Assembly (NCBI GenBank): GCA_022822745.1
Contig: JAJEAO010000032.1
Location: 1-64,000, forward strand
Source of the DNA: Acidobacteriota bacterium
GTDB taxonomy: Bacteria; Acidobacteriota; Vicinamibacteria; Marinacidobacterales; Marinacidobacteraceae
Direction of reading: 5' to 3'
DNA: 64,000 nt
How positions within the stretch are numbered: position 1 is the first letter of the stretch; the number at the start of each line of letters is the position of its first letter. Below the pieces are notes generated by a model. That model made no database searches and was not told the DNA's origin. It worked only from the letters and a program-made list of their open reading frames with translations. Positions 1 to 64,000 of this stretch are shown piece by piece. A program made the translations under genes and the position numbers.

Positions 1-160
1 GAATACACACCGAGTCCATCAAGGATCAAGGGATACATCCATGTATCTATGCCTTCTGGGCTGATATCTAGTCTTCCGCGCCGCAAGTCCTTGACTCACC
101 GTCCTTCGACCCCGGAATCCACCCCCTGATGTGCCCACGAATTGTCAAACTCGGGGCAGA

Positions 161-1135
161 TCAGTCCCGGGGGTGGGTGCGGCTGTACACATCGAAGAGC
201 CGCGCCGTCGAGACGTGGGTGTACTTCTGGGTCGTCGCCAGGTCGGCGTGTCCGAGGAGTTCCTGGATGGCCCGGAGATCGGCGCCCCGGTCCAGCAGGT
301 GGGTCGCGAAGGCGTGCCGCAGCGTGTGCGGGGTGACCACCCCGGAGAGCCGGGCCAGCCCGGCCTCCCCCAGATAGCGCCGCACCACGGTCCGCACCGA
401 CCGGTCCGAGAGCCGCCCTCCGCGCGCGTTCAGGAACAGCGCCATCGGATCTCCATCGTCCCCCGCGAGCTGCCCCCGCAGCTCCAGGTAGAGCCCGAGG
501 GCGTCCTCCGCGACCTCTCCGAACGGCACGACCCGCTCCTTGCCCCCCTTCCCCAGCACCCTCAGGATTCGGCCCCGCCGATTCAGGTCCGGCAGGTCGA
601 GACCCACGAGCTCGGAAACCCGCACGCCGGTCGCGTAGAGAAGCTCCAGGAGGGCCAGATCCCGCGCCCCCAGCGGCGTCGCCGGGTCCGGAGCGTGGAG
701 AAGCGCCTCGACCTCCTCCACCTCCATCCGGGTCGGCAGCCGCAACGGAAGCCGGGGCGAGCGGAGCGCGCGGGCCGGGTCGGACTCCAGGCCTCGCCGT
801 CCGAGGAACCGGTAGAACGACCGGAGCGCCGCCAGCTTGCGGGCGATCGTCGTCCGCGCCAGCCCGCGCCCGTGGAGCGACGCCAGCCATGCGCGCAGAG
901 CGCCGACTTCGAGGGACGGCAGATCGGGCCCCCGGGCGGTCCCGTCCGATTCGTCGGGCGCCGGATCGAGGAGAAACGCGCGGAACTGGGCCAGATCGCT
1001 CCCGTAGGCGCGGACCGTGTGAAGCGAAGCGCCGCGCCGCTCCTCGAGATCGTCGAGGAACATCTCGATCAACGCCCCGAGGGAGGCGGACGGCGGGAGC
1101 GAACGGGGCGGTGCGGGCTTCTTCCGCCGACTCAA
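161..1135 (-). CDS. xerC: Tyrosine recombinase XerC/XerD family
   Basis: Site-specific recombinase of the Xer class, which resolves chromosome dimers at dif sites during division. The 324-residue reading has an N-terminal SAM-like core-binding domain (about 20-115) and a C-terminal catalytic domain with all expected residues: R172 (TGVRVSEL), K196 (GKGGKE), H270 and R273 (HTLRHAFATHLL), H296 (LLGHADLATTQ) and nucleophile Y305 (KYTHV). Length fits the family. The frame stays open further upstream into topA, but that part reads as antisense-like noise. I chose a TTG start that overlaps the topA stop as TTGA, implying translational coupling. No phage genes are near, so a housekeeping Xer is more likely than a prophage integrase. 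XerC versus XerD is not settled. Confidence 0.9.
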   Translation of the reverse strand: MSRRKKPAPPRSLPPSASLGALIEMFLDDLEERRGASLHTVRAYGSDLAQFRAFLLDPAPDESDGTARGPDLPSLEVGALRAWLASLHGRGLARTTIARKLAALRSFYRFLGRRGLESDPARALRSPRLPLRLPTRMEVEEVEALLHAPDPATPLGARDLALLELLYATGVRVSELVGLDLPDLNRRGRILRVLGKGGKERVVPFGEVAEDALGLYLELRGQLAGDDGDPMALFLNARGGRLSDRSVRTVVRRYLGEAGLARLSGVVTPHTLRHAFATHLLDRGADLRAIQELLGHADLATTQKYTHVSTARLFDVYSRTHPRD

Positions 1136-3444
1136 GACGCCGGCGGGGCCGCGGCGCGGGATCTCGCCGTACGGCGGGTCACCTTCTTCCTGCGCGCTTT
1201 CTTCTTCTTGCCAGCCGGGCGGGGCTGGATGTAGCGGCACTTCGGGAAGCCGCTGCATCCCACGAACGGCCCCCGCCGGCCTCGCCGCCGCACGAGCCCC
1301 CGGTTGCACTCGGGGCACTTGGCGTCCACCGGTTCGGGCTTCTGCCGCGGGACCGCCCGGCCGTTCCGCAATTGCAGGATGGTCTGGCATTCGGGATACC
1401 GGGTGCATCCGAGAAAGGGCCCGAACCGCCCCCGCTTCGGGGCCATCGGAGCCCCGCACTCCGGACACTCCGGCGCCTCGTCGGCGACCTCGTCCGCCGC
1501 CCCCTCGCCCAGCGAGCGGCTGCCGCGGCAGTCCGGGAACCCCTCGCAGCCGAGGAACTTCTCGCCGCTGCTCCACCGCAGCAGCAGCTTCCTGCTGCAC
1601 TGATCGCATTTCTCCGCCGTCGGCAACCCCTTGACGCGGGGCATCTGGCGGACCGCCCGCTCCAGGTCGGCGGCGAAGGTCCGGTAGAAGTCGGTCAGGG
1701 TGCCTTCGAAGTTGGCGTCACCGTGCTCGATGCGATCCAGGTTCTCCTCCATCGCGGCGGTGTAGCGCACGTTGAAGAGGTTGTCGAAGCTCCCGGAGAG
1801 CAGGTTCGCGACGAGCAGCCCCACCTCGGTGGGCACGAAGGCGCGCCGCGTGACCCGGACGTACTCCCGGTCCTTGATCTTGCGCAGGATCGGGACGTAG
1901 GTGCTCGGCCGTCCGATGCCGTTCTGCTCCAGCTTGCGAATGAGCCCGGCTTCCGTGAAGCGGCCCGGCGGCTTCGTGAAGTGGCACACCGGCGTGATCC
2001 GGTCGCGATCCAGCGGCTGCCCGGCTTCGAGCGCCGGCAGGACGACCCGGGACTTCTTTTTCGACTCTCCGTCCTCGGCGGTCACCCGGTAGAGCACGCG
2101 GTAGCCCGGGTAGGCGAGCACGGAACCATTCGCGAAGAGGCGCTCGGGGGCGGGTCCGAACCCCTCGATCCCGGGACTCGGACGGCCGCCCGGGAGCTCG
2201 GCGCGGATCTCGGCCCGCGTGTCGAGCCACACCGCCGGCTTCATCTGGGAAGCCACGAACCGCTCCCAGATCATCGTGTAGAGCCGGCGCTGGTCCTCCT
2301 TCAGGAACGGCGCCATCTCCTGCGGGGTCCGCCGGACCGACGTGGGACGGATCGCCTCGTGAGCATCCTGCGCCCCCTTCTTCTTGCGGAAGAAATGGGG
2401 CTTCGCCGGCACCGCGTCGGCGCCGAACCGCTGCGCGATCAGGTCGCGAACTTCGTCGAGCGCCTGGCGGGAGACACGGGTGGAGTCCGTGCGGAGGTAG
2501 GTGATCAGCCCGACCCGATCCCCGGAGCCGAGATCCACTCCCTCGTAGAGGGACTGCGCCGTGCGCATCGTGCGCGCCGCCGGGAAGCGGAACGCGGACG
2601 CCGCCTGCCGCTGCATCGTGGAGGTGATGAACGGGGGCGGCGCCTTCTCCTGGCGCCGCTTCTGGTCCACCGTCCGGACCCGGTACCGGCATTCCTCGAG
2701 GTGGCTCGCGATCGCCCGGGCCACCGATTCCTCCCGCGCCGCCGGAGCCTTGGGGAGGCTCTTCGGCGTCTCGGGGATCGCCACGAACGCCTCGCCGGAC
2801 TTCGTGCGCAGATGCGCTTCCAGCGTCCAGTACTCCTCGACCACGAACTTGCGGATCTCGCGTTCCCGGGCGCAGATGAGCCGGAGCGCGACGGACTGGA
2901 CCCGGCCCGCCGACAGCCGCGGCGCCACCTTCCGAGACAGCAGGGGCGAGATCTTGTAGCCGACGATGCGGTCGAGAACCCGCCGGGTCTGCTGGGCCTG
3001 GACCTTGTTCGCGTTGATCTCTCCGGCCTCGCTCAGCGCCCGCCGGACGGCCGGAGAGGTGATCTCGTGGAAGGCGATCCGCTGGATCGGAACCCTGGCG
3101 GCCCGGCGTCCCAGCGCGCTCCGGAACTCCTCGGCGAGGTCGTGGCTGATCGCCTCGCCTTCGCGGTCCGGGTCGGTCGCGAGGAAGATGCGGGATGCCT
3201 TGCGGGCCTCGCGCTTCAGGGAATCGAGGATCTTCTTGCGGTCCGGCACGACCTCGAAGCTGGGCCGGAACCCGTTCTCGAGGTCCACCGCGAGCCCGCG
3301 CCGCGGCAGATCCCGCACATGGCCCCCCGAGGCGAACACGCGGTAGTCGCGCCCGAGGAACTTGCCGATCGTCTTCGCCTTCGCGCTCGATTCGACGACG
3401 ACCAGGGCGGCGCCGGAACGGGAGGAGGACGAACGGGGAGGCAT
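1132..3444 (-). CDS. topA: DNA topoisomerase I
   Basis: Type IA topoisomerase that relaxes negative supercoils. The 770-residue protein opens with the Toprim fold (VVVESSAKAKTI near residues 14-25; acidic cluster ATDPDREGEA near 90) and carries the nucleophilic tyrosine Y316 in GLITYLRTDSTR. The C-terminus has three four-cysteine zinc-ribbon units (CDQC...CEGFPDC, CPEC...CTRYPEC, CPEC...CSGFPKC) followed by a Lys/Arg-rich tail, the usual DNA-binding end of bacterial TopA. It starts at ATG 3444. Its stop overlaps the proposed TTG start of xerC, so the two are probably one transcription unit. The topA-xerC neighbourhood is common in several bacterial phyla. Confidence 0.96.
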   Translation of the reverse strand: MPPRSSSSRSGAALVVVESSAKAKTIGKFLGRDYRVFASGGHVRDLPRRGLAVDLENGFRPSFEVVPDRKKILDSLKREARKASRIFLATDPDREGEAISHDLAEEFRSALGRRAARVPIQRIAFHEITSPAVRRALSEAGEINANKVQAQQTRRVLDRIVGYKISPLLSRKVAPRLSAGRVQSVALRLICAREREIRKFVVEEYWTLEAHLRTKSGEAFVAIPETPKSLPKAPAAREESVARAIASHLEECRYRVRTVDQKRRQEKAPPPFITSTMQRQAASAFRFPAARTMRTAQSLYEGVDLGSGDRVGLITYLRTDSTRVSRQALDEVRDLIAQRFGADAVPAKPHFFRKKKGAQDAHEAIRPTSVRRTPQEMAPFLKEDQRRLYTMIWERFVASQMKPAVWLDTRAEIRAELPGGRPSPGIEGFGPAPERLFANGSVLAYPGYRVLYRVTAEDGESKKKSRVVLPALEAGQPLDRDRITPVCHFTKPPGRFTEAGLIRKLEQNGIGRPSTYVPILRKIKDREYVRVTRRAFVPTEVGLLVANLLSGSFDNLFNVRYTAAMEENLDRIEHGDANFEGTLTDFYRTFAADLERAVRQMPRVKGLPTAEKCDQCSRKLLLRWSSGEKFLGCEGFPDCRGSRSLGEGAADEVADEAPECPECGAPMAPKRGRFGPFLGCTRYPECQTILQLRNGRAVPRQKPEPVDAKCPECNRGLVRRRGRRGPFVGCSGFPKCRYIQPRPAGKKKKARRKKVTRRTARSRAAAPPAS

Positions 3445-3587
3445 GGGAGGACTCGGGGGCGAAAGGGCGGCAGTCTAACGGCCCCGCGGAACGCCGCTCC
3501 CCAGCGGTTCTCCCGGCCGGGGCGCGGCGCCGGGACCGTACCCCGCGCAGCCGCGACTCGCCACTCGGGACAGCGGGGCCCCCGACC

Positions 3588-4379
3588 TCAGGTCAGGCTG
3601 CGGACGTGCCCGCCGTCCACGGCGAGGACGGTCCCGGTGACGTAGCTCGCCCGCTCCGACGCCAGGAACGCCGCCACCGCGCCGAACTCCTCCGGCTCCC
3701 CGACCCGGCCGAGGGGGATATCCGCCGACCACCGGGCATGGATCTCCTCCTCCGTCGCCTCCCCGGTCGCAGCGAGGTGCGCCACCAGCTCCTCGAGGCG
3801 CGCCGTGCGGGTGTAGCCGGGGCAGAGGACATTGGCGAGCACGCCGTGGGGCGCCGCCTCGGTCGCGAGCGACTTCATGAACCCGGCGATTCCCGCGCGG
3901 GCCGTGTTCGACAGGATGATGTCGGGCACCGGCTGCTTCACCGAGACCGAGGCGATGGCGAGGATGCGTCCCCAGCGACGCTCGATCATCCCGGGAAGCG
4001 CAGCGCGCACCAGGTGTACGCAGGACAGGAGGTTCTGATCGAGCGCCGCCTTCCACTCGTCGGGCGTCGTGTTGCGGAGCCGGGTGGGCGGCGGCCCGCC
4101 CGCGTTCGTGACCAGGATGTCCACCTGTCCGAATCGCGCCTCGGCGGCCCGAACGAATCCGGCGGCCTCCTCCGGGGCCCCGACATCCACCGGATGGGCG
4201 AGGACCTCGACGGCGTACCGCTCGCGGATCGCCGCCGCGGTGGCTTCGAGCGCCTCCCGCCCTCGCGCGCCCAGCGCCACATGCACCCCTTCGGCGGCGA
4301 GCGCCTCGGCGACCGCCCGCCCGAGTCCCCGGCTGGCGGCCGCGCAGACGGCGACCCGCCCGCGGATTCCGAGGTCCAT
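3588..4379 (-). CDS. Short-chain dehydrogenase/reductase (SDR) with atypical active site
   Basis: A 263-residue SDR with a Rossmann fold. The nucleotide-binding glycine motif is AAASRGLG near residue 13 and the structural NAGG motif lies near residue 93. The serine-containing strand SVSVKQPVPD is present, but where classical SDRs have YxxxK this protein reads LSNTARAGIAG, with Asn/Arg instead of Tyr/Lys. This substitution recurs in a subgroup annotated as FabG-like or SDR oxidoreductases of unknown substrate. The C-terminal ASYVTGTVLAVDGG motif is intact. Direction NADP- versus NAD-dependent and substrate cannot be read from sequence. It stands alone, in the same orientation as topA. Confidence 0.82.
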   Translation of the reverse strand: MDLGIRGRVAVCAAASRGLGRAVAEALAAEGVHVALGARGREALEATAAAIRERYAVEVLAHPVDVGAPEEAAGFVRAAEARFGQVDILVTNAGGPPPTRLRNTTPDEWKAALDQNLLSCVHLVRAALPGMIERRWGRILAIASVSVKQPVPDIILSNTARAGIAGFMKSLATEAAPHGVLANVLCPGYTRTARLEELVAHLAATGEATEEEIHARWSADIPLGRVGEPEEFGAVAAFLASERASYVTGTVLAVDGGHVRSLT

Positions 4380-4475
4380 CAGCGACGACCCATGAGCGCG
4401 AAGAGCGCGACGACGAGGGGACCGTCTCGATGCGGGACGAGGGCCGGATGTCCGTCGCTCTGCGGGGCGACGGGC

Positions 4476-4811
4476 CTACAGGCCTTCCTTGCAGGGGACA
4501 CAGACACGGGTCCACGGGACGGCGTCGAGGCGGATCTGCGGAATCTCCTCCTCGCACTCGGAACAGATCCCGTACTCCCCGGAGACGATCCGATCCAGAG
4601 CCTTGTCGATCGCGCGCAGCAGCTTCGCGTCATTCTGCTGCAACTGGATCACGATCTGGTCGTCGGTCGCCGCCATCGAGCGGTCGCCATCGTCGCCGTG
4701 CGAACGGGTGCGCGAGAACGCCCGCGTCCGGGCGAGGCGCTCCACGCCGGCCTTCTTGGTGAGAAGCGCCTGCCTGTGACGGTTCAGATCGGTGGGAGAC
4801 ATCGGACGCAA
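4476..4811 (-). CDS. DksA/TraR-type C4 zinc-finger protein
   Basis: A 111-residue protein of the DksA/TraR family, whose members bind the RNA polymerase secondary channel and modulate initiation, often with ppGpp. The N-terminal half is helical and charged; the segment DKALDRIVSGEYGICSECEE followed about twenty residues later by CVPCKE is the family hallmark, with four cysteines for zinc. It is shorter than E. coli DksA (151 aa), closer to TraR/YbiI-like members, so I give no symbol. ATG at 4811 is used; an ATG three codons later is equally possible. Confidence 0.8.
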   Translation of the reverse strand: MRPMSPTDLNRHRQALLTKKAGVERLARTRAFSRTRSHGDDGDRSMAATDDQIVIQLQQNDAKLLRAIDKALDRIVSGEYGICSECEEEIPQIRLDAVPWTRVCVPCKEGL

Positions 4812-4862
4812 CCGCGGAAGAGCCCGACAAGCGGCCTCTGCGAGCGTAATCGGCTGATTGTA

Positions 4863-5414
4863 TCAGCGCTGACTGCACCCGCATTTCTTCCGGTGGCGCG
4901 TGTTGCCGGCGAGCAGATCGAGCGCGTGGGAGAGGGTGGGAGCGAGGCTCCTGAGTCCGCTTTCGACGGCGCGCGGGTTCCCGGGAAGCGCGACCACGAG
5001 GGTGGCGCCGATCGCTCCCGCCAGGCTCCGCGACAGCACCGCCATCGGGGTCTCCCGAAGCCCGTCGGCGCGCAGCAGCTCCCCGTATCCGGGAAGAACC
5101 CGGTCGAGCAGGGGATGGAGAGCCTCGGGCGTGCGGTCACGCGGCCCGAGCCCGGTGCCTCCGGTCGTGACCACGAGGCGGACGCCCTCCCGCGCCCACC
5201 GCCGCACCGGCGCCTGGATCGCCTCCAGCTCGTCCGGAACGACCGCCGAGTCCACGACCGGAAAGCCCATCGCGACGAGCGCCTCCCGCGCCAGCGCGCC
5301 GGAGCGATCGGGCGCGACCCCGGCGGAGCAGCGGTCGCTGGCGGTCAGAACGGCGGCCGTCGGGGGCCCGGCCTCGGGCTCGGTCGCGGGAGAGGGAGCG
5401 GTCGAGTGCGGCAT
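4863..5414 (-). CDS. mogA: Molybdenum cofactor biosynthesis protein, MogA/MoaB type
   Basis: A 183-residue MoCF-fold protein, predicted to adenylylate molybdopterin before molybdate insertion. The diagnostic motif TTGGTGLGPRDRTPEA lies near residues 88-103, preceded by TASDRCSAG at the start of the fold and followed by PGNPRAVESGL near the C-terminus. It begins about 23 bp from the divergent VWA gene. No other moa/moe genes are in this window. MogA and MoaB share these motifs and cannot be separated here. The last residues are Cys/His/Lys-rich (HRKKCGCSQR), which is not typical of the family. Confidence 0.85.
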   Translation of the reverse strand: MPHSTAPSPATEPEAGPPTAAVLTASDRCSAGVAPDRSGALAREALVAMGFPVVDSAVVPDELEAIQAPVRRWAREGVRLVVTTGGTGLGPRDRTPEALHPLLDRVLPGYGELLRADGLRETPMAVLSRSLAGAIGATLVVALPGNPRAVESGLRSLAPTLSHALDLLAGNTRHRKKCGCSQR

Positions 5415-5436
5415 GTTGCGTCAGAATAGCCGTCTC

Positions 5437-6378
5437 ATGCCCCCGCAGCCCGGATCGGAGTCGAGGCGCCACCGCCGGGTCCGCACCGCGATCGCCGCGA
5501 CGATCGGGGCTCTCGGCCTGCTGGCCGCCGCGCCGATCCTCCAGCAGACCTACCAGTTCCGGGTCACGGTGGACCTGATCTCGCTCAACGTGACCGTCAC
5601 CGACGCTCGGGAGCGGTTCGTGACCGATCTCCTCGAAGAGGACTTCACGGTGTACGAGGACGGCATTCGCCAGGAAATCGCGGCGTTCTCCCACGAGGAT
5701 CTTCCGATCCGGATGGTGCTGCTCCTCGACACCTCGGCGAGCATGGTGGACAAGATGCAGTTCGCCCACGAAGCGGCGGTGCGCTTCACCCGCACCCTCC
5801 GGGAGGAGGATGTCGCCCAGATCGTCGAGTTCGGCAGCCAGGCGCATGTCCTGCAGCGGTTCACCGCCGACCACGAGATGCTGGAGCGCGCCATCCGGAT
5901 GACGCAGGCCGGAGGAACGACGAAGCTCCACAACGCCATGTACATCTCGCTGCGGTCGCTGGAGCGCCAACGCATGGAGGCCCGTCGCCAGGCGATCATC
6001 CTGCTGTCCGACGGTCGCGACACCAGCTCGCTCGTGACCTTCGAGCAGGTGCTGGAACTGACCAAGGACACCGACGTCGTGATCTACACGATCTCGCTCC
6101 AGAACACCGCCCGTCGCCGGGGACGACGGTTCTCCGAAGCCGAACATGTCCTCAAGAACCTCGCCGAAGAGACCGGCGGCCAGTGGTACTTCCCCGCCGA
6201 GCTCGCCGAGCTGGATTCGGTGTACGACCGGATCGCCGAGGAACTCAAGAGCCAGTACAACGTCGGCTACATCTCGAACAACCCCCGCCAGGACGGCGCC
6301 TGGCGCCGGATCGTCGTCCAGACGGCCCGACCCGACGTTCGCGTCCGCACCAAGCTCGGCTATTACGCGCCAGGCTGA
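5437..6378 (+). CDS. VWA-domain secreted protein (VWFA-related, Acidobacteria type)
   Basis: 313 residues from ATG 5437, with a basic N-terminus then a hydrophobic stretch (AIAATIGALGLLAAAP), so secreted or membrane-anchored. After a short beta-rich module with VTDARERFVTDLLEEDF comes a von Willebrand A domain with the MIDAS motif DTSAS (LLLDTSASMVDKM near residue 94). The arrangement resembles the VWFA-related domain that is abundant in Acidobacteriota proteomes; its function is unknown but likely metal-dependent protein binding outside the cytoplasm. An alternative ATG at 5413 would overlap the divergent mogA start, so the downstream ATG is preferred. Confidence 0.85.
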   Translation: MPPQPGSESRRHRRVRTAIAATIGALGLLAAAPILQQTYQFRVTVDLISLNVTVTDARERFVTDLLEEDFTVYEDGIRQEIAAFSHEDLPIRMVLLLDTSASMVDKMQFAHEAAVRFTRTLREEDVAQIVEFGSQAHVLQRFTADHEMLERAIRMTQAGGTTKLHNAMYISLRSLERQRMEARRQAIILLSDGRDTSSLVTFEQVLELTKDTDVVIYTISLQNTARRRGRRFSEAEHVLKNLAEETGGQWYFPAELAELDSVYDRIAEELKSQYNVGYISNNPRQDGAWRRIVVQTARPDVRVRTKLGYYAPG

Positions 6379-6413
6379 TCGGCGTCGCTCCCCCGGGACG
6401 CTCCGCCTTCTCC

Positions 6414-7568
6414 ATGCCCGCTGAGCCCGGCGACGCGACCCGGTTCTTCTTCGAGGCCGAGGAGGCCCGGCGGCTCCGCCCCGCCGCCCGCCACGCCGCC
6501 CGTTCCGCCGGTCGCGTCCGGCCGGAGCCCGACGACCGGTTCCGCACCGCGTTCCAGCGCGATCGCGACCGGATCATCCACTCCAGCGCCTTCCGCCGTC
6601 TCCAGTACAAGACCCAGGTCTTCATCAACCACGAAGGCGACCACTTCCGCACCCGCCTCACCCACACGCTCGAAGTCGCCCAGATCGCCCGCACCCTCGC
6701 CCGCGCGCTCCGCCTGAACGAAGACCTCACCGAGGCGGTCGCCCTCGCGCACGACCTCGGGCACACGCCCTTCGGCCACGCCGGAGAACGCGTTCTCGAC
6801 GAGCTGATGCGGGATCACGGCGGCTTCGAGCACAACCTGCAGTCCTTCCGGATCGTCGAACGGCTCGAGCGCGCCTACCCCGACTTCCCCGGCCTGAACC
6901 TCACCCGCGAAACCCGCCACGGCATCCTCGCCCACTCCGGCCGCGACGCCGCCGCGCCGGACGATCTCCGGGGCTTTCGCTCCCCTCCGATCGAGGCCCA
7001 GCTCGCCGACTTCGCCGACGAGATCGCCTACAGCGCCCACGACATGGAGGACGGCCTCGCATCCGGCCTCATCGAAGTCCGGGACCTCGAACCGGCGACG
7101 CTTTTCCGCCGCCACTGGCCGGGCGCCGGGGCTCTCGCACGGGACGGCCGCCGCGTCGCCGTCCGGAGCCTTCTCCGAGGGGTCATCGCCGACCTCGCCA
7201 CCTCGCTCATCGAGGAGACCGACGGGCGCATCACCAGATCCGGCGCCGACGAGCAGGAGCCCGGCGCGGACGCCCCGCTCCACCTCCCGGCTCTCGCCAC
7301 CCTGCCCGAGGAGCGGAACACCGAACTCCTCGAACTGAAGGGTGTGCTCATGGACCGCCTCTACCGCCACCCCGATGTCGTCGCAGCCGCCGACGCGGGA
7401 ACCCGGCTCCTGCCCGACCTGTTCCACCACTATCTGACCCACCCGGAACACCTGCCGGGGCACTTCCGGGACCACATCGGCCCGACCTCCCCCGAGCGGG
7501 TCGTCGCCGACTACCTCGCGGGCATGACCGACCGCTTCATCCAGGACGAACACACCCGTCTCACCTGA
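6414..7568 (+). CDS. dgt: dGTPase-like triphosphohydrolase (HD domain)
   Basis: 384 residues, an HD-superfamily enzyme related to deoxyguanosine triphosphate triphosphohydrolases, which cleave dNTPs to the nucleoside and tripolyphosphate. Visible family motifs: RDRDRIIHSSAFRRLQYKTQ near residue 45, then the metal-binding set RLTHTLEVAQIA, AHDLGHTPFGHAGE (HD pair) and SAHDMEDGL. The length (about 380) matches the shorter dGTPase-like class rather than E. coli Dgt (505). ATG 6414 is 36 bp after the VWA gene on the same strand. In some bacteria such enzymes act as antiviral dNTP depleters; here the position at the edge of a defence island is suggestive, but the protein looks like the housekeeping type. 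Confidence 0.88.
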   Translation: MPAEPGDATRFFFEAEEARRLRPAARHAARSAGRVRPEPDDRFRTAFQRDRDRIIHSSAFRRLQYKTQVFINHEGDHFRTRLTHTLEVAQIARTLARALRLNEDLTEAVALAHDLGHTPFGHAGERVLDELMRDHGGFEHNLQSFRIVERLERAYPDFPGLNLTRETRHGILAHSGRDAAAPDDLRGFRSPPIEAQLADFADEIAYSAHDMEDGLASGLIEVRDLEPATLFRRHWPGAGALARDGRRVAVRSLLRGVIADLATSLIEETDGRITRSGADEQEPGADAPLHLPALATLPEERNTELLELKGVLMDRLYRHPDVVAAADAGTRLLPDLFHHYLTHPEHLPGHFRDHIGPTSPERVVADYLAGMTDRFIQDEHTRLT

Positions 7569-7996
7569 ACCACGCGACAGGCGCGGAGCGAACCGATTCC
7601 CTCCCCTTCGGCCGAGAGACGCCGCTCGAGGCGTCGTCCCTGTGTCCCCCGCCCGCGCCGGGGCGCGACGCACCCCGTCCGCCGGGTGTCCTGTCCAGAC
7701 TTGCGCTGCTGCCCCTCGTCGCGTGGCCAGGCTCCGCGGAGCATCCCTGGCCCTCGCGCCTGCCCGCCCTTCAGCCCGACTCCTCGGACGAACCATCGGG
7801 CCACAGGCGGAGCGCGGACAGTTTCGGCCACCGCACTCGGAGAGATCGCTTGTCGAACGGGATGACTGCGACGGGAACGCTGGCCCAGGCAGTATCCATC
7901 AGCCCCTCGCTCTCACACCAGCGCGCACACCTCAGCGTGGGGCGATCTCATCCGCGAGACGAAGCAGGCCCACGCGGCTGTTCCTGACGCCGGGCT
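7569..7996. other. Intergenic stretch at the left edge of the accessory island
   Basis: 428 bp without a convincing gene between the dGTPase and the membrane/coiled-coil gene (convergent). Open frames across it on both strands are Arg/Pro/Ala-rich and lack family features. One short minus-strand frame (7771-7899) has protein-like composition and is listed separately. No hairpin with a T tract was found. Confidence 0.6.
7771..7899 (-). pseudogene. Possible gene fragment, 42 codons
   Basis: A minus-strand frame from ATG 7899 reads MDTAWASVPVAVIPFDKRSL and ends WPDGSSEESG before a TGA. The composition is balanced, unlike the Arg/Pro-rich shadows around it. The frame extends only about 20 codons upstream before meeting TGA, so it looks like the tail of a decayed gene or a very small gene. 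No family recognised. Confidence 0.2.
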
Positions 7997-8362
7997 CTAC
8001 CGAGCGGGCTGGCCCTGCTTCGCGGGGCGGCCTGTCCCGATGAGCGCCTCGATTCGCGCCAGTCGCTCCCGAATCTCGGCGCGTTGCGCCGCCGCCTCGG
8101 ACCGGATCTGGGCGAGTTCCGCCGCCGCCTCGGACCGGATCTGGGCGCGTTCCGCTGCCGCCTCGCGGCGGTCGGCCGCGACCTCCTCCCGGAAGGAGCG
8201 GATGTCCTGCCGGATGCCGTTCTGACCGTTCATGACGAAGACCGCAGCGGCAATGATGGTCCCGACGACGACGGCGGTGCCGCCATGGCGGGCCATGAGC
8301 GAGGGTTGCTCTCTAGCGGGCGGCGGCGATGGCGGGGGGGACACGAGATCGGGGGAAGGCAT
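7997..8362 (-). CDS. Small membrane-anchored coiled-coil protein
   Basis: 121 residues from ATG 8362. A Pro/Ser-rich N-terminus (about 1-22) is followed by one membrane helix (TAVVVGTIIAAAVFVMNG, near 28-45) and then a charged helix with three tandem 11-residue units (EAAAERAQIRS, EAAAELAQIRS, EAAAQRAEIRE), a hendecad-type coiled coil. Function unknown. It lies downstream of the Zorya genes on the same strand and has the same architecture as two genes beside the restriction-modification gene at 42-43 kb. An earlier in-frame start exists but adds a segment without protein-like character. Its stop is TAG at 7997-7999. Confidence 0.6.
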   Translation of the reverse strand: MPSPDLVSPPPSPPPAREQPSLMARHGGTAVVVGTIIAAAVFVMNGQNGIRQDIRSFREEVAADRREAAAERAQIRSEAAAELAQIRSEAAAQRAEIRERLARIEALIGTGRPAKQGQPAR

Positions 8363-8505
8363 CGGCGGCAGGGTAGCGCGATGGTCGCCGGCCCCTCCCA
8401 GAGGATGGACCGAGCGCTTCCTGATGGACGCCGCGACGATCGAATCCATCGTGCCCGGATCCGCACTCCGCGAGAACGGCGTCAAGTCACCGATCCGCCG
8501 CGCGC

Positions 8506-8727
8506 TCAGGTGCCGACGCCACCCGTCATCGGCTCGGCGTGGCTGGCGTGGAACTCGAAATCCTGAGTGAGTGCGCCGCCTCCATCGTCGGGATCCACTC
8601 CGTAGGTGTCCAGCCCCGGTTCGGTCGCCTCGACATCAGGTCGGCCGGATTCGATGTGGATCCGCACTCCGCCCCCCCGCAGCCTCCCCCGCCGCTCCCA
8701 CTGAAGGCGTACGCGCCGGAGAGTCAA
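8506..8727 (-). CDS. Hypothetical protein after zorE
   Basis: 73 residues from a TTG start, ending TGA. The C-terminal part is acidic and protein-like (EATEPGLDTYGVDPDDGGG, then FEFHASHAEPMTGG), and it lies 72 bp downstream of zorE on the same strand. No domain recognised. The frame extends upstream only about seven codons to a stop. It could be a small cargo gene of the Zorya operon or chance; conservation would decide. Confidence 0.35.
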   Translation of the reverse strand: MTLRRVRLQWERRGRLRGGGVRIHIESGRPDVEATEPGLDTYGVDPDDGGGALTQDFEFHASHAEPMTGGVGT

Positions 8728-8799
8728 TGCCTCGTCGTGACCGGAGCCCTACCGACGCGCAACGGGCCCGGACTGGCACGCGAGAGGGAGACGCCAACA

Positions 8800-9972
8800 T
8801 CAGAATGGAGCAGCGCCGAGATCACTCCCCAACAACTCGGGCGGAACCGATTCGTCCGGTGGCGTCACCCGGTGCACCCTGAGCCCTTTCCACCCCGCCG
8901 CTCGCATTCCTCTTTGATCTCCGTCCCCGATCGCCACTCCCACCTTCCGCTTCGGCCACGCCAGCTCCGGCTCCGCCACCCGTCGCCCTGCGTTGTTCGT
9001 GACTTCCCAGCCGAGCTCCGGGATTTCTGCCCGCGCAGACGCCAAGCGAGCCACCGCTCCACCCGCCCCGGGATCCACGAGGCGCTCCACATCTCCCCAC
9101 GACAAGTTGTCCAGTAACCCCTGTCGTTTCCGGCGCCGCTGAATCTTTTTGTAGTCCCCCGGATTCACCTTCATATGGCCGTGGTCCGGTTCCCGCTTGT
9201 GACAGAGGAGACAAACCGCCTTCAGGTTCGACTCGGAATTGTCGTTCTTCACCCCATTCCTGTGGTGAACCTGGAGCAGCTGCTGCTCGTCGTCAAGCGA
9301 CACGCCGCACTCCTCACACTTCCAGGACTTCGACTCCCTGTAGCTCCGGGACACCTGAACCCAGTCCTCCGCATACCCCTCCGGCGCTCCTGCCCATCGA
9401 GTGGGCATTCTCGGGAAGAACGTGCTGTAGCCGTCGTAGAATTCAATCAGGGAGAAGCCTTGCCAGACAGGCCCGCTCCCGCCAGTGTAGCCCTTGTAAC
9501 GCAGGAACTTGAGGCAGTTCTTGCACACCATCAGCCCGGCTTCACCCCGCACGATCTTTCCCATCTCATCCTGGCCCGAGACCGGAAACTCTGGTCCTGT
9601 TCGAGTTGTGATGACATAGCGCTCGTAGCGGCCTCGCTTTTCCATTTCCTTCAGGGTCCTGCACCACGCCACATGAATCCTCTTTCCACGCTCTCCGTTC
9701 CGAAGAGCAGCTCCAACCCGCCAACCGTGGTCCGGAATATACAACACGACCTGCCTGCCTTCATATTCCAAGACACCGTTGGGATGCCCGACCTCTCTCA
9801 GACCGATTTCCTTACCTTCCTTCAGCTCCTCGTCAATGGGCTCCCACGCTGGCGGATTCCACGGGCCTCGCCCGCCAGCCGCTATCGGATCGACTACGAT
9901 GCGTTCCGCGCCCATCAGCCGTACCGCCGAACGCAGTCCCGACAGATCTACTATCAGACGGATCCGCTTCAT
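8800..9972 (-). CDS. zorE: ZorE-like HNH endonuclease of a Zorya type II system
   Basis: 390 residues from ATG 9972 (MKRIRLIVDLSGLRSAVRLM), two bases after the zorB stop; the frame is open further upstream inside zorB but only as overlap. The C-terminal half carries a zinc-knuckle HNH nuclease: CEECGVSLDDEQ, then LLQVHHRNGVKNDNSESNL and CLLCHKREPDHGH, providing two CxxC pairs and the catalytic His plus Asn/His. In type II Zorya an HNH protein (ZorE) is the effector, thought to nick or degrade invading DNA when the ZorAB membrane complex senses phage. N-terminal part (about 1-230) matches nothing I can name and may be the DNA- or complex-binding part. The assignment rests on the HNH motif plus its position directly after zorA-zorB. 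Confidence 0.78.
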   Translation of the reverse strand: MKRIRLIVDLSGLRSAVRLMGAERIVVDPIAAGGRGPWNPPAWEPIDEELKEGKEIGLREVGHPNGVLEYEGRQVVLYIPDHGWRVGAALRNGERGKRIHVAWCRTLKEMEKRGRYERYVITTRTGPEFPVSGQDEMGKIVRGEAGLMVCKNCLKFLRYKGYTGGSGPVWQGFSLIEFYDGYSTFFPRMPTRWAGAPEGYAEDWVQVSRSYRESKSWKCEECGVSLDDEQQLLQVHHRNGVKNDNSESNLKAVCLLCHKREPDHGHMKVNPGDYKKIQRRRKRQGLLDNLSWGDVERLVDPGAGGAVARLASARAEIPELGWEVTNNAGRRVAEPELAWPKRKVGVAIGDGDQRGMRAAGWKGLRVHRVTPPDESVPPELLGSDLGAAPF

Positions 9973-9974
9973 CC

Positions 9975-10742
9975 CTATTCCCCACCAGAGGCCACAGGAT
10001 CCCCCTCGACCACTCCCCGAAGCACGTCCTCTAGGTTCGTGGCGACGCGAAAGAGAACGCGACGGGACGCATCCCGATCCTCGCTTCCACCGCGAACAAC
10101 TAACTGTGACGACGAGAATCCCACGGCGCGCACCCTCTCCCTCACCCATGCGCGGTTCCTATCAGATGTAACCACTTCCTGTTGCACATACTCCAATACT
10201 GATCGAGTTCGATCCTGCGAAAGACCCATGTTTCGAAAGTAGGCACGCTCCACTGTCTCACCCTCCCAGACACTGGACGTATGTCCCTCGATCCTCACCT
10301 CCTTCACCCTCCGTCCTTCATCCCCCTGTTCCCACTCCTGGAGAACGACAAGATACGCCGGGAAAAACCGATTCAGCGTACTCTTGAACTCCGGAGTGAG
10401 CTCAGATGAGCCTGACTCGAACCGCCCTTCGCCCCCGGGAAACCGAACCGTAAGACAGTTCAGGCCGTGGTCGGACCTCCCGTCTACACCTTCGACGTCG
10501 CCAATGACGAAGTGCGTCCCGAGCTCGTCTTCCAGCTCACTCAGTTGGTTTCGCAGGTCATCACACAGCTCACGTTCTGCGCTCATCGGTGCCTCCACTC
10601 GATTCTGGAGATTCATCATGAAGGCGACGGAAATCAGAAGAAACACCATCATGAGACCAGCCATCAGATCGGACACGCTGAGCCAATGCTCTCCGCCGTC
10701 TCCTCGGCGTCGGGCGCCGAAGAGCCCCTTGAGGCCACTCAA
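9975..10742 (-). CDS. zorB: ZorB: MotB/OmpA-like membrane subunit of Zorya
   Basis: 255 residues. A short cytoplasmic N-terminus leads to one transmembrane helix beginning LSVSDLMAGLMMVFLLISVA, with an acidic D25 at the position of the proton-carrying Asp of MotB-type stator subunits. The periplasmic part is an OmpA-like peptidoglycan-binding domain: GRFESGSSELTPEFKSTL near 110, VRIEGHTSSVW near 155 and the NMGLSQDRTRSVLEYV helix. Zorya ZorB has exactly this layout. Its start overlaps the zorA stop as ATGA. Lack of flagellar, Exb or Tol genes nearby argues against MotB, ExbD or TolR. Confidence 0.88.
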   Translation of the reverse strand: MSGLKGLFGARRRGDGGEHWLSVSDLMAGLMMVFLLISVAFMMNLQNRVEAPMSAERELCDDLRNQLSELEDELGTHFVIGDVEGVDGRSDHGLNCLTVRFPGGEGRFESGSSELTPEFKSTLNRFFPAYLVVLQEWEQGDEGRRVKEVRIEGHTSSVWEGETVERAYFRNMGLSQDRTRSVLEYVQQEVVTSDRNRAWVRERVRAVGFSSSQLVVRGGSEDRDASRRVLFRVATNLEDVLRGVVEGDPVASGGE

Positions 10743-12541
10743 AACCGGTGCCCGCGGTCCTCGAGGCTGCGCAGGGCTGCCGCGGTCCGCGTCGAGAGTT
10801 TCCCGTACTCATTCGCGAAGCGCGTGGCTATCTGCCCCAACGCCGTTGCCATCTCGTTCATGACTCCCTCGATCTCCTTCATCATCATTTGATTCATGCC
10901 GCGTTGCTGCTGTTCGATCGCGGTCCGAGTCTTCTTGACCATGTCCGTCATCTCCTTGGAGAACGCGGCGACCGTCGCCCGAGCTGCCCGGCTCTGTGAC
11001 TGAGTCGCATCCCTCATCATCGCCTCCAGGTTGCTCCGCATCTGCTTGGCGCTCTCGCCGAGCTGGCGGTTCATTTCACCCGACTCGCGAACGATTCGCT
11101 CGCCGGCCGCCTGGAATGCCGAGACGATCTCCGTCGATCGCTTACGCTGCTCTGCGAGCGCCTGCTCCATGTTCCTCAGGTGCGCATCCGACGCCTTGCG
11201 AGCCTCCGCGGCATCCTCTCGGAGCCCGTCCGCCGACTCCGCGATCGTTCGCAGCATCTCCCCAGTCTTGGCCTGGTGTTCCCGCTGGGCTATAGCCATG
11301 ACATCCTGCGCTGAACGCAACCCCGACGCCATGGCCTGCTGGACCCCATCGACCTGAGCCATCAACTCCTCATGGCGCTGCCCGGCCTGCGCCACCAGAT
11401 CGCTGTGGCTCGAAGTGACCTGATCCATGGACTCGTGCACTGATGCGATGATCCGATCAATACTGGCCTGTGTCTGTGGCACGGCCTCCACTGCTTGGTC
11501 ACGCATCTTGACGAAGGCTGCCAGATGTCGCTCGAGCTCGGCGACATGTTGGTTTGCTGTCTCAATGAGCGTACGGAGCTGACGCATGGTCGAAGGGATC
11601 GCTGCGCTCGATTCTTCGATCGAACGCATGGATGTCTCGACATTCCCGATGGACCGAACCGACTCCTCGTAGAGAGCATGGAGTCGCTCCAACTGGATTC
11701 GATAGCGGTCCTGCCATTCGACCAGCTTCTTCACCGACGCGTCCAGCGCCTTGAAGTTGTCGCCAAACTGTTCCGTCAACTTCTCGTTGAACTCGACGAT
11801 GACCTGCTTCAGCGCCTCGATCACCTGCTCCGTCGCCGATCGCGCCAAGAGTTCACTGAACTCAGTCAGACGCTTCCAGAGTTCGCGGGAGAAGTCACGG
11901 TGCTGATCCGCCAAGTCAGTCCGCAACAACTTGAGTTGACCAGCGAGGCTAGACTCTTCCGTTCCCGCAATCGCATCGCGAGTATCCTGGAGAAGCGCTG
12001 TACTCTGTCCGAGAAACCGTAACGACTCCCGGCGATGATCCCCCAGATCAGTGCGCATGAGCTTGAGCTGGCCCGCGAGACTGGACTCCTCCGTTCCCGC
12101 GATCGCGTCCCGACTCTGTCGCAGTAGGTCCGTGTGCTTCTGAAGAACCGTGAGGATGTCCTGTGGCCCCACGTCGGCGGCAGCGGTTTCTTCGGACCGG
12201 GCTCTGAGCTGCAGTCTCAGCCTCAGAACTAGACCGAGACTCATACCGACCAGACTCGTCAGAAACGCGGTTGTCAGACCGGCAAGCAAGTCCGTGACAC
12301 TCGTCTGGAGTTTGTCGGGGTCAGCTTGGAAATTTACGAGACCGATCGCGATTCCGACGAAAGTCCCAAGCACGCCCGCCGTCGTGAGCAAAGTAGGCGC
12401 GTGCGCAGTAGCGCCTTCCCACTTTCTCTGCCGGTTGGCCCACCAGGCCACGGCGAAGGCGACACAAAGCACCCACAGGAAGAACTCCGTGGCGGAGTCC
12501 GCGGTGACGCCGCTCAGAAAGCGTTCAAGGACGTTTCGCAT
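10739..12541 (-). CDS. zorA: ZorA: MotA-like stator subunit with long coiled-coil tail
   Basis: 600 residues. Three hydrophobic helices occupy the first 110 residues (about 20-37, 48-71 and 85-108), the latter two as a MotA/TolQ/ExbB-like pair (LLTTAGVLGTFVGIAIGLVN and LAGLTTAFLTSLVGMSLGLV). The remaining 490 residues form an almost uninterrupted Ala/Glu/Gln/Arg-rich coiled coil reaching into the cytoplasm. This short membrane part plus very long tail is the hallmark of ZorA rather than MotA or TolQ. In Zorya, ZorA and ZorB form an ion-driven rotary complex and the tail transmits the signal to the effector. Residues 143-171 and 187-215 are near-identical copies (AIAGTEESSLAGQLKL in both), an internal duplication with a 44-residue period. 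ATG 12541; stop overlaps zorB. Confidence 0.88.
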   Translation of the reverse strand: MRNVLERFLSGVTADSATEFFLWVLCVAFAVAWWANRQRKWEGATAHAPTLLTTAGVLGTFVGIAIGLVNFQADPDKLQTSVTDLLAGLTTAFLTSLVGMSLGLVLRLRLQLRARSEETAAADVGPQDILTVLQKHTDLLRQSRDAIAGTEESSLAGQLKLMRTDLGDHRRESLRFLGQSTALLQDTRDAIAGTEESSLAGQLKLLRTDLADQHRDFSRELWKRLTEFSELLARSATEQVIEALKQVIVEFNEKLTEQFGDNFKALDASVKKLVEWQDRYRIQLERLHALYEESVRSIGNVETSMRSIEESSAAIPSTMRQLRTLIETANQHVAELERHLAAFVKMRDQAVEAVPQTQASIDRIIASVHESMDQVTSSHSDLVAQAGQRHEELMAQVDGVQQAMASGLRSAQDVMAIAQREHQAKTGEMLRTIAESADGLREDAAEARKASDAHLRNMEQALAEQRKRSTEIVSAFQAAGERIVRESGEMNRQLGESAKQMRSNLEAMMRDATQSQSRAARATVAAFSKEMTDMVKKTRTAIEQQQRGMNQMMMKEIEGVMNEMATALGQIATRFANEYGKLSTRTAAALRSLEDRGHRF

Positions 12542-12843
12542 GAGGTGGAACCAGGAGCGTGGACGACGCCGACAATGCTCTTACGCCGTGGTACTTATCG
12601 CTGTAGCGGGGAGTGGTCCGGGATCACAGCGGCTTGCGGCCCCGTCGCGAGTGATCCCCGAGAGGGCGCGGACAGGAGCGGGCGAGCGGAGTGCACAATG
12701 AAAGCGGGGGAGTATAACGGACGGGGCGAAGGGCGATTGCATCTGTCTGCGAGGGGCCGCCAACGGGCATGGAGTGTCCGGGAAGACCCGGTCCTCCTGT
12801 GGGACAGGGCCCACCCGAGGACACAGACAAGAGTGCCGGGAAT
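12542..12843. other. Upstream region of the Zorya operon
   Basis: About 300 bp ahead of zorA on the minus strand that should hold its promoter. I see no gene and no strong sigma-70 promoter. It merges into a copy of the intergenic repeat at 12844. An AT-richer patch (TACTTATCGCTGTAG, 12591-12605) about 55 bp upstream of the zorA start is the best place to look for a -10 element. Confidence 0.4.
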
Positions 12844-12878
12844 GGCCGCTACCGCGAAGACCGGCCCGGCGCGCCGGC
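12844..12878. repeat. Intergenic repeat, GGCCGCTACCGCG module, copy 1
   Basis: 35 bp that recur at 50501-50535 and 58255-58289 with only one or two differences. It begins GGCCGCTACCGCG and ends in GGCCCGGCGCGCCGGC, which contains a perfect 12-bp palindrome (CCGGCGCGCCGG). It lies in the spacer between zorA and the AAA ATPase gene. Confidence 0.75.
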
Positions 12879-12915
12879 AGGGGAGCGTGGACGGGGCTGC
12901 CGGTGGCTGAACGTG

Positions 12916-12931
12916 CCGGGCAGGAGCCCGG
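12916..12931 (-). terminator. GC-rich hairpin after the AAA ATPase gene
   Basis: Perfect 6-bp stem CCGGGC/GCCCGG with AGGA loop, 23 bp after the stop of the minus-strand AAA gene. No T tract follows, so intrinsic termination is only possible, not shown. Confidence 0.35.
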
Positions 12932-12953
12932 AACGTCGGCAAAGGGGGGTGGG

Positions 12954-14138
12954 TCAGGTGAGGCGGAGGGACTCCGGGCGGGTGAGGGTCCAATCCCGGC
13001 GGATGGGGGCGGGTCGTTCCGGGGCGGCAAGCGATACAACCTGACCGGGCTGCCAGTTCGGGTCGCGGATTCGGTCGAGGGGGGCGAGACGGTCGTGGCG
13101 CGGCGCGCCGAGTTTCACTTCGACCGGCCAGACGCGACCCGCGTGCTCGACGAGGAAAGCGATCTCCTGCCCGTCGCGGGTCCGCCAGAAGTGGATCTCC
13201 ACTTCGAGCGCGCGGTGGCGAAAGCGGCGGAGGATGTTCGAGAACACGTGCGTTTCGAAGAGGGCGCCTCCCATCGGGCCGAGCCGCGCCTGCTCTGCGC
13301 TCCGCCAGCCTCCGAGCCACGCCGCGAGCCCGGCGTCCAGGAAGTAGAGCTTCGGACTCTTCGTCATCCGCCGGGTCCGGTTCGTGAACCAGGGTCTGAC
13401 CAGCCGGAGGAGGAAGCTGTCCTCGAGGAGGCTGAGCCAGCTCTTCACTGTGGTTGGCGAGACTCCGGCATCCCGCGCCAGATCCTGGAAGTTCACGAGC
13501 TGCCCGGTCCGCAGCGCCGCGAGGCGCACGAAGGTCTCGAACGCGCGGCGGCGACCGATCCGCAGCAGTTCGCGCACATCCCGTTCGATGTACGTCTGGA
13601 TCCAGGACGAGATGTAGAGATCGCGGGCAGGCCCCTCACGACTCCCGGCGAGGCGTGGGAATCCGGTCTCGAGGATCCGCCGGAAGTGCAGGCTCGGAGA
13701 TTCGCCACCGAGTCGTTTCTCCTCGTCCGAGAGCCCGAAGAGATTCAGGATCGCCACCCGTCCGGCGAGCGTCTCGCTGACCCCCTGCATGACCCGGAAG
13801 TTCTGTGAGCCGCTCAGTCGAATATCTCCCGGACGCAGATCGCCTCGGTCCACCAGGCGCTTGATGGGGCTCAGAAGCTGCGGCGCGTACTGGATCTCGT
13901 CCACCACGAACGGCGGATCGAGGTCGCGCAGGAAGAGATTCGGATCCCGGTTCGCCCGCTCCCGCACTTCGAGGTCGTCGAGGTCCACCCAGGCATGCCC
14001 CGGCGAGCAACGACGCAGCAGCGAGGACTTGCCCACTTGTCGCGGACCGAGGAGAAGCCAGACCGGGAAGAGACGGAGCTGCTCCGCCGGACCCTGGAGC
14101 AGCGGCTCGAAGGTGCGAGGGATCCAGCCCGGCGGCAT
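12954..14138 (-). CDS. AAA ATPase with DUF4143-type C-terminus
   Basis: 394 residues. An N-terminal P-loop (LLLGPRQVGKSSLLRR, Walker A near residue 30) and Walker B (PPFVVDEIQYAPQLL near 78), with sensor-like RLSGSQNFRVM, form an AAA_14-type ATPase. The second half has a winged-helix segment (NFQDLARDAGVSPTTVKSWL near 216) and a DUF4143 region ending in a nuclease-like fold (EIHFWRTRDGQEIAFLVE ... VEVKLG, near 316-340). The pattern D/E-x-E...E-V-K resembles a PD-(D/E)xK core. Such proteins are common, often multi-copy, and frequently lie in accessory regions; proposed roles include defence and toxin-like functions, none proven. The region sits next to Zorya, on the same strand, but separated by 0.4 kb, so it need not belong to that operon. 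Confidence 0.82.
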   Translation of the reverse strand: MPPGWIPRTFEPLLQGPAEQLRLFPVWLLLGPRQVGKSSLLRRCSPGHAWVDLDDLEVRERANRDPNLFLRDLDPPFVVDEIQYAPQLLSPIKRLVDRGDLRPGDIRLSGSQNFRVMQGVSETLAGRVAILNLFGLSDEEKRLGGESPSLHFRRILETGFPRLAGSREGPARDLYISSWIQTYIERDVRELLRIGRRRAFETFVRLAALRTGQLVNFQDLARDAGVSPTTVKSWLSLLEDSFLLRLVRPWFTNRTRRMTKSPKLYFLDAGLAAWLGGWRSAEQARLGPMGGALFETHVFSNILRRFRHRALEVEIHFWRTRDGQEIAFLVEHAGRVWPVEVKLGAPRHDRLAPLDRIRDPNWQPGQVVSLAAPERPAPIRRDWTLTRPESLRLT

Positions 14139-14224
14139 ATCCTCATTCTACTGGGGATCTGCCGCTCACGATGGGCGCGAAGGCCGAGCAGCCATCAGAC
14201 GCCGGGGGAACCCGGCGCCGGGAC

Positions 14225-14866
14225 TTACGGCTCGGGGTCGGGCTCTTCTTCCCCGGTCTGGCCCGCCTCTTCCTGCTCGCGTCTTTCGAGCTCGGCCGCA
14301 TCCTCGTAGATCGGCTCGTCCTCGTCCGGTTCGAGGTACTTGTCCACGCCCGGCGCGCCGAGCCTGCGCAGCGCCATCGTGCGGCCCCGCGAGACCCAGC
14401 TCGAGGCGCCCACCCGAACGAACACCTCGACCTCGACATCCTCCCACAGCGGGTTCTGGAACATCCGCTCCGGGGTCCCCTGCGAGAGGTAGTTCGAGTC
14501 GGAGCGGAGGATGTGCTCCGCGCTCGCCTCGGCGGGGGCGAGCGCCTCCTCGTGCACCGAATGGAGATAGCCGGTGCCCCACGCCTCCTCCGGAGCGGAC
14601 TCGCGCCGGAAGACGCTCATGACCTGGACGTACTGGACCGGCTCGTCGCTGCCGTTCCGGAGCCGGAAACGGACCGAGGGGTAGATGTAGTTGTTCCCCT
14701 CCGAGTCCTGGCCGCGGACGGCCCAGTAGGCGACGAGATCGGAGAGCTCCATGCGACCCGCGGTCACGTTGGCGTCCTGGTCGGTGCACCCGGCGGCTCC
14801 GGCCGCGAGCGCGCCGGCGATCACCAGGAGGAGACGCCGCGCGAGGGGCGCACCGTGGAAGCGCAT
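14225..14866 (-). CDS. Lipoprotein of unknown function
   Basis: 213 residues from ATG 14866. Signal peptide with lipobox LAAGAAGC (Cys near residue 27), so a probable periplasmic or outer-membrane lipoprotein. The mature part is a beta-rich domain (YWAVRGQDSEGNNYIYPSVR, then VRFRLRNGSDEPVQYVQVMS) ending in an acidic tail of Glu/Asp/Pro. The frame stays open far upstream across the ABC ATPase gene, but that extension is antisense. It is divergent from the ABC exporter operon with a 126-bp spacer that presumably holds both promoters. I do not recognise the family. Confidence 0.75.
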   Translation of the reverse strand: MRFHGAPLARRLLLVIAGALAAGAAGCTDQDANVTAGRMELSDLVAYWAVRGQDSEGNNYIYPSVRFRLRNGSDEPVQYVQVMSVFRRESAPEEAWGTGYLHSVHEEALAPAEASAEHILRSDSNYLSQGTPERMFQNPLWEDVEVEVFVRVGASSWVSRGRTMALRRLGAPGVDKYLEPDEDEPIYEDAAELERREQEEAGQTGEEEPDPEP

Positions 14867-14992
14867 GAACAGGATCGGTTCGGAGTATAAATTGCCGCGC
14901 CCGCCGGTCCGGGGCCCGCTCCGGGACCGGCGACGGCCTTCGCCGCCCCCTCGCACCAGGACGACAGCCCGACTCTCCCTCTCGATTTCGCC

Positions 14993-16015
14993 GTGGACCC
15001 CGTCATCGTCGTGGACCGGGTCTCCCGGCGCTACGGGACGACGCTCGCCGTCCGCGATCTGAGCTTCACCGTCCCGCGCGGGCAGGTGCTCGGCTTCCTC
15101 GGTCCGAACGGAGCCGGGAAGACGACCACGATGCGGATGCTGACCGGCTTCATGCCGCCGAGCTCGGGACGGGTGCTGGTCGCGGGACACGACCTCGCCG
15201 AGGCGCCGGTCGAGGCGCGGCGGCAGATCGGCTATCTGCCGGAGAACCCGCCGCTCTACCCGGAGATGGACGTCCGCGGCTACCTGGAGTTCGCCGCTCG
15301 CCTCCGAGGCATCCCGCGTCCGCAGATGCGCGCGGCGGTGGATCGAGCCATCGAGCGGTGCGCGCTGGGCGAGGCGCGGGAGCGGATCGTGGGACGGCTC
15401 AGTCGGGGCTACCGGCAGCGGGTGGGGCTCGCGCAGGCGCTGGTCCACGACCCGGCGGTGCTCGTGCTCGACGAGCCCACCGCCGGGCTCGACCCGAAGC
15501 AGATCCACGAGACCCGTCGCCTGGTGCGGGATCTCGCGGGAGAGCGGACCGTCGTGCTCTCCACTCACATCCTCCCCGAGGTCGAGGTGACCTGCGACCG
15601 GGTCGTCATCATCAGCCGGGGACGCCTCCGCGCCGAGGACACGCCGGAGGCGCTAGCGGCCCGGGCCGGGGCGGCCCGAACCGTCGGAGCGATCGTGGAG
15701 ATCGAGGCGGCGCCGGGACGCGGAGCGGATGACTTCGGGGATCTCGTCGCGGCGCTCGGGACCGCGCCGGGCGCCGGCGGCGTGACCCCCGGCCCGGCGA
15801 CGCCGGAGGGATCCCGCGTGCTCCGGGTGGAGACGGAGGCGAGCGCGGAGGCGCGTTCCGCGCTCGCGCGCGTCGTCCTGGAGCGCGGATTCCTGCTGCT
15901 GGGACTGCGCCGCGCCGAAGCCAGCCTCGAGCAGGTGTTCCTCGAGCTCACGACCGAAGAGAGCGCCGAGCCGAACGCGGACGCCGCCGCCCCGCCACCC
16001 GAGGCTTCCCCGTGA
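14993..16015 (+). CDS. ABC exporter ATPase, GldA-like
   Basis: 340 residues from a GTG start. Walker A GPNGAGKTTTMRML at about 37-50, signature LSRGYRQRVGLAQAL near 136, Walker B VLVLDEPTAGLD near 157 and switch His in VVLSTHILPE. LSRGYRQR in place of LSGGQ is characteristic of the GldA/NatA/CcmA branch. The C-terminal 100 residues form the dimerisation and regulatory extension seen in this branch. It is the first gene of a four-gene operon; the stop overlaps the permease start (GTGA). With the next genes it forms a Gld-like transporter, which in Bacteroidota supports gliding and elsewhere is annotated simply as an ABC exporter of unknown cargo. Confidence 0.9.
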   Translation: MDPVIVVDRVSRRYGTTLAVRDLSFTVPRGQVLGFLGPNGAGKTTTMRMLTGFMPPSSGRVLVAGHDLAEAPVEARRQIGYLPENPPLYPEMDVRGYLEFAARLRGIPRPQMRAAVDRAIERCALGEARERIVGRLSRGYRQRVGLAQALVHDPAVLVLDEPTAGLDPKQIHETRRLVRDLAGERTVVLSTHILPEVEVTCDRVVIISRGRLRAEDTPEALAARAGAARTVGAIVEIEAAPGRGADDFGDLVAALGTAPGAGGVTPGPATPEGSRVLRVETEASAEARSALARVVLERGFLLLGLRRAEASLEQVFLELTTEESAEPNADAAAPPPEASP

Positions 16016-16782
16016 GCGCTGTCCTCACGATCGCCCGGCGCGACTTCGCCGCCGCGCTCGCCTCGCCGGTGGCCTTCGTCCTGTTCGGCGTGTTCGCCTT
16101 CCTGTTCGGCTACTTCTTCAGCGACTTCCTCGCCAACTTCGTCGAAGCCGGGATGCGCATGGCGCAGATGGGCGGGTTCTCGGGCGGCAACCTCCATGTG
16201 AACCACGACCTGATCCGGTGGCTGCTTGCGTCGGCCTCGATCCTGATCCTGTTCTTCGCCCCGCTGCTCTCCATGCGGGCGATCTCGGGGGAAATCCGCG
16301 GCGGCACGCTCGAGCTCCTCCTGACGGCGCCGGTCACCGACACCCAGATCGTGCTCGGGAAGTTCCTCGGCGCGTTCGCGCTCTACGCGGTCATGCTCGG
16401 GTTCACGCTGCTGCACCTCGTCGTGCTGTTCTGGTTCTCCCAGCCGGATGCGGGACCGGTGCTCGCGGCCTACCTGGGGCTCTTCCTCTTCGGAGGGGCG
16501 GTTCTCTCGCTGGGCCTCTTCTTCTCCAGCCTGTCGCCCAGCCAGATCGTCGCCGGGCTGCTCACCCTCGGCGTCCTCCTCGTCCTCTGGCTCATCGAGT
16601 TCGCCGACCAGGGCGGGGGCGGCGTCCGGGCCGCGCTCGCCTACTTCTCCGTCACCGGGCACATGTCGGACTTCGCCCGGGGCGTGATCACGACGCGGGA
16701 TCTCGTGTTCTACTTGAGCTTCACCGGGTTCTGGCTGTTCCTGACCCGCGAGTCGCTCCGGTCGCGAAGGTGGCGGGGATGA
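16012..16782 (+). CDS. ABC-2 type permease, GldF-like
   Basis: 256 residues, six hydrophobic helices, beginning VLTIARRDFAAALASPVAFV, the typical cytosolic elbow helix of ABC-2 permeases. The segment MRAISGEIRGGTLELLLTAP near residue 84 is the conserved coupling region of the GldF/NosY group. GTG start overlaps the upstream ATPase stop and the stop overlaps the next ATG (ATGA), so the three proteins are translationally coupled and probably form one complex. Confidence 0.88.
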   Translation: MSAVLTIARRDFAAALASPVAFVLFGVFAFLFGYFFSDFLANFVEAGMRMAQMGGFSGGNLHVNHDLIRWLLASASILILFFAPLLSMRAISGEIRGGTLELLLTAPVTDTQIVLGKFLGAFALYAVMLGFTLLHLVVLFWFSQPDAGPVLAAYLGLFLFGGAVLSLGLFFSSLSPSQIVAGLLTLGVLLVLWLIEFADQGGGGVRAALAYFSVTGHMSDFARGVITTRDLVFYLSFTGFWLFLTRESLRSRRWRG

Positions 16783-18299
16783 AGAGGCTCCTGATCCGCG
16801 CGCGCTCTGCGCTCTCCGGCCGCAGCGCCCGGGAGGGCGCGAATCTGGGGGCCACCGCGCTCCTCCTGCTCGGGGTCGCGATCGGGGCGAACTACGTGGC
16901 GAACCGGCGCAACCTGTCCTGGGACACGACCAGCGAGGGGATCTACAGCCTCGCGCCCCAGACGCTCCAGATCCTGGAGGAACTCGACCGCGAGATCCGC
17001 CTGGTCGTGCTGGACCAGCCGCAGGCGGCGGGCCCGACCGTGGAGCTGTTCGAGTCCTATGCCGACGCGAGCGACCGGATCGCTTGGGAGGTGCTCGACC
17101 CGGAGGCCGACCCGGTGCGGGCGAGCGCCTACCAGGCGACGGCGGAGGCCGGGATCCCGTTCGGCACGGTGGTCGTCGCCGACGGGGAGCGGCAAGAGCG
17201 GGTGGCCGCCCCGCAGGAACAGGACATCACGAACGCCATCGTGCGTCTCGTGAAGGGAGAAACGAAGAAGATCTACTTCACGACCGGCCACCAGGAACCC
17301 TCTCTCGAGGAGACCGGCGCCGGCGGGTTCTCGGCGATCCGGTCGCGGCTCGAAGAGTCCAACTACGAGGTGGAGGATCTGCCGCTCCTGGCCTCGGTCG
17401 AGGCGGGCGCCGTCCGGATCCCCGCCGACGCCGCCGTGGTGATCGTCGCCGGGCCGAGGCTGGATCTGCTGCCGGCGGAGGCGGCCGGACTCTCCGCGCA
17501 CGTGCGGGCCGGCGGCAAGGTGATGCTTCTCCTTGATCCGCCCGACCCGCCCGATCTCACGGACGACCGCTATGCGCTCCGCGACCTCGCCGGCGAGTTC
17601 GGCGCGCCCCCGGCCGGCGATGTGGTGCTGGACGCGAGCGGAGTCGGGCAGTTGTTCGGGTTCGGGCCGGAGGTGCCGCTGGCGGCGTCCTACGGATTCC
17701 ACCCCATCAGCCGCGGCTTCGAGACCGCCGCCACCGTCTTCCCCATGGCGCAGAGCCTCCTCCCGGTCGCCTTCGAAGACCGGCCCGAGGGGATCCAGGT
17801 CACGGAGCTGGTGCTCACTTCGGACGCGAGCTGGGGCGAGACGAGCGGGGAGGAGCTCGTCGAGGGCGAGGTGACGCCGGACGCGGCGGACCGGACCGGG
17901 CCGCTGGCGCTCGCGGTGGCGGTCACGGTGCGGGTGCCGGAGGAAACCCCCGAGGGAGACGAAGAGGCCGCCGAGCATGAGGCAGCGGCGCACGCCGAGC
18001 ACGAGCACGACGAAGACGCCCCGCCGGAACCGCGGGGACGGCTCGTGATCGTGGGGGACAGCGACTTCGTGGGGAACAACCTCGCGCTCGCTCCGCTGGG
18101 CAACGCCGACCTGTTCCTGAACATGGTGAACTGGCTCGCCGAGGACGAGGATCTGATCGCCATCCGTCCCCGCGAGGCAGGCGACCGGCGGATCACCATG
18201 ACCTCGGCCCAGGTGCGCAACACCGTGCTGTTCAGTCTCGTGTTCCTGCCGGGGTTCTGGCTGGTGTGGGGCGTCGCGGTCTGGTGGTCGCGCCGCTGA
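16779..18299 (+). CDS. GldG-like ABC-associated membrane protein
   Basis: 506 residues from ATG 16779 (an open extension further upstream lies inside the permease gene and is a shadow). One N-terminal membrane helix (LLLLGVAIGANYVA near 30) then the conserved NRRNLSWDTTSEGIYSLAPQ motif of ABC_transp_aux proteins, a periplasmic domain (IYFTTGHQEPSLEE, VIVAGPRLDLLPAEA) and a C-terminal membrane helix (LFSLVFLPGFWLVWGVAVWW). Residues around 388-418 form a His/Glu/Asp-rich loop (AEHEHDED within it) not expected in the family and possibly metal-binding. Couples to the upstream permease by ATGA. Confidence 0.86.
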   Translation: MKRLLIRARSALSGRSAREGANLGATALLLLGVAIGANYVANRRNLSWDTTSEGIYSLAPQTLQILEELDREIRLVVLDQPQAAGPTVELFESYADASDRIAWEVLDPEADPVRASAYQATAEAGIPFGTVVVADGERQERVAAPQEQDITNAIVRLVKGETKKIYFTTGHQEPSLEETGAGGFSAIRSRLEESNYEVEDLPLLASVEAGAVRIPADAAVVIVAGPRLDLLPAEAAGLSAHVRAGGKVMLLLDPPDPPDLTDDRYALRDLAGEFGAPPAGDVVLDASGVGQLFGFGPEVPLAASYGFHPISRGFETAATVFPMAQSLLPVAFEDRPEGIQVTELVLTSDASWGETSGEELVEGEVTPDAADRTGPLALAVAVTVRVPEETPEGDEEAAEHEAAAHAEHEHDEDAPPEPRGRLVIVGDSDFVGNNLALAPLGNADLFLNMVNWLAEDEDLIAIRPREAGDRRITMTSAQVRNTVLFSLVFLPGFWLVWGVAVWWSRR

Positions 18300-18307
18300 T
18301 CCGAGCC

Positions 18308-19690
18308 GTGCGACGCAGCACTCTCGTCGCTCTCGCCGCGGCCGCCGCGGTCGGGGGCTGGATCCTGCTCTTCGAGCGGGGCGAGCCGGACCTGGAGCCG
18401 GAAGGGACGCCGGTCTTCGATGTCGAGGCCGACGAGATCCTGGCGGTGACGATTCGCCGGCCGGACGAGCCCGAGGTTCGGCTCGCGCGGGAGGACGGCG
18501 AATGGCGGGTCCATGCCGGCGACCGTCCGGGCGTGGCCGCCGATCAAGGAGAGGTGGATCTCCTGCTCCAGAACGTGGAGTCGCTGCGCGCCGAGCGCGA
18601 GATTCCCGCCGGGTCCGGAGACGGAGCGGATCTGGCGGCGTTCGGGCTCGCGACGCCCGAACTGACGGTCGAGGTCGAGACCGCGGAGGGCGCCGGTCGC
18701 GCCGGATTCGGCGACGAAACGCCCGCCCCCGGCAATCGGTACCTGCTGTTCGAAGATGCGGTGCTGGTGGTCTCCGCGTTTTCCCGGAACAACTTCGACC
18801 GCGCCGCGTGGGATCTGAGCGACCGGCGGCTCCTCCGCTTCGACTCTCCCGCTGCCCGCCGCCTCGTCCTCACCGCGGGTCGGGAGACCGTCGAGCTGTC
18901 CCGCGAGGACGGAACCTGGCGCATCGTGGCCCCCTTCCGCATGGCCGCCGACCCCTTCGAGGCGTCGTCGCTCGCCGAGAAACTCCTCGACGCCCACATG
19001 CTGGGGCCGATCCCGGCGGGGTCCGAAGTCGCCGACCCGGTCGCGTTCGATCCACCCCGGCTGACCGCCCGGCTCGACCTCGTCACCGGCGCCGAGGAGA
19101 CGCCGGCGACTGCGACGATTCGTTTCGGTCCCTCCAGCGCCTCCCCGGCGGGCGTCTTCGTCCGGCGCGACGACGGTTCCATCGCCGTGGTCGAAGACGC
19201 GCTCCTGCGTGATCTGGAGGAATCGGTCGCCGACCGGCTCGCCGGGGTGCGGTCGCTGGATCTGTTCCGCTTCGCCGCCTTCCGGGTGAACGAACTGCGC
19301 ATCGAAGCCCCGGTCGAGACGCTGATCTTCCGGCGCGAGGACGGCGACGAGGGGCGAATCTGGGTTCTCGAAGCGGGCGCCGCCGAACCAGTTCCCGTGG
19401 ACGCCGCCGCGGTGGAGGATCTGCTCTACCGCCTCAACTCCACGCAGGCGGAGGATGTCGCGGCGGAGGATCCGGCGCCCCTCGGCGAGGTCTGGACGAT
19501 CGCGGCGCGGGAGGATGCCGAGTACGGCGGTCCGGCCACCGAGGAGACCGTCACGCTCACGGTCGCCGACGACGGCGTCGGCCACGCCTTGCGGGCCGGA
19601 GACGATGTTCCGCTGATGCTGCCCGCCACCGCGTGGCCGGAGATCCTGCTCCTGATCGAGGAAGCGCGCGTCGCGGCCACCGATCCCTGA
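18308..19690 (+). CDS. DUF4340-like envelope protein
   Basis: About 460 residues with a single N-terminal membrane helix (VALAAAAAVGGWILLFERG) and a repeated periplasmic module: the pattern LTAGRETVELSREDGTWRIV recurs in variant form near the start (RLAREDGEWRVHAGDRP), as in DUF4340 proteins, which typically follow GldG-like genes. Its role is unknown; presumably it works with the exporter, since it is the fourth gene in line. I take the GTG eight bases after the GldG-like stop; GTG codons at 18266 and 18284 inside the preceding gene are alternatives. Confidence 0.78.
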   Translation: MRRSTLVALAAAAAVGGWILLFERGEPDLEPEGTPVFDVEADEILAVTIRRPDEPEVRLAREDGEWRVHAGDRPGVAADQGEVDLLLQNVESLRAEREIPAGSGDGADLAAFGLATPELTVEVETAEGAGRAGFGDETPAPGNRYLLFEDAVLVVSAFSRNNFDRAAWDLSDRRLLRFDSPAARRLVLTAGRETVELSREDGTWRIVAPFRMAADPFEASSLAEKLLDAHMLGPIPAGSEVADPVAFDPPRLTARLDLVTGAEETPATATIRFGPSSASPAGVFVRRDDGSIAVVEDALLRDLEESVADRLAGVRSLDLFRFAAFRVNELRIEAPVETLIFRREDGDEGRIWVLEAGAAEPVPVDAAAVEDLLYRLNSTQAEDVAAEDPAPLGEVWTIAAREDAEYGGPATEETVTLTVADDGVGHALRAGDDVPLMLPATAWPEILLLIEEARVAATDP

Positions 19691-19726
19691 GCGCCGCGCC
19701 GATTCGCTCTTTGTCCCCTGCCGAAA

Positions 19727-19746
19727 TCAAGATTCCGGAAACTTGA
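19727..19746. promoter_or_regulatory. Near-palindromic site 1 (TCAAGATTCC family)
   Basis: TCAAGATTCCGGAAACTTGA, a 20-bp inverted repeat with one mismatched pair. The same 20 bases recur exactly at 21723-21742, beyond the other end of the AlbA_2 gene. It sits about 160 bp upstream of that gene's start and 37 bp after the DUF4340-like gene. Probably an operator or recombination site. Confidence 0.65.
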
Positions 19747-19778
19747 CGCCACAATGGGCTAGATAGGGTGGGAGAAGG

Positions 19779-19790
19779 TCAAGATTCCAC
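19779..19790. promoter_or_regulatory. Half site 2 (TCAAGATTCC)
   Basis: TCAAGATTCCAC, one arm of the same motif, in the spacer ahead of the AlbA_2 gene. The second arm is not conserved. Confidence 0.5.
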
Positions 19791-19835
19791 AATAGAGGCT
19801 GTTTCGAGATCAGGGCGTGCCGCCTCCGGCGCGCC

Positions 19836-19853
19836 TTGATTCTGGAATCTTGA
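19836..19853. promoter_or_regulatory. Near-palindromic site 3
   Basis: TTGATTCTGGAATCTTGA, an 18-bp partial inverted repeat whose reverse complement begins TCAAGATTCC, so it is the same motif in the opposite orientation. A further half site, CAAGATTCG, lies at 19886-19894, directly before GATAAT (19894-19899), a plausible -10 element just upstream of the GTG start of the AlbA_2 gene. Confidence 0.5.
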
Positions 19854-19907
19854 GCCACACTCGGCCTGGAGAAGCCGAAAGCAGCCAAGATTCGATAATA
19901 TGGACCC

Positions 19908-21635
19908 GTGCCCTCGCCTCCGCGGTCGTCCGAGATTCCGAAGCATCTGACGCCTGACGCCTTCTGGAGTCTCTTCGGGCGGATCGAGCACGAGCAGCTC
20001 GACTTCAAGCGCGGAGTTCCGCAGGACGTGCTGGAGACGATCCCCGCGATGGCGATGACGGAGGGGGGCGTCATCGTGTGCGGGGTCAACGACCAGCGCG
20101 AGATCACCGGCTGCCTGCTCTCCCAGAACACGCTGGACCGGATCAAGCGCTTCGCCAACGAGTGCGACGTCGCGGTCGAGGTTCGGCAGGTCGAGGTGGG
20201 CGAGACCTCCGTCGTCCTCGTGGATGTGCCCCGCATCGAGGGGCGCATCGTGACGACTCCGAACGGGCGCCTCCTTCGGCGCGTCGGCGGGGATTGTCAG
20301 CCGCTTCGCGGCGACGCGCTCATGCGATTCGTCCAGGCGCAGTCGCAGCGGCCGGCCGAGGACGAGGCGCTCTCGTCACCTGACCCCTCCGATTTCGACC
20401 TGGAGACCATCAACAAGGTGCTCGAGGCGGCTGGGCGTCCGCCGGCCTCCGAGGATCGCATCCTCGCGGCGCTGGCCGATCTCAAGCTGACCCGTCCGGC
20501 GACGCCGGCAGGGAATCCCGTCCGCGCGGCCGCCGTTCTCTTCGCTCGGGATCCCCGCAAGTTCCTGCCACGCGCAGCCGTTCAGCTCGTCCGCCGCGCC
20601 GGCCGCAAGGGCCTCGGAGGGACCGTTCTTGCGCGGGACGAGTGCAGCGGTCCGCTCGTGACCACGCTGCGGTGCTGCATGCGCTTCATCGCCGGCAACA
20701 CGCGACGGTTCGAGGCGGTCATCGGGACGCGACGGGAGGCGCTGTCCGAATACCCTGAGTCAGTCCTTCGAGAGGCCATCGTGAATGCCCTGGCGCACCG
20801 CGACTACGGCCTCGTCGGGGCGACCGTGGACATCACGGTTCGGGACGATCACCTGACGATCCGGAGCCCGGGACCCCTGCCGGGTCACATCACGCTGGAA
20901 AACATGCGGACCGAGCACTTCAGCCGGAACCCGAAGATCATGGCGGTGCTCAAGACCCTGAGACTGGTCGAGGAGTTCGGCGACGGCGTGGACCGCATGT
21001 TCGCGGAAATGGCGTCCCGGCTGATGCGCCCTCCGGAATTCGACGCGAACGCGGACTCCGTGACCGTCACGTTGCGCAGCGGATCCCGGGTTCCGGTCGA
21101 GGATCAGGCCTGGCTGAGACAGCTCGCCGACTTCGACCTGGCGGCGGAGCACCGACTCCTGCTCGCGACCGTCCGACGTCGAGGAGACATCACCCGGCGG
21201 GAGGCCAGCAACCTGCTGCCCGAGGCGCGAGTCGCTGGGAGCTCCGGCTACGGCTACGGCGAAGGCAGCGGCTCCGGCGCCAGCCCCGAGGCGCGAGTCG
21301 CTCGGAGCCTTCAGGAAGCCGTGGACCGGGGCCTTCTCGAGAGGATCGGAAAGCGTGGCGGCGTGCGCTATGTGCTGTCGCCCGCCGTCATCTTCCGGGC
21401 CGGCGGGGGAGCGGCGCCCATGGGCTGGGAGCAGCGCCTCCTCCGGGAGATCCGGGAGCGCGGGAGCCTGTCCACTGCGGAGGCTTCCGTTCTGCTGGAA
21501 ATCCCCCGCAGCAGCGCCCGACGCCGGCTGAACCAGCTCGCGAGCTCGGGAGAGGTCCTCGCCAGGGGCCGGACTCGAGCGCGCCGCTACTACGCCCTGC
21601 CGACGACGGCCCCTCCGGAAAACGAGGACGGCTGA
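19908..21635 (+). CDS. AlbA_2/Schlafen-type regulator with ATPase-like domain
   Basis: 575 residues, GTG start. N-terminal AlbA_2 (divergent AAA_4) domain: IEHEQLDFKRGVPQDVLETI, AMTEGGVIVCGVND and the PNGRLLRRVGG motif. Middle region has a HATPase_c_4-like fold (LREAIVNALAHRDYGLVGAT near 287-306, LTIRSPGPLPGHI, FGDGVDRMF). C-terminal winged helices (EIRERGSLSTAEASVLLEIP) would bind DNA. Such proteins are usually annotated as ATP-dependent DNA helicase or transcriptional regulator, without proven activity. A 22-residue Gly/Ser/Tyr-rich insert sits in the first winged helix between two copies of PEARVA. The GATAAT at 19894-19899 is close enough for a nearly leaderless transcript. Copies of a near-palindrome on both sides suggest autoregulation. 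Confidence 0.85.
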   Translation: MPSPPRSSEIPKHLTPDAFWSLFGRIEHEQLDFKRGVPQDVLETIPAMAMTEGGVIVCGVNDQREITGCLLSQNTLDRIKRFANECDVAVEVRQVEVGETSVVLVDVPRIEGRIVTTPNGRLLRRVGGDCQPLRGDALMRFVQAQSQRPAEDEALSSPDPSDFDLETINKVLEAAGRPPASEDRILAALADLKLTRPATPAGNPVRAAAVLFARDPRKFLPRAAVQLVRRAGRKGLGGTVLARDECSGPLVTTLRCCMRFIAGNTRRFEAVIGTRREALSEYPESVLREAIVNALAHRDYGLVGATVDITVRDDHLTIRSPGPLPGHITLENMRTEHFSRNPKIMAVLKTLRLVEEFGDGVDRMFAEMASRLMRPPEFDANADSVTVTLRSGSRVPVEDQAWLRQLADFDLAAEHRLLLATVRRRGDITRREASNLLPEARVAGSSGYGYGEGSGSGASPEARVARSLQEAVDRGLLERIGKRGGVRYVLSPAVIFRAGGGAAPMGWEQRLLREIRERGSLSTAEASVLLEIPRSSARRRLNQLASSGEVLARGRTRARRYYALPTTAPPENEDG

Positions 21636-21722
21636 CCGACGGGCCATGTAGATCGAACGGCCGTCTCTCGACCCGCGCCGGCTCGTCCCGGAATCCGTCC
21701 GCCGATTCTGCGAAATGCGCAA

Positions 21723-21742
21723 TCAAGATTCCGGAAACTTGA
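21723..21742. promoter_or_regulatory. Near-palindromic site 4 (exact copy of site 1)
   Basis: TCAAGATTCCGGAAACTTGA, identical to 19727-19746, 88 bp after the AlbA_2 gene. A weaker echo, GTCAAGATGTCAAA, follows at 21774-21787. Two exact copies bracketing one gene on a roughly 2-kb segment could be operators or the ends of a transferred unit. Confidence 0.6.
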
Positions 21743-21805
21743 TGTCCAAATACGTGTCGTAGCGCCCGGAGGCGTCAAGATGTCAAAAAGAGTTGACTCA
21801 CCGGC

Positions 21806-23359
21806 TCACCGGCGGCGGGGGCGGAGGAGCGCCTCCGCCTCTTCGGGACGCCCGGTGCAGCGCAGAAGCTCCGCGAGGCTGGCGCGGGCGGGGCCGTGCT
21901 CGGGATCGGCGGCGAGGGCGGCCCGGTAGCGCGCTTCGGCCTCGGCGCCACGGCACAGCATTTCGAGCACCAGGGCGCTGTCGGTGAGTGGAGCGGCGCG
22001 CGCGGGCCCGACGACCACTTCCAGAACCCGATCGAATTCGGCGAGGGCGCGGGGAAGATCCCCGCCCATCGCGAACGCCGTGGCCGCCACCGACCGGACC
22101 CGGGGGGAGACCAGATCGCCGGCCGCGGCGAGCACGCGATCGAACAGCGCGGCGGACGCCGCCGGGTCGCCCGCCAGCAGATGCGCTTCGGCCTGCCAGC
22201 GCGCCGCGCTCAGCGGGGCGCCCGCCAGCGACTCCCCCGGGAGCGGGATGAGCGAATCGAGAGTGACCACCGCTGCGGCCGGATCCTGCTCGGCGAGCTG
22301 AAGCCGCGCCCGGGCGATGCGGAGCGCCGGGTCGGAGGGGAACCGGGCGCGGGCCGCTGCGAGGACGCGACCCGCTTCGGCGCGCTCGACCGGGTCGCTG
22401 TCCGCCGCATCGAGCAGCAGGCCGAGGAGCTGGATCCAGGCGCTTCGTTCTTCGGCGGCGGGCGCGAGGGCGGAGTTGCCGGGGCCGTCGTCGGCCGCGC
22501 CGCTCCCGAGAATCGCGGCGAACAGCAGCGCCCGGCGCCGCTCGCGGAGACGGGCGGCCTCGTATCCGAGCAGGAGTCCCCGCCCCTCCTCGACGAGATC
22601 GGGGGATTCGGACTGGAGGAGGAGCTGTCCCAGCCGGAACCGGACCTCCCGGTCGGACGGCGAGGCCTCCACGGCGCGGCGCAGCCACCGGACGGCCTCC
22701 TCGCGCCGACCGAGATGCGTGAGACACCGGCCGGTTTCGGCGGCAGCCCCTTCCGGAGGCTCGGACGCCGAGGCCGCCGCCAGGAGCAGCGGCAGCGCCC
22801 CCTCGCAGTCGTCCGTCGCGAGCCGCAGCCGGCCCCGCTCCAGGGTCCGGGCCGGGGATTCCGCGGGCGCGGGCGCACCGAGGACCAGGGCGGCCTCCGG
22901 GAGGAGACCCGACTCGCGGAGCTGAACCGCCACTTCCAGATCGGCCTCCCGGGCGGCCCGACTCGCGTCGGGAGGATCGAGGGCCACGAGCTGCCCGACG
23001 CTCCGGCGCGCCTCCGCGTCCCGTCCCAGCATGGCCAGGAGACGGATCTCGAGCCGAAGGGTCCGGGCGTCGCGGGGCGCGTTTCCCAGCGCCTCCACCG
23101 CGGCCGGATAGTCGAGCCGTCCGACATGGACCTCGGCGCGAAGCCGGTGGAGTTCCGCCGTCCCGGGCTCCGATGCCGAGGCGTCGAGGAGGCGAAGGGC
23201 CGCGGCGAGATCCCCGGCTTCGAGGAGCGCCCGCGCCTCCGCGACGACCGGCGCCGGATCCTGAGCCGCGACCGCCGGTGCCGGAGCGAGGAGAAGGAGG
23301 GCGCCCGCGACCGTCCAGGCGCCCCGCCGAACCGTCGCGCCGCGCTGTCCGATCTTCAT
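21806..23359 (-). CDS. Secreted TPR-repeat protein
   Basis: 517 residues from ATG 23359, with a cleavable-looking signal (TVAGALLLLAPAPAVAAQDP). The rest is a string of tetratricopeptide-like helix pairs, for example AEARALLEAGDLAAALRLLD near 35, CLTHLGRREEAVRWLRRAVE in the middle and LRCTGRPEEAEALLRPRRR at the end. Probably a periplasmic scaffold for protein-protein contact. Divergent from the amidohydrolase gene with 140 bp between them. No partner can be deduced. Confidence 0.8.
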   Translation of the reverse strand: MKIGQRGATVRRGAWTVAGALLLLAPAPAVAAQDPAPVVAEARALLEAGDLAAALRLLDASASEPGTAELHRLRAEVHVGRLDYPAAVEALGNAPRDARTLRLEIRLLAMLGRDAEARRSVGQLVALDPPDASRAAREADLEVAVQLRESGLLPEAALVLGAPAPAESPARTLERGRLRLATDDCEGALPLLLAAASASEPPEGAAAETGRCLTHLGRREEAVRWLRRAVEASPSDREVRFRLGQLLLQSESPDLVEEGRGLLLGYEAARLRERRRALLFAAILGSGAADDGPGNSALAPAAEERSAWIQLLGLLLDAADSDPVERAEAGRVLAAARARFPSDPALRIARARLQLAEQDPAAAVVTLDSLIPLPGESLAGAPLSAARWQAEAHLLAGDPAASAALFDRVLAAAGDLVSPRVRSVAATAFAMGGDLPRALAEFDRVLEVVVGPARAAPLTDSALVLEMLCRGAEAEARYRAALAADPEHGPARASLAELLRCTGRPEEAEALLRPRRR

Positions 23360-23499
23360 TCGGGGCGCACCACGGTCACCTTCGTTCTGCCTTGCCCGCG
23401 TCGAAGGGTACAGGCTGCCGGCGCGGCGGCGGGATCCGCGCCGGAGAAGCGCTCTCGGGCGGCGCGCAACGCGGTCCACCATCGGCTAGCATCGGGCGA

Positions 23500-26400
23500 A
23501 TGCGCCGTACCCCCTGGTCCGCCCTCTCCGTTCCGGCTCTGGTGGCGACGGTCGCGACCGCGCTCGCCGCCTCCGCGCAGGAGGCGCCCGAGCGTCGGGT
23601 CCGGGTGGAGGAGGGCACGAGTTTCGCCGTCGCCGCGACGGCTGACGGGGAGACCATCGTCCTCGATCTGCAAGGGACGTTGTGGCGTTTGCCGGCGGTC
23701 GGAGGGGTGGCCGAGGCCCTCACCGACGGGCTCGGCGATGACCGGCTCCCGGATGTCCATCCCGACGGCGACCGGGTCGCGGTGCAGTCCTACCGCGCGG
23801 GAACCTGGGATCTGTGGGAAATCCCCCTCGACGGCGGAGAGCCGGTCCCGCTGACGGCCACGGTCTTCGATGATCGGGAGCCGGCCTGGTCTCCGGACGG
23901 GAGCCGGGTCGCGTTCTCGTCGGACCGCGGCGGAACCTACGACATCTGGGTGCTCGACCCGACGACCGGCGATGCGCAGGCGGTCACGAGCGCGCTGGGA
24001 AACGAGTCGGAGCCGGCGTGGATCCCCGCATCCGACGACCATCCCGAGGCGCTCGTCTTCGTGGCCGTCCCCGAAGGAGAAGCCGAGGGCTCTGTGCTCT
24101 ATCTCCCGCTCGAAGAGGGCGCCGAGGCGATCCCGGTGCCCGGAACCGAGGGCATGATCGCGGCCCCCTCCCCGAGCCCGCCCGGAGGCCGGATCGTCTT
24201 CCGCCGCCTCCACTACCGGGGCCTCACCCTGATGGGGACCCGCTTCGACATGGGCGTCGCGAGCGAACTGGTCGTCGCGCCGCTGCCCTCGCGGGGCGCG
24301 CCGGGCGAGCCCCGGATCCTGGACGGCGCTGGCGAGGACATCTTCCCGTTCCGGGCCGCGTGGCTGGACGGCGACATCCTCTACGCCGCCGACGGCCGGG
24401 TCCGCCGTCTGAGCGTGGCGGCCGCGGACGACGAGCCGCCGGTCCCGGCGACGATCCCGATGTCGGTCGAGCTCGGCTACCGCCGCCCGCCCGCGCGGCA
24501 GGGGACGATCCGAACCGACCGGGAGGAGCCCCAGCCGGTTCGCGGGATCGTGCGCCCCAGTCTCAGCCCCGACGGGACGCGCCTCCTCTACGCCGCGCTC
24601 GGAGACATCTGGGTCGCGCCCGTGGACGGCTCCGAAGCGCCCCTCCCGGTGACTCGCGACGACTGGCTGGACACGGATCCGGTGTGGCTCCCGGACGGAC
24701 AGACGGTGGTCTTCTCCAGCGACCGCGGCGGCACGATGGATCTGTGGGAGAAGCGGCTCGGCACGGCGCCGGGGGCGGGGATGCTCCAGTTGACCGCGCG
24801 CTTCGGGGCGGAGACGAGCCCCGCGGCGTCTGCCGACGGCGCCCGACTGGCGTGGCTCGACGAGCGCGGCAACCTCCGCGTGAGCCTCCGCGAAGGCGAT
24901 CCGGGAGAGGCCGAGGGAGGCGAGGCCCTGTTCGAGGGAGTGCGCGGCCTGGGGACGCCGAGCTGGTCCCCGGACGGCGAAACGGTCGCGGTCTCGACGC
25001 TCGCCCGGTTCTCGTCCCGCTTCCGGGAGGGCCGCAACCGCATCGCGCTCGTCGCGGCGTCCTCGGGCGAGGCCCGCGTGCTCGACGAGCCCGCCGGCAG
25101 CTTCGGAACCCGCGACGGCGATGGTCCGGTGTTCTCGCCCGACGGGCGAAGCCTGGCCTTCGCCTACGACGGCGGTCTCGCCGTCCTGACCCTCGACGGG
25201 TCGCAGTCCCCGGTCGGCGCCCCCCGGTCCATCTTCGAAGGCCCGGCCGATTACCCGGCGTGGGCGCCCGATGGCGCCAGCCTGACGATCCTCTCCGGGG
25301 GCCGGGTGCTGCGGGTTCCGGTGGACGGCGGCGAGCCGGAGACGATCCCTGTCCGGCACTTCTTCGACATCTCCCGCCCCACCGGCGGGATCCTGTTCCG
25401 CGACTTCGCCGTCCTCGACGTCGAGGCCGGCGCGGTCCGCCCCGGGATGGATGTCCTCGTCGAGGCCGGTCGCATCGTCTCGGTCGAACCGACGGGGGCC
25501 GAGCCCGCCGAGGACACCCGGGTCGTGGGCGGCGGCGGCGCGATGCTGATGCCCGGCCTCATCGAAATGCACACGCATCCGATGGCGCCCGCGTTCGGCA
25601 ACCGGCTGGGCCGGATCCACCTCGCCTACGGGATCACGAGCCTGCGCATCACGGCGGCCTCGACCTACCGCGCCCTCGAGGAGCGCGAATCCATCCTCGC
25701 CGGGCGCCGGGTGGGGCCGCGGGTCTTCCTCACCGGCGCCACCCTCGACGGAACCCGGATCTACTACCCCGGCGCCGCCGCCGGGACCAGCGGACGGGTC
25801 GCGGACACCGTGTTCCGGCAGGCCGAAGAACTCGACTACGACCTGATCAAGACCTATGTCCGGCTCGACGACGCCACCCAGCGGGACGCGATCCGGCGCG
25901 CCCACGCCGCCGGGAAGTTCGTCACCTCGCACGAGCTCTACCCGGCGGTGCGGTACGGCGTGGACGGAGTCGAGCACATCAAGGGGACTTCCCGACGGGG
26001 GTTCTCGCCCAAGGTGACCGACCTCGGCCGATCCTACGAGGACGTGCGCTCCCTCATGGCCGAGTCGGGGATCTTCTTCACCCCCACGCTGCTCATCTAC
26101 GGAGGCTGGGATCTCGCCCTCGCCCGGGAGCCCCGCCTGCTGCTCGAGGATCGCCGCATCCTGTCGTTCCCGCCGTGGCTTTCGAACCAGCTCACCGGGG
26201 CCCCGGCGCCCGAAGCCGACCCGGAGGAGAGACTGCGGCTGATGGGCCCGATGTGGGACACGGTGGCCGCCGTGTCCGCCGGCGGGGGCCGCGTCATCGC
26301 CGGAACCGACACCCCGATCATCCCCTACGGCCTCGGGCTGATCGTCGAGGTGGAGCAGCTCGCGGAGGCGGGCCTCGGCCCGGCGGGGGCCATCCGCGCC

Positions 26401-26586
26401 GTTACCCTGACCGCCGCCGAAGCCCTCGGGCTCGAAGGGGAGCTCGGCGTCGTGGCGCCGGGCGCTGTCGCCGACCTGGTGATCCTCGAAGGGGATCCGC
26501 TGGAGGACATCCGGAACCTGCGCCGGATCCGCGCGGTCCTGTGGAACGGGCGGCTCGCGACCCTCGATCAGCTCCTCGGCTACTGA
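23500..26586 (+). CDS. Secreted TolB-propeller amidohydrolase
   Basis: 1028 residues from ATG 23500 with a signal peptide (ALVATVATALAASAQEAP). Residues about 40-620 are two sets of WD40/TolB-like beta-propeller blades, recognisable by repeats such as PAWSPDGSRVAFSSDRGGTY and PVWLPDGQTVVFSSDRGGT. Residues 625-1028 form an amidohydrolase domain: MLMPGLIEMHTHP with H691 and H693 (HxH metal ligands), SHELYPAV and GVEHIKGTS (further His ligands) and AGTDTP (Asp). The fusion is frequent in Acidobacteriota and Gemmatimonadota and is annotated as amidohydrolase or prolidase-like; it likely cleaves peptides or cyclic amides outside the cytoplasm. Substrate unknown. Confidence 0.87.
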   Translation: MRRTPWSALSVPALVATVATALAASAQEAPERRVRVEEGTSFAVAATADGETIVLDLQGTLWRLPAVGGVAEALTDGLGDDRLPDVHPDGDRVAVQSYRAGTWDLWEIPLDGGEPVPLTATVFDDREPAWSPDGSRVAFSSDRGGTYDIWVLDPTTGDAQAVTSALGNESEPAWIPASDDHPEALVFVAVPEGEAEGSVLYLPLEEGAEAIPVPGTEGMIAAPSPSPPGGRIVFRRLHYRGLTLMGTRFDMGVASELVVAPLPSRGAPGEPRILDGAGEDIFPFRAAWLDGDILYAADGRVRRLSVAAADDEPPVPATIPMSVELGYRRPPARQGTIRTDREEPQPVRGIVRPSLSPDGTRLLYAALGDIWVAPVDGSEAPLPVTRDDWLDTDPVWLPDGQTVVFSSDRGGTMDLWEKRLGTAPGAGMLQLTARFGAETSPAASADGARLAWLDERGNLRVSLREGDPGEAEGGEALFEGVRGLGTPSWSPDGETVAVSTLARFSSRFREGRNRIALVAASSGEARVLDEPAGSFGTRDGDGPVFSPDGRSLAFAYDGGLAVLTLDGSQSPVGAPRSIFEGPADYPAWAPDGASLTILSGGRVLRVPVDGGEPETIPVRHFFDISRPTGGILFRDFAVLDVEAGAVRPGMDVLVEAGRIVSVEPTGAEPAEDTRVVGGGGAMLMPGLIEMHTHPMAPAFGNRLGRIHLAYGITSLRITAASTYRALEERESILAGRRVGPRVFLTGATLDGTRIYYPGAAAGTSGRVADTVFRQAEELDYDLIKTYVRLDDATQRDAIRRAHAAGKFVTSHELYPAVRYGVDGVEHIKGTSRRGFSPKVTDLGRSYEDVRSLMAESGIFFTPTLLIYGGWDLALAREPRLLLEDRRILSFPPWLSNQLTGAPAPEADPEERLRLMGPMWDTVAAVSAGGGRVIAGTDTPIIPYGLGLIVEVEQLAEAGLGPAGAIRAVTLTAAEALGLEGELGVVAPGAVADLVILEGDPLEDIRNLRRIRAVLWNGRLATLDQLLGY

Positions 26587-26699
26587 AATCGGGCCGTCCT
26601 GTGCTACTTTCGCCCCCTTGCGAGGGTGCGCCCCGGCCCATGCCGAGCTGACGCGGCGCATCAGGACGAACCTTCGAACGGCGCAAGGAACACTCACTC

Positions 26700-26975
26700 A
26701 TGACCAAGGCGAAACTCGTGGCGTACCTCGCGGAACACGCCGACATCAGCCGGCGCGAGAGCTTCGAAATGCTGAACGGGCTGCGGGACATCGCCGTGGC
26801 CGAACTGAGCGCGGGACGCGATTTCACGCTCCCGGGGATCGGGAAACTGAGCGTCGTCGAGCGCAAGGCGCGGCGGGGCCGGAACGTCCAGACCGGAGAG
26901 CCGATCGAGATTCCGGCCCGCAACGTGGTGCGATGCCGGATCTCGCGTCCGTTCCAGGACGACTGCTGCTCCTGA
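26700..26975 (+). CDS. HU-family DNA-binding protein
   Basis: 91 residues, a histone-like nucleoid protein. Starts MTKAKLVAYLAEHADISRRE and has the DNA-binding arm region FTLPGIGKLSVVERKARRGR then NVQTGEPIEIPARNVVRCRI. Length is standard. A weak Shine-Dalgarno (AAGGAA) precedes the ATG. Ends with DDCCS, an unusual two-cysteine tail. First gene of a same-strand run continuing to pyrF, with 49 bp before the GspE-like gene. Confidence 0.9.
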   Translation: MTKAKLVAYLAEHADISRRESFEMLNGLRDIAVAELSAGRDFTLPGIGKLSVVERKARRGRNVQTGEPIEIPARNVVRCRISRPFQDDCCS

Positions 26976-27024
26976 CAGGGCCGCACTCCGCATCGGGCTG
27001 CGGGCGCCCGCCGGGGAGGTGAGG

Positions 27025-28614
27025 ATGAGCCCGCCGGGCGGGTCGGCGCCGTCGGACTTCTACGAGGCGGCGGACCTCGCCGGCTACCGGGACGATCCGG
27101 CGCTCTGGCGCGCCGTGCCCATGGAGCTGGTGCGCCGGTTCCGGTTCGTTCCGCTCGGCGAGGACGGCGAGCGCCTCGAGGTCGCGCTGCCGGCCCCGGT
27201 GGCGGAAGAGGAAGTGGACCGACTGGAGCTGCTGCTCCGGCGTCCCCTCGTGATCCGCGTCGGGGACGGAGACCTCATCGCCGGGATCATCGAGCGGAAC
27301 ACGAACTCCAGCTTCCTGCTCGACCGGGCCTCCGAGGACCTGCGGATCGAGCTTCTGGGGCGGGACGGCGGAAGCGGCGGAACGCCCCTCATCTCCCTGG
27401 ACCCCGATGGCCCCGACGGGGGCAGCCCGGTCGTGCGCCTCGTGGACTCGCTGCTCGTGAACGCCATCGAGCGGCGGGCGACCGACATCCACATCGAGAC
27501 GAAGGCCAGCGAAGTCGTGCTCAAGGTCCGGGTGGACGGCATCCTCTACCCGGCGATGGAACCGGTGGACGCGGTCCACAACCAGACCATCGTGGCCCGC
27601 CTCAAGGTGATGGCCGAACTCGATGTCGCCGAGCGCCGGATCCCCCAGGACGGCCGGTTCCGGGCTGCGCTCGCCGACGGTCGCGGCGGCCACCGGACGG
27701 TGGACTTCCGAGTCTCCGTCATGCCGAGCGTCCACGGCGAGGACGTCGTCATCCGGGTGCTCGACAAGGAGCACCTCGGCGCCCGCTTCGAGGCCCTGTC
27801 GCTCGCGGCGCTCGGGTTCGCCGGGCGCGACCTTCGCCTCCTCCGCGCCCACGTGCGCCGGCCGTTCGGGATGGTCCTGGCGACCGGCCCGACCGGGAGC
27901 GGAAAGACGACGACCCTCTACGCCGCGCTCTCCGAGATCGCCACGCCGGAGGAGAAGATCATCACGATCGAGGATCCGGTGGAGTACGAGATCGCCGGAG
28001 TCACCCAGGTTCCGGTGAACGAGAAGAAGGGGCTCACATTCGCCCGCGGCCTCCGCTCCATCCTGCGCCACGATCCGGACACGATCATGGTGGGCGAGGT
28101 CCGGGATCCGGAGACCGCCGCGATCGCGGTTCAGGCGGCTCTCACCGGACACCTCGTGCTCACCACGGTCCACGCGAATCACAGCCTCGACGTGATCGGC
28201 CGATTCCTCCACATGGGCGCCGATCCGCACAACTTCGTGTCGGCGCTGCACTGCATCTCGGCGCAGCGGCTGGTCCGGCTGCTGTGCATCGCGTGCCGTC
28301 GGGAAGCGGCGCCCGACGCGCGCGAGCGGGCGGCGCTCCGCGTCCTCGACGAGCCCGCCGAGCGCGTCTTCCGTCCGGTGGGCTGCCGCCGCTGCGACGG
28401 CGCCGGGTTCCGCGGTCGGACTGCCGTGGCCGAGGTTCTGCCCCTCGACACCGAGATCCGCGAGATGATCCTGGCGCGGCGCCCGGCGGCGATCCTCCGG
28501 GAACACGCCGAGCGCGGCGGGATGGCGCCGCTGCGCCGCCGCGCCCTCGAGGCCGTCGCCGCCGGAGCGACGACGCTCGCCGAGGCGAACCGCGTCACGA
28601 CCGGCGACCCGTGA
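27025..28614 (+). CDS. GspE/PilB-family secretion or pilus ATPase
   Basis: 529 residues from ATG 27025, preceded by a strong Shine-Dalgarno (GGGGAGG); a GTG two codons earlier overlaps that site and is less likely. N-terminal MshEN-like part, then a hexameric AAA motor: ATDIHIETKASEVVLKVRVD (Asp box region), Walker A TGPTGSGKTTTLYAAL near 288-300, ITIEDPVEYEI, Walker B LRHDPDTIMVGEVRDPETA and HLVLTTVHANHS. Zinc pairs CIAC near 421 and CRRC near 454 are the GspE/PilB zinc module. It would power a type II secretion or type IV pilus-like machine, but no partner genes are present here; instead its stop overlaps pyrK (GTGA). Confidence 0.92.
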   Translation: MSPPGGSAPSDFYEAADLAGYRDDPALWRAVPMELVRRFRFVPLGEDGERLEVALPAPVAEEEVDRLELLLRRPLVIRVGDGDLIAGIIERNTNSSFLLDRASEDLRIELLGRDGGSGGTPLISLDPDGPDGGSPVVRLVDSLLVNAIERRATDIHIETKASEVVLKVRVDGILYPAMEPVDAVHNQTIVARLKVMAELDVAERRIPQDGRFRAALADGRGGHRTVDFRVSVMPSVHGEDVVIRVLDKEHLGARFEALSLAALGFAGRDLRLLRAHVRRPFGMVLATGPTGSGKTTTLYAALSEIATPEEKIITIEDPVEYEIAGVTQVPVNEKKGLTFARGLRSILRHDPDTIMVGEVRDPETAAIAVQAALTGHLVLTTVHANHSLDVIGRFLHMGADPHNFVSALHCISAQRLVRLLCIACRREAAPDARERAALRVLDEPAERVFRPVGCRRCDGAGFRGRTAVAEVLPLDTEIREMILARRPAAILREHAERGGMAPLRRRALEAVAAGATTLAEANRVTTGDP

Positions 28615-29441
28615 GTCGCCCGGCCGCCCCTCCGCGCCGGGATCTCCGGGCCCGCCTCGTCCGCCGCGTGGAGCTCTCCGCCGACGCGCAGCTCCTGCGC
28701 TTCGAGTCGGCCTCTCCGTCCCCGGCGCTGCCGGGACAGTTCGCCATGCTGCGCCTCGAGGGCGGCGGCCTGCTCCGCCGGCCCTACTCCTATTGCGACC
28801 TCGACGACTCCGGCGATCCGTTCCGCTTCTCGCTCCTCATCAAGGAAGTGGGCGTCGGCACCCGGGCCCTGATGCGCCTGCGGGACGGGGGAACCGTCTC
28901 CTGCCTCGGGCCGCTCGGAACCTGGTTCGAGCCGCCCTCCGCGGAAGAGACGGCGGTCGTGGTCGCGGGCGGCGTCGGGATCGCGCCGTTCGTCCTCTTC
29001 TGCCGCCGTCTCGCCGAAGCGGGCCGGAGCGGCATCGTGCTGCTCGGCGGACGGCGCCGTCCCGATCTCTATCTTCGGGAAGAGTTCGAACGGTTCGGCA
29101 TGGAGGTCCGGTGCGCCACCGAGGACGGGAGTTTCGGACAACGGGGCTACGTCACCGAGCTCCTCCCCGAGGCGCTGGCGGACGCCACCGCGCCCCGGGT
29201 GTACTCCTGCGGCCCCACCGGCATGCTCCTCCGGACCGCGGAACTGGCCCGGCGGGCCGGCGCGCCCCACCAGGTATCCATCGAGCGGCGGATGGGGTGC
29301 GGGATGGGGTGCTGCCTCGGATGCGTGGTGTGGGCCGGCCGCCGCCCCGGAGACCCGCCGGAGTACCTCCGAAGCTGCACCGAGGGCCCGGTGTTCGACG
29401 CCGACGCCATCGCCTGGGACCGGGATCCCCACCCGTTGTGA
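28611..29441 (+). CDS. pyrK: Dihydroorotate dehydrogenase electron-transfer subunit
   Basis: 276 residues from GTG 28611. Ferredoxin-reductase-like protein: FAD-binding RRPYSYCD near 60, NAD-binding VAGGVGIAPFVLFCRRL near 118, and a C-terminal cysteine cluster MGCGMGCCLGCVVW plus a later Cys (LRSCTEG) for the [2Fe-2S] centre. It passes electrons from dihydroorotate oxidation by PyrD (class 1B) to NAD+. Overlaps the upstream ATPase by GTGA and the downstream pyrD by GTGA, so translation is coupled. Confidence 0.93.
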   Translation: MSRPAAPPRRDLRARLVRRVELSADAQLLRFESASPSPALPGQFAMLRLEGGGLLRRPYSYCDLDDSGDPFRFSLLIKEVGVGTRALMRLRDGGTVSCLGPLGTWFEPPSAEETAVVVAGGVGIAPFVLFCRRLAEAGRSGIVLLGGRRRPDLYLREEFERFGMEVRCATEDGSFGQRGYVTELLPEALADATAPRVYSCGPTGMLLRTAELARRAGAPHQVSIERRMGCGMGCCLGCVVWAGRRPGDPPEYLRSCTEGPVFDADAIAWDRDPHPL

Positions 29442-30397
29442 GCCGAGCCGAAGCCCCCGCCGTGGACCTGGGGGTCGAGATCGCCGGCCTCCATCTGCCG
29501 ACGCCGCTGATCGCGGCCAGCGGGACGTTCGGCTACGGCGACGAGTACGCCGGCGTGGCCGACTACGGCGCCATCGGCGCGATCTCGGCCAAGGGGCTCT
29601 ACCTGAACCCCCGGGACGGATGCCCGCCTCCCCGGATCTGGGAGACGCCCTCGGGGATGCTGAACGCCATCGGGCTCCAGGAAGTCGGCATCGAGCGCTT
29701 TCTCGCCGAGAAACTGCCCTCGGTGCGCGCCCTCGGCAAGGTGCTGATCGCGAACATCTGCGGCAGCTCGTTCGAGGAGTACGGCGAGCTGGCGCGCCGC
29801 CTCGACGACGCGGAAGGCGTCCACGGGATCGAGGTGAACATCTCCTGTCCCAACGTTTCCGCCGGCGGGATCGAATTCGGTTGCGACCCGGACATGGCGG
29901 CGCGCGCCACCGAGGTCGTCCGGCGCGGAACCCGGCTGCCGGTGATCCCCAAGCTCAGTCCCAGCGCCTCGGACATCGGCGGCATGGCTCGACGCGTGGA
30001 GGACGCCGGCGCGGACGCGGTGTCCCTCATCAACACGATCCCGGCGATGGCGGTGGACGTGGAGACGCGCCGCCCCCGGCTCGCCAACACGATCGGGGGC
30101 CTCTCCGGACCGGCGGTGCGGCCGGTCGCGGTCCGGATGGTGTGGCAGGCGGCGCGGGCGACGCGCCTCCCGGTGATCGGGATGGGCGGGATCGCCGGCG
30201 CGGAGGACGCCATCGAGTTCCTTCTCGCCGGGGCGTCGGCGGTCCAGATCGGGACGATGAACTTCGTGGACCCCGGGGTCTGGCGGCGCACGCGGAGCGA
30301 CCTCGAGGACTACTGCCGGCGCCACGGCGTGGCGCGGGTGCGGGATCTGACCGGCGCGATGGAGCCCTTCCCCCCGGCGCCGGAGGTCCGGCGATGA
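29438..30397 (+). CDS. pyrD: Dihydroorotate dehydrogenase, class 1B catalytic subunit
   Basis: 319 residues from GTG 29438. FMN TIM barrel converting dihydroorotate to orotate. Catalytic Cys C137 in NISCPNVSAGG, substrate and FMN motifs ASGTFGYGDEY, SAKGLYLNPRDG, LINTIPAMAVD, GLSGPAVRPVAVRM and GMGGIAGAEDA. Cys rather than Ser as base and the pyrK neighbour define the 1B class. Overlaps pyrK and pyrF by four bases at both ends. Confidence 0.95.
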   Translation: MSRAEAPAVDLGVEIAGLHLPTPLIAASGTFGYGDEYAGVADYGAIGAISAKGLYLNPRDGCPPPRIWETPSGMLNAIGLQEVGIERFLAEKLPSVRALGKVLIANICGSSFEEYGELARRLDDAEGVHGIEVNISCPNVSAGGIEFGCDPDMAARATEVVRRGTRLPVIPKLSPSASDIGGMARRVEDAGADAVSLINTIPAMAVDVETRRPRLANTIGGLSGPAVRPVAVRMVWQAARATRLPVIGMGGIAGAEDAIEFLLAGASAVQIGTMNFVDPGVWRRTRSDLEDYCRRHGVARVRDLTGAMEPFPPAPEVRR

Positions 30398-31134
30398 GTT
30401 CGACCGAAGCGCCGCGGTCCCGGATCGCTCCGGCCGGGAGCGGGGAACTCGTGGTGGCGGTGGACACGCCTTCGCTCGACGCCGCCCTCCGGCTGCGCGA
30501 CCGGCTTGCGGGCGCGGCTCCGTGGTTCAAGGTGGGCAAGGAGCTGTTCACCGCGGCCGGACCCCGGGCGGTCCGGGAGTTCGCCGACGCCGGTCGCGTC
30601 TTTCTCGACCTCAAGTTCCACGACATCCCCGCCACCGTCGCCGGGGCGGTTCGGGCGGGCGCCGCCCTCGGGGCGGGGATCGTGGATGTCCACGCTTCCG
30701 GAGGCGAGCCGATGATCGCCGCGGCCGCGGAGGCGGCGGCGAATGCGCCCGAGCCCCCGATCCTCCTCGCGGTCACGGTGCTCACCCACCTCGACGAACA
30801 GGCTGCGGCCAACGTGTACGGGCGTCCGCTGGCGGCGCAGGTCCGGCGACTCGCCCGGATCGCGCGCGCCGGCGGCGCCGCCGGCGTCGTGGCCTCGGCC
30901 CTCGAGGCGGCTGCGCTGCGCGAGGAGTTCGGAGACGGGTTCGTCCTTCTCGTCCCCGGGATCCGGCCCCGGTGGGCTGCCGCGGCCCACGACCAGCGCC
31001 GGGTCGCAACTCCCGCCGAAGCGGCGCGGCGGGGCGCGAACTACATCGTCGTCGGCCGCGCCATCACCGGAAACTCCGATCCACGGACCGCGGCGCTGCG
31101 CGTCCGAGACGAAGTCGCGGACCTCGGCCCCTGA
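30394..31134 (+). CDS. pyrF: Orotidine-5'-phosphate decarboxylase
   Basis: 246 residues from ATG 30394. Catalyses the last step of UMP synthesis. Family core FLDLKFHDIPATVAGAVRAG (the Lys/Asp pair of the active site) near 70, VDVHASGGEPM near 97, VLLVPGIRPR and NYIVVGRAIT at the phosphate site. ATGA overlap with pyrD. pyrE is not in the window. The operon seems to end here, 125 bp before pal. Confidence 0.94.
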   Translation: MSSTEAPRSRIAPAGSGELVVAVDTPSLDAALRLRDRLAGAAPWFKVGKELFTAAGPRAVREFADAGRVFLDLKFHDIPATVAGAVRAGAALGAGIVDVHASGGEPMIAAAAEAAANAPEPPILLAVTVLTHLDEQAAANVYGRPLAAQVRRLARIARAGGAAGVVASALEAAALREEFGDGFVLLVPGIRPRWAAAAHDQRRVATPAEAARRGANYIVVGRAITGNSDPRTAALRVRDEVADLGP

Positions 31135-31196
31135 CCTCCCGCACGGCCCGCACCGCCTTCCCTCACGGCCGAAAGGGGTGGGCCCGTGATAATGAA

Positions 31197-31225
31197 TTGA
31201 CGGAAACCAACCGATCCGATACCTT
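31197..31225 (+). promoter_or_regulatory. Candidate sigma-70-type promoter for pal
   Basis: TTGACG (31197-31202), a 17-bp spacer and TACCTT (31220-31225), in an AT-richer patch (GATAATGAATTGACGG) that stands out from its surroundings, 34 bp before the pal start. A Shine-Dalgarno-like GGAGGG lies at 31250-31255. The -10 match is poor. Confidence 0.4.
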
Positions 31226-31259
31226 TTAGCCGGTTGAAGTCTCCGCCCCGGAGGGTCTT

Positions 31260-31823
31260 GTGAGGAAAGCTGTCTCCATCCTGTTGCTCGTTGCATTGTC
31301 GGCGGGCCTCGGCCTCGTCGCGGTGGCGTGCTCGAGCGCCCCCCCGCCACCTCCGCCGCCGCCCGAAGAGCCGCCTCCGCCACCGCCGCCGCCGCCACCT
31401 CCTCCGCCGCCACCGCCGCCGCCGCCTCCGACGCCTCCCAGCGAGCGGGATATGTATCTGGATGCGGACATGGCCGAGCTGCAAGGGAACCTCGCGGATG
31501 TCTTCTTCGCCTACGACGAGTCGGAGCTCACCGACGCGTCCCGGGAGTCCCTCCGCATGAACTCGGACTGGCTTCAGCTCCCCTACGTCTCGGCGACGAT
31601 CCAGGTCCAGGGGCACTGCGACGAGCGCGGCACGGTGGAGTACAACCAGGCGCTCGGAGAGCGTCGCGCCCGCGCCGCCTACGACTACCTGACCTCTCTC
31701 GGCGTTCCGGCCTCACGGCTGGAGATGGTCAGCTTCGGCAAGGAGCGCCCCCAGTGCACCGAGAGCGAGGAGAGCTGCTGGCAGCAGAACCGGCGGGCTC
31801 ACTTCCGGATCACCGCCCGCTGA
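31260..31823 (+). CDS. pal: Pal-like OmpA lipoprotein with polyproline stalk
   Basis: 187 residues, GTG start after GGAGGG. Signal peptide with lipobox LVAVACSS (Cys near 24). Residues 27-60 hold thirty prolines interrupted by two Glu and a Thr. The C-terminal OmpA-like domain reads FFAYDESELTD, IQVQGHCDERGTVEYNQALG, RRARAAYDYL and VSFGKERPQC, the standard Pal peptidoglycan-binding motifs. Pal tethers the outer membrane to the cell wall with the Tol system; no tol genes are in the window. The proline stalk is far longer than in E. coli Pal and may span a wide periplasm. Confidence 0.93.
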   Translation: MRKAVSILLLVALSAGLGLVAVACSSAPPPPPPPPEEPPPPPPPPPPPPPPPPPPPPTPPSERDMYLDADMAELQGNLADVFFAYDESELTDASRESLRMNSDWLQLPYVSATIQVQGHCDERGTVEYNQALGERRARAAYDYLTSLGVPASRLEMVSFGKERPQCTESEESCWQQNRRAHFRITAR

Positions 31824-31849
31824 TCGGTTAGCAGCAAGCCGACTCACGG

Positions 31850-31875
31850 CCCGTCGTCGCGTCCGCGGCGACGGG
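31850..31875. terminator. Hairpin between convergent pal and NtrC-like genes
   Basis: An 11-bp stem (CCCGTCGTCGC / GCGGCGACGGG, one mismatch) with a four-base loop, 27 bp after pal and 22 bp before the end of the convergent gene, followed by TCGTTTG. The position suits a bidirectional terminator. Confidence 0.5.
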
Positions 31876-31896
31876 TCGTTTGCTGTACCGGGCGCC

Positions 31897-33312
31897 TCAG
31901 CGGCGGGCGCCGGCTCGCCGCTTCGGCCGCCGGAGGAGACCGTGCCGCTTCATCTTCTCGTGGAGCGTCGTGGGATTCACCTGGAGCAACTGGGCGGCGC
32001 GCTTCTGGTGCCCCCCGACCCGGCGCAGCGCCCGTTCGATCAGCGTGCGCTCGATGCCCGCAAGCACCTCCCGGAGCGGCTTCGCCTCGCTTCCCGACGC
32101 CACCGGCAGGGGGCTGTCCGGGGGAGTCGCGATCTCGTCCGGCAGGACCGAGCCATCGAAACGGGACACCGCCGCGGTCGCGACAGCCCGCTCGACCCAC
32201 ATCCGCAGCTCGGCCGTGTTTCCCGGCCAGTCGTAGGCGCTGTAGGCCTCGATCGTCGCGCCCGAGACGCCCCACGGCCCGACCCGGGAATCGCGACAGG
32301 AGGCGGACAGGAAGTGGAGGGTGAGAGCCGGGATGTCCTCGCGCCGGGCCCGCAGCGGCGCGATCTGAAGCGAGAAGCCTCCAACCCGGGACCGCGGCGC
32401 CGTCCGCCCGGCTCCGGCTCGGGGGATCCGGGAAACGAGCAGGCGGAACGGGAGGGGACGGCGCAGGGCGTCGCGGAGGATCGCCTGGTCCGGGGGCGCG
32501 AGCTGGTCCGCGCCACTGAGATAGACGCTGCCCGGGCGACCGCGGAGGATCGGCCCCGGAACCCGCGCCTCGCCTGCCGCCCCCGGCTCCCCGGCGGCGC
32601 GACGGAGCGCCGCGAGGATCGTCCCCAGCTCTCCGGCCGGTAGTCCCGGGGCGGCCAGGGGCACGAACGCTTCCGAGGCGCGCCGGGAGAGTCGGTGGAC
32701 CATCTCGGCCGCGAGCCGCCGCCCGGACCCCGGCTCTCCGACGATGCGGACCGGCCCGTCGCCGAATGCCGCGGTCGTGATCGCGCTCCTCACGGCGGCG
32801 GCTTCGGCGGAACAGCCGACCCAGGCTTCGAGCCGGGCCGCGGCGCGCAGCTCCTGACGGAGGATGCGGTTCTCGTGGATCAGATTCCGATAGACGAGAG
32901 CCGAGTCCAGCGCGCTGAGCAGCGCCTCCCGGAGGACCGGGACCGCGATCACGCGCGGGCGGGGCGGAGCGAGATCCTCGAGGGCCGGCCAGTTCGCGCC
33001 GGATCGGGCCATGACCAGAACCGCCGCCTGCGGGCCGACCCGGGCCACCTGCTCGAGCGCCTCGGCGGCGTCGAGTCGGTCGAGCGAACTGGCGTCGAGG
33101 ACGATGACCGAAGCCCCCGTCAGTTCATCTCCGAACTGCCCCCGCGCCGGCCAGGGAGCGAGGACGACCCGCCAGCCGTCCGCTTCCAGGATCCGGGCCG
33201 CCTCCCGGGCCGCCGGTCCCTCGCCGAGGACCGCGATGCGCTCTCCGGCGGCGGATCGGCTCCCGCCCGCAGCCGGAGCGGTCCGCGACGCGGCGGGCAC
33301 CAGAGCGGACAT
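31897..33312 (-). CDS. Degenerate NtrC-like regulator
   Basis: 471 residues built like a sigma-54 activator: an N-terminal receiver-like domain (about 25-135; VIVLDASSLDR), an AAA+ region (about 165-390) and a Fis-type helix-turn-helix (KRAAQLLQVNPTTLHEKMKR near 440) that looks intact. The ATPase is degenerate: Walker A reads VGEPGSGRRLAAEM with Arg for the essential Lys, the GAFTGA sigma-54 contact loop is absent, and the Walker B segment reads GSVYLSGADQL where DE is expected. The second region of homology LREDIP is kept as RREDIPALTLHFL and DWPGNTAEL matches the usual WPGNVREL. I infer a DNA-binding regulator that no longer hydrolyses ATP or activates sigma-54. Confidence 0.8.
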   Translation of the reverse strand: MSALVPAASRTAPAAGGSRSAAGERIAVLGEGPAAREAARILEADGWRVVLAPWPARGQFGDELTGASVIVLDASSLDRLDAAEALEQVARVGPQAAVLVMARSGANWPALEDLAPPRPRVIAVPVLREALLSALDSALVYRNLIHENRILRQELRAAARLEAWVGCSAEAAAVRSAITTAAFGDGPVRIVGEPGSGRRLAAEMVHRLSRRASEAFVPLAAPGLPAGELGTILAALRRAAGEPGAAGEARVPGPILRGRPGSVYLSGADQLAPPDQAILRDALRRPLPFRLLVSRIPRAGAGRTAPRSRVGGFSLQIAPLRARREDIPALTLHFLSASCRDSRVGPWGVSGATIEAYSAYDWPGNTAELRMWVERAVATAAVSRFDGSVLPDEIATPPDSPLPVASGSEAKPLREVLAGIERTLIERALRRVGGHQKRAAQLLQVNPTTLHEKMKRHGLLRRPKRRAGARR

Positions 33313-33505
33313 GCAACTTCGGAGAGCCGTATCCCGCGACGCATCCCTTCGGAGGCCCGCGGTTGCGGTCGCCCTGGCCCCGAACCGGATCGCCGGCCCC
33401 CCAGGGCGCCCCCCGTTCGCAGTCCCGGGAACGGCTCCTGACCATCAGAAACGCCGCTCGGCGCAATCGGTTCCGACAGATCCACGGAGCACCCCTCCCT
33501 ATGCA
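33313..33505. other. Upstream region of the NtrC-like gene
   Basis: 193 bp with no credible gene, running into the tandem repeat that starts at 33506. It should contain the promoter of the minus-strand regulator, but no clear element was recognised. Confidence 0.4.
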
Positions 33506-33741
33506 GCGCCACTCCTTCTATGGCGCGTCCCCGTTCTCCCGGTAGGGATTCTCCAGAGCGGCAATTCCCGACGCGAACCCGGCTGCGCCCTCGCAGTGCC
33601 AGTCTGGAGACTGGCCCTCCATACGCGCCACTCCTTCTATGGAGCGCCCCGGTTCTCCCGGTAGGGGTTCTCCAGAGCGGCAATTCCCGACGCGGGCGAG
33701 GCTGCGCCCTCACAGTGCCAGTCCGGAGACTGGCCCTCCAT
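33506..33741. repeat. Two tandem 117-bp copies of a mosaic intergenic repeat
   Basis: Units at 33506-33622 and 33625-33741, around 90 % identical, each containing TTCTCCCGGTAGGG, then TCTCCAGAGCGGCAATTC, and ending in an 18-bp hairpin (GCCAGTCTGGAGACTGGC in unit 1, one base changed in unit 2) and CCTCCAT. Related hairpins lie at 50566 and 58141. The second unit ends three bases from the pdxT stop, so it may act as its transcription terminator. Confidence 0.85.
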
Positions 33742-33744
33742 GCC

Positions 33745-34353
33745 CTACGCGAGGCTGGCGAGGCGCAGGAACCATCGGTGGACGCGCAGATCCTCGGTCA
33801 GCTCCGGATGGAACGTGGTGGCGAGCAGCCGCCCGGACTGGACGAAGACCGGCGCGCCCCGGTGGGAAGCGAGAACTTCCACTCCGGAACCGATCCGCGT
33901 GATCACCGGCGCCCGGATCATCACGACCGGCAGTTCCGGCTCGCCCAGGGCCCGACAGGAGACGGTGGCCGCGTGGCTGTGGACCTGCCGTCCGTAGCCG
34001 TTCCGGCGGACGCCGATATCGAGCAGGCCGAGGGACTTCTGGGAAGGGCCCGAGACCTCCGAGGCGAGGAGGATGGCGCCGGCGCAGGTGCCGTAGAGGG
34101 CGCCGCCGTCGCGATGAAACGCGAGGAGCGGGTCGAACAGATCCTCTTCGAGCAGGAACTTGAGCATGGTCGAGCTCTCGCCGCCGGGGATGATCAGGCC
34201 GTCGAGGCCCTCGAGGGCATCCGCCCGACGCACCTCGACCGCGTGAACCCCGAGTCGCTCGAGGCTCGCGGCGTGGAGCGCGAAGCTGCCCTGGAGCGCG
34301 AGCACCCCGATCCGGACCGTCGGTCCGTCGCGACGAGGCTGTCGTGGCGTCAC
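33745..34353 (-). CDS. pdxT: Pyridoxal 5'-phosphate synthase glutaminase subunit
   Basis: 202 residues, class I glutamine amidotransferase that feeds ammonia to PdxS. Motifs: GVLALQGSFALHAASLERLG at the start, LIIPGGESSTM, catalytic Cys in LYGTCAGAILLAS near 90, and the His/Glu pair in TTFHPELTED near 180. No ATG is suitably placed; GTG 34353 gives a short N-terminal extension before the strand VRIGVLALQG. Follows pdxS on the same strand after 63 bp. Confidence 0.94.
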   Translation of the reverse strand: MTPRQPRRDGPTVRIGVLALQGSFALHAASLERLGVHAVEVRRADALEGLDGLIIPGGESSTMLKFLLEEDLFDPLLAFHRDGGALYGTCAGAILLASEVSGPSQKSLGLLDIGVRRNGYGRQVHSHAATVSCRALGEPELPVVMIRAPVITRIGSGVEVLASHRGAPVFVQSGRLLATTFHPELTEDLRVHRWFLRLASLA

Positions 34354-34416
34354 TCGTGCCGCCCGGGAAAACTCCTGGCGCCGCCCTGCCGGGAGAGGGC
34401 TCGGCCCGTCAGCCCG

Positions 34417-35295
34417 TCAGTTCCCGCGGAGGTGGAGAAGCTGCTCCGGCGGCAGGGAGGCGGTGTCGAGACCGCGCATCGCCTCGCCCAGTCCCATCGA
34501 GATCTCCACGAGCGCCTGCGGATCCTGGTAATGCGTCACCGCCTTCACGATCGCCACGGCGCGAGGGCTGGGATCCGCGGACTTGAAGATCCCGGAGCCC
34601 ACGAAGACGGACTCGGCCCCGAGCTGCATGCAAAGCGAGGCGTCCGCCGGGGTCGCGATCCCGCCGGCGGCGAAGTTGGGCACCGGGAGGCGCCCCTCGC
34701 GGGCCACCCGGCGCACGATCTCGAACGGGGCCCGCAGTTCCTTGGACTCGGCCATCAGCTCGTCGTCGTCCATGAACGAGATCCGCCGGAGCTGGGAGCG
34801 GATCTTCCGCAGGTGGCGGACCGCCTCCACGATGTCGCCGGAGCCGGCTTCTCCCTTGGTGCGGATGAGCGCGGCGCCCTCGCCGATCCGGCGGAGGGCC
34901 TCCCCGAGATTGCGGCAGCCGCACACGAACGGAACCGCGAACGCGTGCTTGTCGATGTGGTTCGCTTCGTCGGCGGGGGTGAGCACCTCGCTCTCGTCCA
35001 CGAAGTCCACTTCCATCGCCTCGAGGATCTGCGCCTCGGCGAAGTGGCCGATGCGCACCTTGGCCATGACGGGAATGTCCACTGCCTCCTGGATCTCGCG
35101 GATCTTCGTCGGCGAGGACATGCGCGCCACGCCGCCGTCGCGCCGGATGTCGGCGGGGACGCGCTCGAGCGCCATGACGCTCACGGCCCCCGCGTCTTCG
35201 GCGATCCTGGCCTGCTCGGCGTTCGTCACATCCATGATGACGCCGCCTTTCAGCATGTCGGCGAGTCCGGTCTTGAGACGGAATTCGGTGCTCAT
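34417..35295 (-). CDS. pdxS: Pyridoxal 5'-phosphate synthase lyase subunit
   Basis: 292 residues. TIM-barrel subunit that makes PLP from ribose 5-phosphate, glyceraldehyde 3-phosphate and ammonia. Highly conserved segments: [58 protein letters not shown] (imine Lys), [15 protein letters not shown] (second Lys) and [14 protein letters not shown]. Starts ATG 35295. With pdxT it gives the DXP-independent vitamin B6 route. Confidence 0.97.
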
Positions 35296-35372
35296 TTCGA
35301 GATCACTCCGGTGGGTTCGCGGGGCGCCGGATCAGACCCCGGCGCCACCCCGGATTCTACGGGAAAGCTCCC

Positions 35373-36305
35373 TCAGGCGGAACGGTTCCTCCAGCCGCGG
35401 CGGGAGCGGGCGGCGGCGACGCCGGCGATGATCAGCCCCGCGCCGACGAGACGCGCGACGCCGAGCGGTTCGGCGAGCCACAACCACGAGACCGCGATCG
35501 CCGGGAGGGGCGTGATGTTCGAGAAGATCCCGGTCAGGGTCGGCCCCAGGCGGACCGTGGCGTAGCCCCAGAGAAGGTGCGCCGCCGTGATCGCCCCGCC
35601 GCCGGAGATGAGGGCGGCGACCCACCACGCCCCCGGCGGCGAGCGGAAGTCGTCCGGGGAGAGAGTGAAGACGGCGGGAGCGAGGAGCATCCCCATCGCC
35701 AGCGCGGCGCTCCACGCCGTGACGCGGATAGGCCCGTATTTCTTCACCAGCGGCGCCGACCGGACCGTGTAGATCGCCCACGCCAGCATCGCCATGAGCA
35801 GTCCGAGGTTGCCGAGGTGCGCCGCGGCCGCGGTCTCCGTCCCCGAGACGAAGACGACCCCGGACACGGAAAGAGCGAGGCCGACGGCTACCGGCCAGGA
35901 AAACGGCTCGGTTCGGGTGCACCAGGCGATCACCGCGATCGCCACCGGGGTGAGCCCGAGGATCAGGGCGGCGCTCGTCGCGGAAGAGGCGTCGGTGCCG
36001 TGGATGTAGCCGACCTGGAACAGCGCGTGTCCGGTCAGGGCGAGGATCCCGATCGCCCCCAGATCCTTCCGATCGAACCGGCGGCGCCGGCGGCTGAGCG
36101 CCCAGGCGGGCAGCAGGACCGCCAGCGCCCCGGAGAGCCGGACGAGGTAGAACGCCGTGGGCGATGTCCCCAGTTCGACGCCGAACTTGACGAGGCTGAA
36201 GTTCCCCGCCCAGATCAGGATGACGCCGGACAGCGCCACCTCGGCCAGCCCGAGACGGGGCCGGAGAGGCCCTCCGGGCGGATTCGGGCCCGGACTGGCG
36301 GCCAC
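35373..36305 (-). CDS. EamA/DMT-family transporter
   Basis: 310 residues with ten hydrophobic helices in two five-helix EamA halves, e.g. LSGVILIWAGNFSLVKFGVE at the start and AAHLLWGYATVRLGPTLTGI then NITPLPAIAVSWLWLAEPLG in the second half. Drug/metabolite exporters of this family move small metabolites or amino acids; substrate cannot be read. The basic Arg-rich C-terminus (RSRRGWRNRSA) is cytosolic. Standalone gene, same strand as pdxS. Confidence 0.87.
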   Translation of the reverse strand: MAASPGPNPPGGPLRPRLGLAEVALSGVILIWAGNFSLVKFGVELGTSPTAFYLVRLSGALAVLLPAWALSRRRRRFDRKDLGAIGILALTGHALFQVGYIHGTDASSATSAALILGLTPVAIAVIAWCTRTEPFSWPVAVGLALSVSGVVFVSGTETAAAAHLGNLGLLMAMLAWAIYTVRSAPLVKKYGPIRVTAWSAALAMGMLLAPAVFTLSPDDFRSPPGAWWVAALISGGGAITAAHLLWGYATVRLGPTLTGIFSNITPLPAIAVSWLWLAEPLGVARLVGAGLIIAGVAAARSRRGWRNRSA

Positions 36306-36335
36306 GGGGAGATGGCGCGGCGGGCCCGACCGCCG

Positions 36336-37229
36336 CTACATCATCCGCTGGATGATGCGATCCGCCTGGGTCGCGGTCAGCGGCTCGGGAACCTGGCACA
36401 CCGGCGGCGCATCGTCGAGGATCGGCTCGAGGGCGTGGAGGGGCGCGACGGTCGGATCCTGGAAGAAGAGCCCGGTGTAGATCCGGTCGCCCCACTCCAT
36501 GGCCCGCTCGCAGGCGCTCTTCCAGTCGCCGGGATCGTGGCCTTCCTTCTCGAGGGGAACGACCCGGCCGCGGAAGAAGGCGTAGGTGTTGTCCCGGTTG
36601 AACGTGACGCAGGGGCTGAACACGTCGATCACGGCGAACCCGGGATGGTTGATCGCCCCCTCGATGAGGGTCCGGAGCTGCTTGATGTTCCCGGAGAAGC
36701 CGCGGGCGACGTAGGTCGCGCCGTTCATGATCGCCGAGGTGATCGGGTTCACCGGCCGCTCGACGTTGCCGAACGGGGTGCTCTTGGTCTTCATCCCGAC
36801 GCTGCTGCTCGGCGACACCTGGCCGGTCGTGAGTCCGTAGATCTGGTTGTTCATCACCAGGTAGGTGAGATCCACGTTCCGCCGCGCCGTGTGGGTGAAG
36901 TGATTCCCGCCGATGCCGTAGCCGTCCCCGTCGCCGCCCGTGACCAGAATCGTGAGGTTCTGGTTGGCCATCTTCACGCCGGTCGCCACGGCGAGCGCCC
37001 GTCCGTGGAGGGTGTGCATCCCGTAGGAGCCGAAGAAGCCGGGGAAGTTGGACGAGCAGCCGATGCCGCTCACGCAGACGATCTCGTGGGGCTGAAGCCC
37101 GAGCTTCGCCACCGTCATCTGGGTGGCCCGCAGCAGGGCGAAGTCACCGCATCCGGGACACCAGTCCGGATCCACCTTCCCCTTGAAGTCCTTGGCGGTG
37201 AGGGGCTTGTGCCTGAGCTCTACAGTCAT
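36336..37229 (-). CDS. korB: 2-oxoacid:ferredoxin oxidoreductase, beta subunit
   Basis: 297 residues from ATG 37229 with Shine-Dalgarno AGGAG. TPP-binding subunit: Cys ligands C24 and C27 (DWCPGCGD), C58 (SGIGCSSN) and a later Cys (SPCVTFNRDN) for the [4Fe-4S] cluster, and the TPP motif GGDGDGYGIGGNHFTHTAR. Converts 2-oxoglutarate or a related 2-oxoacid plus CoA to acyl-CoA with reduced ferredoxin, together with the gene upstream (korA). Substrate (2-oxoglutarate versus pyruvate) is inferred from the two-subunit architecture. Confidence 0.92.
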   Translation of the reverse strand: MTVELRHKPLTAKDFKGKVDPDWCPGCGDFALLRATQMTVAKLGLQPHEIVCVSGIGCSSNFPGFFGSYGMHTLHGRALAVATGVKMANQNLTILVTGGDGDGYGIGGNHFTHTARRNVDLTYLVMNNQIYGLTTGQVSPSSSVGMKTKSTPFGNVERPVNPITSAIMNGATYVARGFSGNIKQLRTLIEGAINHPGFAVIDVFSPCVTFNRDNTYAFFRGRVVPLEKEGHDPGDWKSACERAMEWGDRIYTGLFFQDPTVAPLHALEPILDDAPPVCQVPEPLTATQADRIIQRMM

Positions 37230-37263
37230 GGATTCTCCTGTGGATGCGCGCGGCGACGGGCGG

Positions 37264-39057
37264 CTAAACCCTGATCTCCTGCTCGGGGACGAACACGCCG
37301 CCGGGAACCTCGCCGGCGAGGTGGGCGAGAACTCCGTCCGCGATGTGGTGGGGCATGAACGGCTCGCCGTCGTACTTGCGGATGTGGCCGTGGGCGCTGA
37401 ATCCGGTCTCGCCGCGCAGGAAACGGGCAAACTGACCGGAGTGATTGTTTTCGACGATGAGGATCTTCTTCGCCGCGGCGAGCAGCCCGGACATGGCGTC
37501 GGCGTGGAACGGCAGGATCCACTTCACCGCGATCCGGTTGACCGCGACGCCGCGCGCTTCGATCTGCTCCATCGCCTCGCGGATGACGCCCCAGGTCGAA
37601 CCCCAGCCCACGAGCGTGACCTCGGCGTCCTCGACGCCCTCGATCTCCGGCGGCGGGATCCGCGTCAACGCGTCGGAGAGCTTGCGGGCCCGCTTCTCCA
37701 CCATCTGGCGGCGCTTGTGCGGGTCGGTGAACTCGTCCGAGATGAGGATGCCCTCCTCGTCGTGCTCGTCGGTGGCGACCACGTGGACGAACCCAGGGGT
37801 CCCGGGAACCGCGCGCGGCGAGATCCCGTCCTCGGTGTCGAGGTAGCGGTTGTAGGTCCCGTTCGTCCCGTTCCTCTCGGCGTCGCGGATCAGCTTGCCC
37901 CGCTCGATCGGCGGGTACATGTCGAGCGACTGCGGCGGCACGCTGAAGGTGCCTTCGGAGATGAGCAGGTCGGAGAGCACGATCGCCGGGCACTGGTAGC
38001 GATCCGCGAGGTTGAAGACCTCGCCGATCGTGTGGAAGGCGTCCTCGGCGCTCTCCGGCGCCACGATGAACCGTTCGAAGTCCCCCTGGCTGGCGCCGAG
38101 GGCCTGCCACAGATCCCCCTGCTCGGTCTTCGTGGGAACCCCTGTCGAGGGGCCGGCGCGCATCACGTTGATGAAGACCAGCGGGATCTCCATCATCGCC
38201 GCCGAACCGATCGCCTCCGTCATCAGCGCGAAGCCGCCGCCCGAGGTCGCGCACATGGCGCGGACGCCGGTGTGGGCTGCGCCGATCGCCATGTTCGCCA
38301 CGCCGATCTCGTCCTCGACCTGCCGGACCATGATCCCGAGCTCGCGGGCGTTCTTCGCCATCCAGTGCAGAACGCCGGTGGAGGGGCTCATGGGGTAGGC
38401 GCAATAGAACTTGACCCCCGCAGCGGCCCCGCCCATCGCGAGGGCTTCGTTGCCGGTCCAGACGGCGAGCGGCTCCTCGTTGTGCGGGAGCGGAACGGGC
38501 AGCGGCGTGAATCGCTCGTGGGAGTAGTCGTAGGCGGCGCGGGCGACGCGCACGTTCGAGGAGACGACCGCTTCGCCCTTGCGTCCGAACTGCAGCTCGA
38601 GCGCCGCCTCGAGGATCTCGAAGTCGAGCCCGAGCAGGTGGACCATGACCCCCAGCGCCGCCGTGTTCTGCGCCAGCTTGTTCTTCCGGTCGCCGGTCAT
38701 CTCGAAGATCGGCATCCCGCACAACTGAACCCCGTCGGCCACCTCTCCCGGGGTGATCGTGTCCGAGTTGTAGATCGCGCACGCCCCGGGACCGAGGTGG
38801 CGCAGGTGCCGGGTCATCGTGTCCTGGTTCAGGCACAGCAGCAGGTCGAGCTGATCCCCGTGGGAGAGGACCTCGCGGTCGCTGACCCGCATGGTGAGGA
38901 AGATATGGCCGCCCCGGATGATGGACTGGTAGGCGTTGTAGGCGTACAGGTGGAGACCGCGCCGGACGAAGGTGCGGGCGAGGATGTTGCCGGGCGTGGC
39001 GATGCCCTGCCCGGCGGCGCCTCCGATGGCGATGGAAAAGTCGAAGCCTTGGTTCAT
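37264..39057 (-). CDS. korA: 2-oxoacid:ferredoxin oxidoreductase, fused gamma-alpha subunit
   Basis: 597 residues from ATG 39057; a GTG at 39090 would add eleven. N-terminal gamma domain (about 1-185; GGAAGQGIATPGNILARTFV) is fused to the alpha domain, which has the YPMSPSTGVLHWMAKNA motif, DEIGVANMAIGAAHTG and MTEAIGSAAMMEIPLVFINV. The C-terminal domain II includes VGWGSTWGVI and VENNHSGQF. KorA-type fusion, 34 bp before korB. It generates low-potential ferredoxin and could work in the reverse direction in CO2 fixation. No delta (ferredoxin) subunit gene is adjacent. Confidence 0.94.
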   Translation of the reverse strand: MNQGFDFSIAIGGAAGQGIATPGNILARTFVRRGLHLYAYNAYQSIIRGGHIFLTMRVSDREVLSHGDQLDLLLCLNQDTMTRHLRHLGPGACAIYNSDTITPGEVADGVQLCGMPIFEMTGDRKNKLAQNTAALGVMVHLLGLDFEILEAALELQFGRKGEAVVSSNVRVARAAYDYSHERFTPLPVPLPHNEEPLAVWTGNEALAMGGAAAGVKFYCAYPMSPSTGVLHWMAKNARELGIMVRQVEDEIGVANMAIGAAHTGVRAMCATSGGGFALMTEAIGSAAMMEIPLVFINVMRAGPSTGVPTKTEQGDLWQALGASQGDFERFIVAPESAEDAFHTIGEVFNLADRYQCPAIVLSDLLISEGTFSVPPQSLDMYPPIERGKLIRDAERNGTNGTYNRYLDTEDGISPRAVPGTPGFVHVVATDEHDEEGILISDEFTDPHKRRQMVEKRARKLSDALTRIPPPEIEGVEDAEVTLVGWGSTWGVIREAMEQIEARGVAVNRIAVKWILPFHADAMSGLLAAAKKILIVENNHSGQFARFLRGETGFSAHGHIRKYDGEPFMPHHIADGVLAHLAGEVPGGVFVPEQEIRV

Positions 39058-39138
39058 GGATGCGGTGGGGGGGAGGGCGGCTGCGCTCACCCGGACGGGG
39101 AGACCGGAGAGCGCCGGGAGTTCGAGGGGCGGGTGTAC

Positions 39139-39154
39139 GGGAAGGGCCCTTCCC
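39139..39154. promoter_or_regulatory. Perfect 16-bp palindrome upstream of korA
   Basis: GGGAAGGGCCCTTCCC, 82 bp before the korA start, in the 228-bp spacer after mtnA. It could be an operator of korAB, but a perfect palindrome of this length is not rare in GC-rich DNA. Confidence 0.3.
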
Positions 39155-39285
39155 GCGGCCGGGGAGGATCCCGGCGCTCAGTGGGCGGACCGGCCGGAGT
39201 GGCGAAAGTGCCGATCGCGCGGCGCCAAGCGGGGAATCGTATCATCCTGAGGGGCTTGGAAACCGGAGGAAAACCCCGACTCCTC

Positions 39286-40332
39286 TCACGCGGCGCCCAG
39301 CCGCGCGAGCGCTGGCCCGAAGGGTGGGCGCGCCACGCCACGCTCGGTCACGATCGCGGCGATCAGGGCGGCGGGGGTGATGTCGAACGCGGGGTTCCAC
39401 ACCCGGACGCCGTCCGGCGCGACCGGCACCCCGGCGAACTCGGTGATCTCCGCGGCATCGCGTTCCTCGATCGGGATATCGGCTCCGGTCGGGGTTGCGA
39501 GATCCACCGTCGAGAACGGGGCGGCCACCAGGAACGGAACGCGGTGCCGCTTCGCGAGCACCGCCGAGTTGTAGGTTCCGATCTTGTTCGCGGCGTCGCC
39601 GTTCGCGGCGATCCGGTCCGCCCCCACGACGACCGCATCGAGCCGACGCGCGGCGAGGAGCGATCCGACCGCGCCCTCGGTGAGCAGCGTCACCGGGAGG
39701 TCGTCCGAGACCAGCTCCCACGCGGTGAGCCGGGCGCCCTGAAGCCACGGGCGGGTCTCCGGAGCGAAGACCTCGACGGAACGCCCCGACTCGGCGACCG
39801 CCCGGACGATGCCGAGCGCGGTGCCGTAGCCCGAGGTGGCGAGGGTGCCCGCGTTGCAGTGGGTGAGGACGCGCACCGGCTCGTCCCCCGGAGGCAGCAG
39901 GTCCGCTCCGAGGCTCCCGAGGCGGCGATTCGCCTCCAGATCCTCGTCGGCGATCCGGTCGGCTTCGTCCTCGAGCTCGCGAGAACAGTCCTCGAGGCCG
40001 AGATCCCCGAGGCTGTCGAAGCGGAGTCGCATCCGGTCGAGCGCCGCCGCCAGGTTCACCGCGGTTGGCCGGGCCGGGCGCAGCGTCCGGTCGGCGCGCC
40101 CGAAACAGGCCTCCGGATCCTCGCCGGGACGCGGGCGGGCGAACGCGGTGACCACGCCGTAGGCCGCCGCCACGCCGATCGCGGGAGCGCCCCGCACGAC
40201 CATCGAGGCGATGGCGTCGCGGACCGCCTCCGGGTCAGGACACTCGATCCAGCCCTCTTCCCGCGGCAGACGCCGCTGGTCGAGGAGGTCGAGCCGGCGC
40301 GCGGCCCGGTCCCACCGGAATGGCCGGAGCAT
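39286..40332 (-). CDS. mtnA: Methylthioribose-1-phosphate isomerase
   Basis: 348 residues, eIF2B-like fold. Isomerises 5-methylthioribose 1-phosphate to the ribulose form in methionine salvage. Motifs MVVRGAPAIGVAAAYG near 45, catalytic Cys in LTHCNAGTLATSGYGTALG near 158, catalytic Asp in VVVGADRIAANGDAANKIGT near 235, and the C-terminal NPAFDITPAALIAAI. No other salvage genes are adjacent, so it may serve a partial pathway. ATG 40332. Confidence 0.94.
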   Translation of the reverse strand: MLRPFRWDRAARRLDLLDQRRLPREEGWIECPDPEAVRDAIASMVVRGAPAIGVAAAYGVVTAFARPRPGEDPEACFGRADRTLRPARPTAVNLAAALDRMRLRFDSLGDLGLEDCSRELEDEADRIADEDLEANRRLGSLGADLLPPGDEPVRVLTHCNAGTLATSGYGTALGIVRAVAESGRSVEVFAPETRPWLQGARLTAWELVSDDLPVTLLTEGAVGSLLAARRLDAVVVGADRIAANGDAANKIGTYNSAVLAKRHRVPFLVAAPFSTVDLATPTGADIPIEERDAAEITEFAGVPVAPDGVRVWNPAFDITPAALIAAIVTERGVARPPFGPALARLGAA

Positions 40333-40392
40333 GGTCGTCGGACGGTCAGGATCCCGCCGGCGCGAGGCCGGCGGGACGGGCTGCCGCAGGGA

Positions 40393-40716
40393 TCAGCCGT
40401 TCCAGAGGACGAAGAAGATGATGAGGGCGGTGACGAAGGCGTAGATCACCAGCGACTCGATCAGCACCAGTCCCAGCAGCAGCGAGAAGCGGATCTGCGG
40501 CGCGGCGCCGGGGTTCCGGGCCAGCCCTTCACAGGCCCCCACGACCGCGCGGGACTGGGACAGCGCTCCGAGGGCGGCGGCGATGGCGATGGCGCCCGCA
40601 CCCGCGATCAGAGCCCACTTGCTCACCATCGGATCCCACGCGCCCTGGGCGAAGGCGGGGGAGGCGGCCAGCAGGCCGAAGCCAGCCAGCAGGATGGTCC
40701 GAAGTCGGTTCGACAC
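40393..40716 (-). CDS. atpE: F-type ATP synthase c subunit, Na+-type signature
   Basis: 107 residues, GTG start with Shine-Dalgarno AAGGAG. A cleavable-looking N-terminal hydrophobic segment (TILLAGFGLLAASPAFAQGA) precedes the two ring helices, making it longer than the usual 75-90. Helix 1 is AGAGAIAIAAALGALSQSRA, polar loop ARNP, helix 2 LIESLVIYAFVTALIIFF with ion-binding E87. Relative to the Na+-binding c subunit of Ilyobacter tartaricus, Q54, E87, S88 and Y92 match its Q32, E65, S66 and Y70 with identical spacing; T67 is replaced by Leu. Follows atpB on the minus strand; atpF, H, A, G, D and C are not here, since mtnA comes next. Confidence 0.92.
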   Translation of the reverse strand: MSNRLRTILLAGFGLLAASPAFAQGAWDPMVSKWALIAGAGAIAIAAALGALSQSRAVVGACEGLARNPGAAPQIRFSLLLGLVLIESLVIYAFVTALIIFFVLWNG

Positions 40717-40799
40717 GGTCTTTTTCTCCTTGGGTCAGTGGATGACGAACCGGCGGTTGGGCCGGCGGATGCGCCGATCGGAGCCGGCGTCGGAAGAGG

Positions 40800-41489
40800 T
40801 CAGTGTTCCTCGGTGGCGACCGCGCCGCCGAGATAGATCACCGTGAGCATGGTGAACACGAACGCCTGCAGGGTGCTGCCGAAGACCCCGAAGGCCATCA
40901 TCGGGATCGGCACGACGAAGGGAACGAGGAAGGCCAGCACCACGACCACCAGCTCCTCGCCGAAGATGTTCCCGAAGAGCCGCACGGACAGCGACAGGAT
41001 GCGGCTCACGTGGCTGATGATCTCGACCGGCAGCATGACGATCGCGAGAAACGGGTTCGGGCCGAGGAAGTGGGCGAGGTACTTCCCCACCCCGTGGGCC
41101 CGCATCCCCTGCCAGTTGTAGTAGAGGAACGCCACCAGCGCGCAGCCCACCGGCATGTTGATGCTCACCGTGGGGGAGCTGAACCACGGGACGAGCCCCA
41201 TGAGGTTGCTCACCCAGATGAACAGCGCCAGGGTTCCGACGAGCCCGAGGAACGGACGGCCGCGCGGCCCCACGTTCTCCCGGAGCAGGCTCATCAGCCC
41301 GCCGACGAGCACCTCGAGGACGATCTGGAGCCGTCCCGGGGAGTCCACCGAGATCCGTCGGCGGAACCAGAACGAGAAACCGGACAGCAGGAGCGCCACG
41401 AACACCGCCATGACGATGTGGTCCGGCGGGTGGACATGGAGCCAGGCCTCGATCCAGTGGGTCAGGAAGGAGACGTGGTGGATTTCCAT
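40800..41489 (-). CDS. atpB: F-type ATP synthase a subunit
   Basis: 229 residues, about six membrane helices. Forms the ion channel next to the c ring. The essential Arg lies in LSLSVRLFGNIFGEELVVVV near residue 165, and the C-terminal helix has GVFGSTLQAFVFTMLTVIYL. N-terminus VSFLTHWIEAWLHVHPPDHI is periplasmic. ATG 41489; 83 bp ahead of atpE. Immediately upstream is a truncated atpI tail, see next entry. Confidence 0.94.
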   Translation of the reverse strand: MEIHHVSFLTHWIEAWLHVHPPDHIVMAVFVALLLSGFSFWFRRRISVDSPGRLQIVLEVLVGGLMSLLRENVGPRGRPFLGLVGTLALFIWVSNLMGLVPWFSSPTVSINMPVGCALVAFLYYNWQGMRAHGVGKYLAHFLGPNPFLAIVMLPVEIISHVSRILSLSVRLFGNIFGEELVVVVLAFLVPFVVPIPMMAFGVFGSTLQAFVFTMLTVIYLGGAVATEEH

Positions 41490-41546
41490 GGCGCGGAGCG
41501 GTTGGGTCGGTGGGAGCCGTGCGGCGCTTCTTCCGGGGCGCGCCCG

Positions 41547-41784
41547 TCAGATCGCGTCGCGGAGGGCGGCTCGAATCAGGTCGTCTCCCGTGGCGGGGAA
41601 CCGCTCCGGGATCTCCGGTTCGGTCGGTCCGGAGGCCCCGGGGCCGGGGAAAATCTCCGTGGTCGGAGGCGAGCCGCGAGAGGCGTCGGAGCCGGCCCGG
41701 CCGACTTCGCGGACGACCGCCAGCAGCGGCGGCGCGCCCAACCCGCACACGACGCCGATGGGATCGGCGTTCCAGTGCGAATTA
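41547..41784 (-). pseudogene. Truncated atpI: 3' part only, next to atpB
   Basis: Minus-strand frame reading HWNADPIGVVCGLGAPPLLA, which matches WNAHPIGIVVGLGAPLLAIV in the intact AtpI at 50637-51041; the underlying DNA is also clearly related (about three quarters of bases over 80). The homology begins abruptly near 41784. No membrane helices precede it and its tail continues for about 50 residues of Pro/Glu-rich sequence to a TGA. It occupies the canonical place of atpI directly before atpB. I infer a remnant left when a 9-kb block came to lie between atpI and atpB. Confidence 0.6.
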
Positions 41785-41916
41785 TGGCCGGCAGGGCGAA
41801 AAGGGGCAAGGCATGCGGATCCCGACGGGTTCGAAGGCCTCCATCCACCGGCCTCGAGCGAGCCCCAGGCGACCCGCGGGAGGGCGCGCGCGTCCCGCGG
41901 AGAAGCGGAGCGAAGC

Positions 41917-41937
41917 CCGGGAGGGGACAACTCCCGG
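41917..41937 (-). terminator. Hairpin after the membrane/coiled-coil pseudogene
   Basis: Perfect 7-bp stem CCGGGAG/CTCCCGG with a 7-base loop, ending five bases from the TAG stop of the minus-strand gene. No T tract. Confidence 0.4.
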
Positions 41938-41941
41938 ACGG

Positions 41942-42280
41942 CTACTGCTCGTCGGAACCCTCGTCGGGAGGAGCTTCCGGGGGCAGGGCGAGACGGGCCT
42001 GCTCGAGGCGGGCAGGAACCCTCCCGTTGTCGATCCCCTGCGCACGCAGTCCAGCGAGGCCGATGCCGGTGGCGGTCAGCCCCTCGCGCAGCGAGGCGGT
42101 CTCCGCCTGAACTTCGCGAAGACTCCCGCGATCGTCATCCCGGGCTCCCCGCGAACATCATGCGAACATCATCACGATGAGCAGCGCGAGGGCGGCACCG
42201 ACGAAGAACACCGACCCGACGATGATGATGACCGCGGTCGTCCGACGCAACCCCGGATCTCCGGAGGCGTGACGGCTCAC
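41942..42280 (-). pseudogene. Membrane/coiled-coil gene broken by in-frame TGA
   Basis: From GTG 42280 the frame reads a membrane helix (TTAVIIIVGSVFFVGAALAL) and reaches TGA at codon 41 (42158-42160). The same frame then continues for 72 codons as a coiled coil (SLREVQAETASLREGLTATG, then ARLEQARLALPPEAPP) to a TAG. The neighbour at 42300-42695 has the same two-part layout without interruption. The TGA lies in an 11-bp direct duplication (GCGAACATCAT twice, 42148-42169), a likely cause of the lesion. As it stands only a 40-residue membrane peptide would be made. Confidence 0.6.
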
Positions 42281-42299
42281 GGGTCGGTCGGAGGGCCGA

Positions 42300-42695
42300 T
42301 CATGGCTCGAAACAGCCGTCCGCAACCCACCACAGACCCCAAGCCTGTTGCCGCTCCCAGCCGCTCCATGGGACGCGCTCCTGGCCCGCGCCGGTCTTCG
42401 CCTGCGGCTCCTCCGCCGCCTCCTCCTCGAGGGGCGCGCGCTTCGCAGGCGTCCCGAGGATCGCCTGCTCGAGCCGTGCGAGGGCCTTTCCATTGGCGAT
42501 CACCTGCTCGCGCAGCGCGGCGATTTCGGCGCTCACGTTGTCGCGAAGCGTCGCGATCTCGGATCGCAGGTCACGGACATCCTCACGGTGATCCTCGCGG
42601 ACTCCCCCGACCTGGAGCACCATGATCCCGGCGAGCGTTGCAGTGGCGCCGAGCACCGACCCGACGATGGTGATGACCGCCGCGGTCCTGCTCAT
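42300..42695 (-). CDS. Small membrane-anchored coiled-coil protein
   Basis: 131 residues from ATG 42695. One N-terminal membrane helix (TAAVITIVGSVLGATATLAG), a charged coiled coil (about 30-75; DVRDLRSEIATLRDNVSAEI) and LARLEQAILGTPAKRAPLEE, then a tail rich in Trp (WSGWERQQAWGLWW). Paralogue of the broken gene 20 bp downstream and of similar build to the gene at 7997-8362 beside Zorya. Divergent from the restriction-modification gene. Its ATG overlaps the stop of the small gene upstream (ATGA). Function unknown; an accessory or anti-toxin-like role in the defence locus is only a guess. Confidence 0.6.
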   Translation of the reverse strand: MSRTAAVITIVGSVLGATATLAGIMVLQVGGVREDHREDVRDLRSEIATLRDNVSAEIAALREQVIANGKALARLEQAILGTPAKRAPLEEEAAEEPQAKTGAGQERVPWSGWERQQAWGLWWVADGCFEP

Positions 42696-42883
42696 GGCGA
42701 GACCTCGGGACTCGGGGAGTCGAGCCCCCCGGCGCGCCGTGGCTCGGGCGGCGGACGGACTGCGATGCTCTCTCGACCCTGTCCGGGAGCGGCATCGTCG
42801 CCGTCGCGAACGCGGAGGCCGGTGACGAGGGTGGCGCGAGCGAGCGCGCCCTGGAGTTCCTCTCGACTCGATCCTGCGGCCAT
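42692..42883 (-). CDS. Small hypothetical protein, first gene of the membrane/coiled-coil operon
   Basis: 63 residues, MAAGSSREELQGALARATLV then a Pro/Arg/Glu-rich half. Its ATG is preceded by AAGGAG with suitable spacing and its TGA overlaps the next gene's ATG, two signs of genuine translation in spite of the biased composition. No family recognised. Confidence 0.4.
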   Translation of the reverse strand: MAAGSSREELQGALARATLVTGLRVRDGDDAAPGQGRESIAVRPPPEPRRAGGLDSPSPEVSP

Positions 42884-43032
42884 GCAGAGCTTCTCCTTGG
42901 GTCTGGCTCCGAAGCGTAGCGCAGAACGCGCCGTCGCGAGGCCAAAGGCGAGAGCGAGTCCTGGTTCCATCGTCGGCGGCCCAAGGCGCATCGAACATGG
43001 GACACTCCCGCGGCCTCGATCCGGGCCCGACG

Positions 43033-46000
43033 ATGAAACCGACTCCCAAGCTCCGGCGCGCCGTCGAGGACTACTTCCGCGAGCTGGCGCGGCTGCGCGC
43101 CACCGGCGGGGCGACCCGGGAGCTGTCCACGTATCCGCCGCTCGTGAACCTCCTGAACGCCGTGGGCGGCGCCCTGAAGCCCAAGGTCTTCTGCGTTCAG
43201 GAACTGGCGGACCAGGGCGCCGGCCACCCCGACGTCGGGCTCTACACCTCGGGGCAGATCCAGCAGGGCCAGCCGCTTCCCGGGCAGATACCGGAGCGAG
43301 GCGTCGTGGAAGTCAAGCCGCCGGAGGACGATCTGGACGGAGTGGCGGCGGGAGATCAGGTCCTTCGCTACCAGTCGCGTTACCGGCTGGTCCTGGTCAC
43401 CAATCTCCGCGAATTCCGACTCGTGGGCTCCGGCCCGGGCGGCGAGGCGAAGACGCTCGAGAAGTGCGAACTGGCCAGGAACGCGTCGCAGTTCCATCGC
43501 CGGCTGGGGAAGCCCAGGGCCTTCGCCCGGGACGCGGGCCCTCGTCTCGTCGAATACCTCGTCCGCGCGCTCACGCACCGAGCCGCGATCGCCGAGCCGA
43601 AGGATCTCGCGTGGCTCCTCGCCTCCTACGCTCGCGACGGCCTTTCACGGGTCGAAGCCGCGGATGAAGGCGCGGCGCTCGAACCGCTCCGCAAGGCGCT
43701 GGAGGAGGCGCTCGACATCCGATTCGAGGGCGCACGGGGGAAGCGGCTCTTCCACTCGACCCTGGTGCAGACCCTCTTCTACGGCATCTTCTCGGCGTGG
43801 GTGCTGTGGGTTCGATCCAACCGCGAGACGTCGGGCTTCGACTGGCGGACGGCGGCGTGGCACCTGCGCGCTCCGGTGCTCCGGGCCCTCTTCCAGCAGT
43901 TCTCCGGTCCAGGGAATCTCCAGTCTCTCGGCCTCGTCGAGGTGCTCGACCAGACGGTGGGCGCGCTGGAACGGGTGGATCGAAAGGCGTTCTTCGCGCG
44001 CTTCCGCGAAGGCGAGGCCGTCCCCTACTTCTACGAGCCGTTCCTCGCCGCCTTCGACCCGGGGCTCCGCAAGCAGCTCGGCGTCTGGTACACGCCGAAC
44101 GAGATCGTCCGCTACATGGTCGCGCGGGTGGACCGGGCCCTGAAGGACGACCTTGGCATCCCCGACGGGTTGGCCGGCGACCAGGTCCATGTGCTCGACC
44201 CGTGCTGCGGGACCGGCGCCTACCTGGCCGAAGTCCTCCGCCGCATCGCGCGGAATCTGGAGAGCAGGGGACTCGGCGCTCTGGTCGGGGCGCAGGTGAA
44301 GGATGCCGCGACGAAGCGGGTCTCCGGCTTCGAGATCATGCCCGCGCCGCTTGTAGTGGCTCATCTGCAGGTCGGTCTCACGATGGAAGAGCTGGGAGCG
44401 CCGCTCTCCGACGGGGATGACGAACGGGTCCGGGTCTTCCTGACAAACGCGCTCACCGGGTGGGAGAAGAAGGGGACGAAGTCGTCCCTGTTCCCCGAAC
44501 TCGCTGAAGAGCGGGAACGAGCCGAGCGCGTGAAGCAGAAGACGCCGATCCTCGTCATTCTCGGCAACCCGCCCTACAACGGTTTCGCCGGGATGGCGGA
44601 GCAGGATGAAGAGCGGAAGCTCACCACGGCCTACCGAAAGACGAAGCAGGCGCCTCCTCCGCGGGGGCAGGGCCTGAACGATCTCTACGTCCGGTTCTTC
44701 CGCGTGGCGGAGCGCCGGATCGTGGAGGGGACGGGGCGCGGGATCGTCTGCTTCATCTCGAACTACTCGTGGCTGGACGGCCTCTCGTTTCCCGGGATGC
44801 GCGAGAGGTACCTGGAAGCCTTCGACCTCGTTCGAGTGGACAATCTGCACGGCGACCGGATCATTTCCGAGTACGCCCCGGACGGGCAGACCAGCGAGAC
44901 CGTCTTCGCGCTGCCCGGACAGTCGCCTGGCATCAAGATCGGGACCAGCATCACCCTGCTGAGCCGATCCCGTGGCTCGACGAGCAACCGACCCGCCACC
45001 GTCCTCTATCGCGACTTCCATGAGGCGAGAGCGGACGCGCGACGTCGCGCTCTGATCCACAGCCTCAGCGAGCCTCGTATGGACTCCGAATACACAGTCC
45101 TGGAGCCGAAACTGGAGCTCGGGCTTCCCTTCAAGCCGATGGCAGTGAGTGAAGACTGGTTCGACTGGCCATCATTGCCCGAGCTGTTCCCGGTGTCGTT
45201 TCCCGGAGTGAAGACAAGCCGCGACGGCTTTCTGGTCGATGTGGATCTGGACCGGCTGAAGACTCGGGTCGAGGACTACTTCGACAAGAGTCTGAGCCAC
45301 GAGGAGATCGCCCGTCGCTATCCGAGCGTAATGAAGGGCAGCGCCCGGTATCGAGGGAGAGCGACGCGGGACGCGCTGCTCAGGCGAGGTGGGCCCACGG
45401 AAGCTGGGTGGGCGCGCTTTGCGTACCGGCCGTTCGATACGCGCTGGCTCTACTGGGAAGCGGAAACCGATCTCCTCGACCGGAAGAGGGCCAACTACCG
45501 ACCCCACGTATTCCCCGGGAACTTGTGGCTGTCAGCCGGTCAGCATCTCCGGAAAGGAGCGGCCGAGCCGCAGGCAGACTTCACCACGAGTATCGGCTCT
45601 CTTCACGTGATGGAACGAGGCGCCAACTGGTTTCCTGGCTGGCTCTACAACAGCGCGATGGCCACCGGCAGCATCAGGCGGCGACCGAATCTCAGCTCGA
45701 CAGCGAAGCGCTACCTGAGTCGCATCGGGTGCGACACGTCGGACCTCTTCCATCATGTGCTTGCCACGCTCCACGCTCGTGCCTATCGGACCTCCAACCG
45801 TGGAGGCCTCCGCATGGGCTGGCCGCGGATCCCGCTGCCGGGCTGGCCGGATGGGCGAACTGAAGGCGCGACGGAACAGCTTCGAGCATCGGCGGCGCGG
45901 GGCCGCGAACTGGCGCGGCTGCTGGATCCCGATACTCCCGTCCCTGGGGTCACGGAAGGGGCACTCCGTCCGGAGATGGCCTCGATCGCCGTCCCCACCA

Positions 46001-46367
46001 CGGTGGACGGTAGCAACATGACCGGGGCCGACTTCGCCGTGACCGCCGGATGGGGACACTTCGGGGCGGGCGACGCGGTCATGCCGGGAACCGGCCGTGC
46101 AGTAAGGTCAGCCCCCCCCCCGACGCGACACAAACGGGCACATCCAAGTGGACTTGGGACATATGGCGCATCGACCGTGCTCACTGGCGGAACGTCCCCG
46201 ACGCGGTCTGGAACTACCGCCTCGGTGGCTACCAGGTGCTGAAGAAGTGGCTCTCCTACCGCGAACGCCGGGTTCTGAAGCGACCCTTGAAGCCGGAAGA
46301 GGTCCAGCACTTCACCGATACCGCCCGCCGCATCGCCGCCATCCTGCTGCTCACGACCAGGCTCTGA
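43033..46367 (+). CDS. Type IIG/ISP-like restriction-modification enzyme, frameshifted at a C10 tract
   Basis: Single-chain nuclease-methyltransferase of about 1110 codons. N-terminal PD-(D/E)xK-like nuclease with GVVEVKPPEDD (E93, K95); adenine-methyltransferase motif I LDPCCGTGAYLAEVL at 388 and catalytic NPPY at 512-515; the C-terminal half is the type ISP-like target-recognition part (FAYRPFDTRWLYWE, then VTAGWGHFGAG). At 46112-46121 ten C shift the frame: as read, translation leaves the family sequence and stops at 46240-46242 after about 40 foreign residues. The +1-nt frame (stop 46365-46367) carries the expected ending AHWRNVPDAVWNYRLGGYQV. One extra C, or two fewer, would restore it. 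ATG 43033 is chosen; ATG 42997 would add twelve residues. No separate specificity or helicase gene nearby. Confidence 0.82.
46112..46121 (+). repeat. Homopolymer C10 inside the restriction-modification gene
   Basis: Ten consecutive C at the exact point where the reading frame must change to keep the family C-terminus. It is the longest C run I noticed in the window. Either a phase-variation tract or a base-calling error. Confidence 0.75.
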
Positions 46368-46386
46368 CTGCGCCGTGGCGCAGGCG

Positions 46387-47334
46387 TTACGGCGAGCGGG
46401 GGTGGACGGCGGGGACGCCGATGCGGATGAGGAGTTCCCGGAGTTCCTCGCGCTCGGATTCGTCGAGCCGGCGCGTGGGGAGCCGGCTGGGACCGCCCTT
46501 CCTGCCGGTCAGCTCCAGCGCGGCGTTGACAACCGGGCTTTCCGCTCCGGTGCGACGCCACATCCGTACCCGGAACTCGTACCACGGCCAGTTGACCGCG
46601 CTCAGCTTCCGCTGCGCCGCCGGGTAATCGCCCGCCTCGAGGAGGCGGAACACTTCGAGGTCGTGCTCGGGCCAGACGGTCGCGAGGTGGGTGATGTAGC
46701 CCCGCCCGCCGAGCATGTGGGTCATGACCGGGAGCCCGTAGTTGTCTATGACGGCGAGAGTCTTCCCGAACCGCTCCACGCCGCGCTGGTACTGGAGCGC
46801 GCCGCGCGCCGTGGACCACTTGAGCGCCAGGCAGCGGGGCAGTTCGGCGAGCCGCCCGACCTCTTCGAGCGTCATGTCGTACCCCTCCCAGTGGGTGTTG
46901 TAGATCATGACGCCCAGCGTGCTCGTGGCCTCGTGGACCGCTTCGAACAACCGGTGGCAGTCTCCGGCCGACGACTCGTAGTAGTAGCCGGGGGCGAACT
47001 GGATTCCCCAGGCCCCGATGTCTTCGGCGAAGCGCGCGAGCTCGATCGAGACGGCGGGATTCGTGTCCTGCGCTCCGACGACGACCGGCGCCCGCCCGTC
47101 GGCCGCGCGCGCGACGGTTTCGCTCACCGCTTTCCGTTCTTCGAGCGTCAGCATCGGGAAGTCGCCTCCGGCGCCGGCGGCGAGCAGCGCGCCGCTGCCC
47201 GTCCGGATCCCGCGGTCCACGACATACCGCACGTTCTCCCGAATCGCGTCGTGATCCACGCCGAGATCCTCGTGGTAGTGGGTGAGGACCGGGATCAGCG
47301 GCCCGCAGATGGTGCTCCTGGCGTCGGCCGACAT
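46387..47334 (-). CDS. Dihydrodipicolinate synthase (DapA)-family aldolase
   Basis: 315 residues, TIM-barrel class I aldolase/lyase. Schiff-base Lys in LALKWSTARGALQ near 170, Tyr in VMIYNTHWEGYD near 143. The usual GTTGE motif of true DapA is replaced by GAGGDFPMLTLEERKA near 53, so it probably acts on another 2-oxoacid or sugar acid rather than in lysine synthesis. Convergent with the restriction-modification gene; divergent from the sodium symporter, which may import its substrate. ATG 47334. Confidence 0.8.
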   Translation of the reverse strand: MSADARSTICGPLIPVLTHYHEDLGVDHDAIRENVRYVVDRGIRTGSGALLAAGAGGDFPMLTLEERKAVSETVARAADGRAPVVVGAQDTNPAVSIELARFAEDIGAWGIQFAPGYYYESSAGDCHRLFEAVHEATSTLGVMIYNTHWEGYDMTLEEVGRLAELPRCLALKWSTARGALQYQRGVERFGKTLAVIDNYGLPVMTHMLGGRGYITHLATVWPEHDLEVFRLLEAGDYPAAQRKLSAVNWPWYEFRVRMWRRTGAESPVVNAALELTGRKGGPSRLPTRRLDESEREELRELLIRIGVPAVHPRSP

Positions 47335-47383
47335 CGTGGCTCCGTCCTCCTTCCGTTGGGGGCCGTGTTATACCGGAGGCAGC

Positions 47384-48901
47384 ATGAATCCGGGTCTGGC
47401 CGCAGCCGATGGGCTCGTCCTCGGCGCCTACGTGGGTCTCACGCTCTGGCTGGGGTGGTTCTACGGACGGCGTCAGTCCTCGACCCGCGAGTACTTCGTC
47501 GGAAGCGGCCGGATGCACCCGGTCGCCATCGGGGTCTCGCTGTTCGCGACGCTGGTCAGCACCGTCTCGTATCTGTCGGTGCCCGGGGAGACGCTCGGAC
47601 GCGGGCCGGTGCTGCTGGTCCAGCTCCTCGCGCTGCCGCTCGTCTATCTCGTCGTCGGCTACGGCCTGCTCCCCGCCTACATGAGACACCGGGTGACGAG
47701 CGCCTACGAACTCCTCGAAGTGCGCCTCGGCGCCGGGGCCCGGCTCCTCGGGGCGACGATGTTCCTCGCGCTCCGCCTGGCGTGGATGTCGCTCGTCGTG
47801 TATGCGGCATCGGTCGCGCTCACGGTCATGATCGGCGCCGGCCCTTCCGCCGTTCCGCTCGTGGTCGTGTTCACAGCCGCCGTGGCCGTGGCCTACACCT
47901 CGGTGGGTGGCCTGCGGGCGGTCGTGGTGACGGACTGCATCCAGTCGCTCCTGCTCTTCGGGGGAGCGCTCCTGGTGCTCGGCATCGTGACCGTGGAGCT
48001 CGGCGGCTTCGAGTGGTTTCCGACGACCTGGCGCGACAACTGGGACTCGCAACCGCTGTTCAGCCTGGATCCGGCCACGCGCGTGACCGCGTTCGGAACC
48101 GTGATCTCCACGATGGTCTGGTACGTGGCCACCGCCGGAGGGGACCAGGTCTCGGTCCAGCGGTTCATGGCGACGACGGACCTCCGCGCGGCGCGAAGGG
48201 CCTACGGGACGCAGCTCGTGGCCATCGCCGTCGTCACGACGGTCCTGGCGCTCGTCGGTGTGGCTCTTCTCGGCTACTTCGAGTCCTTCCCCGAGCAGCT
48301 CGGCGCCGGCATGTCGTTGCGGGCCGACGCCGATCAGGTGTTCCCGTTCTTCATCGCGAACCGGCTCCCGAGCGGCATCGCCGGTCTCGTCGTGGCCGCC
48401 ATGTTCGCCGCCGCCATGTCCAGCGTGGACTCGGGCGTGAACTCGATCTCGGCGGTGGTGCTGACCGACTTCCTCGGGCGTTCGCGGAAGCAGCCGCGTG
48501 ACGATGCGGCTCAGCTCCGCCTGGCCCGCCGGCTCGCCGTCGCGACCGGAGCGCTGATCGTGCTCGGGAGCTTCCTCATGGAGCGCGTCCCCGGGAACAT
48601 CACCGAGGTGACTTCGAAGACGTCGAATCTCCTCACGGCGCCGATCTTCGGCCTGTTTCTCTTCGCGCTGTTCCTCCCGCGAGTGCGACCGTCGGGGGCC
48701 TGGATCGGGACCGCGGCGGGACTCGCGGCGGCCGTGCTGGTCGCGTTCTCCGGACCGATCTTCGGCATGGATCCGGAGACCGGCGGCGACCCGGTGAGCT
48801 TCCAGTGGGTCGCCTCCGTCTCTCTCCTCGTTCAGGTCGTTGTCGGATGGGCGGTGAGCGTGGCGCTCGAGAAGCGGGCGCCGGCGGGGAGGGACACATG
48901 A
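47384..48901 (+). CDS. Sodium:solute symporter (SSS family)
   Basis: 505 residues from ATG 47384 after GGAGG; about 13 membrane helices. Family motifs: REYFVGSGRMHPVAIGVSLF near 31, AVAVAYTSVGGLRAVVVTDC near 165, and the Na+-site helix LVVAAMFAAAMSSVDSGVNS near 330. SSS carriers couple uptake of sugars, sialic acids, amino acids or vitamins to Na+. The divergent DapA-family gene hints at a sugar-acid type substrate, by inference only. Stop overlaps the next ATG. Confidence 0.9.
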   Translation: MNPGLAAADGLVLGAYVGLTLWLGWFYGRRQSSTREYFVGSGRMHPVAIGVSLFATLVSTVSYLSVPGETLGRGPVLLVQLLALPLVYLVVGYGLLPAYMRHRVTSAYELLEVRLGAGARLLGATMFLALRLAWMSLVVYAASVALTVMIGAGPSAVPLVVVFTAAVAVAYTSVGGLRAVVVTDCIQSLLLFGGALLVLGIVTVELGGFEWFPTTWRDNWDSQPLFSLDPATRVTAFGTVISTMVWYVATAGGDQVSVQRFMATTDLRAARRAYGTQLVAIAVVTTVLALVGVALLGYFESFPEQLGAGMSLRADADQVFPFFIANRLPSGIAGLVVAAMFAAAMSSVDSGVNSISAVVLTDFLGRSRKQPRDDAAQLRLARRLAVATGALIVLGSFLMERVPGNITEVTSKTSNLLTAPIFGLFLFALFLPRVRPSGAWIGTAAGLAAAVLVAFSGPIFGMDPETGGDPVSFQWVASVSLLVQVVVGWAVSVALEKRAPAGRDT

Positions 48902-49293
48902 CGCGCCGCTCTGGACATAATCGGTCCATGATCCGCTTTCTCGCGGCCGCCCTCCTGCTCGCCTTCCAGGTCGGCATGATCGGCTACGCGCGCTTTGTTC
49001 CCTCCCGCTATTTCTGCTGGGCCCCGATGGACTCGCAGAACCTCTACGAGATCACCGTCGTGATCGCCGGGCGGGAGCTCGGGACCGAGGAGATCGAGGC
49101 GCGTTACCGCCAGCCCGCGGTCGGAGGCAACTGGCAGGCCATCCAGCACGTGCTCGACAAGGTCCGGCAGTACGAGGAGACCTACGGCCGCGATGACGGC
49201 GCCGAAGTCACCGTCAGCTACACGGTGAACGGGCATCCCCGCGAGACCTGGATGTGGCCCCGTGAAGCGCCCGCCGCCGGTCCGGCCGAGTGA
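48898..49293 (+). CDS. Small membrane or secreted protein of unknown function
   Basis: 131 residues from ATG 48898, overlapping the symporter stop (ATGA); ATG 48928 is an alternative. One N-terminal hydrophobic helix (FLAAALLLAFQVGMIGYARF) and a soluble part with SQNLYEITVVIAGRELGTEE and EVTVSYTVNGHPRETW. It overlaps the HTTM-DCC gene by four bases, so the two are probably co-translated and may act together. No family recognised. Confidence 0.7.
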   Translation: MTRRSGHNRSMIRFLAAALLLAFQVGMIGYARFVPSRYFCWAPMDSQNLYEITVVIAGRELGTEEIEARYRQPAVGGNWQAIQHVLDKVRQYEETYGRDDGAEVTVSYTVNGHPRETWMWPREAPAAGPAE

Positions 49294-50474
49294 CTTCGAC
49301 GGCGTCGTGGAATCCGCTGCGGCTCTCGGGAACTCGGCTTCCCGCGCCACTGCTGCTCGCGGCGAAGCTGATCGTGATCACGATGCTCGCGACCGGCCAC
49401 GTGAGCACGCTGCCCGATCCGTTCCTGCCGTTCCTGCCCGTGTTCGACCGGATCGGCAACCCCGATCTCTTCCGAAGACTGCTTCAGATCCTGTTCCTCG
49501 CCGGTTCGATCGCCCTGCTGCTGAACCGCCGGGTGCGGCTCGCATCCTTCGTGGTCGGCGTCACGATCCTCGTCGGGATCGCGTCGTCGCGGATCTACTG
49601 GGCCAACAACACCTTCTTCTGCGGCGCGGTTCTCGCTCTCATCGGGCTCCACACTTCGCCGCGATCCGTCTGGCTGCTGCGCATTCAGGTGGCGATGATC
49701 TACTTCGGCGCCGGACTGAACAAGATCCTCGACCCGGACTGGCTCTCCGGCCAGTTCTTCGAGCACTGGGCCGTCGAGAACCTCCAGCACGATCTCTACA
49801 TCCGCGTCGCGGCGCTGCTCCCGCCCATGGCGCTTGCGAAGTTCCTGTGCTGGGCGACGATCGCGACCGAACTGAGTCTCTCCGTCGGGTTCGCGGCGCG
49901 GCCACTGTGGCCCTTCGCGATCTGGCTCGGCCTCCTGTTCCACGTCTCGATGACGGTTTTCACCGGCATCACCTTCGTCCTGTTTCTCTATGTCGCGCCG
50001 GCTGCGTACTTCGCGTTCGCCCGGTGGCCCCGCGTGAGGACCGAGGTTCTCTACGATGGAGACTGCGGCATCTGCGCGAAGACGAGACGCTGGTTCGAAG
50101 CCTTCGACTTCGAGAGCGCCTTCCGGTGGACGCCGTACCAGACGGGCGCGGGGGATCGCCTCGGCATCTCGCGGACGGCGCTTGCCGACCGCCTGCATGT
50201 CGTCGTGGACGGCGAGCGCATCACGCAGGGCTTCGTCGCGTTCAAGACGATGCTGCTCCTGAATCCCCTCACCTGGTTCGCCATGCTCGCCGTGCTGCTG
50301 AGCCTCCACTGGGGGCCGGCGTGGGCCCGGAGCTTCGTCATCGTCGGGATGATCGGGTTCTTCTTCCCCGCGTTCGACCGCGTCGGCCAGGCGGCGTACG
50401 ACCTGGTTGCGCGCAACCGGAACCGGCTGGCCGGGGCGCCGTCTGCCTGTGATGTCCCGATGGGGCGACAGTAG
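49290..50474 (+). CDS. HTTM membrane protein fused to a DCC thiol-oxidoreductase domain
   Basis: 394 residues from GTG 49290. Residues 1-245 form a multi-helix HTTM-like region (horizontally transferred transmembrane domain, related to vitamin K-dependent gamma-carboxylase), e.g. RIQVAMIYFGAGLNKILDPD. Residues about 253-345 carry a DCC domain beginning VLYDGDCGICAKTRRWFEAF with its CxxC motif, a putative thiol-disulphide module. Further hydrophobic helices follow (FVIVGMIGFFFPAFDRVG). The combination recurs in predicted envelope oxidoreductases; activity unknown. Confidence 0.78.
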   Translation: MTSTASWNPLRLSGTRLPAPLLLAAKLIVITMLATGHVSTLPDPFLPFLPVFDRIGNPDLFRRLLQILFLAGSIALLLNRRVRLASFVVGVTILVGIASSRIYWANNTFFCGAVLALIGLHTSPRSVWLLRIQVAMIYFGAGLNKILDPDWLSGQFFEHWAVENLQHDLYIRVAALLPPMALAKFLCWATIATELSLSVGFAARPLWPFAIWLGLLFHVSMTVFTGITFVLFLYVAPAAYFAFARWPRVRTEVLYDGDCGICAKTRRWFEAFDFESAFRWTPYQTGAGDRLGISRTALADRLHVVVDGERITQGFVAFKTMLLLNPLTWFAMLAVLLSLHWGPAWARSFVIVGMIGFFFPAFDRVGQAAYDLVARNRNRLAGAPSACDVPMGRQ

Positions 50475-50499
50475 CGGCGCCTGTCATTCCATGCCGGGC

Positions 50500-50536
50500 G
50501 GGCCGCTACCGCGAGAACCGGCCCGGCGCGCCGGCG
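50500..50536. repeat. Intergenic repeat, GGCCGCTACCGCG module, copy 2
   Basis: Nearly identical to 12844-12878 and 58255-58289. Lies between the HTTM-DCC gene and atpI (convergent). Confidence 0.8.
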
Positions 50537-50565
50537 CTGGCAGCCCCCGGTCGAGGAGGCGCGGT

Positions 50566-50583
50566 GCCGGTCTGGAGACCGGC
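50566..50583. repeat. Hairpin repeat GCCGGTCTGGAGACCGGC
   Basis: Perfect 8-bp inverted repeat around GG. Same layout as the hairpins at 33598 (GCCAGTCT/AGACTGGC) and 58141 (GCCGCTCT/AGAGCGGC); where one arm differs, the other carries the matching change. It is followed by TTCTCCCGGTGGGGG, as in the 33.5-kb units. Located downstream of both convergent genes, a possible bidirectional terminator. Confidence 0.8.
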
Positions 50584-50636
50584 CAGTTCTCCCGGTGGGG
50601 GCCTCCATAGAGGCCGGCGCTCCATAGAGGGGCGGG

Positions 50637-51041
50637 TCAGAGTCGGCTGGCGCGGGCCGCCTCGAGGACGATGGCGAGCAGCGGCGCTCCCAGCCCCACC
50701 ACGATGCCGATCGGATGGGCATTCCACCACGCAATCAAGGCCATCAGGACGGCGGCGAGGAGGGAGTAGCGGACGATCGTGAACAGCGCGGTCGCGACCG
50801 CGGCCCGGCCCGACAGGGTGGCGCCGAGACCGGCGACCATCCGGCGCAGCAGGAGGAGGTTCCCGATCGTGACGGCCGAGCCTGCGAGCACCGAGAGCCC
50901 GATGCGTGGCCCGAGACCGAGGCCCAGGATTCCGGCTGCGAGCGCGAACGCCGTGGCCCGGCGAACGACGCGGCTCTCCCCGGCGACGGAGCCCGTCGAG
51001 CGCTTCGCGGGCGCGGGATCAGGAGCCCCGGTCGCTGTCAT
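50637..51041 (-). CDS. atpI: ATP synthase subunit I
   Basis: 134 residues, four hydrophobic helices (ATAFALAAGILGLGLGPRIG, LSVLAGSAVTIGNLLLLRRM, ALFTIVRYSLLAAVLMALIA, NAHPIGIVVGLGAPLLAIVL), the usual build of the AtpI assembly factor of the F-type synthase. ATG 51041 lies inside the end of atpZ (22-nt overlap). Canonically atpB follows, but here it is 9 kb away; a tail of a related atpI lies beside that atpB. Confidence 0.8.
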   Translation of the reverse strand: MTATGAPDPAPAKRSTGSVAGESRVVRRATAFALAAGILGLGLGPRIGLSVLAGSAVTIGNLLLLRRMVAGLGATLSGRAAVATALFTIVRYSLLAAVLMALIAWWNAHPIGIVVGLGAPLLAIVLEAARASRL

Positions 51042-51285
51042 CCGATGTCTCCGACTCGGCGGCGGCGCGCGACGCGGCCCGAATCACGTTGCGGAGCCCG
51101 GCGACGATGCCCAACCCGAGGAAGAGCAGGAAGAGCCAGGGTGCGGTGCCGAGGCTCCGGTCGAGGAACCAGCCGATCAGCGCGCCGCCGACCACGGCGA
51201 AGGGAACCGAGAACCCGAGGCTCAGGAGATCCATGAGCCGCGCCCGCGGGGCGACCGGTGGGTCCGGAGACGACCGGGCCGTCAC
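51019..51285 (-). CDS. atpZ: AtpZ/AtpQ-like F0F1-ATPase accessory protein
   Basis: 88 residues, GTG start, two membrane helices: LLSLGFSVPFAVVGGALIGW then FLDRSLGTAPWLFLLFLGLG, matching the small AtpZ/AtpI proteins that precede atp operons and are linked to Mg2+ or assembly. The acidic/Ser C-terminus overlaps atpI. Sits 76 bp downstream of nuoM on the same strand. Confidence 0.78.
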   Translation of the reverse strand: MTARSSPDPPVAPRARLMDLLSLGFSVPFAVVGGALIGWFLDRSLGTAPWLFLLFLGLGIVAGLRNVIRAASRAAAESETSDDSDRGS

Positions 51286-51361
51286 GACGGGCCCGCTGCC
51301 GGCGGCTTGCCGGCGCCCGCATCACCGGGAGCGCTCCGCAACCGGAGTCTCCCCGCGGGGC

Positions 51362-52969
51362 TCAGTCGTCGCTCGAGATCGCAGCGGCGCCGCTCTCCGG
51401 CTCGAGCGTTTCCCCGGCCGGCAGCAGGACGCCCTCTTCGAGCGCGGCGTCCGCCATCCCGCCCGACTCCGGCTGGAGCCGCTCGACGATCGCCTGGACC
51501 GGCACCTTGAGGGTGTCGAGGAAGGGCTTGGGATAGACGCCGATGAAGATGCAGAGGACGACGATGGGGACCAGCGTCGCGCTCTCGCGGCGGGTCAGAT
51601 CCTTGAGACTCCGGTTCTCCTCGCGGTCCAGCTTGCCGAACATGAGGCGCTGGTAGAGCCACAGCAGGTAGGCGGCGCCGAGGACGATGCCCGAAACGGC
51701 GAAGGCCGCGTACACCCAGTCCACCTGGAAGATGCCCTGGAGGATGAGGAACTCGCCGATGAAGCCGTTCAGCATCGGCAGACCCATGGAGGCCAGCGCG
51801 ATGATGAGGAAGAGGGCCGCGTACTTCGGGACGACCTTGGCGATCCCTCCGTAGGCGGCGATCTCGCGGGTGTGGCGCTGCTCGTACATGATGCCGACGA
51901 GCAGGAAGAGTCCCCCGGTCGAGAGCCCGTGGTTGATCATCTGGAGCACGCCGCCTTCGAGGCCCAGGGGATTCAGGGCGAAGATGCCGAGCATCACGAA
52001 GCCGAGGTGGCTCACCGAGCTGTAGGCGACCAGGCTCTTCCAGTCCTTCTGGACCAGCGCCACCAGCGCGCCGTAGATGATCCCGATGATCGCGAGCGTC
52101 GCCACCCACCAGACCGCCTCGCGGCTCGCATCGGGCAGCAGCGGCAGCGAGAACCGCACGAACCCGTAGGTCCCCATCTTCAGCAGGACGCCCGCCAGGA
52201 TCACCGAGCCCGCCGTCGGCGCCTCGACGTGGGCGTCGGGCAGCCAGGTGTGGAACGGGAACATCGGAACCTTGATGGCGAATCCGACGAAGAAGGCGAG
52301 GAACACCCAGAACTGGAGACCGGAGGCGTAGCTGGTCTCCATCAGCCGCAGCACATCGAAGGTGTAGTCGCCGGTGGCCGCGTGGTGGGCGAAGTAGAGC
52401 GCCAGGATGCCGAGCAGCATGAGGACGCTGCCGACCAGGGTGTAGAGGAAGAACTTGATCGCGGCGTAGAGCTTCCGCGGCCCGCCCCAGACGCCGATGA
52501 GGAAGTACATCGGGACGAGCATGACTTCCCAGAACACGTAGAACAGGAAGAAGTCGAGCGCGACGAAGACGCCGAGCATCCCGGTCTGGAGGAAGAGCAG
52601 GAAGACGTAGTACTGCTTCGCCCGTTCCGTGACGGAACTCCACGAGGAGAGGATCGCGATGAACCCGAGCAGCGTCGTCATCAGGATCAGCAGCAGGCTG
52701 ATCCCGTCGATGGCGATGTTGTATTCGACTCCGATGCTCGGGATCCACTCGTAGCGCTCCCCGAACTGGAACTGCGGGCCGGTCGCGTCGAATCCGAACC
52801 ACAGGGGCAGCGAGAGGAGGAACCCGATGAAGGCGGCGACATTCGCGAACCAGCGGATCCGGTTCAGGTCGGTCTTCTTCACCAGGAACAGCAGGGCGAG
52901 AGCCGCCGCCGCCGGGAAGAAGACGACCAGCGAGAGGATCGGGAAGTCGAAGGGGTTGTTCTCGAACAT
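51362..52969 (-). CDS. nuoM: NADH-quinone oxidoreductase subunit M
   Basis: 535 residues, 14 membrane helices, antiporter-like subunit of complex I. Recognisable segments: IAIDGISLLLILMTTLLGFI near 82, the helix with key Glu FYVFWEVMLVPMYFLIGVWG near 136, IKFFLYTLVGSVLMLLGILA, and FHTWLPDAHVEAPTAGSVIL with the coupling Lys region. The C-terminus is an acidic tail. ATG 52969, six bases after nuoL. The next gene downstream is atpZ, not nuoN as is usual. Confidence 0.95.
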   Translation of the reverse strand: MFENNPFDFPILSLVVFFPAAAALALLFLVKKTDLNRIRWFANVAAFIGFLLSLPLWFGFDATGPQFQFGERYEWIPSIGVEYNIAIDGISLLLILMTTLLGFIAILSSWSSVTERAKQYYVFLLFLQTGMLGVFVALDFFLFYVFWEVMLVPMYFLIGVWGGPRKLYAAIKFFLYTLVGSVLMLLGILALYFAHHAATGDYTFDVLRLMETSYASGLQFWVFLAFFVGFAIKVPMFPFHTWLPDAHVEAPTAGSVILAGVLLKMGTYGFVRFSLPLLPDASREAVWWVATLAIIGIIYGALVALVQKDWKSLVAYSSVSHLGFVMLGIFALNPLGLEGGVLQMINHGLSTGGLFLLVGIMYEQRHTREIAAYGGIAKVVPKYAALFLIIALASMGLPMLNGFIGEFLILQGIFQVDWVYAAFAVSGIVLGAAYLLWLYQRLMFGKLDREENRSLKDLTRRESATLVPIVVLCIFIGVYPKPFLDTLKVPVQAIVERLQPESGGMADAALEEGVLLPAGETLEPESGAAAISSDD

Positions 52970-52975
52970 CGGCGG

Positions 52976-54997
52976 CTAGCTCCACAGCACCAGGGCCCCG
53001 GCCAGCAGCACCACGGCGAGCAGCATGAGGAGGGCGTAGCTCTGGAAGAGGCCGCTCTGGAGGCGGCGGAAACGGGTCGAGGCGGCTCCGAGGATCTCGG
53101 CGACGAGGTTCACGGCGCGGTCCACCACGTTGCGGTCGCTCAGGTCGGAAAGGTCGGCCGAGAGCATCGTCACCCGGGCGGAGCCGTTGACCGCCCCGTC
53201 CACGACCCGCTGATCAAGGCGGTAGAGGCCCTCTCCCCCCCGCAGCGTGCCGTTGACCGCGGTGGCGTCGTAGATCTCGTCCACGTAGTACTTGTTGAGC
53301 AGCAGGCGGTAGGCGCCGCTGCCGGCGAGCGAGGCGTCGCGCGTCGGCGCGTTGCGGTAGCGCCGCCAGGCGAACCAGATCCCGGCGGCGGCGAGGGCCA
53401 CCGAGAGCGCCATCAGGGCGTACTCCAGGGCGTAGTTGTGAGGCATCGCCGGGGGCGCCTGACCGCCCGCGTAGATTGCGGGCTCGAGGAAGGTGTGGAG
53501 ACGGTACGACCCTCCGAGCGCCGACGGGACGCCCACGAAACCGGCGACGACCGAGCCGGCCGCGAGGATCACGAGCGGGACGGTCATGGAAGGCGCCGAC
53601 TCATGGAGGTGCTTCTCCATCGCCGCGCCGCCGCGGAAGTCGCCCAGGAAGGTCATGATGACCTGACGGCTCATGTAGAACGCCGTCATCACTGCTGCGG
53701 CCGCCGCGATTCCCCACAGGACGAAATGGCCGTGCTCGAAGGTCTTCCAGAGGATCTCGTCCTTGCTGAAGAACCCGGCGAGCGGGGGGATGCCGGCGAT
53801 GGCGATCGTGGCGACGATGAAGGTCCAGCCGGTGCGGGGCATGTGGCGGAGCAGGCCCCCCATGTTCCGCATGTCCTGCATCTCGGTGTAGTGGCGATGC
53901 CCGCCGGAGGCGTGCTCGGCGTGCTCCATCGCGTGGATCACGCTGCCGGACCCGAGGAAGAGGCAGGCCTTGAAGAAGGCGTGCGTCATCAGGTGGAAGA
54001 TCGCCGCCGCGAACGCGCCCACGCCCGCCCCGAGGAACATGTAGCCGAGCTGGGAGACCGTGGAGTAGGCCAGAACCTTCTTGATGTCGGTCTGGAAGAG
54101 CGCGATCGTCGCGGCGAAGATCGCGGTCAGGGCGCCGACGGTCGCGACCAGCGCGAGGGCCGCCGGGGCGTGGGAGAAGAGCACCCCGCTGCGGGCGACC
54201 ATGTACACGCCGGCCGTGACCATGGTGGCGGCGTGGATGAGCGCCGAGACCGGAGTCGGTCCCTCCATCGCGTCCGGGAGCCAGACGTAGAGCGGGATCT
54301 GCGCCGACTTCCCGGCGGCGCCCACGAAGAGCAGCACCCCGATCGCGGTGAGAACGCCCCCCTGCATGTCGGCGCTGGCGATCTCCCCCATCACCCCGTA
54401 GAAGTCCAGCGTCCCGAAGGTGACGAAGGTGAGGAACACCGCGAGGATGAAGCCGGCGTCGCCGATCCGGTTCACGATGAACGCCTTCTTGCCCGCCTGG
54501 GCCGCAGCCGGACGCTCGAACCAGAACCCGATGAGCAGGTAGGAGCACAGCCCGACGCCTTCCCACCCGATGAACAGGAGCAGCATGTTCGCCCCGAGCA
54601 CCAGGTTCAGCATGAAGAACGTGAACAGGTTCAGGTAGGCGAAGAACCGGCTGAAGCCCCCGTCGTGGCTCATGTAGCCGACCGAGTAGATGTGGATCAG
54701 CAGCCCGATGCCGGTCACGACGAGGGTCATCACCATGGAGAGCGAATCGAGCCGGTAGGCCCACTCGACCCCCATGCTCGGGATCCACTCGAACAGCGAC
54801 TGCTCCACGCGGGCGGAGGCGCCGCCCTCGGCGAGGAACCGGGTGAAGAAGAAGCCGAGGGCGAGGAGGAACGACGCCGCCACGGACCCGCAGGCGATCG
54901 CGGCGGAGGCGCGCTTGCCGAGATGGCGGCCGAACAGCCCGTTGACGGCCGCGCCCAGCCCCGGGATCGCCGGGATGAGCCAGAGCAGGGAGTTCAA
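52976..54997 (-). CDS. nuoL: NADH-quinone oxidoreductase subunit L
   Basis: 673 residues, TTG start. Antiporter-like subunit with about 16 helices and the lateral helix. Conserved: WAYRLDSLSMVMTLVVTGIG near 73, NLFTFFMLNLVLGANMLLLF then GWEGVGLCSYLLIGFWFERP near 143, YVWLPDAMEGPTPVSALIHA near 235 and STVSQLGYMFLGAGVGAFAA near 310. Precedes nuoM as in typical nuo operons; nuoK and upstream nuo genes are not in this window, and an ABC transporter lies in front instead. Confidence 0.95.
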   Translation of the reverse strand: MNSLLWLIPAIPGLGAAVNGLFGRHLGKRASAAIACGSVAASFLLALGFFFTRFLAEGGASARVEQSLFEWIPSMGVEWAYRLDSLSMVMTLVVTGIGLLIHIYSVGYMSHDGGFSRFFAYLNLFTFFMLNLVLGANMLLLFIGWEGVGLCSYLLIGFWFERPAAAQAGKKAFIVNRIGDAGFILAVFLTFVTFGTLDFYGVMGEIASADMQGGVLTAIGVLLFVGAAGKSAQIPLYVWLPDAMEGPTPVSALIHAATMVTAGVYMVARSGVLFSHAPAALALVATVGALTAIFAATIALFQTDIKKVLAYSTVSQLGYMFLGAGVGAFAAAIFHLMTHAFFKACLFLGSGSVIHAMEHAEHASGGHRHYTEMQDMRNMGGLLRHMPRTGWTFIVATIAIAGIPPLAGFFSKDEILWKTFEHGHFVLWGIAAAAAVMTAFYMSRQVIMTFLGDFRGGAAMEKHLHESAPSMTVPLVILAAGSVVAGFVGVPSALGGSYRLHTFLEPAIYAGGQAPPAMPHNYALEYALMALSVALAAAGIWFAWRRYRNAPTRDASLAGSGAYRLLLNKYYVDEIYDATAVNGTLRGGEGLYRLDQRVVDGAVNGSARVTMLSADLSDLSDRNVVDRAVNLVAEILGAASTRFRRLQSGLFQSYALLMLLAVVLLAGALVLWS

Positions 54998-55078
54998 GGG
55001 AGGTCTGGAGCGGGGGTGGGGGTGATACCGAAGGCCCCGGCCGACGCCTGCCTGGCGCTTCCGCTCGGGAGACGGAAA

Positions 55079-55999
55079 TTACCGGATCGGGCCGCCATCG
55101 TCAACGGATCCGGCTCCTTCGGGGGCGCGCCGGGGCAGCGCGAGGCCGCGGGATCGGATGAAATCGCGGGCGATCCGGGCCGGATCCTCGCCGTCGAGGT
55201 CGGCCCGCTGGTTGAGCGAGCGCATCGTGTCGTTGTCGAAGACGCCGCCGAGCCGGTCCGCCAGCGCGTGGACCGCCGGATCGCTGCCCGGCCGGTACAC
55301 GACCGCCGACTCGTAGGGCGGGAACCACCGTCGGTCGTCCTCGAGGGGAACGAGCCCCAGCTTGGCGATCCGCCCGTCGGTGGAGTTCCCGACGAGCACG
55401 TCGGCTTCCCCGGACTCGACGACCTGGTACACCAGATCCAGGTCCACCTGGACCGTCTCCGGCGCCGAGGCGAAGCGGTACCACGAGATCATCCCGTGGA
55501 ATCCGTCCTGCCGCTCGAAGAACGGATACCCGGCGACGAGGGTGAGTCCGGGCGCCCCGGCCAGATCGGAGATCGTCCGGAGGCCGTGCCGCTCCGCCGC
55601 CTCGGCGCTCGCGGCCAGCAGGTAGTCGTTGGCGAATCCGAGCGGAGGCGAGACGAGCAGGTCGAAGCGCTCGGCGTAGAGGCGCCGGACCCCGCGGTAG
55701 ATCTCGGACGCCGTCGTTCCGGCCTCGAACGGCTGACTCATGATCGCGGTCCACGCGGTTCCGGTGTACTCGACGTAGCAGTCGAGGTCGCCTTCCCGGA
55801 GCGCGTGGTGGAGGAGGAAGGTCTGGACGCCCATCCGCCGGATCACCGGCGCGCCGGCGTTCTCGAGAAGCTGGGACATCAGTTCGCCGAGGATGAGCTG
55901 CTCGGAATAGGTCTTGGCGCCGACCCGGACCCGGGATCCGCCCGCGCCGCATCCGACCGCCAGCGCTCCGGCGAGACCGAGGAAGGACCGGCGCCGCAT
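55079..55999 (-). CDS. Osmoprotectant-type ABC transporter substrate-binding protein
   Basis: 306 residues from ATG 55999 with a short basic signal and lipobox-like ALAVGCG (Cys near 17). OpuAC/OpuCC-like: RVGAKTYSEQLILGELMSQL, GDLDCYVEYTGTAW near 73 and LGFANDYLLAAS. Binds glycine betaine, choline or related compounds in the periplasm. Its start overlaps the permease stop by one base (TGATG). Confidence 0.88.
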   Translation of the reverse strand: MRRRSFLGLAGALAVGCGAGGSRVRVGAKTYSEQLILGELMSQLLENAGAPVIRRMGVQTFLLHHALREGDLDCYVEYTGTAWTAIMSQPFEAGTTASEIYRGVRRLYAERFDLLVSPPLGFANDYLLAASAEAAERHGLRTISDLAGAPGLTLVAGYPFFERQDGFHGMISWYRFASAPETVQVDLDLVYQVVESGEADVLVGNSTDGRIAKLGLVPLEDDRRWFPPYESAVVYRPGSDPAVHALADRLGGVFDNDTMRSLNQRADLDGEDPARIARDFIRSRGLALPRRAPEGAGSVDDGGPIR

Positions 56000-56643
56000 C
56001 ACCCGGTCCCGGTCGCGGCGGCGAGCCGGCGTTCGGCGACCGCGAGCAGCCCGTCGGCCGCCAGCGCCAGGAGAGCGGAGGGGATCGCGCCGACGAGGAG
56101 CAGGCGGGTGTCCAGCATGGCGAGCCCGCGGAAGATGAACGAGCCGAGCCCTCCTGCGCCCACGGCAGCCGCGATCGTGACCAGTCCCACCCCGACCACG
56201 GTGGCGATCCGGATGCCGGCGAAGATCGTCGGCAGGGCGAGAGGCGCCTCCACCAGGGTGAGCCGCTGCCAGTCCGTCATGCCCATGCCGTCGGCGGCAT
56301 CGAGGATGGCCGGATCCACCGAGCGCACTCCGGTCACGGTGTTCCGCAGGATGGGCAGGAGCGCGTAGAGGACCAGCGCGAGGATCGCCGTCCGGTTGCC
56401 GAGTCCGCCGATGAGCGGCAACGGCAGGAGGAGACCGAAGAGCGCCAGCGAGGGGACCGTCTGCACGACGCCCGAGAAGCCGAGGACGGGACGAGCGAGC
56501 CACGGGATCCGGGTCACCGCGAAACCGAGCGGAACGGCGAGCGCCACCGCCAGCCCGATCGAGACCAGCACGAGCCCGATGTGCTCGAGGCTGAGCTCCA
56601 CGATCTCCGGCCAGCGCTGGACCAGGAACTCGGAGAGGCTCAT
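55999..56643 (-). CDS. Osmoprotectant-type ABC transporter permease
   Basis: 214 residues with six helices and the binding-protein-dependent permease motif AADGMGMTDWQRLTLVEAPL. OpuCB/ProW-like (EHIGLVLVSIGLAVALAVPL, GVVQTVPSLALFGLLLPLPL). Overlaps the ATPase stop (ATGA) and the substrate-binding gene. Only one permease gene is present, enough for a homodimer. Confidence 0.9.
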   Translation of the reverse strand: MSLSEFLVQRWPEIVELSLEHIGLVLVSIGLAVALAVPLGFAVTRIPWLARPVLGFSGVVQTVPSLALFGLLLPLPLIGGLGNRTAILALVLYALLPILRNTVTGVRSVDPAILDAADGMGMTDWQRLTLVEAPLALPTIFAGIRIATVVGVGLVTIAAAVGAGGLGSFIFRGLAMLDTRLLLVGAIPSALLALAADGLLAVAERRLAAATGTG

Positions 56644-57389
56644 GGCGCGGGCTCTGTCTCCGCCCCCCGGACGAGGGCCTCGACGATCCCGCTGGCCGGG
56701 GCGGACCGCAGCTTGGCGGGCGGCGCCACCTGCTGGATGACGCCTTCGGCGACGACCGCGATCCGGTCCGCCAGCCGGAAGGCCTCACGCACATCGTGGG
56801 TCACGAACAGCACCGTCATGCCCAGTCGGCGGGAGAGGGACCGGAACTCGGACTGCAGCCGGCCGCGCGCGATGGGGTCCACCGCGCCGAAGGGCTCGTC
56901 GAGGAGGAGCGCCTCCGGGTCGGCCGCGAGCGCCCGCGCCACGCCGACCCGCTGGCGCTGTCCCCCGGAGAGCTGGTGCGGCTTGCGGCGACCGACATCC
57001 TCCGGATCGAGGCCGACGAGCCGGAGCATCTCGATGGCGCGGGCCCGGCGACGCTCCCTGGTCCATCCCAAAAGACGGGGCACGAGCTCGACGTTCGCCC
57101 GCACCGGGAGGTGGGGGAAGAGCCCGACGCTCTGGATCGCGTAGCCGATGCGGCGCCGCAGCGCCACCGGATCCCACCGGGCGACCTCGCGGCCGGCGAA
57201 GAGCACCTCGCCCGAGTCGGCCTCTTCCAGGCGGTTCACGAGGCGGAGGAGCGTCGTCTTCCCGCACCCGGAGGGACCGAGCAGGACGCAGGTCTCGCCG
57301 GCGCGGATCTCGAGGGAGACCTCGCGGAGGACGCGGCGGTCTCCGAAGGCCTTGGAAACGCGCCGGAATTCGATGGAGGCGCCGCTCAC
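56640..57389 (-). CDS. Osmoprotectant-type ABC transporter ATPase
   Basis: 249 residues from GTG 57389, whose GTGA overlaps the rpiA stop. Walker A LLGPSGCGKTTLLRLVNRLE near 34, signature QLSGGQRQRVGVARALAADP near 135, Walker B ALLLDEPFGAVDPIARGR near 156 and the switch His in FVTHDVREAF. The QLSGGQ...FGAVDPIAR pattern is typical of OpuCA/ProV. A CBS tail, found in many OpuCA, is absent. Longer open reading upstream lies in rpiA and is a shadow. Confidence 0.92.
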   Translation of the reverse strand: MSGASIEFRRVSKAFGDRRVLREVSLEIRAGETCVLLGPSGCGKTTLLRLVNRLEEADSGEVLFAGREVARWDPVALRRRIGYAIQSVGLFPHLPVRANVELVPRLLGWTRERRRARAIEMLRLVGLDPEDVGRRKPHQLSGGQRQRVGVARALAADPEALLLDEPFGAVDPIARGRLQSEFRSLSRRLGMTVLFVTHDVREAFRLADRIAVVAEGVIQQVAPPAKLRSAPASGIVEALVRGAETEPAP

Positions 57390-58057
57390 CCGGCCGTCCC
57401 GGGCGCCAGGTCCCGGCCTCCCTCGACCAGGACCCGCTCGGCCATGCCGAGGAACAGACCGGTGTCGAGCACGCCGGGGAGCTCGCGGATCCAGGCGTGG
57501 ACGGCCTCCGGCTCCTCGATGGGGCCGAAGCCGGCGTCCAGGAGGACGTTGCCGTTGTCGGAGCGAATCGGGATCCCGTCGCCGTCTCGCCGGAGTCGGA
57601 TGTCGGCGCCGAATTCGACGAGCGCGCGCCGAACCGGCGGGGCCGCGAAGGGGATCACCTCGACCGGGACGACGCACCGGGCGCCGAGGCGGGGAGAGAG
57701 TTTCTCCGGGCCCACCAGGACGATGAAGCGGCGGGCGGCGGCGGCCACGACGCGCTCGCGCACCAGCGCTCCGCCGTAGCCCTTGATCAACCTCCGGTGC
57801 GGATCCACTTCGTCGGCGCCGTCCACGGCGAGGTCGAGGGTCGAGACCTCCGCGAATGAAACGAGGGGGATTCCCTCGGCGCGCGCGAGCGCCTCGGTCG
57901 TCCGCGAAGTGGGGATCCCCCGGACGTCGAGGCCGGACCGAACCCGTGCGCCGAGTTCACGGACGAACCGGCTGGCGGCGCGGCCGGTGCCGAGGCCGAC
58001 GACCATCTCGGACTCCACCCACGAGGCGGCGCGGGCTGCGATTTCCCAGGAGCTCAA
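57386..58057 (-). CDS. rpiA: Ribose-5-phosphate isomerase A
   Basis: 223 residues if begun at TTG 58057 (LSSWEIAARAASWVESEMVV); no better start is near and the length then fits RpiA. Motifs: VGLGTGRAASRFVRELG, DLAVDGADEVDPHRRLIKGYGG split around the catalytic Asp, GALVRERVVAAAARRFIVLV and SDNGNVLLDAGFG. Interconverts ribose 5-phosphate and ribulose 5-phosphate; its product also supplies PLP synthesis by PdxS, encoded elsewhere in the window. First gene of an overlapping operon with the osmoprotectant transporter. Confidence 0.88.
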   Translation of the reverse strand: MSSWEIAARAASWVESEMVVGLGTGRAASRFVRELGARVRSGLDVRGIPTSRTTEALARAEGIPLVSFAEVSTLDLAVDGADEVDPHRRLIKGYGGALVRERVVAAAARRFIVLVGPEKLSPRLGARCVVPVEVIPFAAPPVRRALVEFGADIRLRRDGDGIPIRSDNGNVLLDAGFGPIEEPEAVHAWIRELPGVLDTGLFLGMAERVLVEGGRDLAPGTAG

Positions 58058-58140
58058 ACGGGTGTGACGGAAAGACGACGGAGCGAGCGTATCGTATGGA
58101 GCGTCGCTCTTCCTATGAAGCGCCGCTCTTCCTATGGAGC

Positions 58141-58158
58141 GCCGCTCTCCAGAGCGGC
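58141..58158. repeat. Hairpin repeat GCCGCTCTCCAGAGCGGC, copy 1
   Basis: Perfect 8-bp inverted repeat around CC, followed by AATTCG. Preceded by two degenerate units of CTATGGAGCGCCGCTCT type (58096-58135), so this spacer is a small array in front of the GH20-like gene and behind the rpiA start. Confidence 0.8.
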
Positions 58159-58189
58159 AATTCGCGGCCACAGCCGGGTCGTATGGAGC

Positions 58190-58207
58190 GCCGCTCTCCA
58201 GAGCGGC
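58190..58207. repeat. Hairpin repeat GCCGCTCTCCAGAGCGGC, copy 2
   Basis: Identical to the copy at 58141, 49 bp further, again preceded by GTATGGAGC and followed by AATTCG. Confidence 0.8.
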
Positions 58208-58253
58208 AATTCGCACGACTTCTGCGCATCGCCAGCGTACTCGCTGCCGGGCG

Positions 58254-58290
58254 GGGCCGCTACCGCGAGAACCGGCCCGGCGCGCAGGCG
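58254..58290. repeat. Intergenic repeat, GGCCGCTACCGCG module, copy 3
   Basis: One base different from 50500-50536 over the core. Ends 33 bp before the GTG start of the GH20-like gene. Confidence 0.8.
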
Positions 58291-58323
58291 CCGGCGTCCA
58301 CGGGGGCGCGTACAGTGCGTCGT

Positions 58324-60336
58324 GTGACGACCCCCGACGCCTTCGCCCGGCTGCTCCCCTCCCCCTGTCGGGTGGATCGGCGGCCCGGAATGCTCGATCT
58401 GAACCAGGTGGCGGCGATCCGCTTTCCGGCCCGGCTCCCGGGCGCCGAACAGGCGGCCCGCGTGCTCGCCCGGCGGCTTCGGGAGCGCACCGGGGTGGAG
58501 TTGGGATTCGAGACCGGCGACGGCCCGCCCCCCGGTGGTCGGGGTGGAGGCGAGGAAGAGGGCGGCGCCGGGCCGTCCGGTCGTCCCCGCATCGCGATCC
58601 GGAGCGGCGCCACCCCCCCACTGGCTGACGGCGGAGGATCCGCGCCGGCGGACGGTGGAAGAGCTGCGCTGGCGGGCGGCGGAAGAACCGGGCTGGCCGG
58701 AACCGGGGAGGGATTCGCGCTCGGGATCTCTCCCGACGGAGCGGAGATCACGGCCGAGGGCCCCCGCGGACTTTTTCACGCCGCGGAGGCGCTGGTCCAG
58801 CTCGCGGGCGGAGGCCGCTCGGACGGTGGCGATGGAGGCGGAGGCCCTTGCGGGGGCCGCTCGCTCCCGGCTTGCCGGATCGAGGACTTCCCGGCGCTCC
58901 GACGTCGCGGGTTCCTGCTCGACATCTCGCGGGGACGGGTCCCCACCCTCGCCTCCGTGAAAGCGCTGATCCGTCTGCTCGGTCGGCTCCGCTACAACGA
59001 GCTGCTCCTCTACACCGAGCACACCTTCCGCTTTCCGTCACACCCGGAGATCGGGGCCGGATCCGGCGGCTACACCGGCGAGGAGATCCGCGCGCTCGAC
59101 GCCTTCGCGCGCCGCCGGGGCGTCGAGCTGACGCCGTGCCTCCAGACCTTCGGGCACATGCGGCGCATCCTCGAGAAGCCGCGCTACCGAGACCTGGCCG
59201 AGTCCGACAGCCTCTGGTCGCTCTCTCCGGAAGCGTCGGGAACGATGCCGCTCCTCCGCGACCTGCTGGCGGACTATCTGCCCCACTTCCGATCGGGGTG
59301 GGCCCACCTGAACTGCGACGAGCCGGTGGACCTGGGAAGAGGCCGCTCGGCGGAGCGCGCCCGGAAGGAGGGGCTCGCCGCCATCTTCGCCGGCCATGTG
59401 AACCGGGTGGCCGAGTTGGCGCGCGGGCACGGGAAGCGCCCCATGATCTGGGCCGACTTCCTCGCCGACCATCCCGAGGCGCTGGACCGGCTGGATCCGG
59501 ACATCGTGCTCTGCGACTGGTGGTACGAGCCCGATCACGACTTCGACCGGGTTCAGCGGTTCCGGGACGCCGGCCGCCCGTTCCTGACCGGGTGCGGAAC
59601 CTCGTCCTGGAGCAGCCTGTTTCCCCGGCTCGACACCGCGCTCCCGAACATCCGGGGACACGCGCGAGCCGCGCGCGAGTACGGCGCCGACGGGATGATC
59701 GTCACCGACTGGGGCGACGGCGGGCATTTCAATCTCTTCTCCGGATCCCTCGCACCGATCGCGGTCGGCGCCGAGGCGGCGTGGGGAAACCACGACCGGC
59801 CGGAGGCGGAAGTGCGGGCGGCCTTCTCCGAGCATGTGGCCGGCGACCCCTCCGGGTTCGCCGGAGAGTTCGCGTTCCGCCTGGGTCGGCTCCACGACGC
59901 CGGATTCCCGCACTTCAACCACTCCCCGCTGAAGACGGTGTTCTTCGAGACGCGCCTCCTCCGGAGCGGAAGGATCCCGCGGCGGGAAGCCCTCGAGACC
60001 ACGCGGCGCGCGCTCGAGCGCCTCGCGGCGGAAGCGTCCGGGCGCGGTCTCCCGGACGCCCCGGTCGGGGCGGAGTGGTCGTGGGCGCTCGACGCCTCCC
60101 GGCTGGCCGCCGAGCGAGGGCTCGCCGCGCTGCGCCTCCGCGCCCGCTCCGGGCCCGACGCCGGGCTGGCGGCTGCGCTCCGCTCGCTCGCGGACCGTCA
60201 GGCCGACTTGTTCCGGCGGTTCCGCGAGGCGTGGGCGGCTTCCTACCGCCCGGAAGGTCGGGAAACGGCGTTCGCCCTCCATCGCGCCGCGATCCGCGCC
60301 CTCCGCCGCGCCGCCCGGCGGGTGGACGGGGCGTGA
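58324..60336 (+). CDS. GH20-like beta-N-acetylhexosaminidase
   Basis: 670 residues from GTG 58324 (GTG 58315 is possible). An N-terminal GH20b-like domain holds a low-complexity Gly/Ala/Asp insert (about 75-125). The catalytic barrel has ALRRRGFLLDISRGRVPTLA near 195, LLYTEHTFRF, LTPCLQTFGHMRRIL and the acid pair D332-E333 in HLNCDEPVDLG, at the place of the GH20 Asp-Glu couple. Would release N-acetylhexosamines from chitin or glycan chains. No signal peptide is evident, so it may be cytoplasmic. Divergent from rpiA. Confidence 0.72.
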   Translation: MTTPDAFARLLPSPCRVDRRPGMLDLNQVAAIRFPARLPGAEQAARVLARRLRERTGVELGFETGDGPPPGGRGGGEEEGGAGPSGRPRIAIRSGATPPLADGGGSAPADGGRAALAGGGRTGLAGTGEGFALGISPDGAEITAEGPRGLFHAAEALVQLAGGGRSDGGDGGGGPCGGRSLPACRIEDFPALRRRGFLLDISRGRVPTLASVKALIRLLGRLRYNELLLYTEHTFRFPSHPEIGAGSGGYTGEEIRALDAFARRRGVELTPCLQTFGHMRRILEKPRYRDLAESDSLWSLSPEASGTMPLLRDLLADYLPHFRSGWAHLNCDEPVDLGRGRSAERARKEGLAAIFAGHVNRVAELARGHGKRPMIWADFLADHPEALDRLDPDIVLCDWWYEPDHDFDRVQRFRDAGRPFLTGCGTSSWSSLFPRLDTALPNIRGHARAAREYGADGMIVTDWGDGGHFNLFSGSLAPIAVGAEAAWGNHDRPEAEVRAAFSEHVAGDPSGFAGEFAFRLGRLHDAGFPHFNHSPLKTVFFETRLLRSGRIPRREALETTRRALERLAAEASGRGLPDAPVGAEWSWALDASRLAAERGLAALRLRARSGPDAGLAAALRSLADRQADLFRRFREAWAASYRPEGRETAFALHRAAIRALRRAARRVDGA

Positions 60337-60343
60337 GTCAGCA

Positions 60344-60407
60344 GCGGATCGAGCTGCCGAAGAACCCAGTCATCTGCGGATCGAGCTGCCGAAGAAACCA
60401 GTCAGCC
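60344..60407. repeat. 32-bp tandem duplication at the end of the glycosyltransferase gene
   Basis: Two copies (60344-60375 and 60376-60407), one base different in the first 28, each encoding on the minus strand the same last residues (GFFGSSIR) and a stop. The gene ends in the upstream copy; the second copy is a duplicated tail. Confidence 0.8.
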
Positions 60408-61677
60408 CGGTCCCGTCCTGCTCCGGGGCCGTCTCCTCGGGAGGAGCCTCCTCGCCCCGATCCTCCGAAGCCGCGTCGGAACCCCCTTCGTCGGAGACGA
60501 CCCTCTCCTCCTCGTCCCCGTCCGTCGCGCTCGCGGCTTCCGGATCCTCCTCGCCGGCGGCGGCCGGCGCCTCCGGATAGTCGCCCAGCTCGGGGCGGGA
60601 GAAACTGCGGAAGACCCGGTCGCAGCGCCCGACCACTGCGTCCCAGTCGTTCAGGGAAGTGAGATGCTCGCGGCCGGCCCGGCCGAGCCTGCCGAAGAGT
60701 TCGGGTTCGCCGAGTCCCAGCCTCAGGATGAGCTCGAACTCGTTGTAGTTCCGGTAGGACAGTCCGCCGTTGCCCGCCATGAGCGAGGAGACCAGGTCGG
60801 AGGCGGCGTCCGTCGCCACCAGCGGCACCCCGAGACGGAAGGGCTCGGTGGCCGCCGTCCGGTCCGCCCGTCGCGAGGGCGTCACCGCCGCCAGCGCCCC
60901 GGCGATCGCCTCCCGGCGCTCGCGGCCGTTCGCGGGAAAGCAGACCCGGATGTCCGGGCGCCGGGGAATGCGAAGGCGGGGCGGACCGAAGAGGACCAGC
61001 TCGAGGGGAGCGGCGGGGTGGCGTTCCCGAAAGGTCACGAAGTAGCGCAGCAGCTCCTCGACGCCGTGGCCGGGTTCGAGTCGGCCGGGGTGCACGAGAT
61101 GGGCGCCGGTCGTCCCGGAGCGTCGGCGGAAGGCCTCCGGCTCCACCGTGGTCGGGAGGAGCGCCCCGAACCGCACCGTCTCGCGCATCCGTCGGTGGAC
61201 CGCGTAGCGACGCAGGACCAGCCTTTCCTCGGCGTCGCTCCCGAACAGGAACGCCGCCGAGCGCGCGAAGACCTCCTCCAGGTCGGGATTCCGGGGGCCC
61301 TCGTCGGCGAACGGAACGAGGACGGTTCGGACCTCCGCCACGCTGGCGGCGTCGCGGGTCACCGCGGCGCCGACGCCGAACACGACGATCAGGTCGTAGT
61401 CGGCGCCGCGACGGGCGAGGTGGGCGAGCAGGTCCGGGGAGGACGGATCGTCCGACGGCCCTTCGGCGTCGTCGCCCGCGAACCGGATCACGCCGTACCG
61501 CTCGGCGGCGGATCTCCCCTCGGGGAACGGCTCGCCGTTCGCGTCGGGCCCGACGGTCGTCGTGAGGATCGTGGTGCGCCAGGAGGCGGGGCCCCGTTCC
61601 GCCAGTTCCCGGGCCAGGAGCTCCGCCGGCGTCGGATCCGCCGCCTCGAAACGGGTCGCGACGAAGGCGAGCCGCAT
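60370..61677 (-). CDS. Glycosyltransferase, GT4-like
   Basis: 435 residues from ATG 61677. Rossmann-type halves: [20 protein letters not shown] and [11 protein letters not shown], then [20 protein letters not shown] and [15 protein letters not shown] near 220-255, and the donor-site segment [20 protein letters not shown] near 300. The usual EX7E is not obvious. The last 80 residues are an acidic Glu/Asp/Ser tail. Follows a coiled-coil gene by two bases; together they may act on surface polysaccharide. Substrate unknown. Confidence 0.75.
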
Positions 61678-61679
61678 CG

Positions 61680-62351
61680 TCACCGCCTCCCTCCGCCACC
61701 GCGGCGATTCCCTCTTCGGCGGTTCCCGGACCGTCGGCCCCGATGCGGCCGCGACCCCCGCGGGCCGCGCCGGCCGGCCGACTGGCCAGCCGGCCGACCG
61801 GTGGACCGGGACCGCGGCGGAGGCGCGTCGGGGTCGAAGTCGGCGTGAACGCCGAGTCGTCGCAGCTCGCGCTTCAGGGCGTCCAGCTCCCGCTGGGCGA
61901 TGGCCAGATCGCGGTTCGTCGCCCAGAGCAGACGGCGGTGGTACTCGTTGATCTCGGCCTGTCTCGCTGTCGTCCCGACGAGGGCCCGGACATTCATCGC
62001 GAGGAGCAGCACCGGCGAAAAGACGGCGCGCGCGATCTTCAGAGCCGCCGGTTCGCCGTCGGCGAGATCCTCTTCGGTGAGCCGGATGTTCCACCGACCC
62101 TGAACCCGGGAGCGGACATCCTCCGTGAAGGTCTCGGAAAACCCGCGGGTGCTGAAGGGACGCAGCATGCGACCCCGCAGTTCGTCCCGCAGGTCCTTCT
62201 CGCGCGGAGCGGGCTCCTTCGGCCGCTCGTGGGCGGTGCGGCGGATCCCCGCCATGATGGACTCGGCGTTCGGAGCGGAGTCCTTGCGGTCCGTTTGCCG
62301 TGGAGGCGCCGGCCGGTTCGCCGCGGCGCCGGAAGTGGCGGAAGTCGCCAT
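61680..62351 (-). CDS. Hypothetical protein with helical core and basic tail
   Basis: 223 residues with Shine-Dalgarno AAGGAG before ATG 62351. Disordered N-terminus, then [20 protein letters not shown], a hydrophobic segment ([20 protein letters not shown] near 107-126) and a coiled coil [20 protein letters not shown]. The C-terminal 50 residues are Arg/Gly/Pro-rich. Resembles small proteins placed before glycosyltransferase genes; family not recognised. Two bases separate it from the glycosyltransferase. Confidence 0.72.
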
Positions 62352-62578
62352 GAAACTCCTTCAGCCCCGCCGCCTTCGGCGGAGCTCGTGTGGACGCGGA
62401 GCGAGCCGGGATCGCGCCGCCGACGGGACGCCGGCGCATCGAGGCGCCGCGCGCCCGAGGCGAGTGCGGCCCGTTCCCGCCGCTGTCGAGGGCGATCGGC
62501 GCCGGCGGCCCGGCGCCGCATCGGAACCTTCAGGCCGTTGCGCCGCCGGCAGCCGGTCTTCCCGGGCGGACGGGTCCG

Positions 62579-62595
62579 GGGCGCGGAGCGCGCCC
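62579..62595 (-). terminator. Hairpin after the STAS gene
   Basis: Perfect 7-bp stem GGGCGCG/CGCGCCC with a 3-base loop, nine bases after the stop of the minus-strand STAS gene. GC-rich, without a T tract. Confidence 0.4.
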
Positions 62596-62603
62596 GACCC
62601 CTC

Positions 62604-62939
62604 TCAGAAGCTGGCGATGGCCGCTTCTTCGGACTCGAACGTGTCGAAGACGGTCACGAGCTTCGTGATCTGCAGCAGATCGCGCATGCGGGCCGTCAGG
62701 TGAAGCAGCGCGACCGCGCCGCCGGCCTGGACCACCCGGGTGTGGCAACGAACCAGCTCTCCGAGGCCGGCGCTGTCCACGTACGGGACGCGCGCGAGGT
62801 TCAGCACGACCTTCCGGTGGCCATCGGCGACGACCTGTCGCACGGACCGCCGCAGCGTCTCGTCGCCTTCCCCGAGGACGATCTTGCCCTCGACATCCAG
62901 GATGACGACGCCGTCCTCCTGCCTCTTCGTGATTCTCAT
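62604..62939 (-). CDS. STAS-domain anti-anti-sigma factor
   Basis: 111 residues, SpoIIAA/RsbV-like. Core motif [20 protein letters not shown] contains the phospho-acceptor Ser56. Such proteins bind an anti-sigma kinase when unphosphorylated. No RsbW-like kinase is adjacent, so the partner lies elsewhere. A good Shine-Dalgarno (GGGAGG) lies upstream on the minus strand. Confidence 0.88.
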
Positions 62940-62963
62940 CGGGTTCCTCCCTCGATGGGATCT

Positions 62964-63023
62964 GACGGCGTTCGAGCGCCAGTTGGGATCTGTGACGGCG
63001 TTCGAGCGCCAGTTGGGACCGGC
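62964..63023. repeat. Tandem 30-bp direct repeat with small palindrome
   Basis: Two copies of GACGGCGTTCGAGCGCCAGT at 62964 and 62994, each with the palindromic core GGCGTTCGAGCGCC (one mismatch). Located upstream of the STAS gene and of pta, which are divergent, so possibly regulatory. A further hairpin GGGGCC/GGCCCC lies at 63029-63045. Confidence 0.6.
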
Positions 63024-63200
63024 TGTCAGGGGCCGTTCCGGCCCCCGAAGCCCAATATGGAAGTCGGACGCGCCCCCGGGGGCCCCGGGAGCATCGCCGG
63101 CCCGACTCGATGGGGAACGCCGGGGGGCGAGCCGCCGGAGCCGGGCGCTCCGTGCCCCGGTATCCTAGCCGAGAGTTCCTCTCCTTCGGCGCGGAATTCC

Positions 63201-64000
63201 ATGGCCTTGCGCGATGCCGACTCGACCGGCCCGGAGATGAGCCTCTCGACCTCTCGACCCCGGCTCGTCTTCCCCGAGGCCGGGGATCGCCGCGTGATCG
63301 AGGCGGCCCGGCGGATCCGGAACGAGGGGTTCGCGGAACCGGTGCTCGTGGGGAGAGCGGCCGCGCCGGACGCCGCGGGTCTCGAGACCCGGGCTCCCGA
63401 AGGGTCGTCGCTCCTCGCCGCAGCGCGCTTCCTGGCGGACCGGCGACGCGGAATGGACGCCGACGCAGCCCTCGAAACGGCGAGGGATCCCCTCGTCTTC
63501 GCCGACCTGCTCGTGGCCCGCGGGGAAGCCGACGGCTCCATCGCAGGCGCGGCGACGACCACGGCGGCGGTGATTCGGGCGGCGCTCCTGACGATCGGAG
63601 CGCGCCCCGGCGTCCGCCGCATTTCGGGCGCCTTCTTCATGGAGTTTCCCGACGGAAGGCCGCCTCTCCTGTTCGCCGACGGAGCCGTCGCTCCCGATCC
63701 GGGGCCGGCGGAACTGGCGGAGACCGCTCTGCTCACGGCGGAGACCGCGGAGGCTCTGCTCGACATGGAGCCGCGCGTGGCGCTCCTCTCCTTCTCCACC
63801 CGCGGCAGTTCAACCCATCCGCGCGCCCGCGCGGTGGCGGAAGCGGCGGAACAGGTCCGACGGGTGCGCCCCGATCTGATCGTGGACGGCGAGATGCAGG
63901 TGGACGCAGCGCTCGTCCCGGAGGTCGCCGCGGCGAAGGCGCCGGGCGGGCCCCTCGGGGGCCGGGCGAATGTCCTCATCTTTCCCGACCTCGCCTCCGG
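63201..64000 (+). CDS. pta: Phosphate acetyltransferase family protein, 5' part
   Basis: Open from ATG 63201 to the window edge (266 codons, no stop). Reads [20 protein letters not shown], then [28 protein letters not shown] and [40 protein letters not shown] and [10 protein letters not shown], the standard order of PTA_PTB enzymes that interconvert acetyl-CoA and acetyl phosphate. A Met at codon 13 (ATG 63237) is an alternative start. The C-terminal quarter is missing from the window. Confidence 0.88.

Follow-up and report, generated by a model that had tools for sequence, protein, structure and literature searches.

Can a protein built like an NtrC-family activator still drive sigma54-dependent transcription once the residues of its motor have been replaced, and if not, how might it work instead? 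This question is raised by a gene in the stretch of acidobacterial DNA analysed here (hereafter the window; 64,000 nt). The original prediction placed an NtrC-like regulator devoid of its motor at positions 31897 to 33312, and re-reading of the open reading frame showed that both the coordinates and the minus strand are correct. The protein and its parts are listed below.

31897..33312, minus strand: motor-less NtrC-family regulator, 471 aa (open reading frame, Pfam, alignment)
32938..33243, minus strand: receiver-like (REC) domain, residues 24-125, with Asp73 kept and the acidic pocket, Thr/Ser and Lys lost (model, structure matches, alignment)
33094..33096, minus strand: Asp73, phospho-acceptor position, in 11/11 orthologs (alignment)
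32359..32826, minus strand: pseudo-AAA+ core, residues 163-318 (Pfam, model, structure matches)
32716..32739, minus strand: degenerate Walker A GEPGSGRR, Lys to Arg at 198, residues 192-199 (alignment)
32536..32643, minus strand: segment in place of the GAFTGA (L1) region, about residues 224-259 (alignment)
32512..32523, minus strand: degenerate Walker B YLSG, residues 264-267 (alignment)
32122..32352, minus strand: AAA+ lid, residues 321-397 (Pfam)
32206..32223, minus strand: sensor II GNTAEL, Arg to Ala, residues 364-369 (alignment)
31945..32058, minus strand: Fis-type HTH, residues 419-456, recognition helix NPTTLHEKMKR (Pfam, alignment)

The receiver, AAA+ and Fis-HTH order of the NtrC family was found in the window protein by Pfam, structure modelling and structure matches. 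AAA_lid_14 scored 52.7 bits and HTH_8 45.1 bits, both far over their thresholds; the Sigma54_activat match is weak (27.6 bits for a cut-off of 20.2) and covers profile positions 3-110 of 168. A Pfam match of this kind would label such a protein a sigma54-interacting regulator, which is misleading for its function. For the structure model, 36 family and EBP sequences were aligned; its mean pLDDT is 83.8 and its pTM 0.60, and its top structural matches are EBPs, namely NtrC1, NtrC4, NtrX, PspF, FleQ, LuxO and VpsR. Its AAA+ fold superimposes on those of PspF (2c96, Z 20.2, 2.9 A over 209 residues) and NtrC1 (1ny6, Z 19.9, 2.2 A over 206). The original prediction had allowed that a functional P-loop and sigma54-contact loop might have been misaligned. 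None was seen: the modelled fold fits the AAA+ domain of EBPs well and hence gives no hint of a hidden functional site, the correspondence of residues being taken from the sequence alignment.

We compared the motor residues in 16 proteins of the same clade, 11 orthologs and five receiver-less paralogs, from the window organism's own family (f1) and its sister family (f2). Three losses had been predicted, and the alignment bears them out. The Walker A Lys is Arg at position 198 of the window protein and in 16/16 clade proteins; no GAFTGA lies between Walker A and Walker B, and the loop is missing from all 16; and YLSG stands in the place of the Walker B DE, the Asp being gone from every clade protein and the Glu retained only in the two f2 orthologs. 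The motor loss read from the alignment is even more extensive than claimed, as the sensor I Asn is gone in 16/16 and the sensor II Arg is replaced by Ala in 14 proteins and by Val in two. The arginine-finger segment is not recognizable in the window copy; the second arginine of this segment is present in eight of the nine f1 orthologs and gone from the window copy, the two f2 orthologs and the short paralogs. As the Arg, Walker B Asp, GAFTGA and sensor II changes occur in 11/11 orthologs and 5/5 paralogs, chance or sequencing error does not account for them. Because the motor residues and the sigma54-contact loop are lost across the clade, these proteins are predicted to be incapable of remodelling sigma54 holoenzyme, in agreement with the original prediction. 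The residues that define a sigma54-dependent EBP were sought and are missing, so the window protein should not be an ATP-driven sigma54 activator, and its ATPase activity has presumably been lost. The P-loop glycines and Glu193 are invariant among the 11 orthologs (pocket G-E-x-G-x-G-R), and nucleotide binding may therefore persist with Arg in place of the Walker A Lys. The first P-loop glycine is missing from two of the five short paralogs (AEDGTGRR and AEAGTGRR).

As the control we took 48 further PF00158 hits from the same order or class, 28 best-scoring and 20 low-scoring, with L160 omitted as a member of the clade itself. The Walker B Asp is present in 48/48 of them and the Walker A Lys and sensor II Arg in 47/48 each, with the proviso that rank favours intact proteins among the 28 best-scoring hits, to which a P-loop Lys filter was applied that no locus failed. 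The 20 canonical rows of the alignment had been pre-filtered for the Walker A Lys and sensor II Arg, and for those two residues it is the 48 hits that constitute the control. The Walker B Glu alone is a weak mark, since it is replaced in eight of the 20 low-scoring hits. The 19 class hits ranking next (L019-L037) are canonical EBPs, of which one has GAFTSA. In L020, L034, L037 and L222-L225, all seven, Walker A, Walker B and the sensor II Arg have the canonical form. The sole Walker A Lys exception among the 48 controls is L216, in the f2 genome G012. This protein (L216:814-2037) is a separate degenerate EBP with GELGTGRK, no GAFTGA and a sensor II Arg, and no HTH was seen in it.

The two ends of the protein differ in what they have kept. 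The receiver-like domain resembles the HupR receiver (2vuh, Z 14.8, 2.4 A over 129 residues). Among the residues of a phosphorylated response regulator (acidic pocket, phospho-Asp, Thr/Ser and Lys), only Asp73 is present in 11/11 aligned orthologs; the acidic pair and the Thr/Ser occur in none and the Lys in two, so that the orthologs do not carry the full set. The Fis-type DNA-binding helix is intact, as had been proposed: besides the HTH_8 match, the core TTLHEK of the recognition helix is found in 16/16 clade proteins and NPTTLHEKMKR in 11/11 orthologs. The HTH of the window protein, KPTTLNEMLKRH, is similar to that of a canonical EBP encoded in the same genome (L061:6602-8026), NPTTLHEKMKRH. 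Fis Arg89, which we take to be a base contact, has an aligned position in the HTH of the clade proteins and of the canonical EBP. This position is His in 16/16 clade proteins and Asn in the canonical EBP and four of its close orthologs.

The regulator is an old acidobacterial gene. Orthologs are found in nine of ten f1 genomes, that of the window included, and the contig of the tenth, G007, stops just past pdxS. Two of four f2 genomes have an ortholog, with 39-41% identity. In a third, G012, pdxT and pal adjoin without the gene, and visual inspection of the 763 bp preceding the called start of pal revealed no relic; as the locus is otherwise intact, the regulator is dispensable there. No pdxS was found in the fourth, G013. 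The open reading frame is intact in 11/11 orthologs of the two families. In the phylogeny that the original prediction had called for, orthologs and short paralogs form a single branch with 100/100 support, apart from canonical EBPs, although long branches meet where it joins them; the ortholog tree tracks genera. The short paralogs (L053-L057, in G001, G003, G004, G008 and G009, all of one genus) have no receiver. Four of them follow a gene of 970-1005 aa with a common start sequence and the fifth a shorter frame; in one case, Pfam identified the large neighbour as an outer-membrane barrel with a CarboxypepD_reg domain. The regulator is under purifying selection. In nine f1 ortholog pairs (Nei-Gojobori), dN/dS is 0.12-0.42 for the whole gene and 0.10-0.31 for the dead AAA core, and it is below 1 in every domain; the highest value, 0.69 for the receiver-like domain, comes from the widest pair, where dS is ~1 and dN/dS is accordingly rough. 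A scan of viral contigs gave no relative, and a viral origin was set aside.

The surroundings of the gene are conserved as well. Several of the gene names below are based on sequence reading; Pfam supplied those of korB, EamA and the window's T2SSE-type gene.

33745..34305, minus strand: pdxT-like gene directly upstream, in the same place in 8/8 f1 loci with enough flank (name by sequence reading)
34417..35295, minus strand: pdxS-like gene (name by sequence reading)
31260..31823, plus strand: convergent pal-like lipoprotein gene, convergent in 6/6 f1 loci where the contig reaches (name by sequence reading)

The order korA-like, korB, EamA, pdxS, pdxT, regulator is common to all eight f1 loci with enough flank, and pal is followed by pyrF, pyrD and pyrK in the five whose contig extends that far; the regulator of G001 lies on a 3.2-kb contig and is outside these counts. 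The regulator also directly follows pdxT in two f2 genomes. Three f2 loci have a MocR-type gene before pdxS (Pfam for one of them) and pal downstream on the same strand. In the window, two adjacent copies of a 117-nt repeat, 91% alike, occupy 33506-33741 between the pdxT-like gene and the regulator, and the gap between these genes is 432 bp compared with 57-281 bp in seven other f1 loci. Upstream of pal in G012 (L179:8722-9484), an inverted repeat, GTTGGCGCGAT...ATCGCGCCAAC, was noticed by eye near a sigma70-like promoter.

The relationship of the gene with sigma54 differs between the two families. In f2, TGGCAY-N5-TTGC is found 141 and 133 bp before the starts of the two orthologs. These are the sole strict -24/-12 elements in 52.7 kb, for an expectation of 0.07 and 0.03 per locus. 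A pair TGTAAA-N14-TGTAAA lies 96 and 99 bp further upstream of these promoters; promoter and pair together are at L051:9374-9484 and L052:9313-9426. The pair occurs as an exact match once in each of the two f2 draft genomes of about 7 Mb, and among the seven genomes searched there is one more exact match, elsewhere in the f1 genome G003; it is missing at the regulator locus in the three f1 genomes searched. With up to three mismatches, L051 contains three matches for 0.84 expected, only one of which has fewer than three mismatches. The protein that recognizes the TGTAAA pair could be a canonical EBP acting as the activator of the f2 sigma54 promoter. In contrast, the f1 loci contain no strict sigma54 site in 325 kb for 1.0 expected. 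A sigma54 promoter in the window was also discarded: no site without mismatch was found, and the two one-mismatch sites in 64 kb (2.74 expected) are not near the regulator.

At the genome scale, the consensus YTGGCAYNNNNNTTGCW, with which the two f2 promoters TGGCAY-N5-TTGC disagree at its last base, has 26, 30 and 16 matches in three f2 genomes, with nine each for the reversed-pattern control. Five f1 genomes have 0-1 match each, as does their control; fewer sites are expected in f1 because its DNA is richer in GC. PF00158 matches, which include other AAA+ proteins, number 3-10 per f1 genome against 24-40 per f2 genome. The sigma54 network thus looks much smaller in f1 than in f2, and that the motor-less protein nevertheless persists in f1 argues for a sigma54-independent job.

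The original prediction also proposed a search for rpoN. The MAG of the window gave no significant match (best E 0.046), whereas rpoN is present in 9/9 other f1 genomes and in 4/4 f2 genomes; three f1 copies were inspected, and all have an intact RpoN box. The absence from the MAG is probably an assembly gap, because the usual neighbours of the rpoN block are also missing: a ptsI-like gene gave no match and an accA-like gene only partial matches of 31-33%, both genes being named by sequence reading and searched for without a positive control. A loss of rpoN is unlikely to be the explanation, since the ptsI-like and close accA-like neighbours are missing too. RpoN scores are lower in f1 than in f2.

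How, then, might the protein act? Most probably, in our opinion, it is a conserved NtrC-family regulator that no longer uses ATP to activate sigma54 transcription and works by occupying DNA. The residues for ATP hydrolysis and sigma54 contact are absent and the NtrC architecture is retained; an HTH dimer, probably stabilized via the pseudo-AAA+ fold, would bind a specific predicted operator, and the bound dimer would either block RNA polymerase or help the sigma70 polymerase. We infer the DNA binding, oligomeric state, target and sign of the regulator from these features; as for direction, our best guess is that it represses its own locus, as a local (auto)repressor. A rival reading, that the gene is a decaying pseudogene, might draw on the loss of the motor, the absence of the gene from the intact pdxT-pal locus of G012, the additional loss of the arginine-finger segment in the window copy and the fast evolution of the receiver-like domain (dN/dS as high as 0.69, reached in the widest pair). 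It is already largely refuted by open frames in all 11 orthologs of two families, dN/dS below 1 in every domain of nine pairs, an invariant recognition helix and the retention of a duplicate in five genomes, and we regard it as very improbable.

Two other roles would leave the protein functional. The decoy of true activators suggested in the original prediction could form mixed oligomers with the canonical EBP L061:6602-8026, or compete with it for sites, and so damp sigma54 transcription as a dominant-negative partner. The retained AAA+ fold and lid, the similar recognition helices, the finger-segment arginine of eight of nine f1 orthologs and the consensus sigma54 promoter before the gene in two f2 genomes, such as a feedback damper could have, are all compatible with this role. 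However, the position of Fis Arg89 differs consistently (His versus Asn), the finger arginines are absent from the window copy and from f2, and f1, almost devoid of consensus sigma54 sites, still has the protein. The decoy is weakened, and we consider it improbable; the other two roles in the original prediction, a repressor or a regulator acting with sigma70, stand. Little more probable is a ligand-switched activator of the sigma70 type, akin to VpsR or FleQ, in which the dead P-loop pocket would bind, for instance, c-di-GMP and the protein would recruit the sigma70 polymerase. Such regulators exist (PMC10274813, PMC10723142, PMC5552954), the list of structural matches includes FleQ and VpsR, and the G-E-x-G-x-G-R pocket is invariant in the 11 orthologs and under selection. 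In contrast, two of five short paralogs have lost its first glycine. Regulation by DNA occupancy thus remains our preferred reading, and a clade that is under selection with an NtrC fold but without the motor would be a handle on how AAA+ activators turn into passive DNA binders.

EBP-like proteins with the same sensor II replacement also occur far outside this clade. In public genomes, we retained the best 80 loci ranked by similarity to the motor-less query, a procedure that favours motor-less proteins. Of the 73 loci outside the clade (L074-L146), L085 was dropped as no single open reading frame carried the motif, and one was canonical. There are thus at least 71 EBP-like proteins with a sensor II Ala under 14 phylum labels, mostly from MAGs; this residue is common to all 71 by construction, as one of the scan patterns contains it. 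Among these best loci, a strict expression detects a GAFTGA-like loop in four of the 71, and eight more have near forms (GAFPGA, GAFEGA, GSHTGA, etc.). Walker B retains both Asp and Glu in four, Asp in 12 and Glu in 20, and the Walker A Lys is missing in 26. We computed a tree of 40 rows: three from the clade, 13 canonical proteins and a further 24 drawn from the 80 loci, one of which is itself canonical. None of 200 bootstrap trees unites the 23 sensor-II-Ala rows, and at least three changes are forced, the bootstrap being unsettled; an AU test of all motor-less rows as one clade was not significant (p 0.157). A repeated origin of motor-less proteins is favoured. Tentatively, and with slightly less than even confidence, we propose a joint reading: in f2 the sigma54 network would produce a motor-less member of its own, from a gene under a sigma54 promoter with a private enhancer-like repeat, and the change of the sensor II Arg to Ala (WPGN[VT]AEL), with which GAFTGA and Walker B have mostly been lost as well, marks a widespread, probably repeatedly evolved class of motor-less NtrC-fold regulators acting by DNA occupancy in at least 14 phyla. 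Neither the motor-less clade nor the signature (WPGNVAEL/WPGNTAEL) was found in the open-licence literature among the matches listed. A short signature across phyla would offer a direct route to how AAA+ activators become passive DNA-binding regulators.

Sigma54-independent NtrC-family regulators lack GAFTGA and retain a DNA-binding domain, and the window protein has both features. We hold that it would work like members of this class such as Rhodobacter capsulatus NtrC and VpsR (PMC10274813). In the NtrC proteins of R. capsulatus and Caulobacter, the L1 loop with GAFTGA is deleted, and both reportedly regulate sigma70-type promoters; Caulobacter NtrC keeps and needs Walker A K178 as well as Walker B D235, and R. 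capsulatus NtrC requires ATP binding (PMC10274813). The NtrC architecture and the missing GAFTGA are common to these proteins and to the window clade, but the latter has additionally lost the Walker A Lys, the Walker B Asp, sensor I and sensor II. Vibrio cholerae VpsR, an EBP-like protein without GAFTGA, acts on sigma70 promoters, reportedly with no need for ATP (PMC10274813), and binds c-di-GMP (PMC5552954). XibR was set aside as a GAFTGA-less relative, since it has GAFTGA (PMC5130282).

The structural match of VpsR (7v2b) to the window model (Z 19.9, rmsd 14.9 over 334 residues) is a likeness in fold. Escherichia coli TyrR (L215) is also devoid of the GAFTGA loop, but it keeps the Walker A Lys, Walker B DE, arginine-finger segment and sensor II Arg, none of which is found in the window copy. 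HupR acts on the sigma70 polymerase. Its receiver domain (2vuh) resembles the receiver-like domain of the window protein, and HupR may act without phosphorylation (PMC12194929). Closest at hand, the canonical EBP L061:6602-8026 of the same genome has the same REC-AAA+-HTH order and a similar recognition helix; its motor motifs are intact and its gene adjoins that of a histidine kinase, whereas the window protein has lost these motifs. Sigma54-independent relatives of NtrC are thus already known, and this motor-less clade would be a variant of them.

Follow-up and report, generated by a model that had tools for sequence, protein, structure and literature searches.

A poly-C tract at the frame split of a type IIG restriction-modification gene, a probable phase-variation switch in a genome with repeat tracts in several defense genes

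The split restriction-modification gene

The window (the whole stretch of DNA that was analyzed, 64,000 nucleotides in length) carries a homopolymer of ten C residues, C10, at positions 46112–46121 of the forward strand. An earlier sequence-only reading had placed the tract there, and inspection of the sequence confirmed the position. C10 is inside a long open reading frame (ORF) that starts at either ATG 43033 or ATG 42997 and ends at 46242, and the reading frame of the gene changes exactly at the tract. Upstream is a 1,026-residue body (43033–46121, forward strand), which is open through C10, and one frame away is an 81-residue tail that, with its stop codon, occupies 46122–46367 of the same strand. 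The tail expected for the protein (DATQTGTSKWTWDIWRIDRAHWRNVPDAVWNYRLGGYQVLKKWLSYRERRVLKRPLKPEEVQHFTDTARRIAAILLLTTRL) is encoded at 46122–46364 in the +1 frame and is followed by the stop codon at 46365–46367. Translation of the gene as assembled would proceed past C10 through approximately 40 unrelated, out-of-frame codons to a stop at 46240–46242. Apart from the split at C10, the gene has no stop or frameshift across its approximately 3.3 kb.

C10 encodes Pro-Pro-Pro, and the addition of one C, or the removal of two, would join the frames of body and tail, as the sequence-only reading had correctly stated, with about 81–85 residues affected. A change in unit number would shift the gene between its full-length and truncated frames, and the tail is open and conserved after C10. 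Simple-sequence-repeat phase-variable restriction-modification (RM) genes are recognized by tracts that are intragenic and, for homopolymers, longer than eight units, and C10 is a tract of this kind.

The body had matches to the Pfam models N6_Mtase, Eco57I and Type_ISP_C. Near its N-terminus we assigned by eye a candidate PD-(D/E)xK nuclease motif (43225–43317, forward strand), made up of HPD at 43225–43233 and EVK at 43309–43317, whose P, D, E and K residues were invariant in 22 homologues (P61, D62, E88 and K90 of homologue L003). An N6-adenine methyltransferase core was identified at 44029–44307, forward strand (PF02384, residues 333–425), with an NPPY motif further on near 44567. The first part of a type ISP C-terminal specificity domain is at 45181–45840, forward strand. 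The match of this domain to its model was split, with model positions 1–223 of PF18135 found in the body (95.8 bits) and positions 279–320 found only in the +1-frame tail (34.9 bits). In the predicted structure of L003, the tail comprises the end of the specificity domain, a beta-hairpin and two terminal helices.

Its sequence and the structure predicted for L003 identify the enzyme as type IIG and DrdV-like, with nuclease, methyltransferase and specificity functions in a single chain. A candidate nuclease motif, an N6-adenine methylase and a specificity domain were found in one chain with no helicase, and PADLOC returned a match to REase_MTase_IIG (277.6 bits). The best fold match for the predicted structure of L003 (mean pLDDT 76) was DrdV (7lo5/7lvv). 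DrdV likewise has nuclease, methylase, specificity and C-terminal domains and was the best match along the chain among solved structures, but its identity to the window enzyme is only approximately 19%. We know of no phase variation in DrdV.

Enzymes of type ISP, such as LlaGI and LlaBIII, have an SF2 helicase-translocase and an ISP coupler between the nuclease and the methylase. The Pfam models ResIII, DEAD, Helicase_C and ISP_coupler had no match in the window enzyme, and a strict type ISP identity was rejected as the helicase and coupler are missing. The window enzyme shares with LlaGI and LlaBIII (PDB 5ffj and 4xqk) the methylase and C-terminal specificity domains but differs in lacking the helicase and coupler. 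A paralogue in this genome, on contig C68, matches all four of these models and belongs to type ISP in the strict sense.

Conservation of the tail and variability of the linker

The sequence-only reading had held that the tail expected for this family is encoded one frame away from the rest of the gene, with the switch point at C10. This was borne out by the split of the Type_ISP_C match and by the homologues, as body and tail were in one frame in all 38 loci that held both (37 from other genomes and L048 from the same family). The tail showed no less conservation than the body, with a mean identity of 68% compared to 62% for the body among 31 homologues, and its identity to that of L048 was 88%. 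Such conservation of the part downstream of the tract is that of a sequence under selection, as would be the case if the full-length (ON) state were used. We conclude from it that the gene is not an old pseudogene and that selection kept it full-length up to a recent point, or continues to do so in some members of the population.

C10 is located within a linker (46099–46160, forward strand, as delimited by alignment with L048) whose length varies strongly among homologues. Compared to L048, the linker was diverged and 19 nucleotides shorter, while the DNA on either side was well conserved. None of the 38 loci had a C10-like tract, and the longest C or G run in the segment was six. A uniform C10 in all relatives, which the sequence-only reading had named as contradicting a switch, was thus not what the relatives carried, as they were without a tract at this site. 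In the same linker of homologue L045, near 6350–6400 of that locus, there is a short palindromic insertion (GTAGGGGCGACGCATGCGTCGCCCC), and from its sequence it may be another sign of the linker tolerating insertions.

The conservation of the tail also bears on the possibility that the split is a recently fixed frameshift in a decaying gene, the first step of a pseudogene. Some homologues elsewhere are clearly decayed, such as L044, which is in several frames. The window gene has a single lesion, situated at its only long homopolymer, its tail is still conserved, and five other defense genes of the same genome contain repeat tracts, most of which coincide with frame splits. Taken together, these observations make gene decay a highly improbable explanation of the split.

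Repeat tracts in defense genes of the genome and its family

Considered alone, C10 was not significant by shuffling, because dinucleotide shuffles of the GC-rich window produced a mean of 1.35 C10 matches. The tract is expected by chance in one window of this size, and we rejected its composition as evidence in itself. C7 matches in the window were approximately four-fold depleted compared to the same shuffles (10 observed vs. 38.8), and genome-wide the C/G runs away from contig ends dropped steeply, from 21 of length 8 to 2–3 of length 9. Based on this depletion and steep fall-off, the five interior runs of 10 or longer in the genome (10, 10, 11, 12 and 24) represent an excess. The genome-wide counts covered C/G runs of 8 or more, A/T runs of 8, and GCCA and CT repeats; runs closer than approximately 150 bases to a contig end were excluded, apart from one C9 that was retained as a control.

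Four of the five interior tracts are in defense genes, namely those for the window enzyme, two type III Mods and SspB. Of the C8–9 control runs only one of 24 was in such a gene (Fisher p = 0.001), an SspH-like gene on contig C53 that was the lone defense-like control. The 19 coding controls were scanned with PADLOC, and the intergenic and near-end ones were taken as non-defense. The longest tract, a C24 on contig C10 (10076–10099; L054 4077–4100), splits a DUF4007/SspB gene that is followed by SspC. The C12 on contig C11 does not disrupt the frame of the type III Mod gene that contains it, which is preceded by a ResIII helicase gene, and the C10 on contig C53 apparently leaves the frame intact in a second type III Mod, beside its Res. 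The other run of ten is that of the window enzyme, on contig C65. The fifth tract, a G11 on the reverse strand of contig C100 (L058 1201–1211), leaves the frame of its short gene unbroken; this gene belongs to a run of three, is without a family match and was treated as non-defense in the census.

We also noted that the three-gene run on contig C100 may be a previously undescribed defense operon. In addition, similar short A-rich sequences (TGACA-n-AAA or near to it) are directly 5′ of the tracts in unrelated genes (L055, L057, L220 and L221), where the encoded peptides include VTQNAPPP and VTESAPPP; this similarity could be chance or a trace of how the tracts originated.

Repeats of other units were found in further defense genes of this genome. 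A (GCCA)12 repeat on contig C68 (62023–62070; L232 8024–8071) splits the specificity domain of the true type ISP enzyme, which has an Mrr nuclease, a helicase, a coupler and a methylase, such that positions 2–106 of the Type_ISP_C model are matched before the repeat and positions 129–340 after it in another frame. It was the only GCCA repeat of five or more units in 10 genomes of the family. On the reverse strand of contig C19, a (GA)17 repeat (L261 6711–6744) splits a type I HsdM gene that has HsdS downstream; HsdM is cut after PACLWFVAR, and its conserved continuation (LFMDARRLGRMLDRTHRELT) is in another frame. All three of the (CT)9 or longer tracts in the 10 family genomes were in RM genes, these being type III Mods in genomes G001 and G003 and the HsdM of this genome. 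Seven other methylase-like loci of this genome had no long homopolymer, dinucleotide or tetranucleotide repeat. In the systems other than the window enzyme, the repeat was located in the subunit essential for modification (Mod, HsdM, SspB or the single-chain ISP enzyme).

In the wider family, homologues of the contig C11 Mod carry G11, (CT)13, (CT)16 or (CGTC)5, and the frame changes across each of these tracts. The tract-bearing type III Mod homologues are L220 and L221 (genomes G003 and G004), L222 and L219 (G001), and L262 (G003). G11 is at an identical Mod site in two species, whose Mods have a mean column identity of 90% and a divergent stretch in mid-Mod, as would be expected for a swapped recognition domain. 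The (CGTC)5 repeat adjoins an assembly gap, and three further Mod homologues had no tract and appeared continuous. Judged from the sequences, error would be a poor explanation for the repeated emergence of unlike repeats in the Mod family, and selection for switching would be expected to produce it. The recurrence of different repeat units in one gene class favors selected phase variation and disfavors sequencing error.

From the other family genomes, we counted only runs in clean homologous genes. In the assemblies of G002–G009 (e.g., L173, L176 and L181), many poly-C/G runs are beside N gaps, contig ends or short duplications, and most were rejected as support because of this artifact-like setting. 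These runs are probably artifacts of two-color poly-G sequencing, and caution is warranted in homopolymer surveys of such assemblies. As a separate observation, a TonB-dependent receptor gene with a Plug domain in genome G001 (L145 3077, contig C225) has a G12 where its frame is split, and its product is possibly a phase-variable surface protein or phage receptor.

The possibility that C10 is itself an assembly or sequencing error, with the real tract being a stable C11 and the gene intact, counts against a switch. The genome is a fragmented draft with poly-C/G runs at contig ends, a single-base error in a run of ten C is plausible, and there are the likely poly-G artifacts in the assemblies of relatives. 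An error would not account for the concentration of repeats in defense genes, and GA, CT, GCCA and CGTC units cannot arise from poly-G chemistry. Moreover, the DNA on both sides of the linker is clean and well conserved, and a true C11 would still be prone to slippage. Based on these points, we consider error a very unlikely explanation.

A further possibility is that the ribosome or the RNA polymerase slips on the C run, which would yield some full-length enzyme with the DNA unchanged. The frames overlap openly around the run, and a one-base slip would produce the full protein. This explanation is extremely improbable, as the di- and tetranucleotide units in the other defense genes are ill-suited to one-base slips and the homologues have no conserved slippery site.

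A candidate phase-variation switch and its implications

Based on the sequence evidence, C10 is quite likely a phase-variation switch of the RM enzyme. The suggestion of a phase-variable RM gene in the sequence-only reading gained support from the C, G, GA/CT, GCCA and CGTC tracts in type I, type III, ISP and IIG genes and in SspB. Beyond the draft state of the genome and the chance expectation of such a tract in one window, two further points count against it: the tract is conserved in no homologue of the window enzyme, and at ten units C10 is near the lower end of the usual switching lengths (8 or more in the cited work). We infer a change of tract length in the population, a loss of activity at C10 and a selective reason for switching from a comparison based on one genome per species.

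In the mechanism we propose, slipped-strand mispairing during replication would add or remove C units. In-frame lengths, such as C11 or C8, would give a full enzyme that methylates and restricts its target (ON), with an in-frame linker that gains a few prolines. At C10, as assembled, the chain would lose the end of its specificity domain and would probably neither methylate nor restrict (OFF). With nuclease, methylase and recognition combined in a single chain, a cell that loses the enzyme by switching would be spared cuts in its own DNA.

An alternative for the short form is that it remains active and reads a different target, such that the tract switches specificity. The tract falls inside the specificity domain, toward the C-terminus of the protein, and there are precedents in the second homopolymer of H. 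pylori JHP1272 (PMC3936762) and in HsdS of NgoAV (PMC7394358). Yet all homologues have a strongly conserved counterpart of the missing tail, and the other split genes (SspB, HsdM and type ISP) lose larger essential parts. As the lost part is predicted, from the model of L003, to include a beta-hairpin and both of the helices that end the C-terminal domain, we favor a short form that is inactive rather than altered in specificity, and consider a specificity switch unlikely.

The mechanism itself is already known from pathogens, in which switching of type IIG enzymes by poly-C or poly-G tracts is established (PMC3936762; PMC4889913). H. pylori JHP1272 (HP1353-HP1354) is likewise a single-chain type IIG enzyme with a poly-C tract, one that encodes PPPP and switches it ON or OFF (PMC3936762). 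It differs in having a second tract that changes specificity, whereas the single tract here is in the linker before the last approximately 80 residues; it is also from an unrelated lineage. C. jejuni Cj0031 also has a homopolymer in a type IIG gene, with only some alleles of the family carrying the tract, and its ON state restricts phages (PMC4889913). Its tract is poly-G and its host an AT-rich pathogen, in which population variation and phage restriction have been measured. Among type III mod genes 17.4% contain repeats, as do about 10% of type I systems, environmental species included (PMC7394358). The phasevarion mod and hsdM genes described there and in the surveys it cites have the same design as the Mod and HsdM genes found in this genome and among its relatives, in which C, G, CT/GA or CGTC tracts coincide in most cases with a frame split. 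Here, though, the tracts are placed mid-gene or toward the 3′ end, and the lineage is sparsely sampled.

The apparent novelty lies in the lineage, in how widely the tracts are spread over the defense systems of a single genome, and in SspB and a type ISP enzyme being among them. A limited literature search, with the main surveys of type III and type I repeats outside it, found no earlier report of a phase-variable SspB or type ISP system. From their sequences, the SspB split by C24 and its SspC are a candidate phase-variable phosphorothioation defense system, and if this is true we know of no earlier phase-variable phosphorothioation or type ISP system. SspB and the type ISP enzyme would thereby be added as candidate switches.

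Most of the known phase-variable restriction systems come from host-adapted pathogens, and their role has been interpreted as gene regulation. For this uncultured high-GC lineage, we hold it an evenly balanced possibility that much of its DNA-modification immunity (type I, two type III, IIG, type ISP and SspBC) is under independent random switches, built from three or more repeat units in this genome and from additional ones among relatives, and that repeats evolved repeatedly at tolerant linkers. C10 would be one of at least six switches in defense genes, and a population would be a mosaic of ON and OFF immune states that would hedge its bets against phage and foreign DNA. If this is true, six genes would give up to 64 immune states. 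It would also serve as a warning that frameshifted defense genes in metagenome assemblies are not to be dismissed as errors or pseudogenes. With several kinds of slippery repeat found almost only in defense genes, bet-hedging against phage would be directly testable in this lineage.
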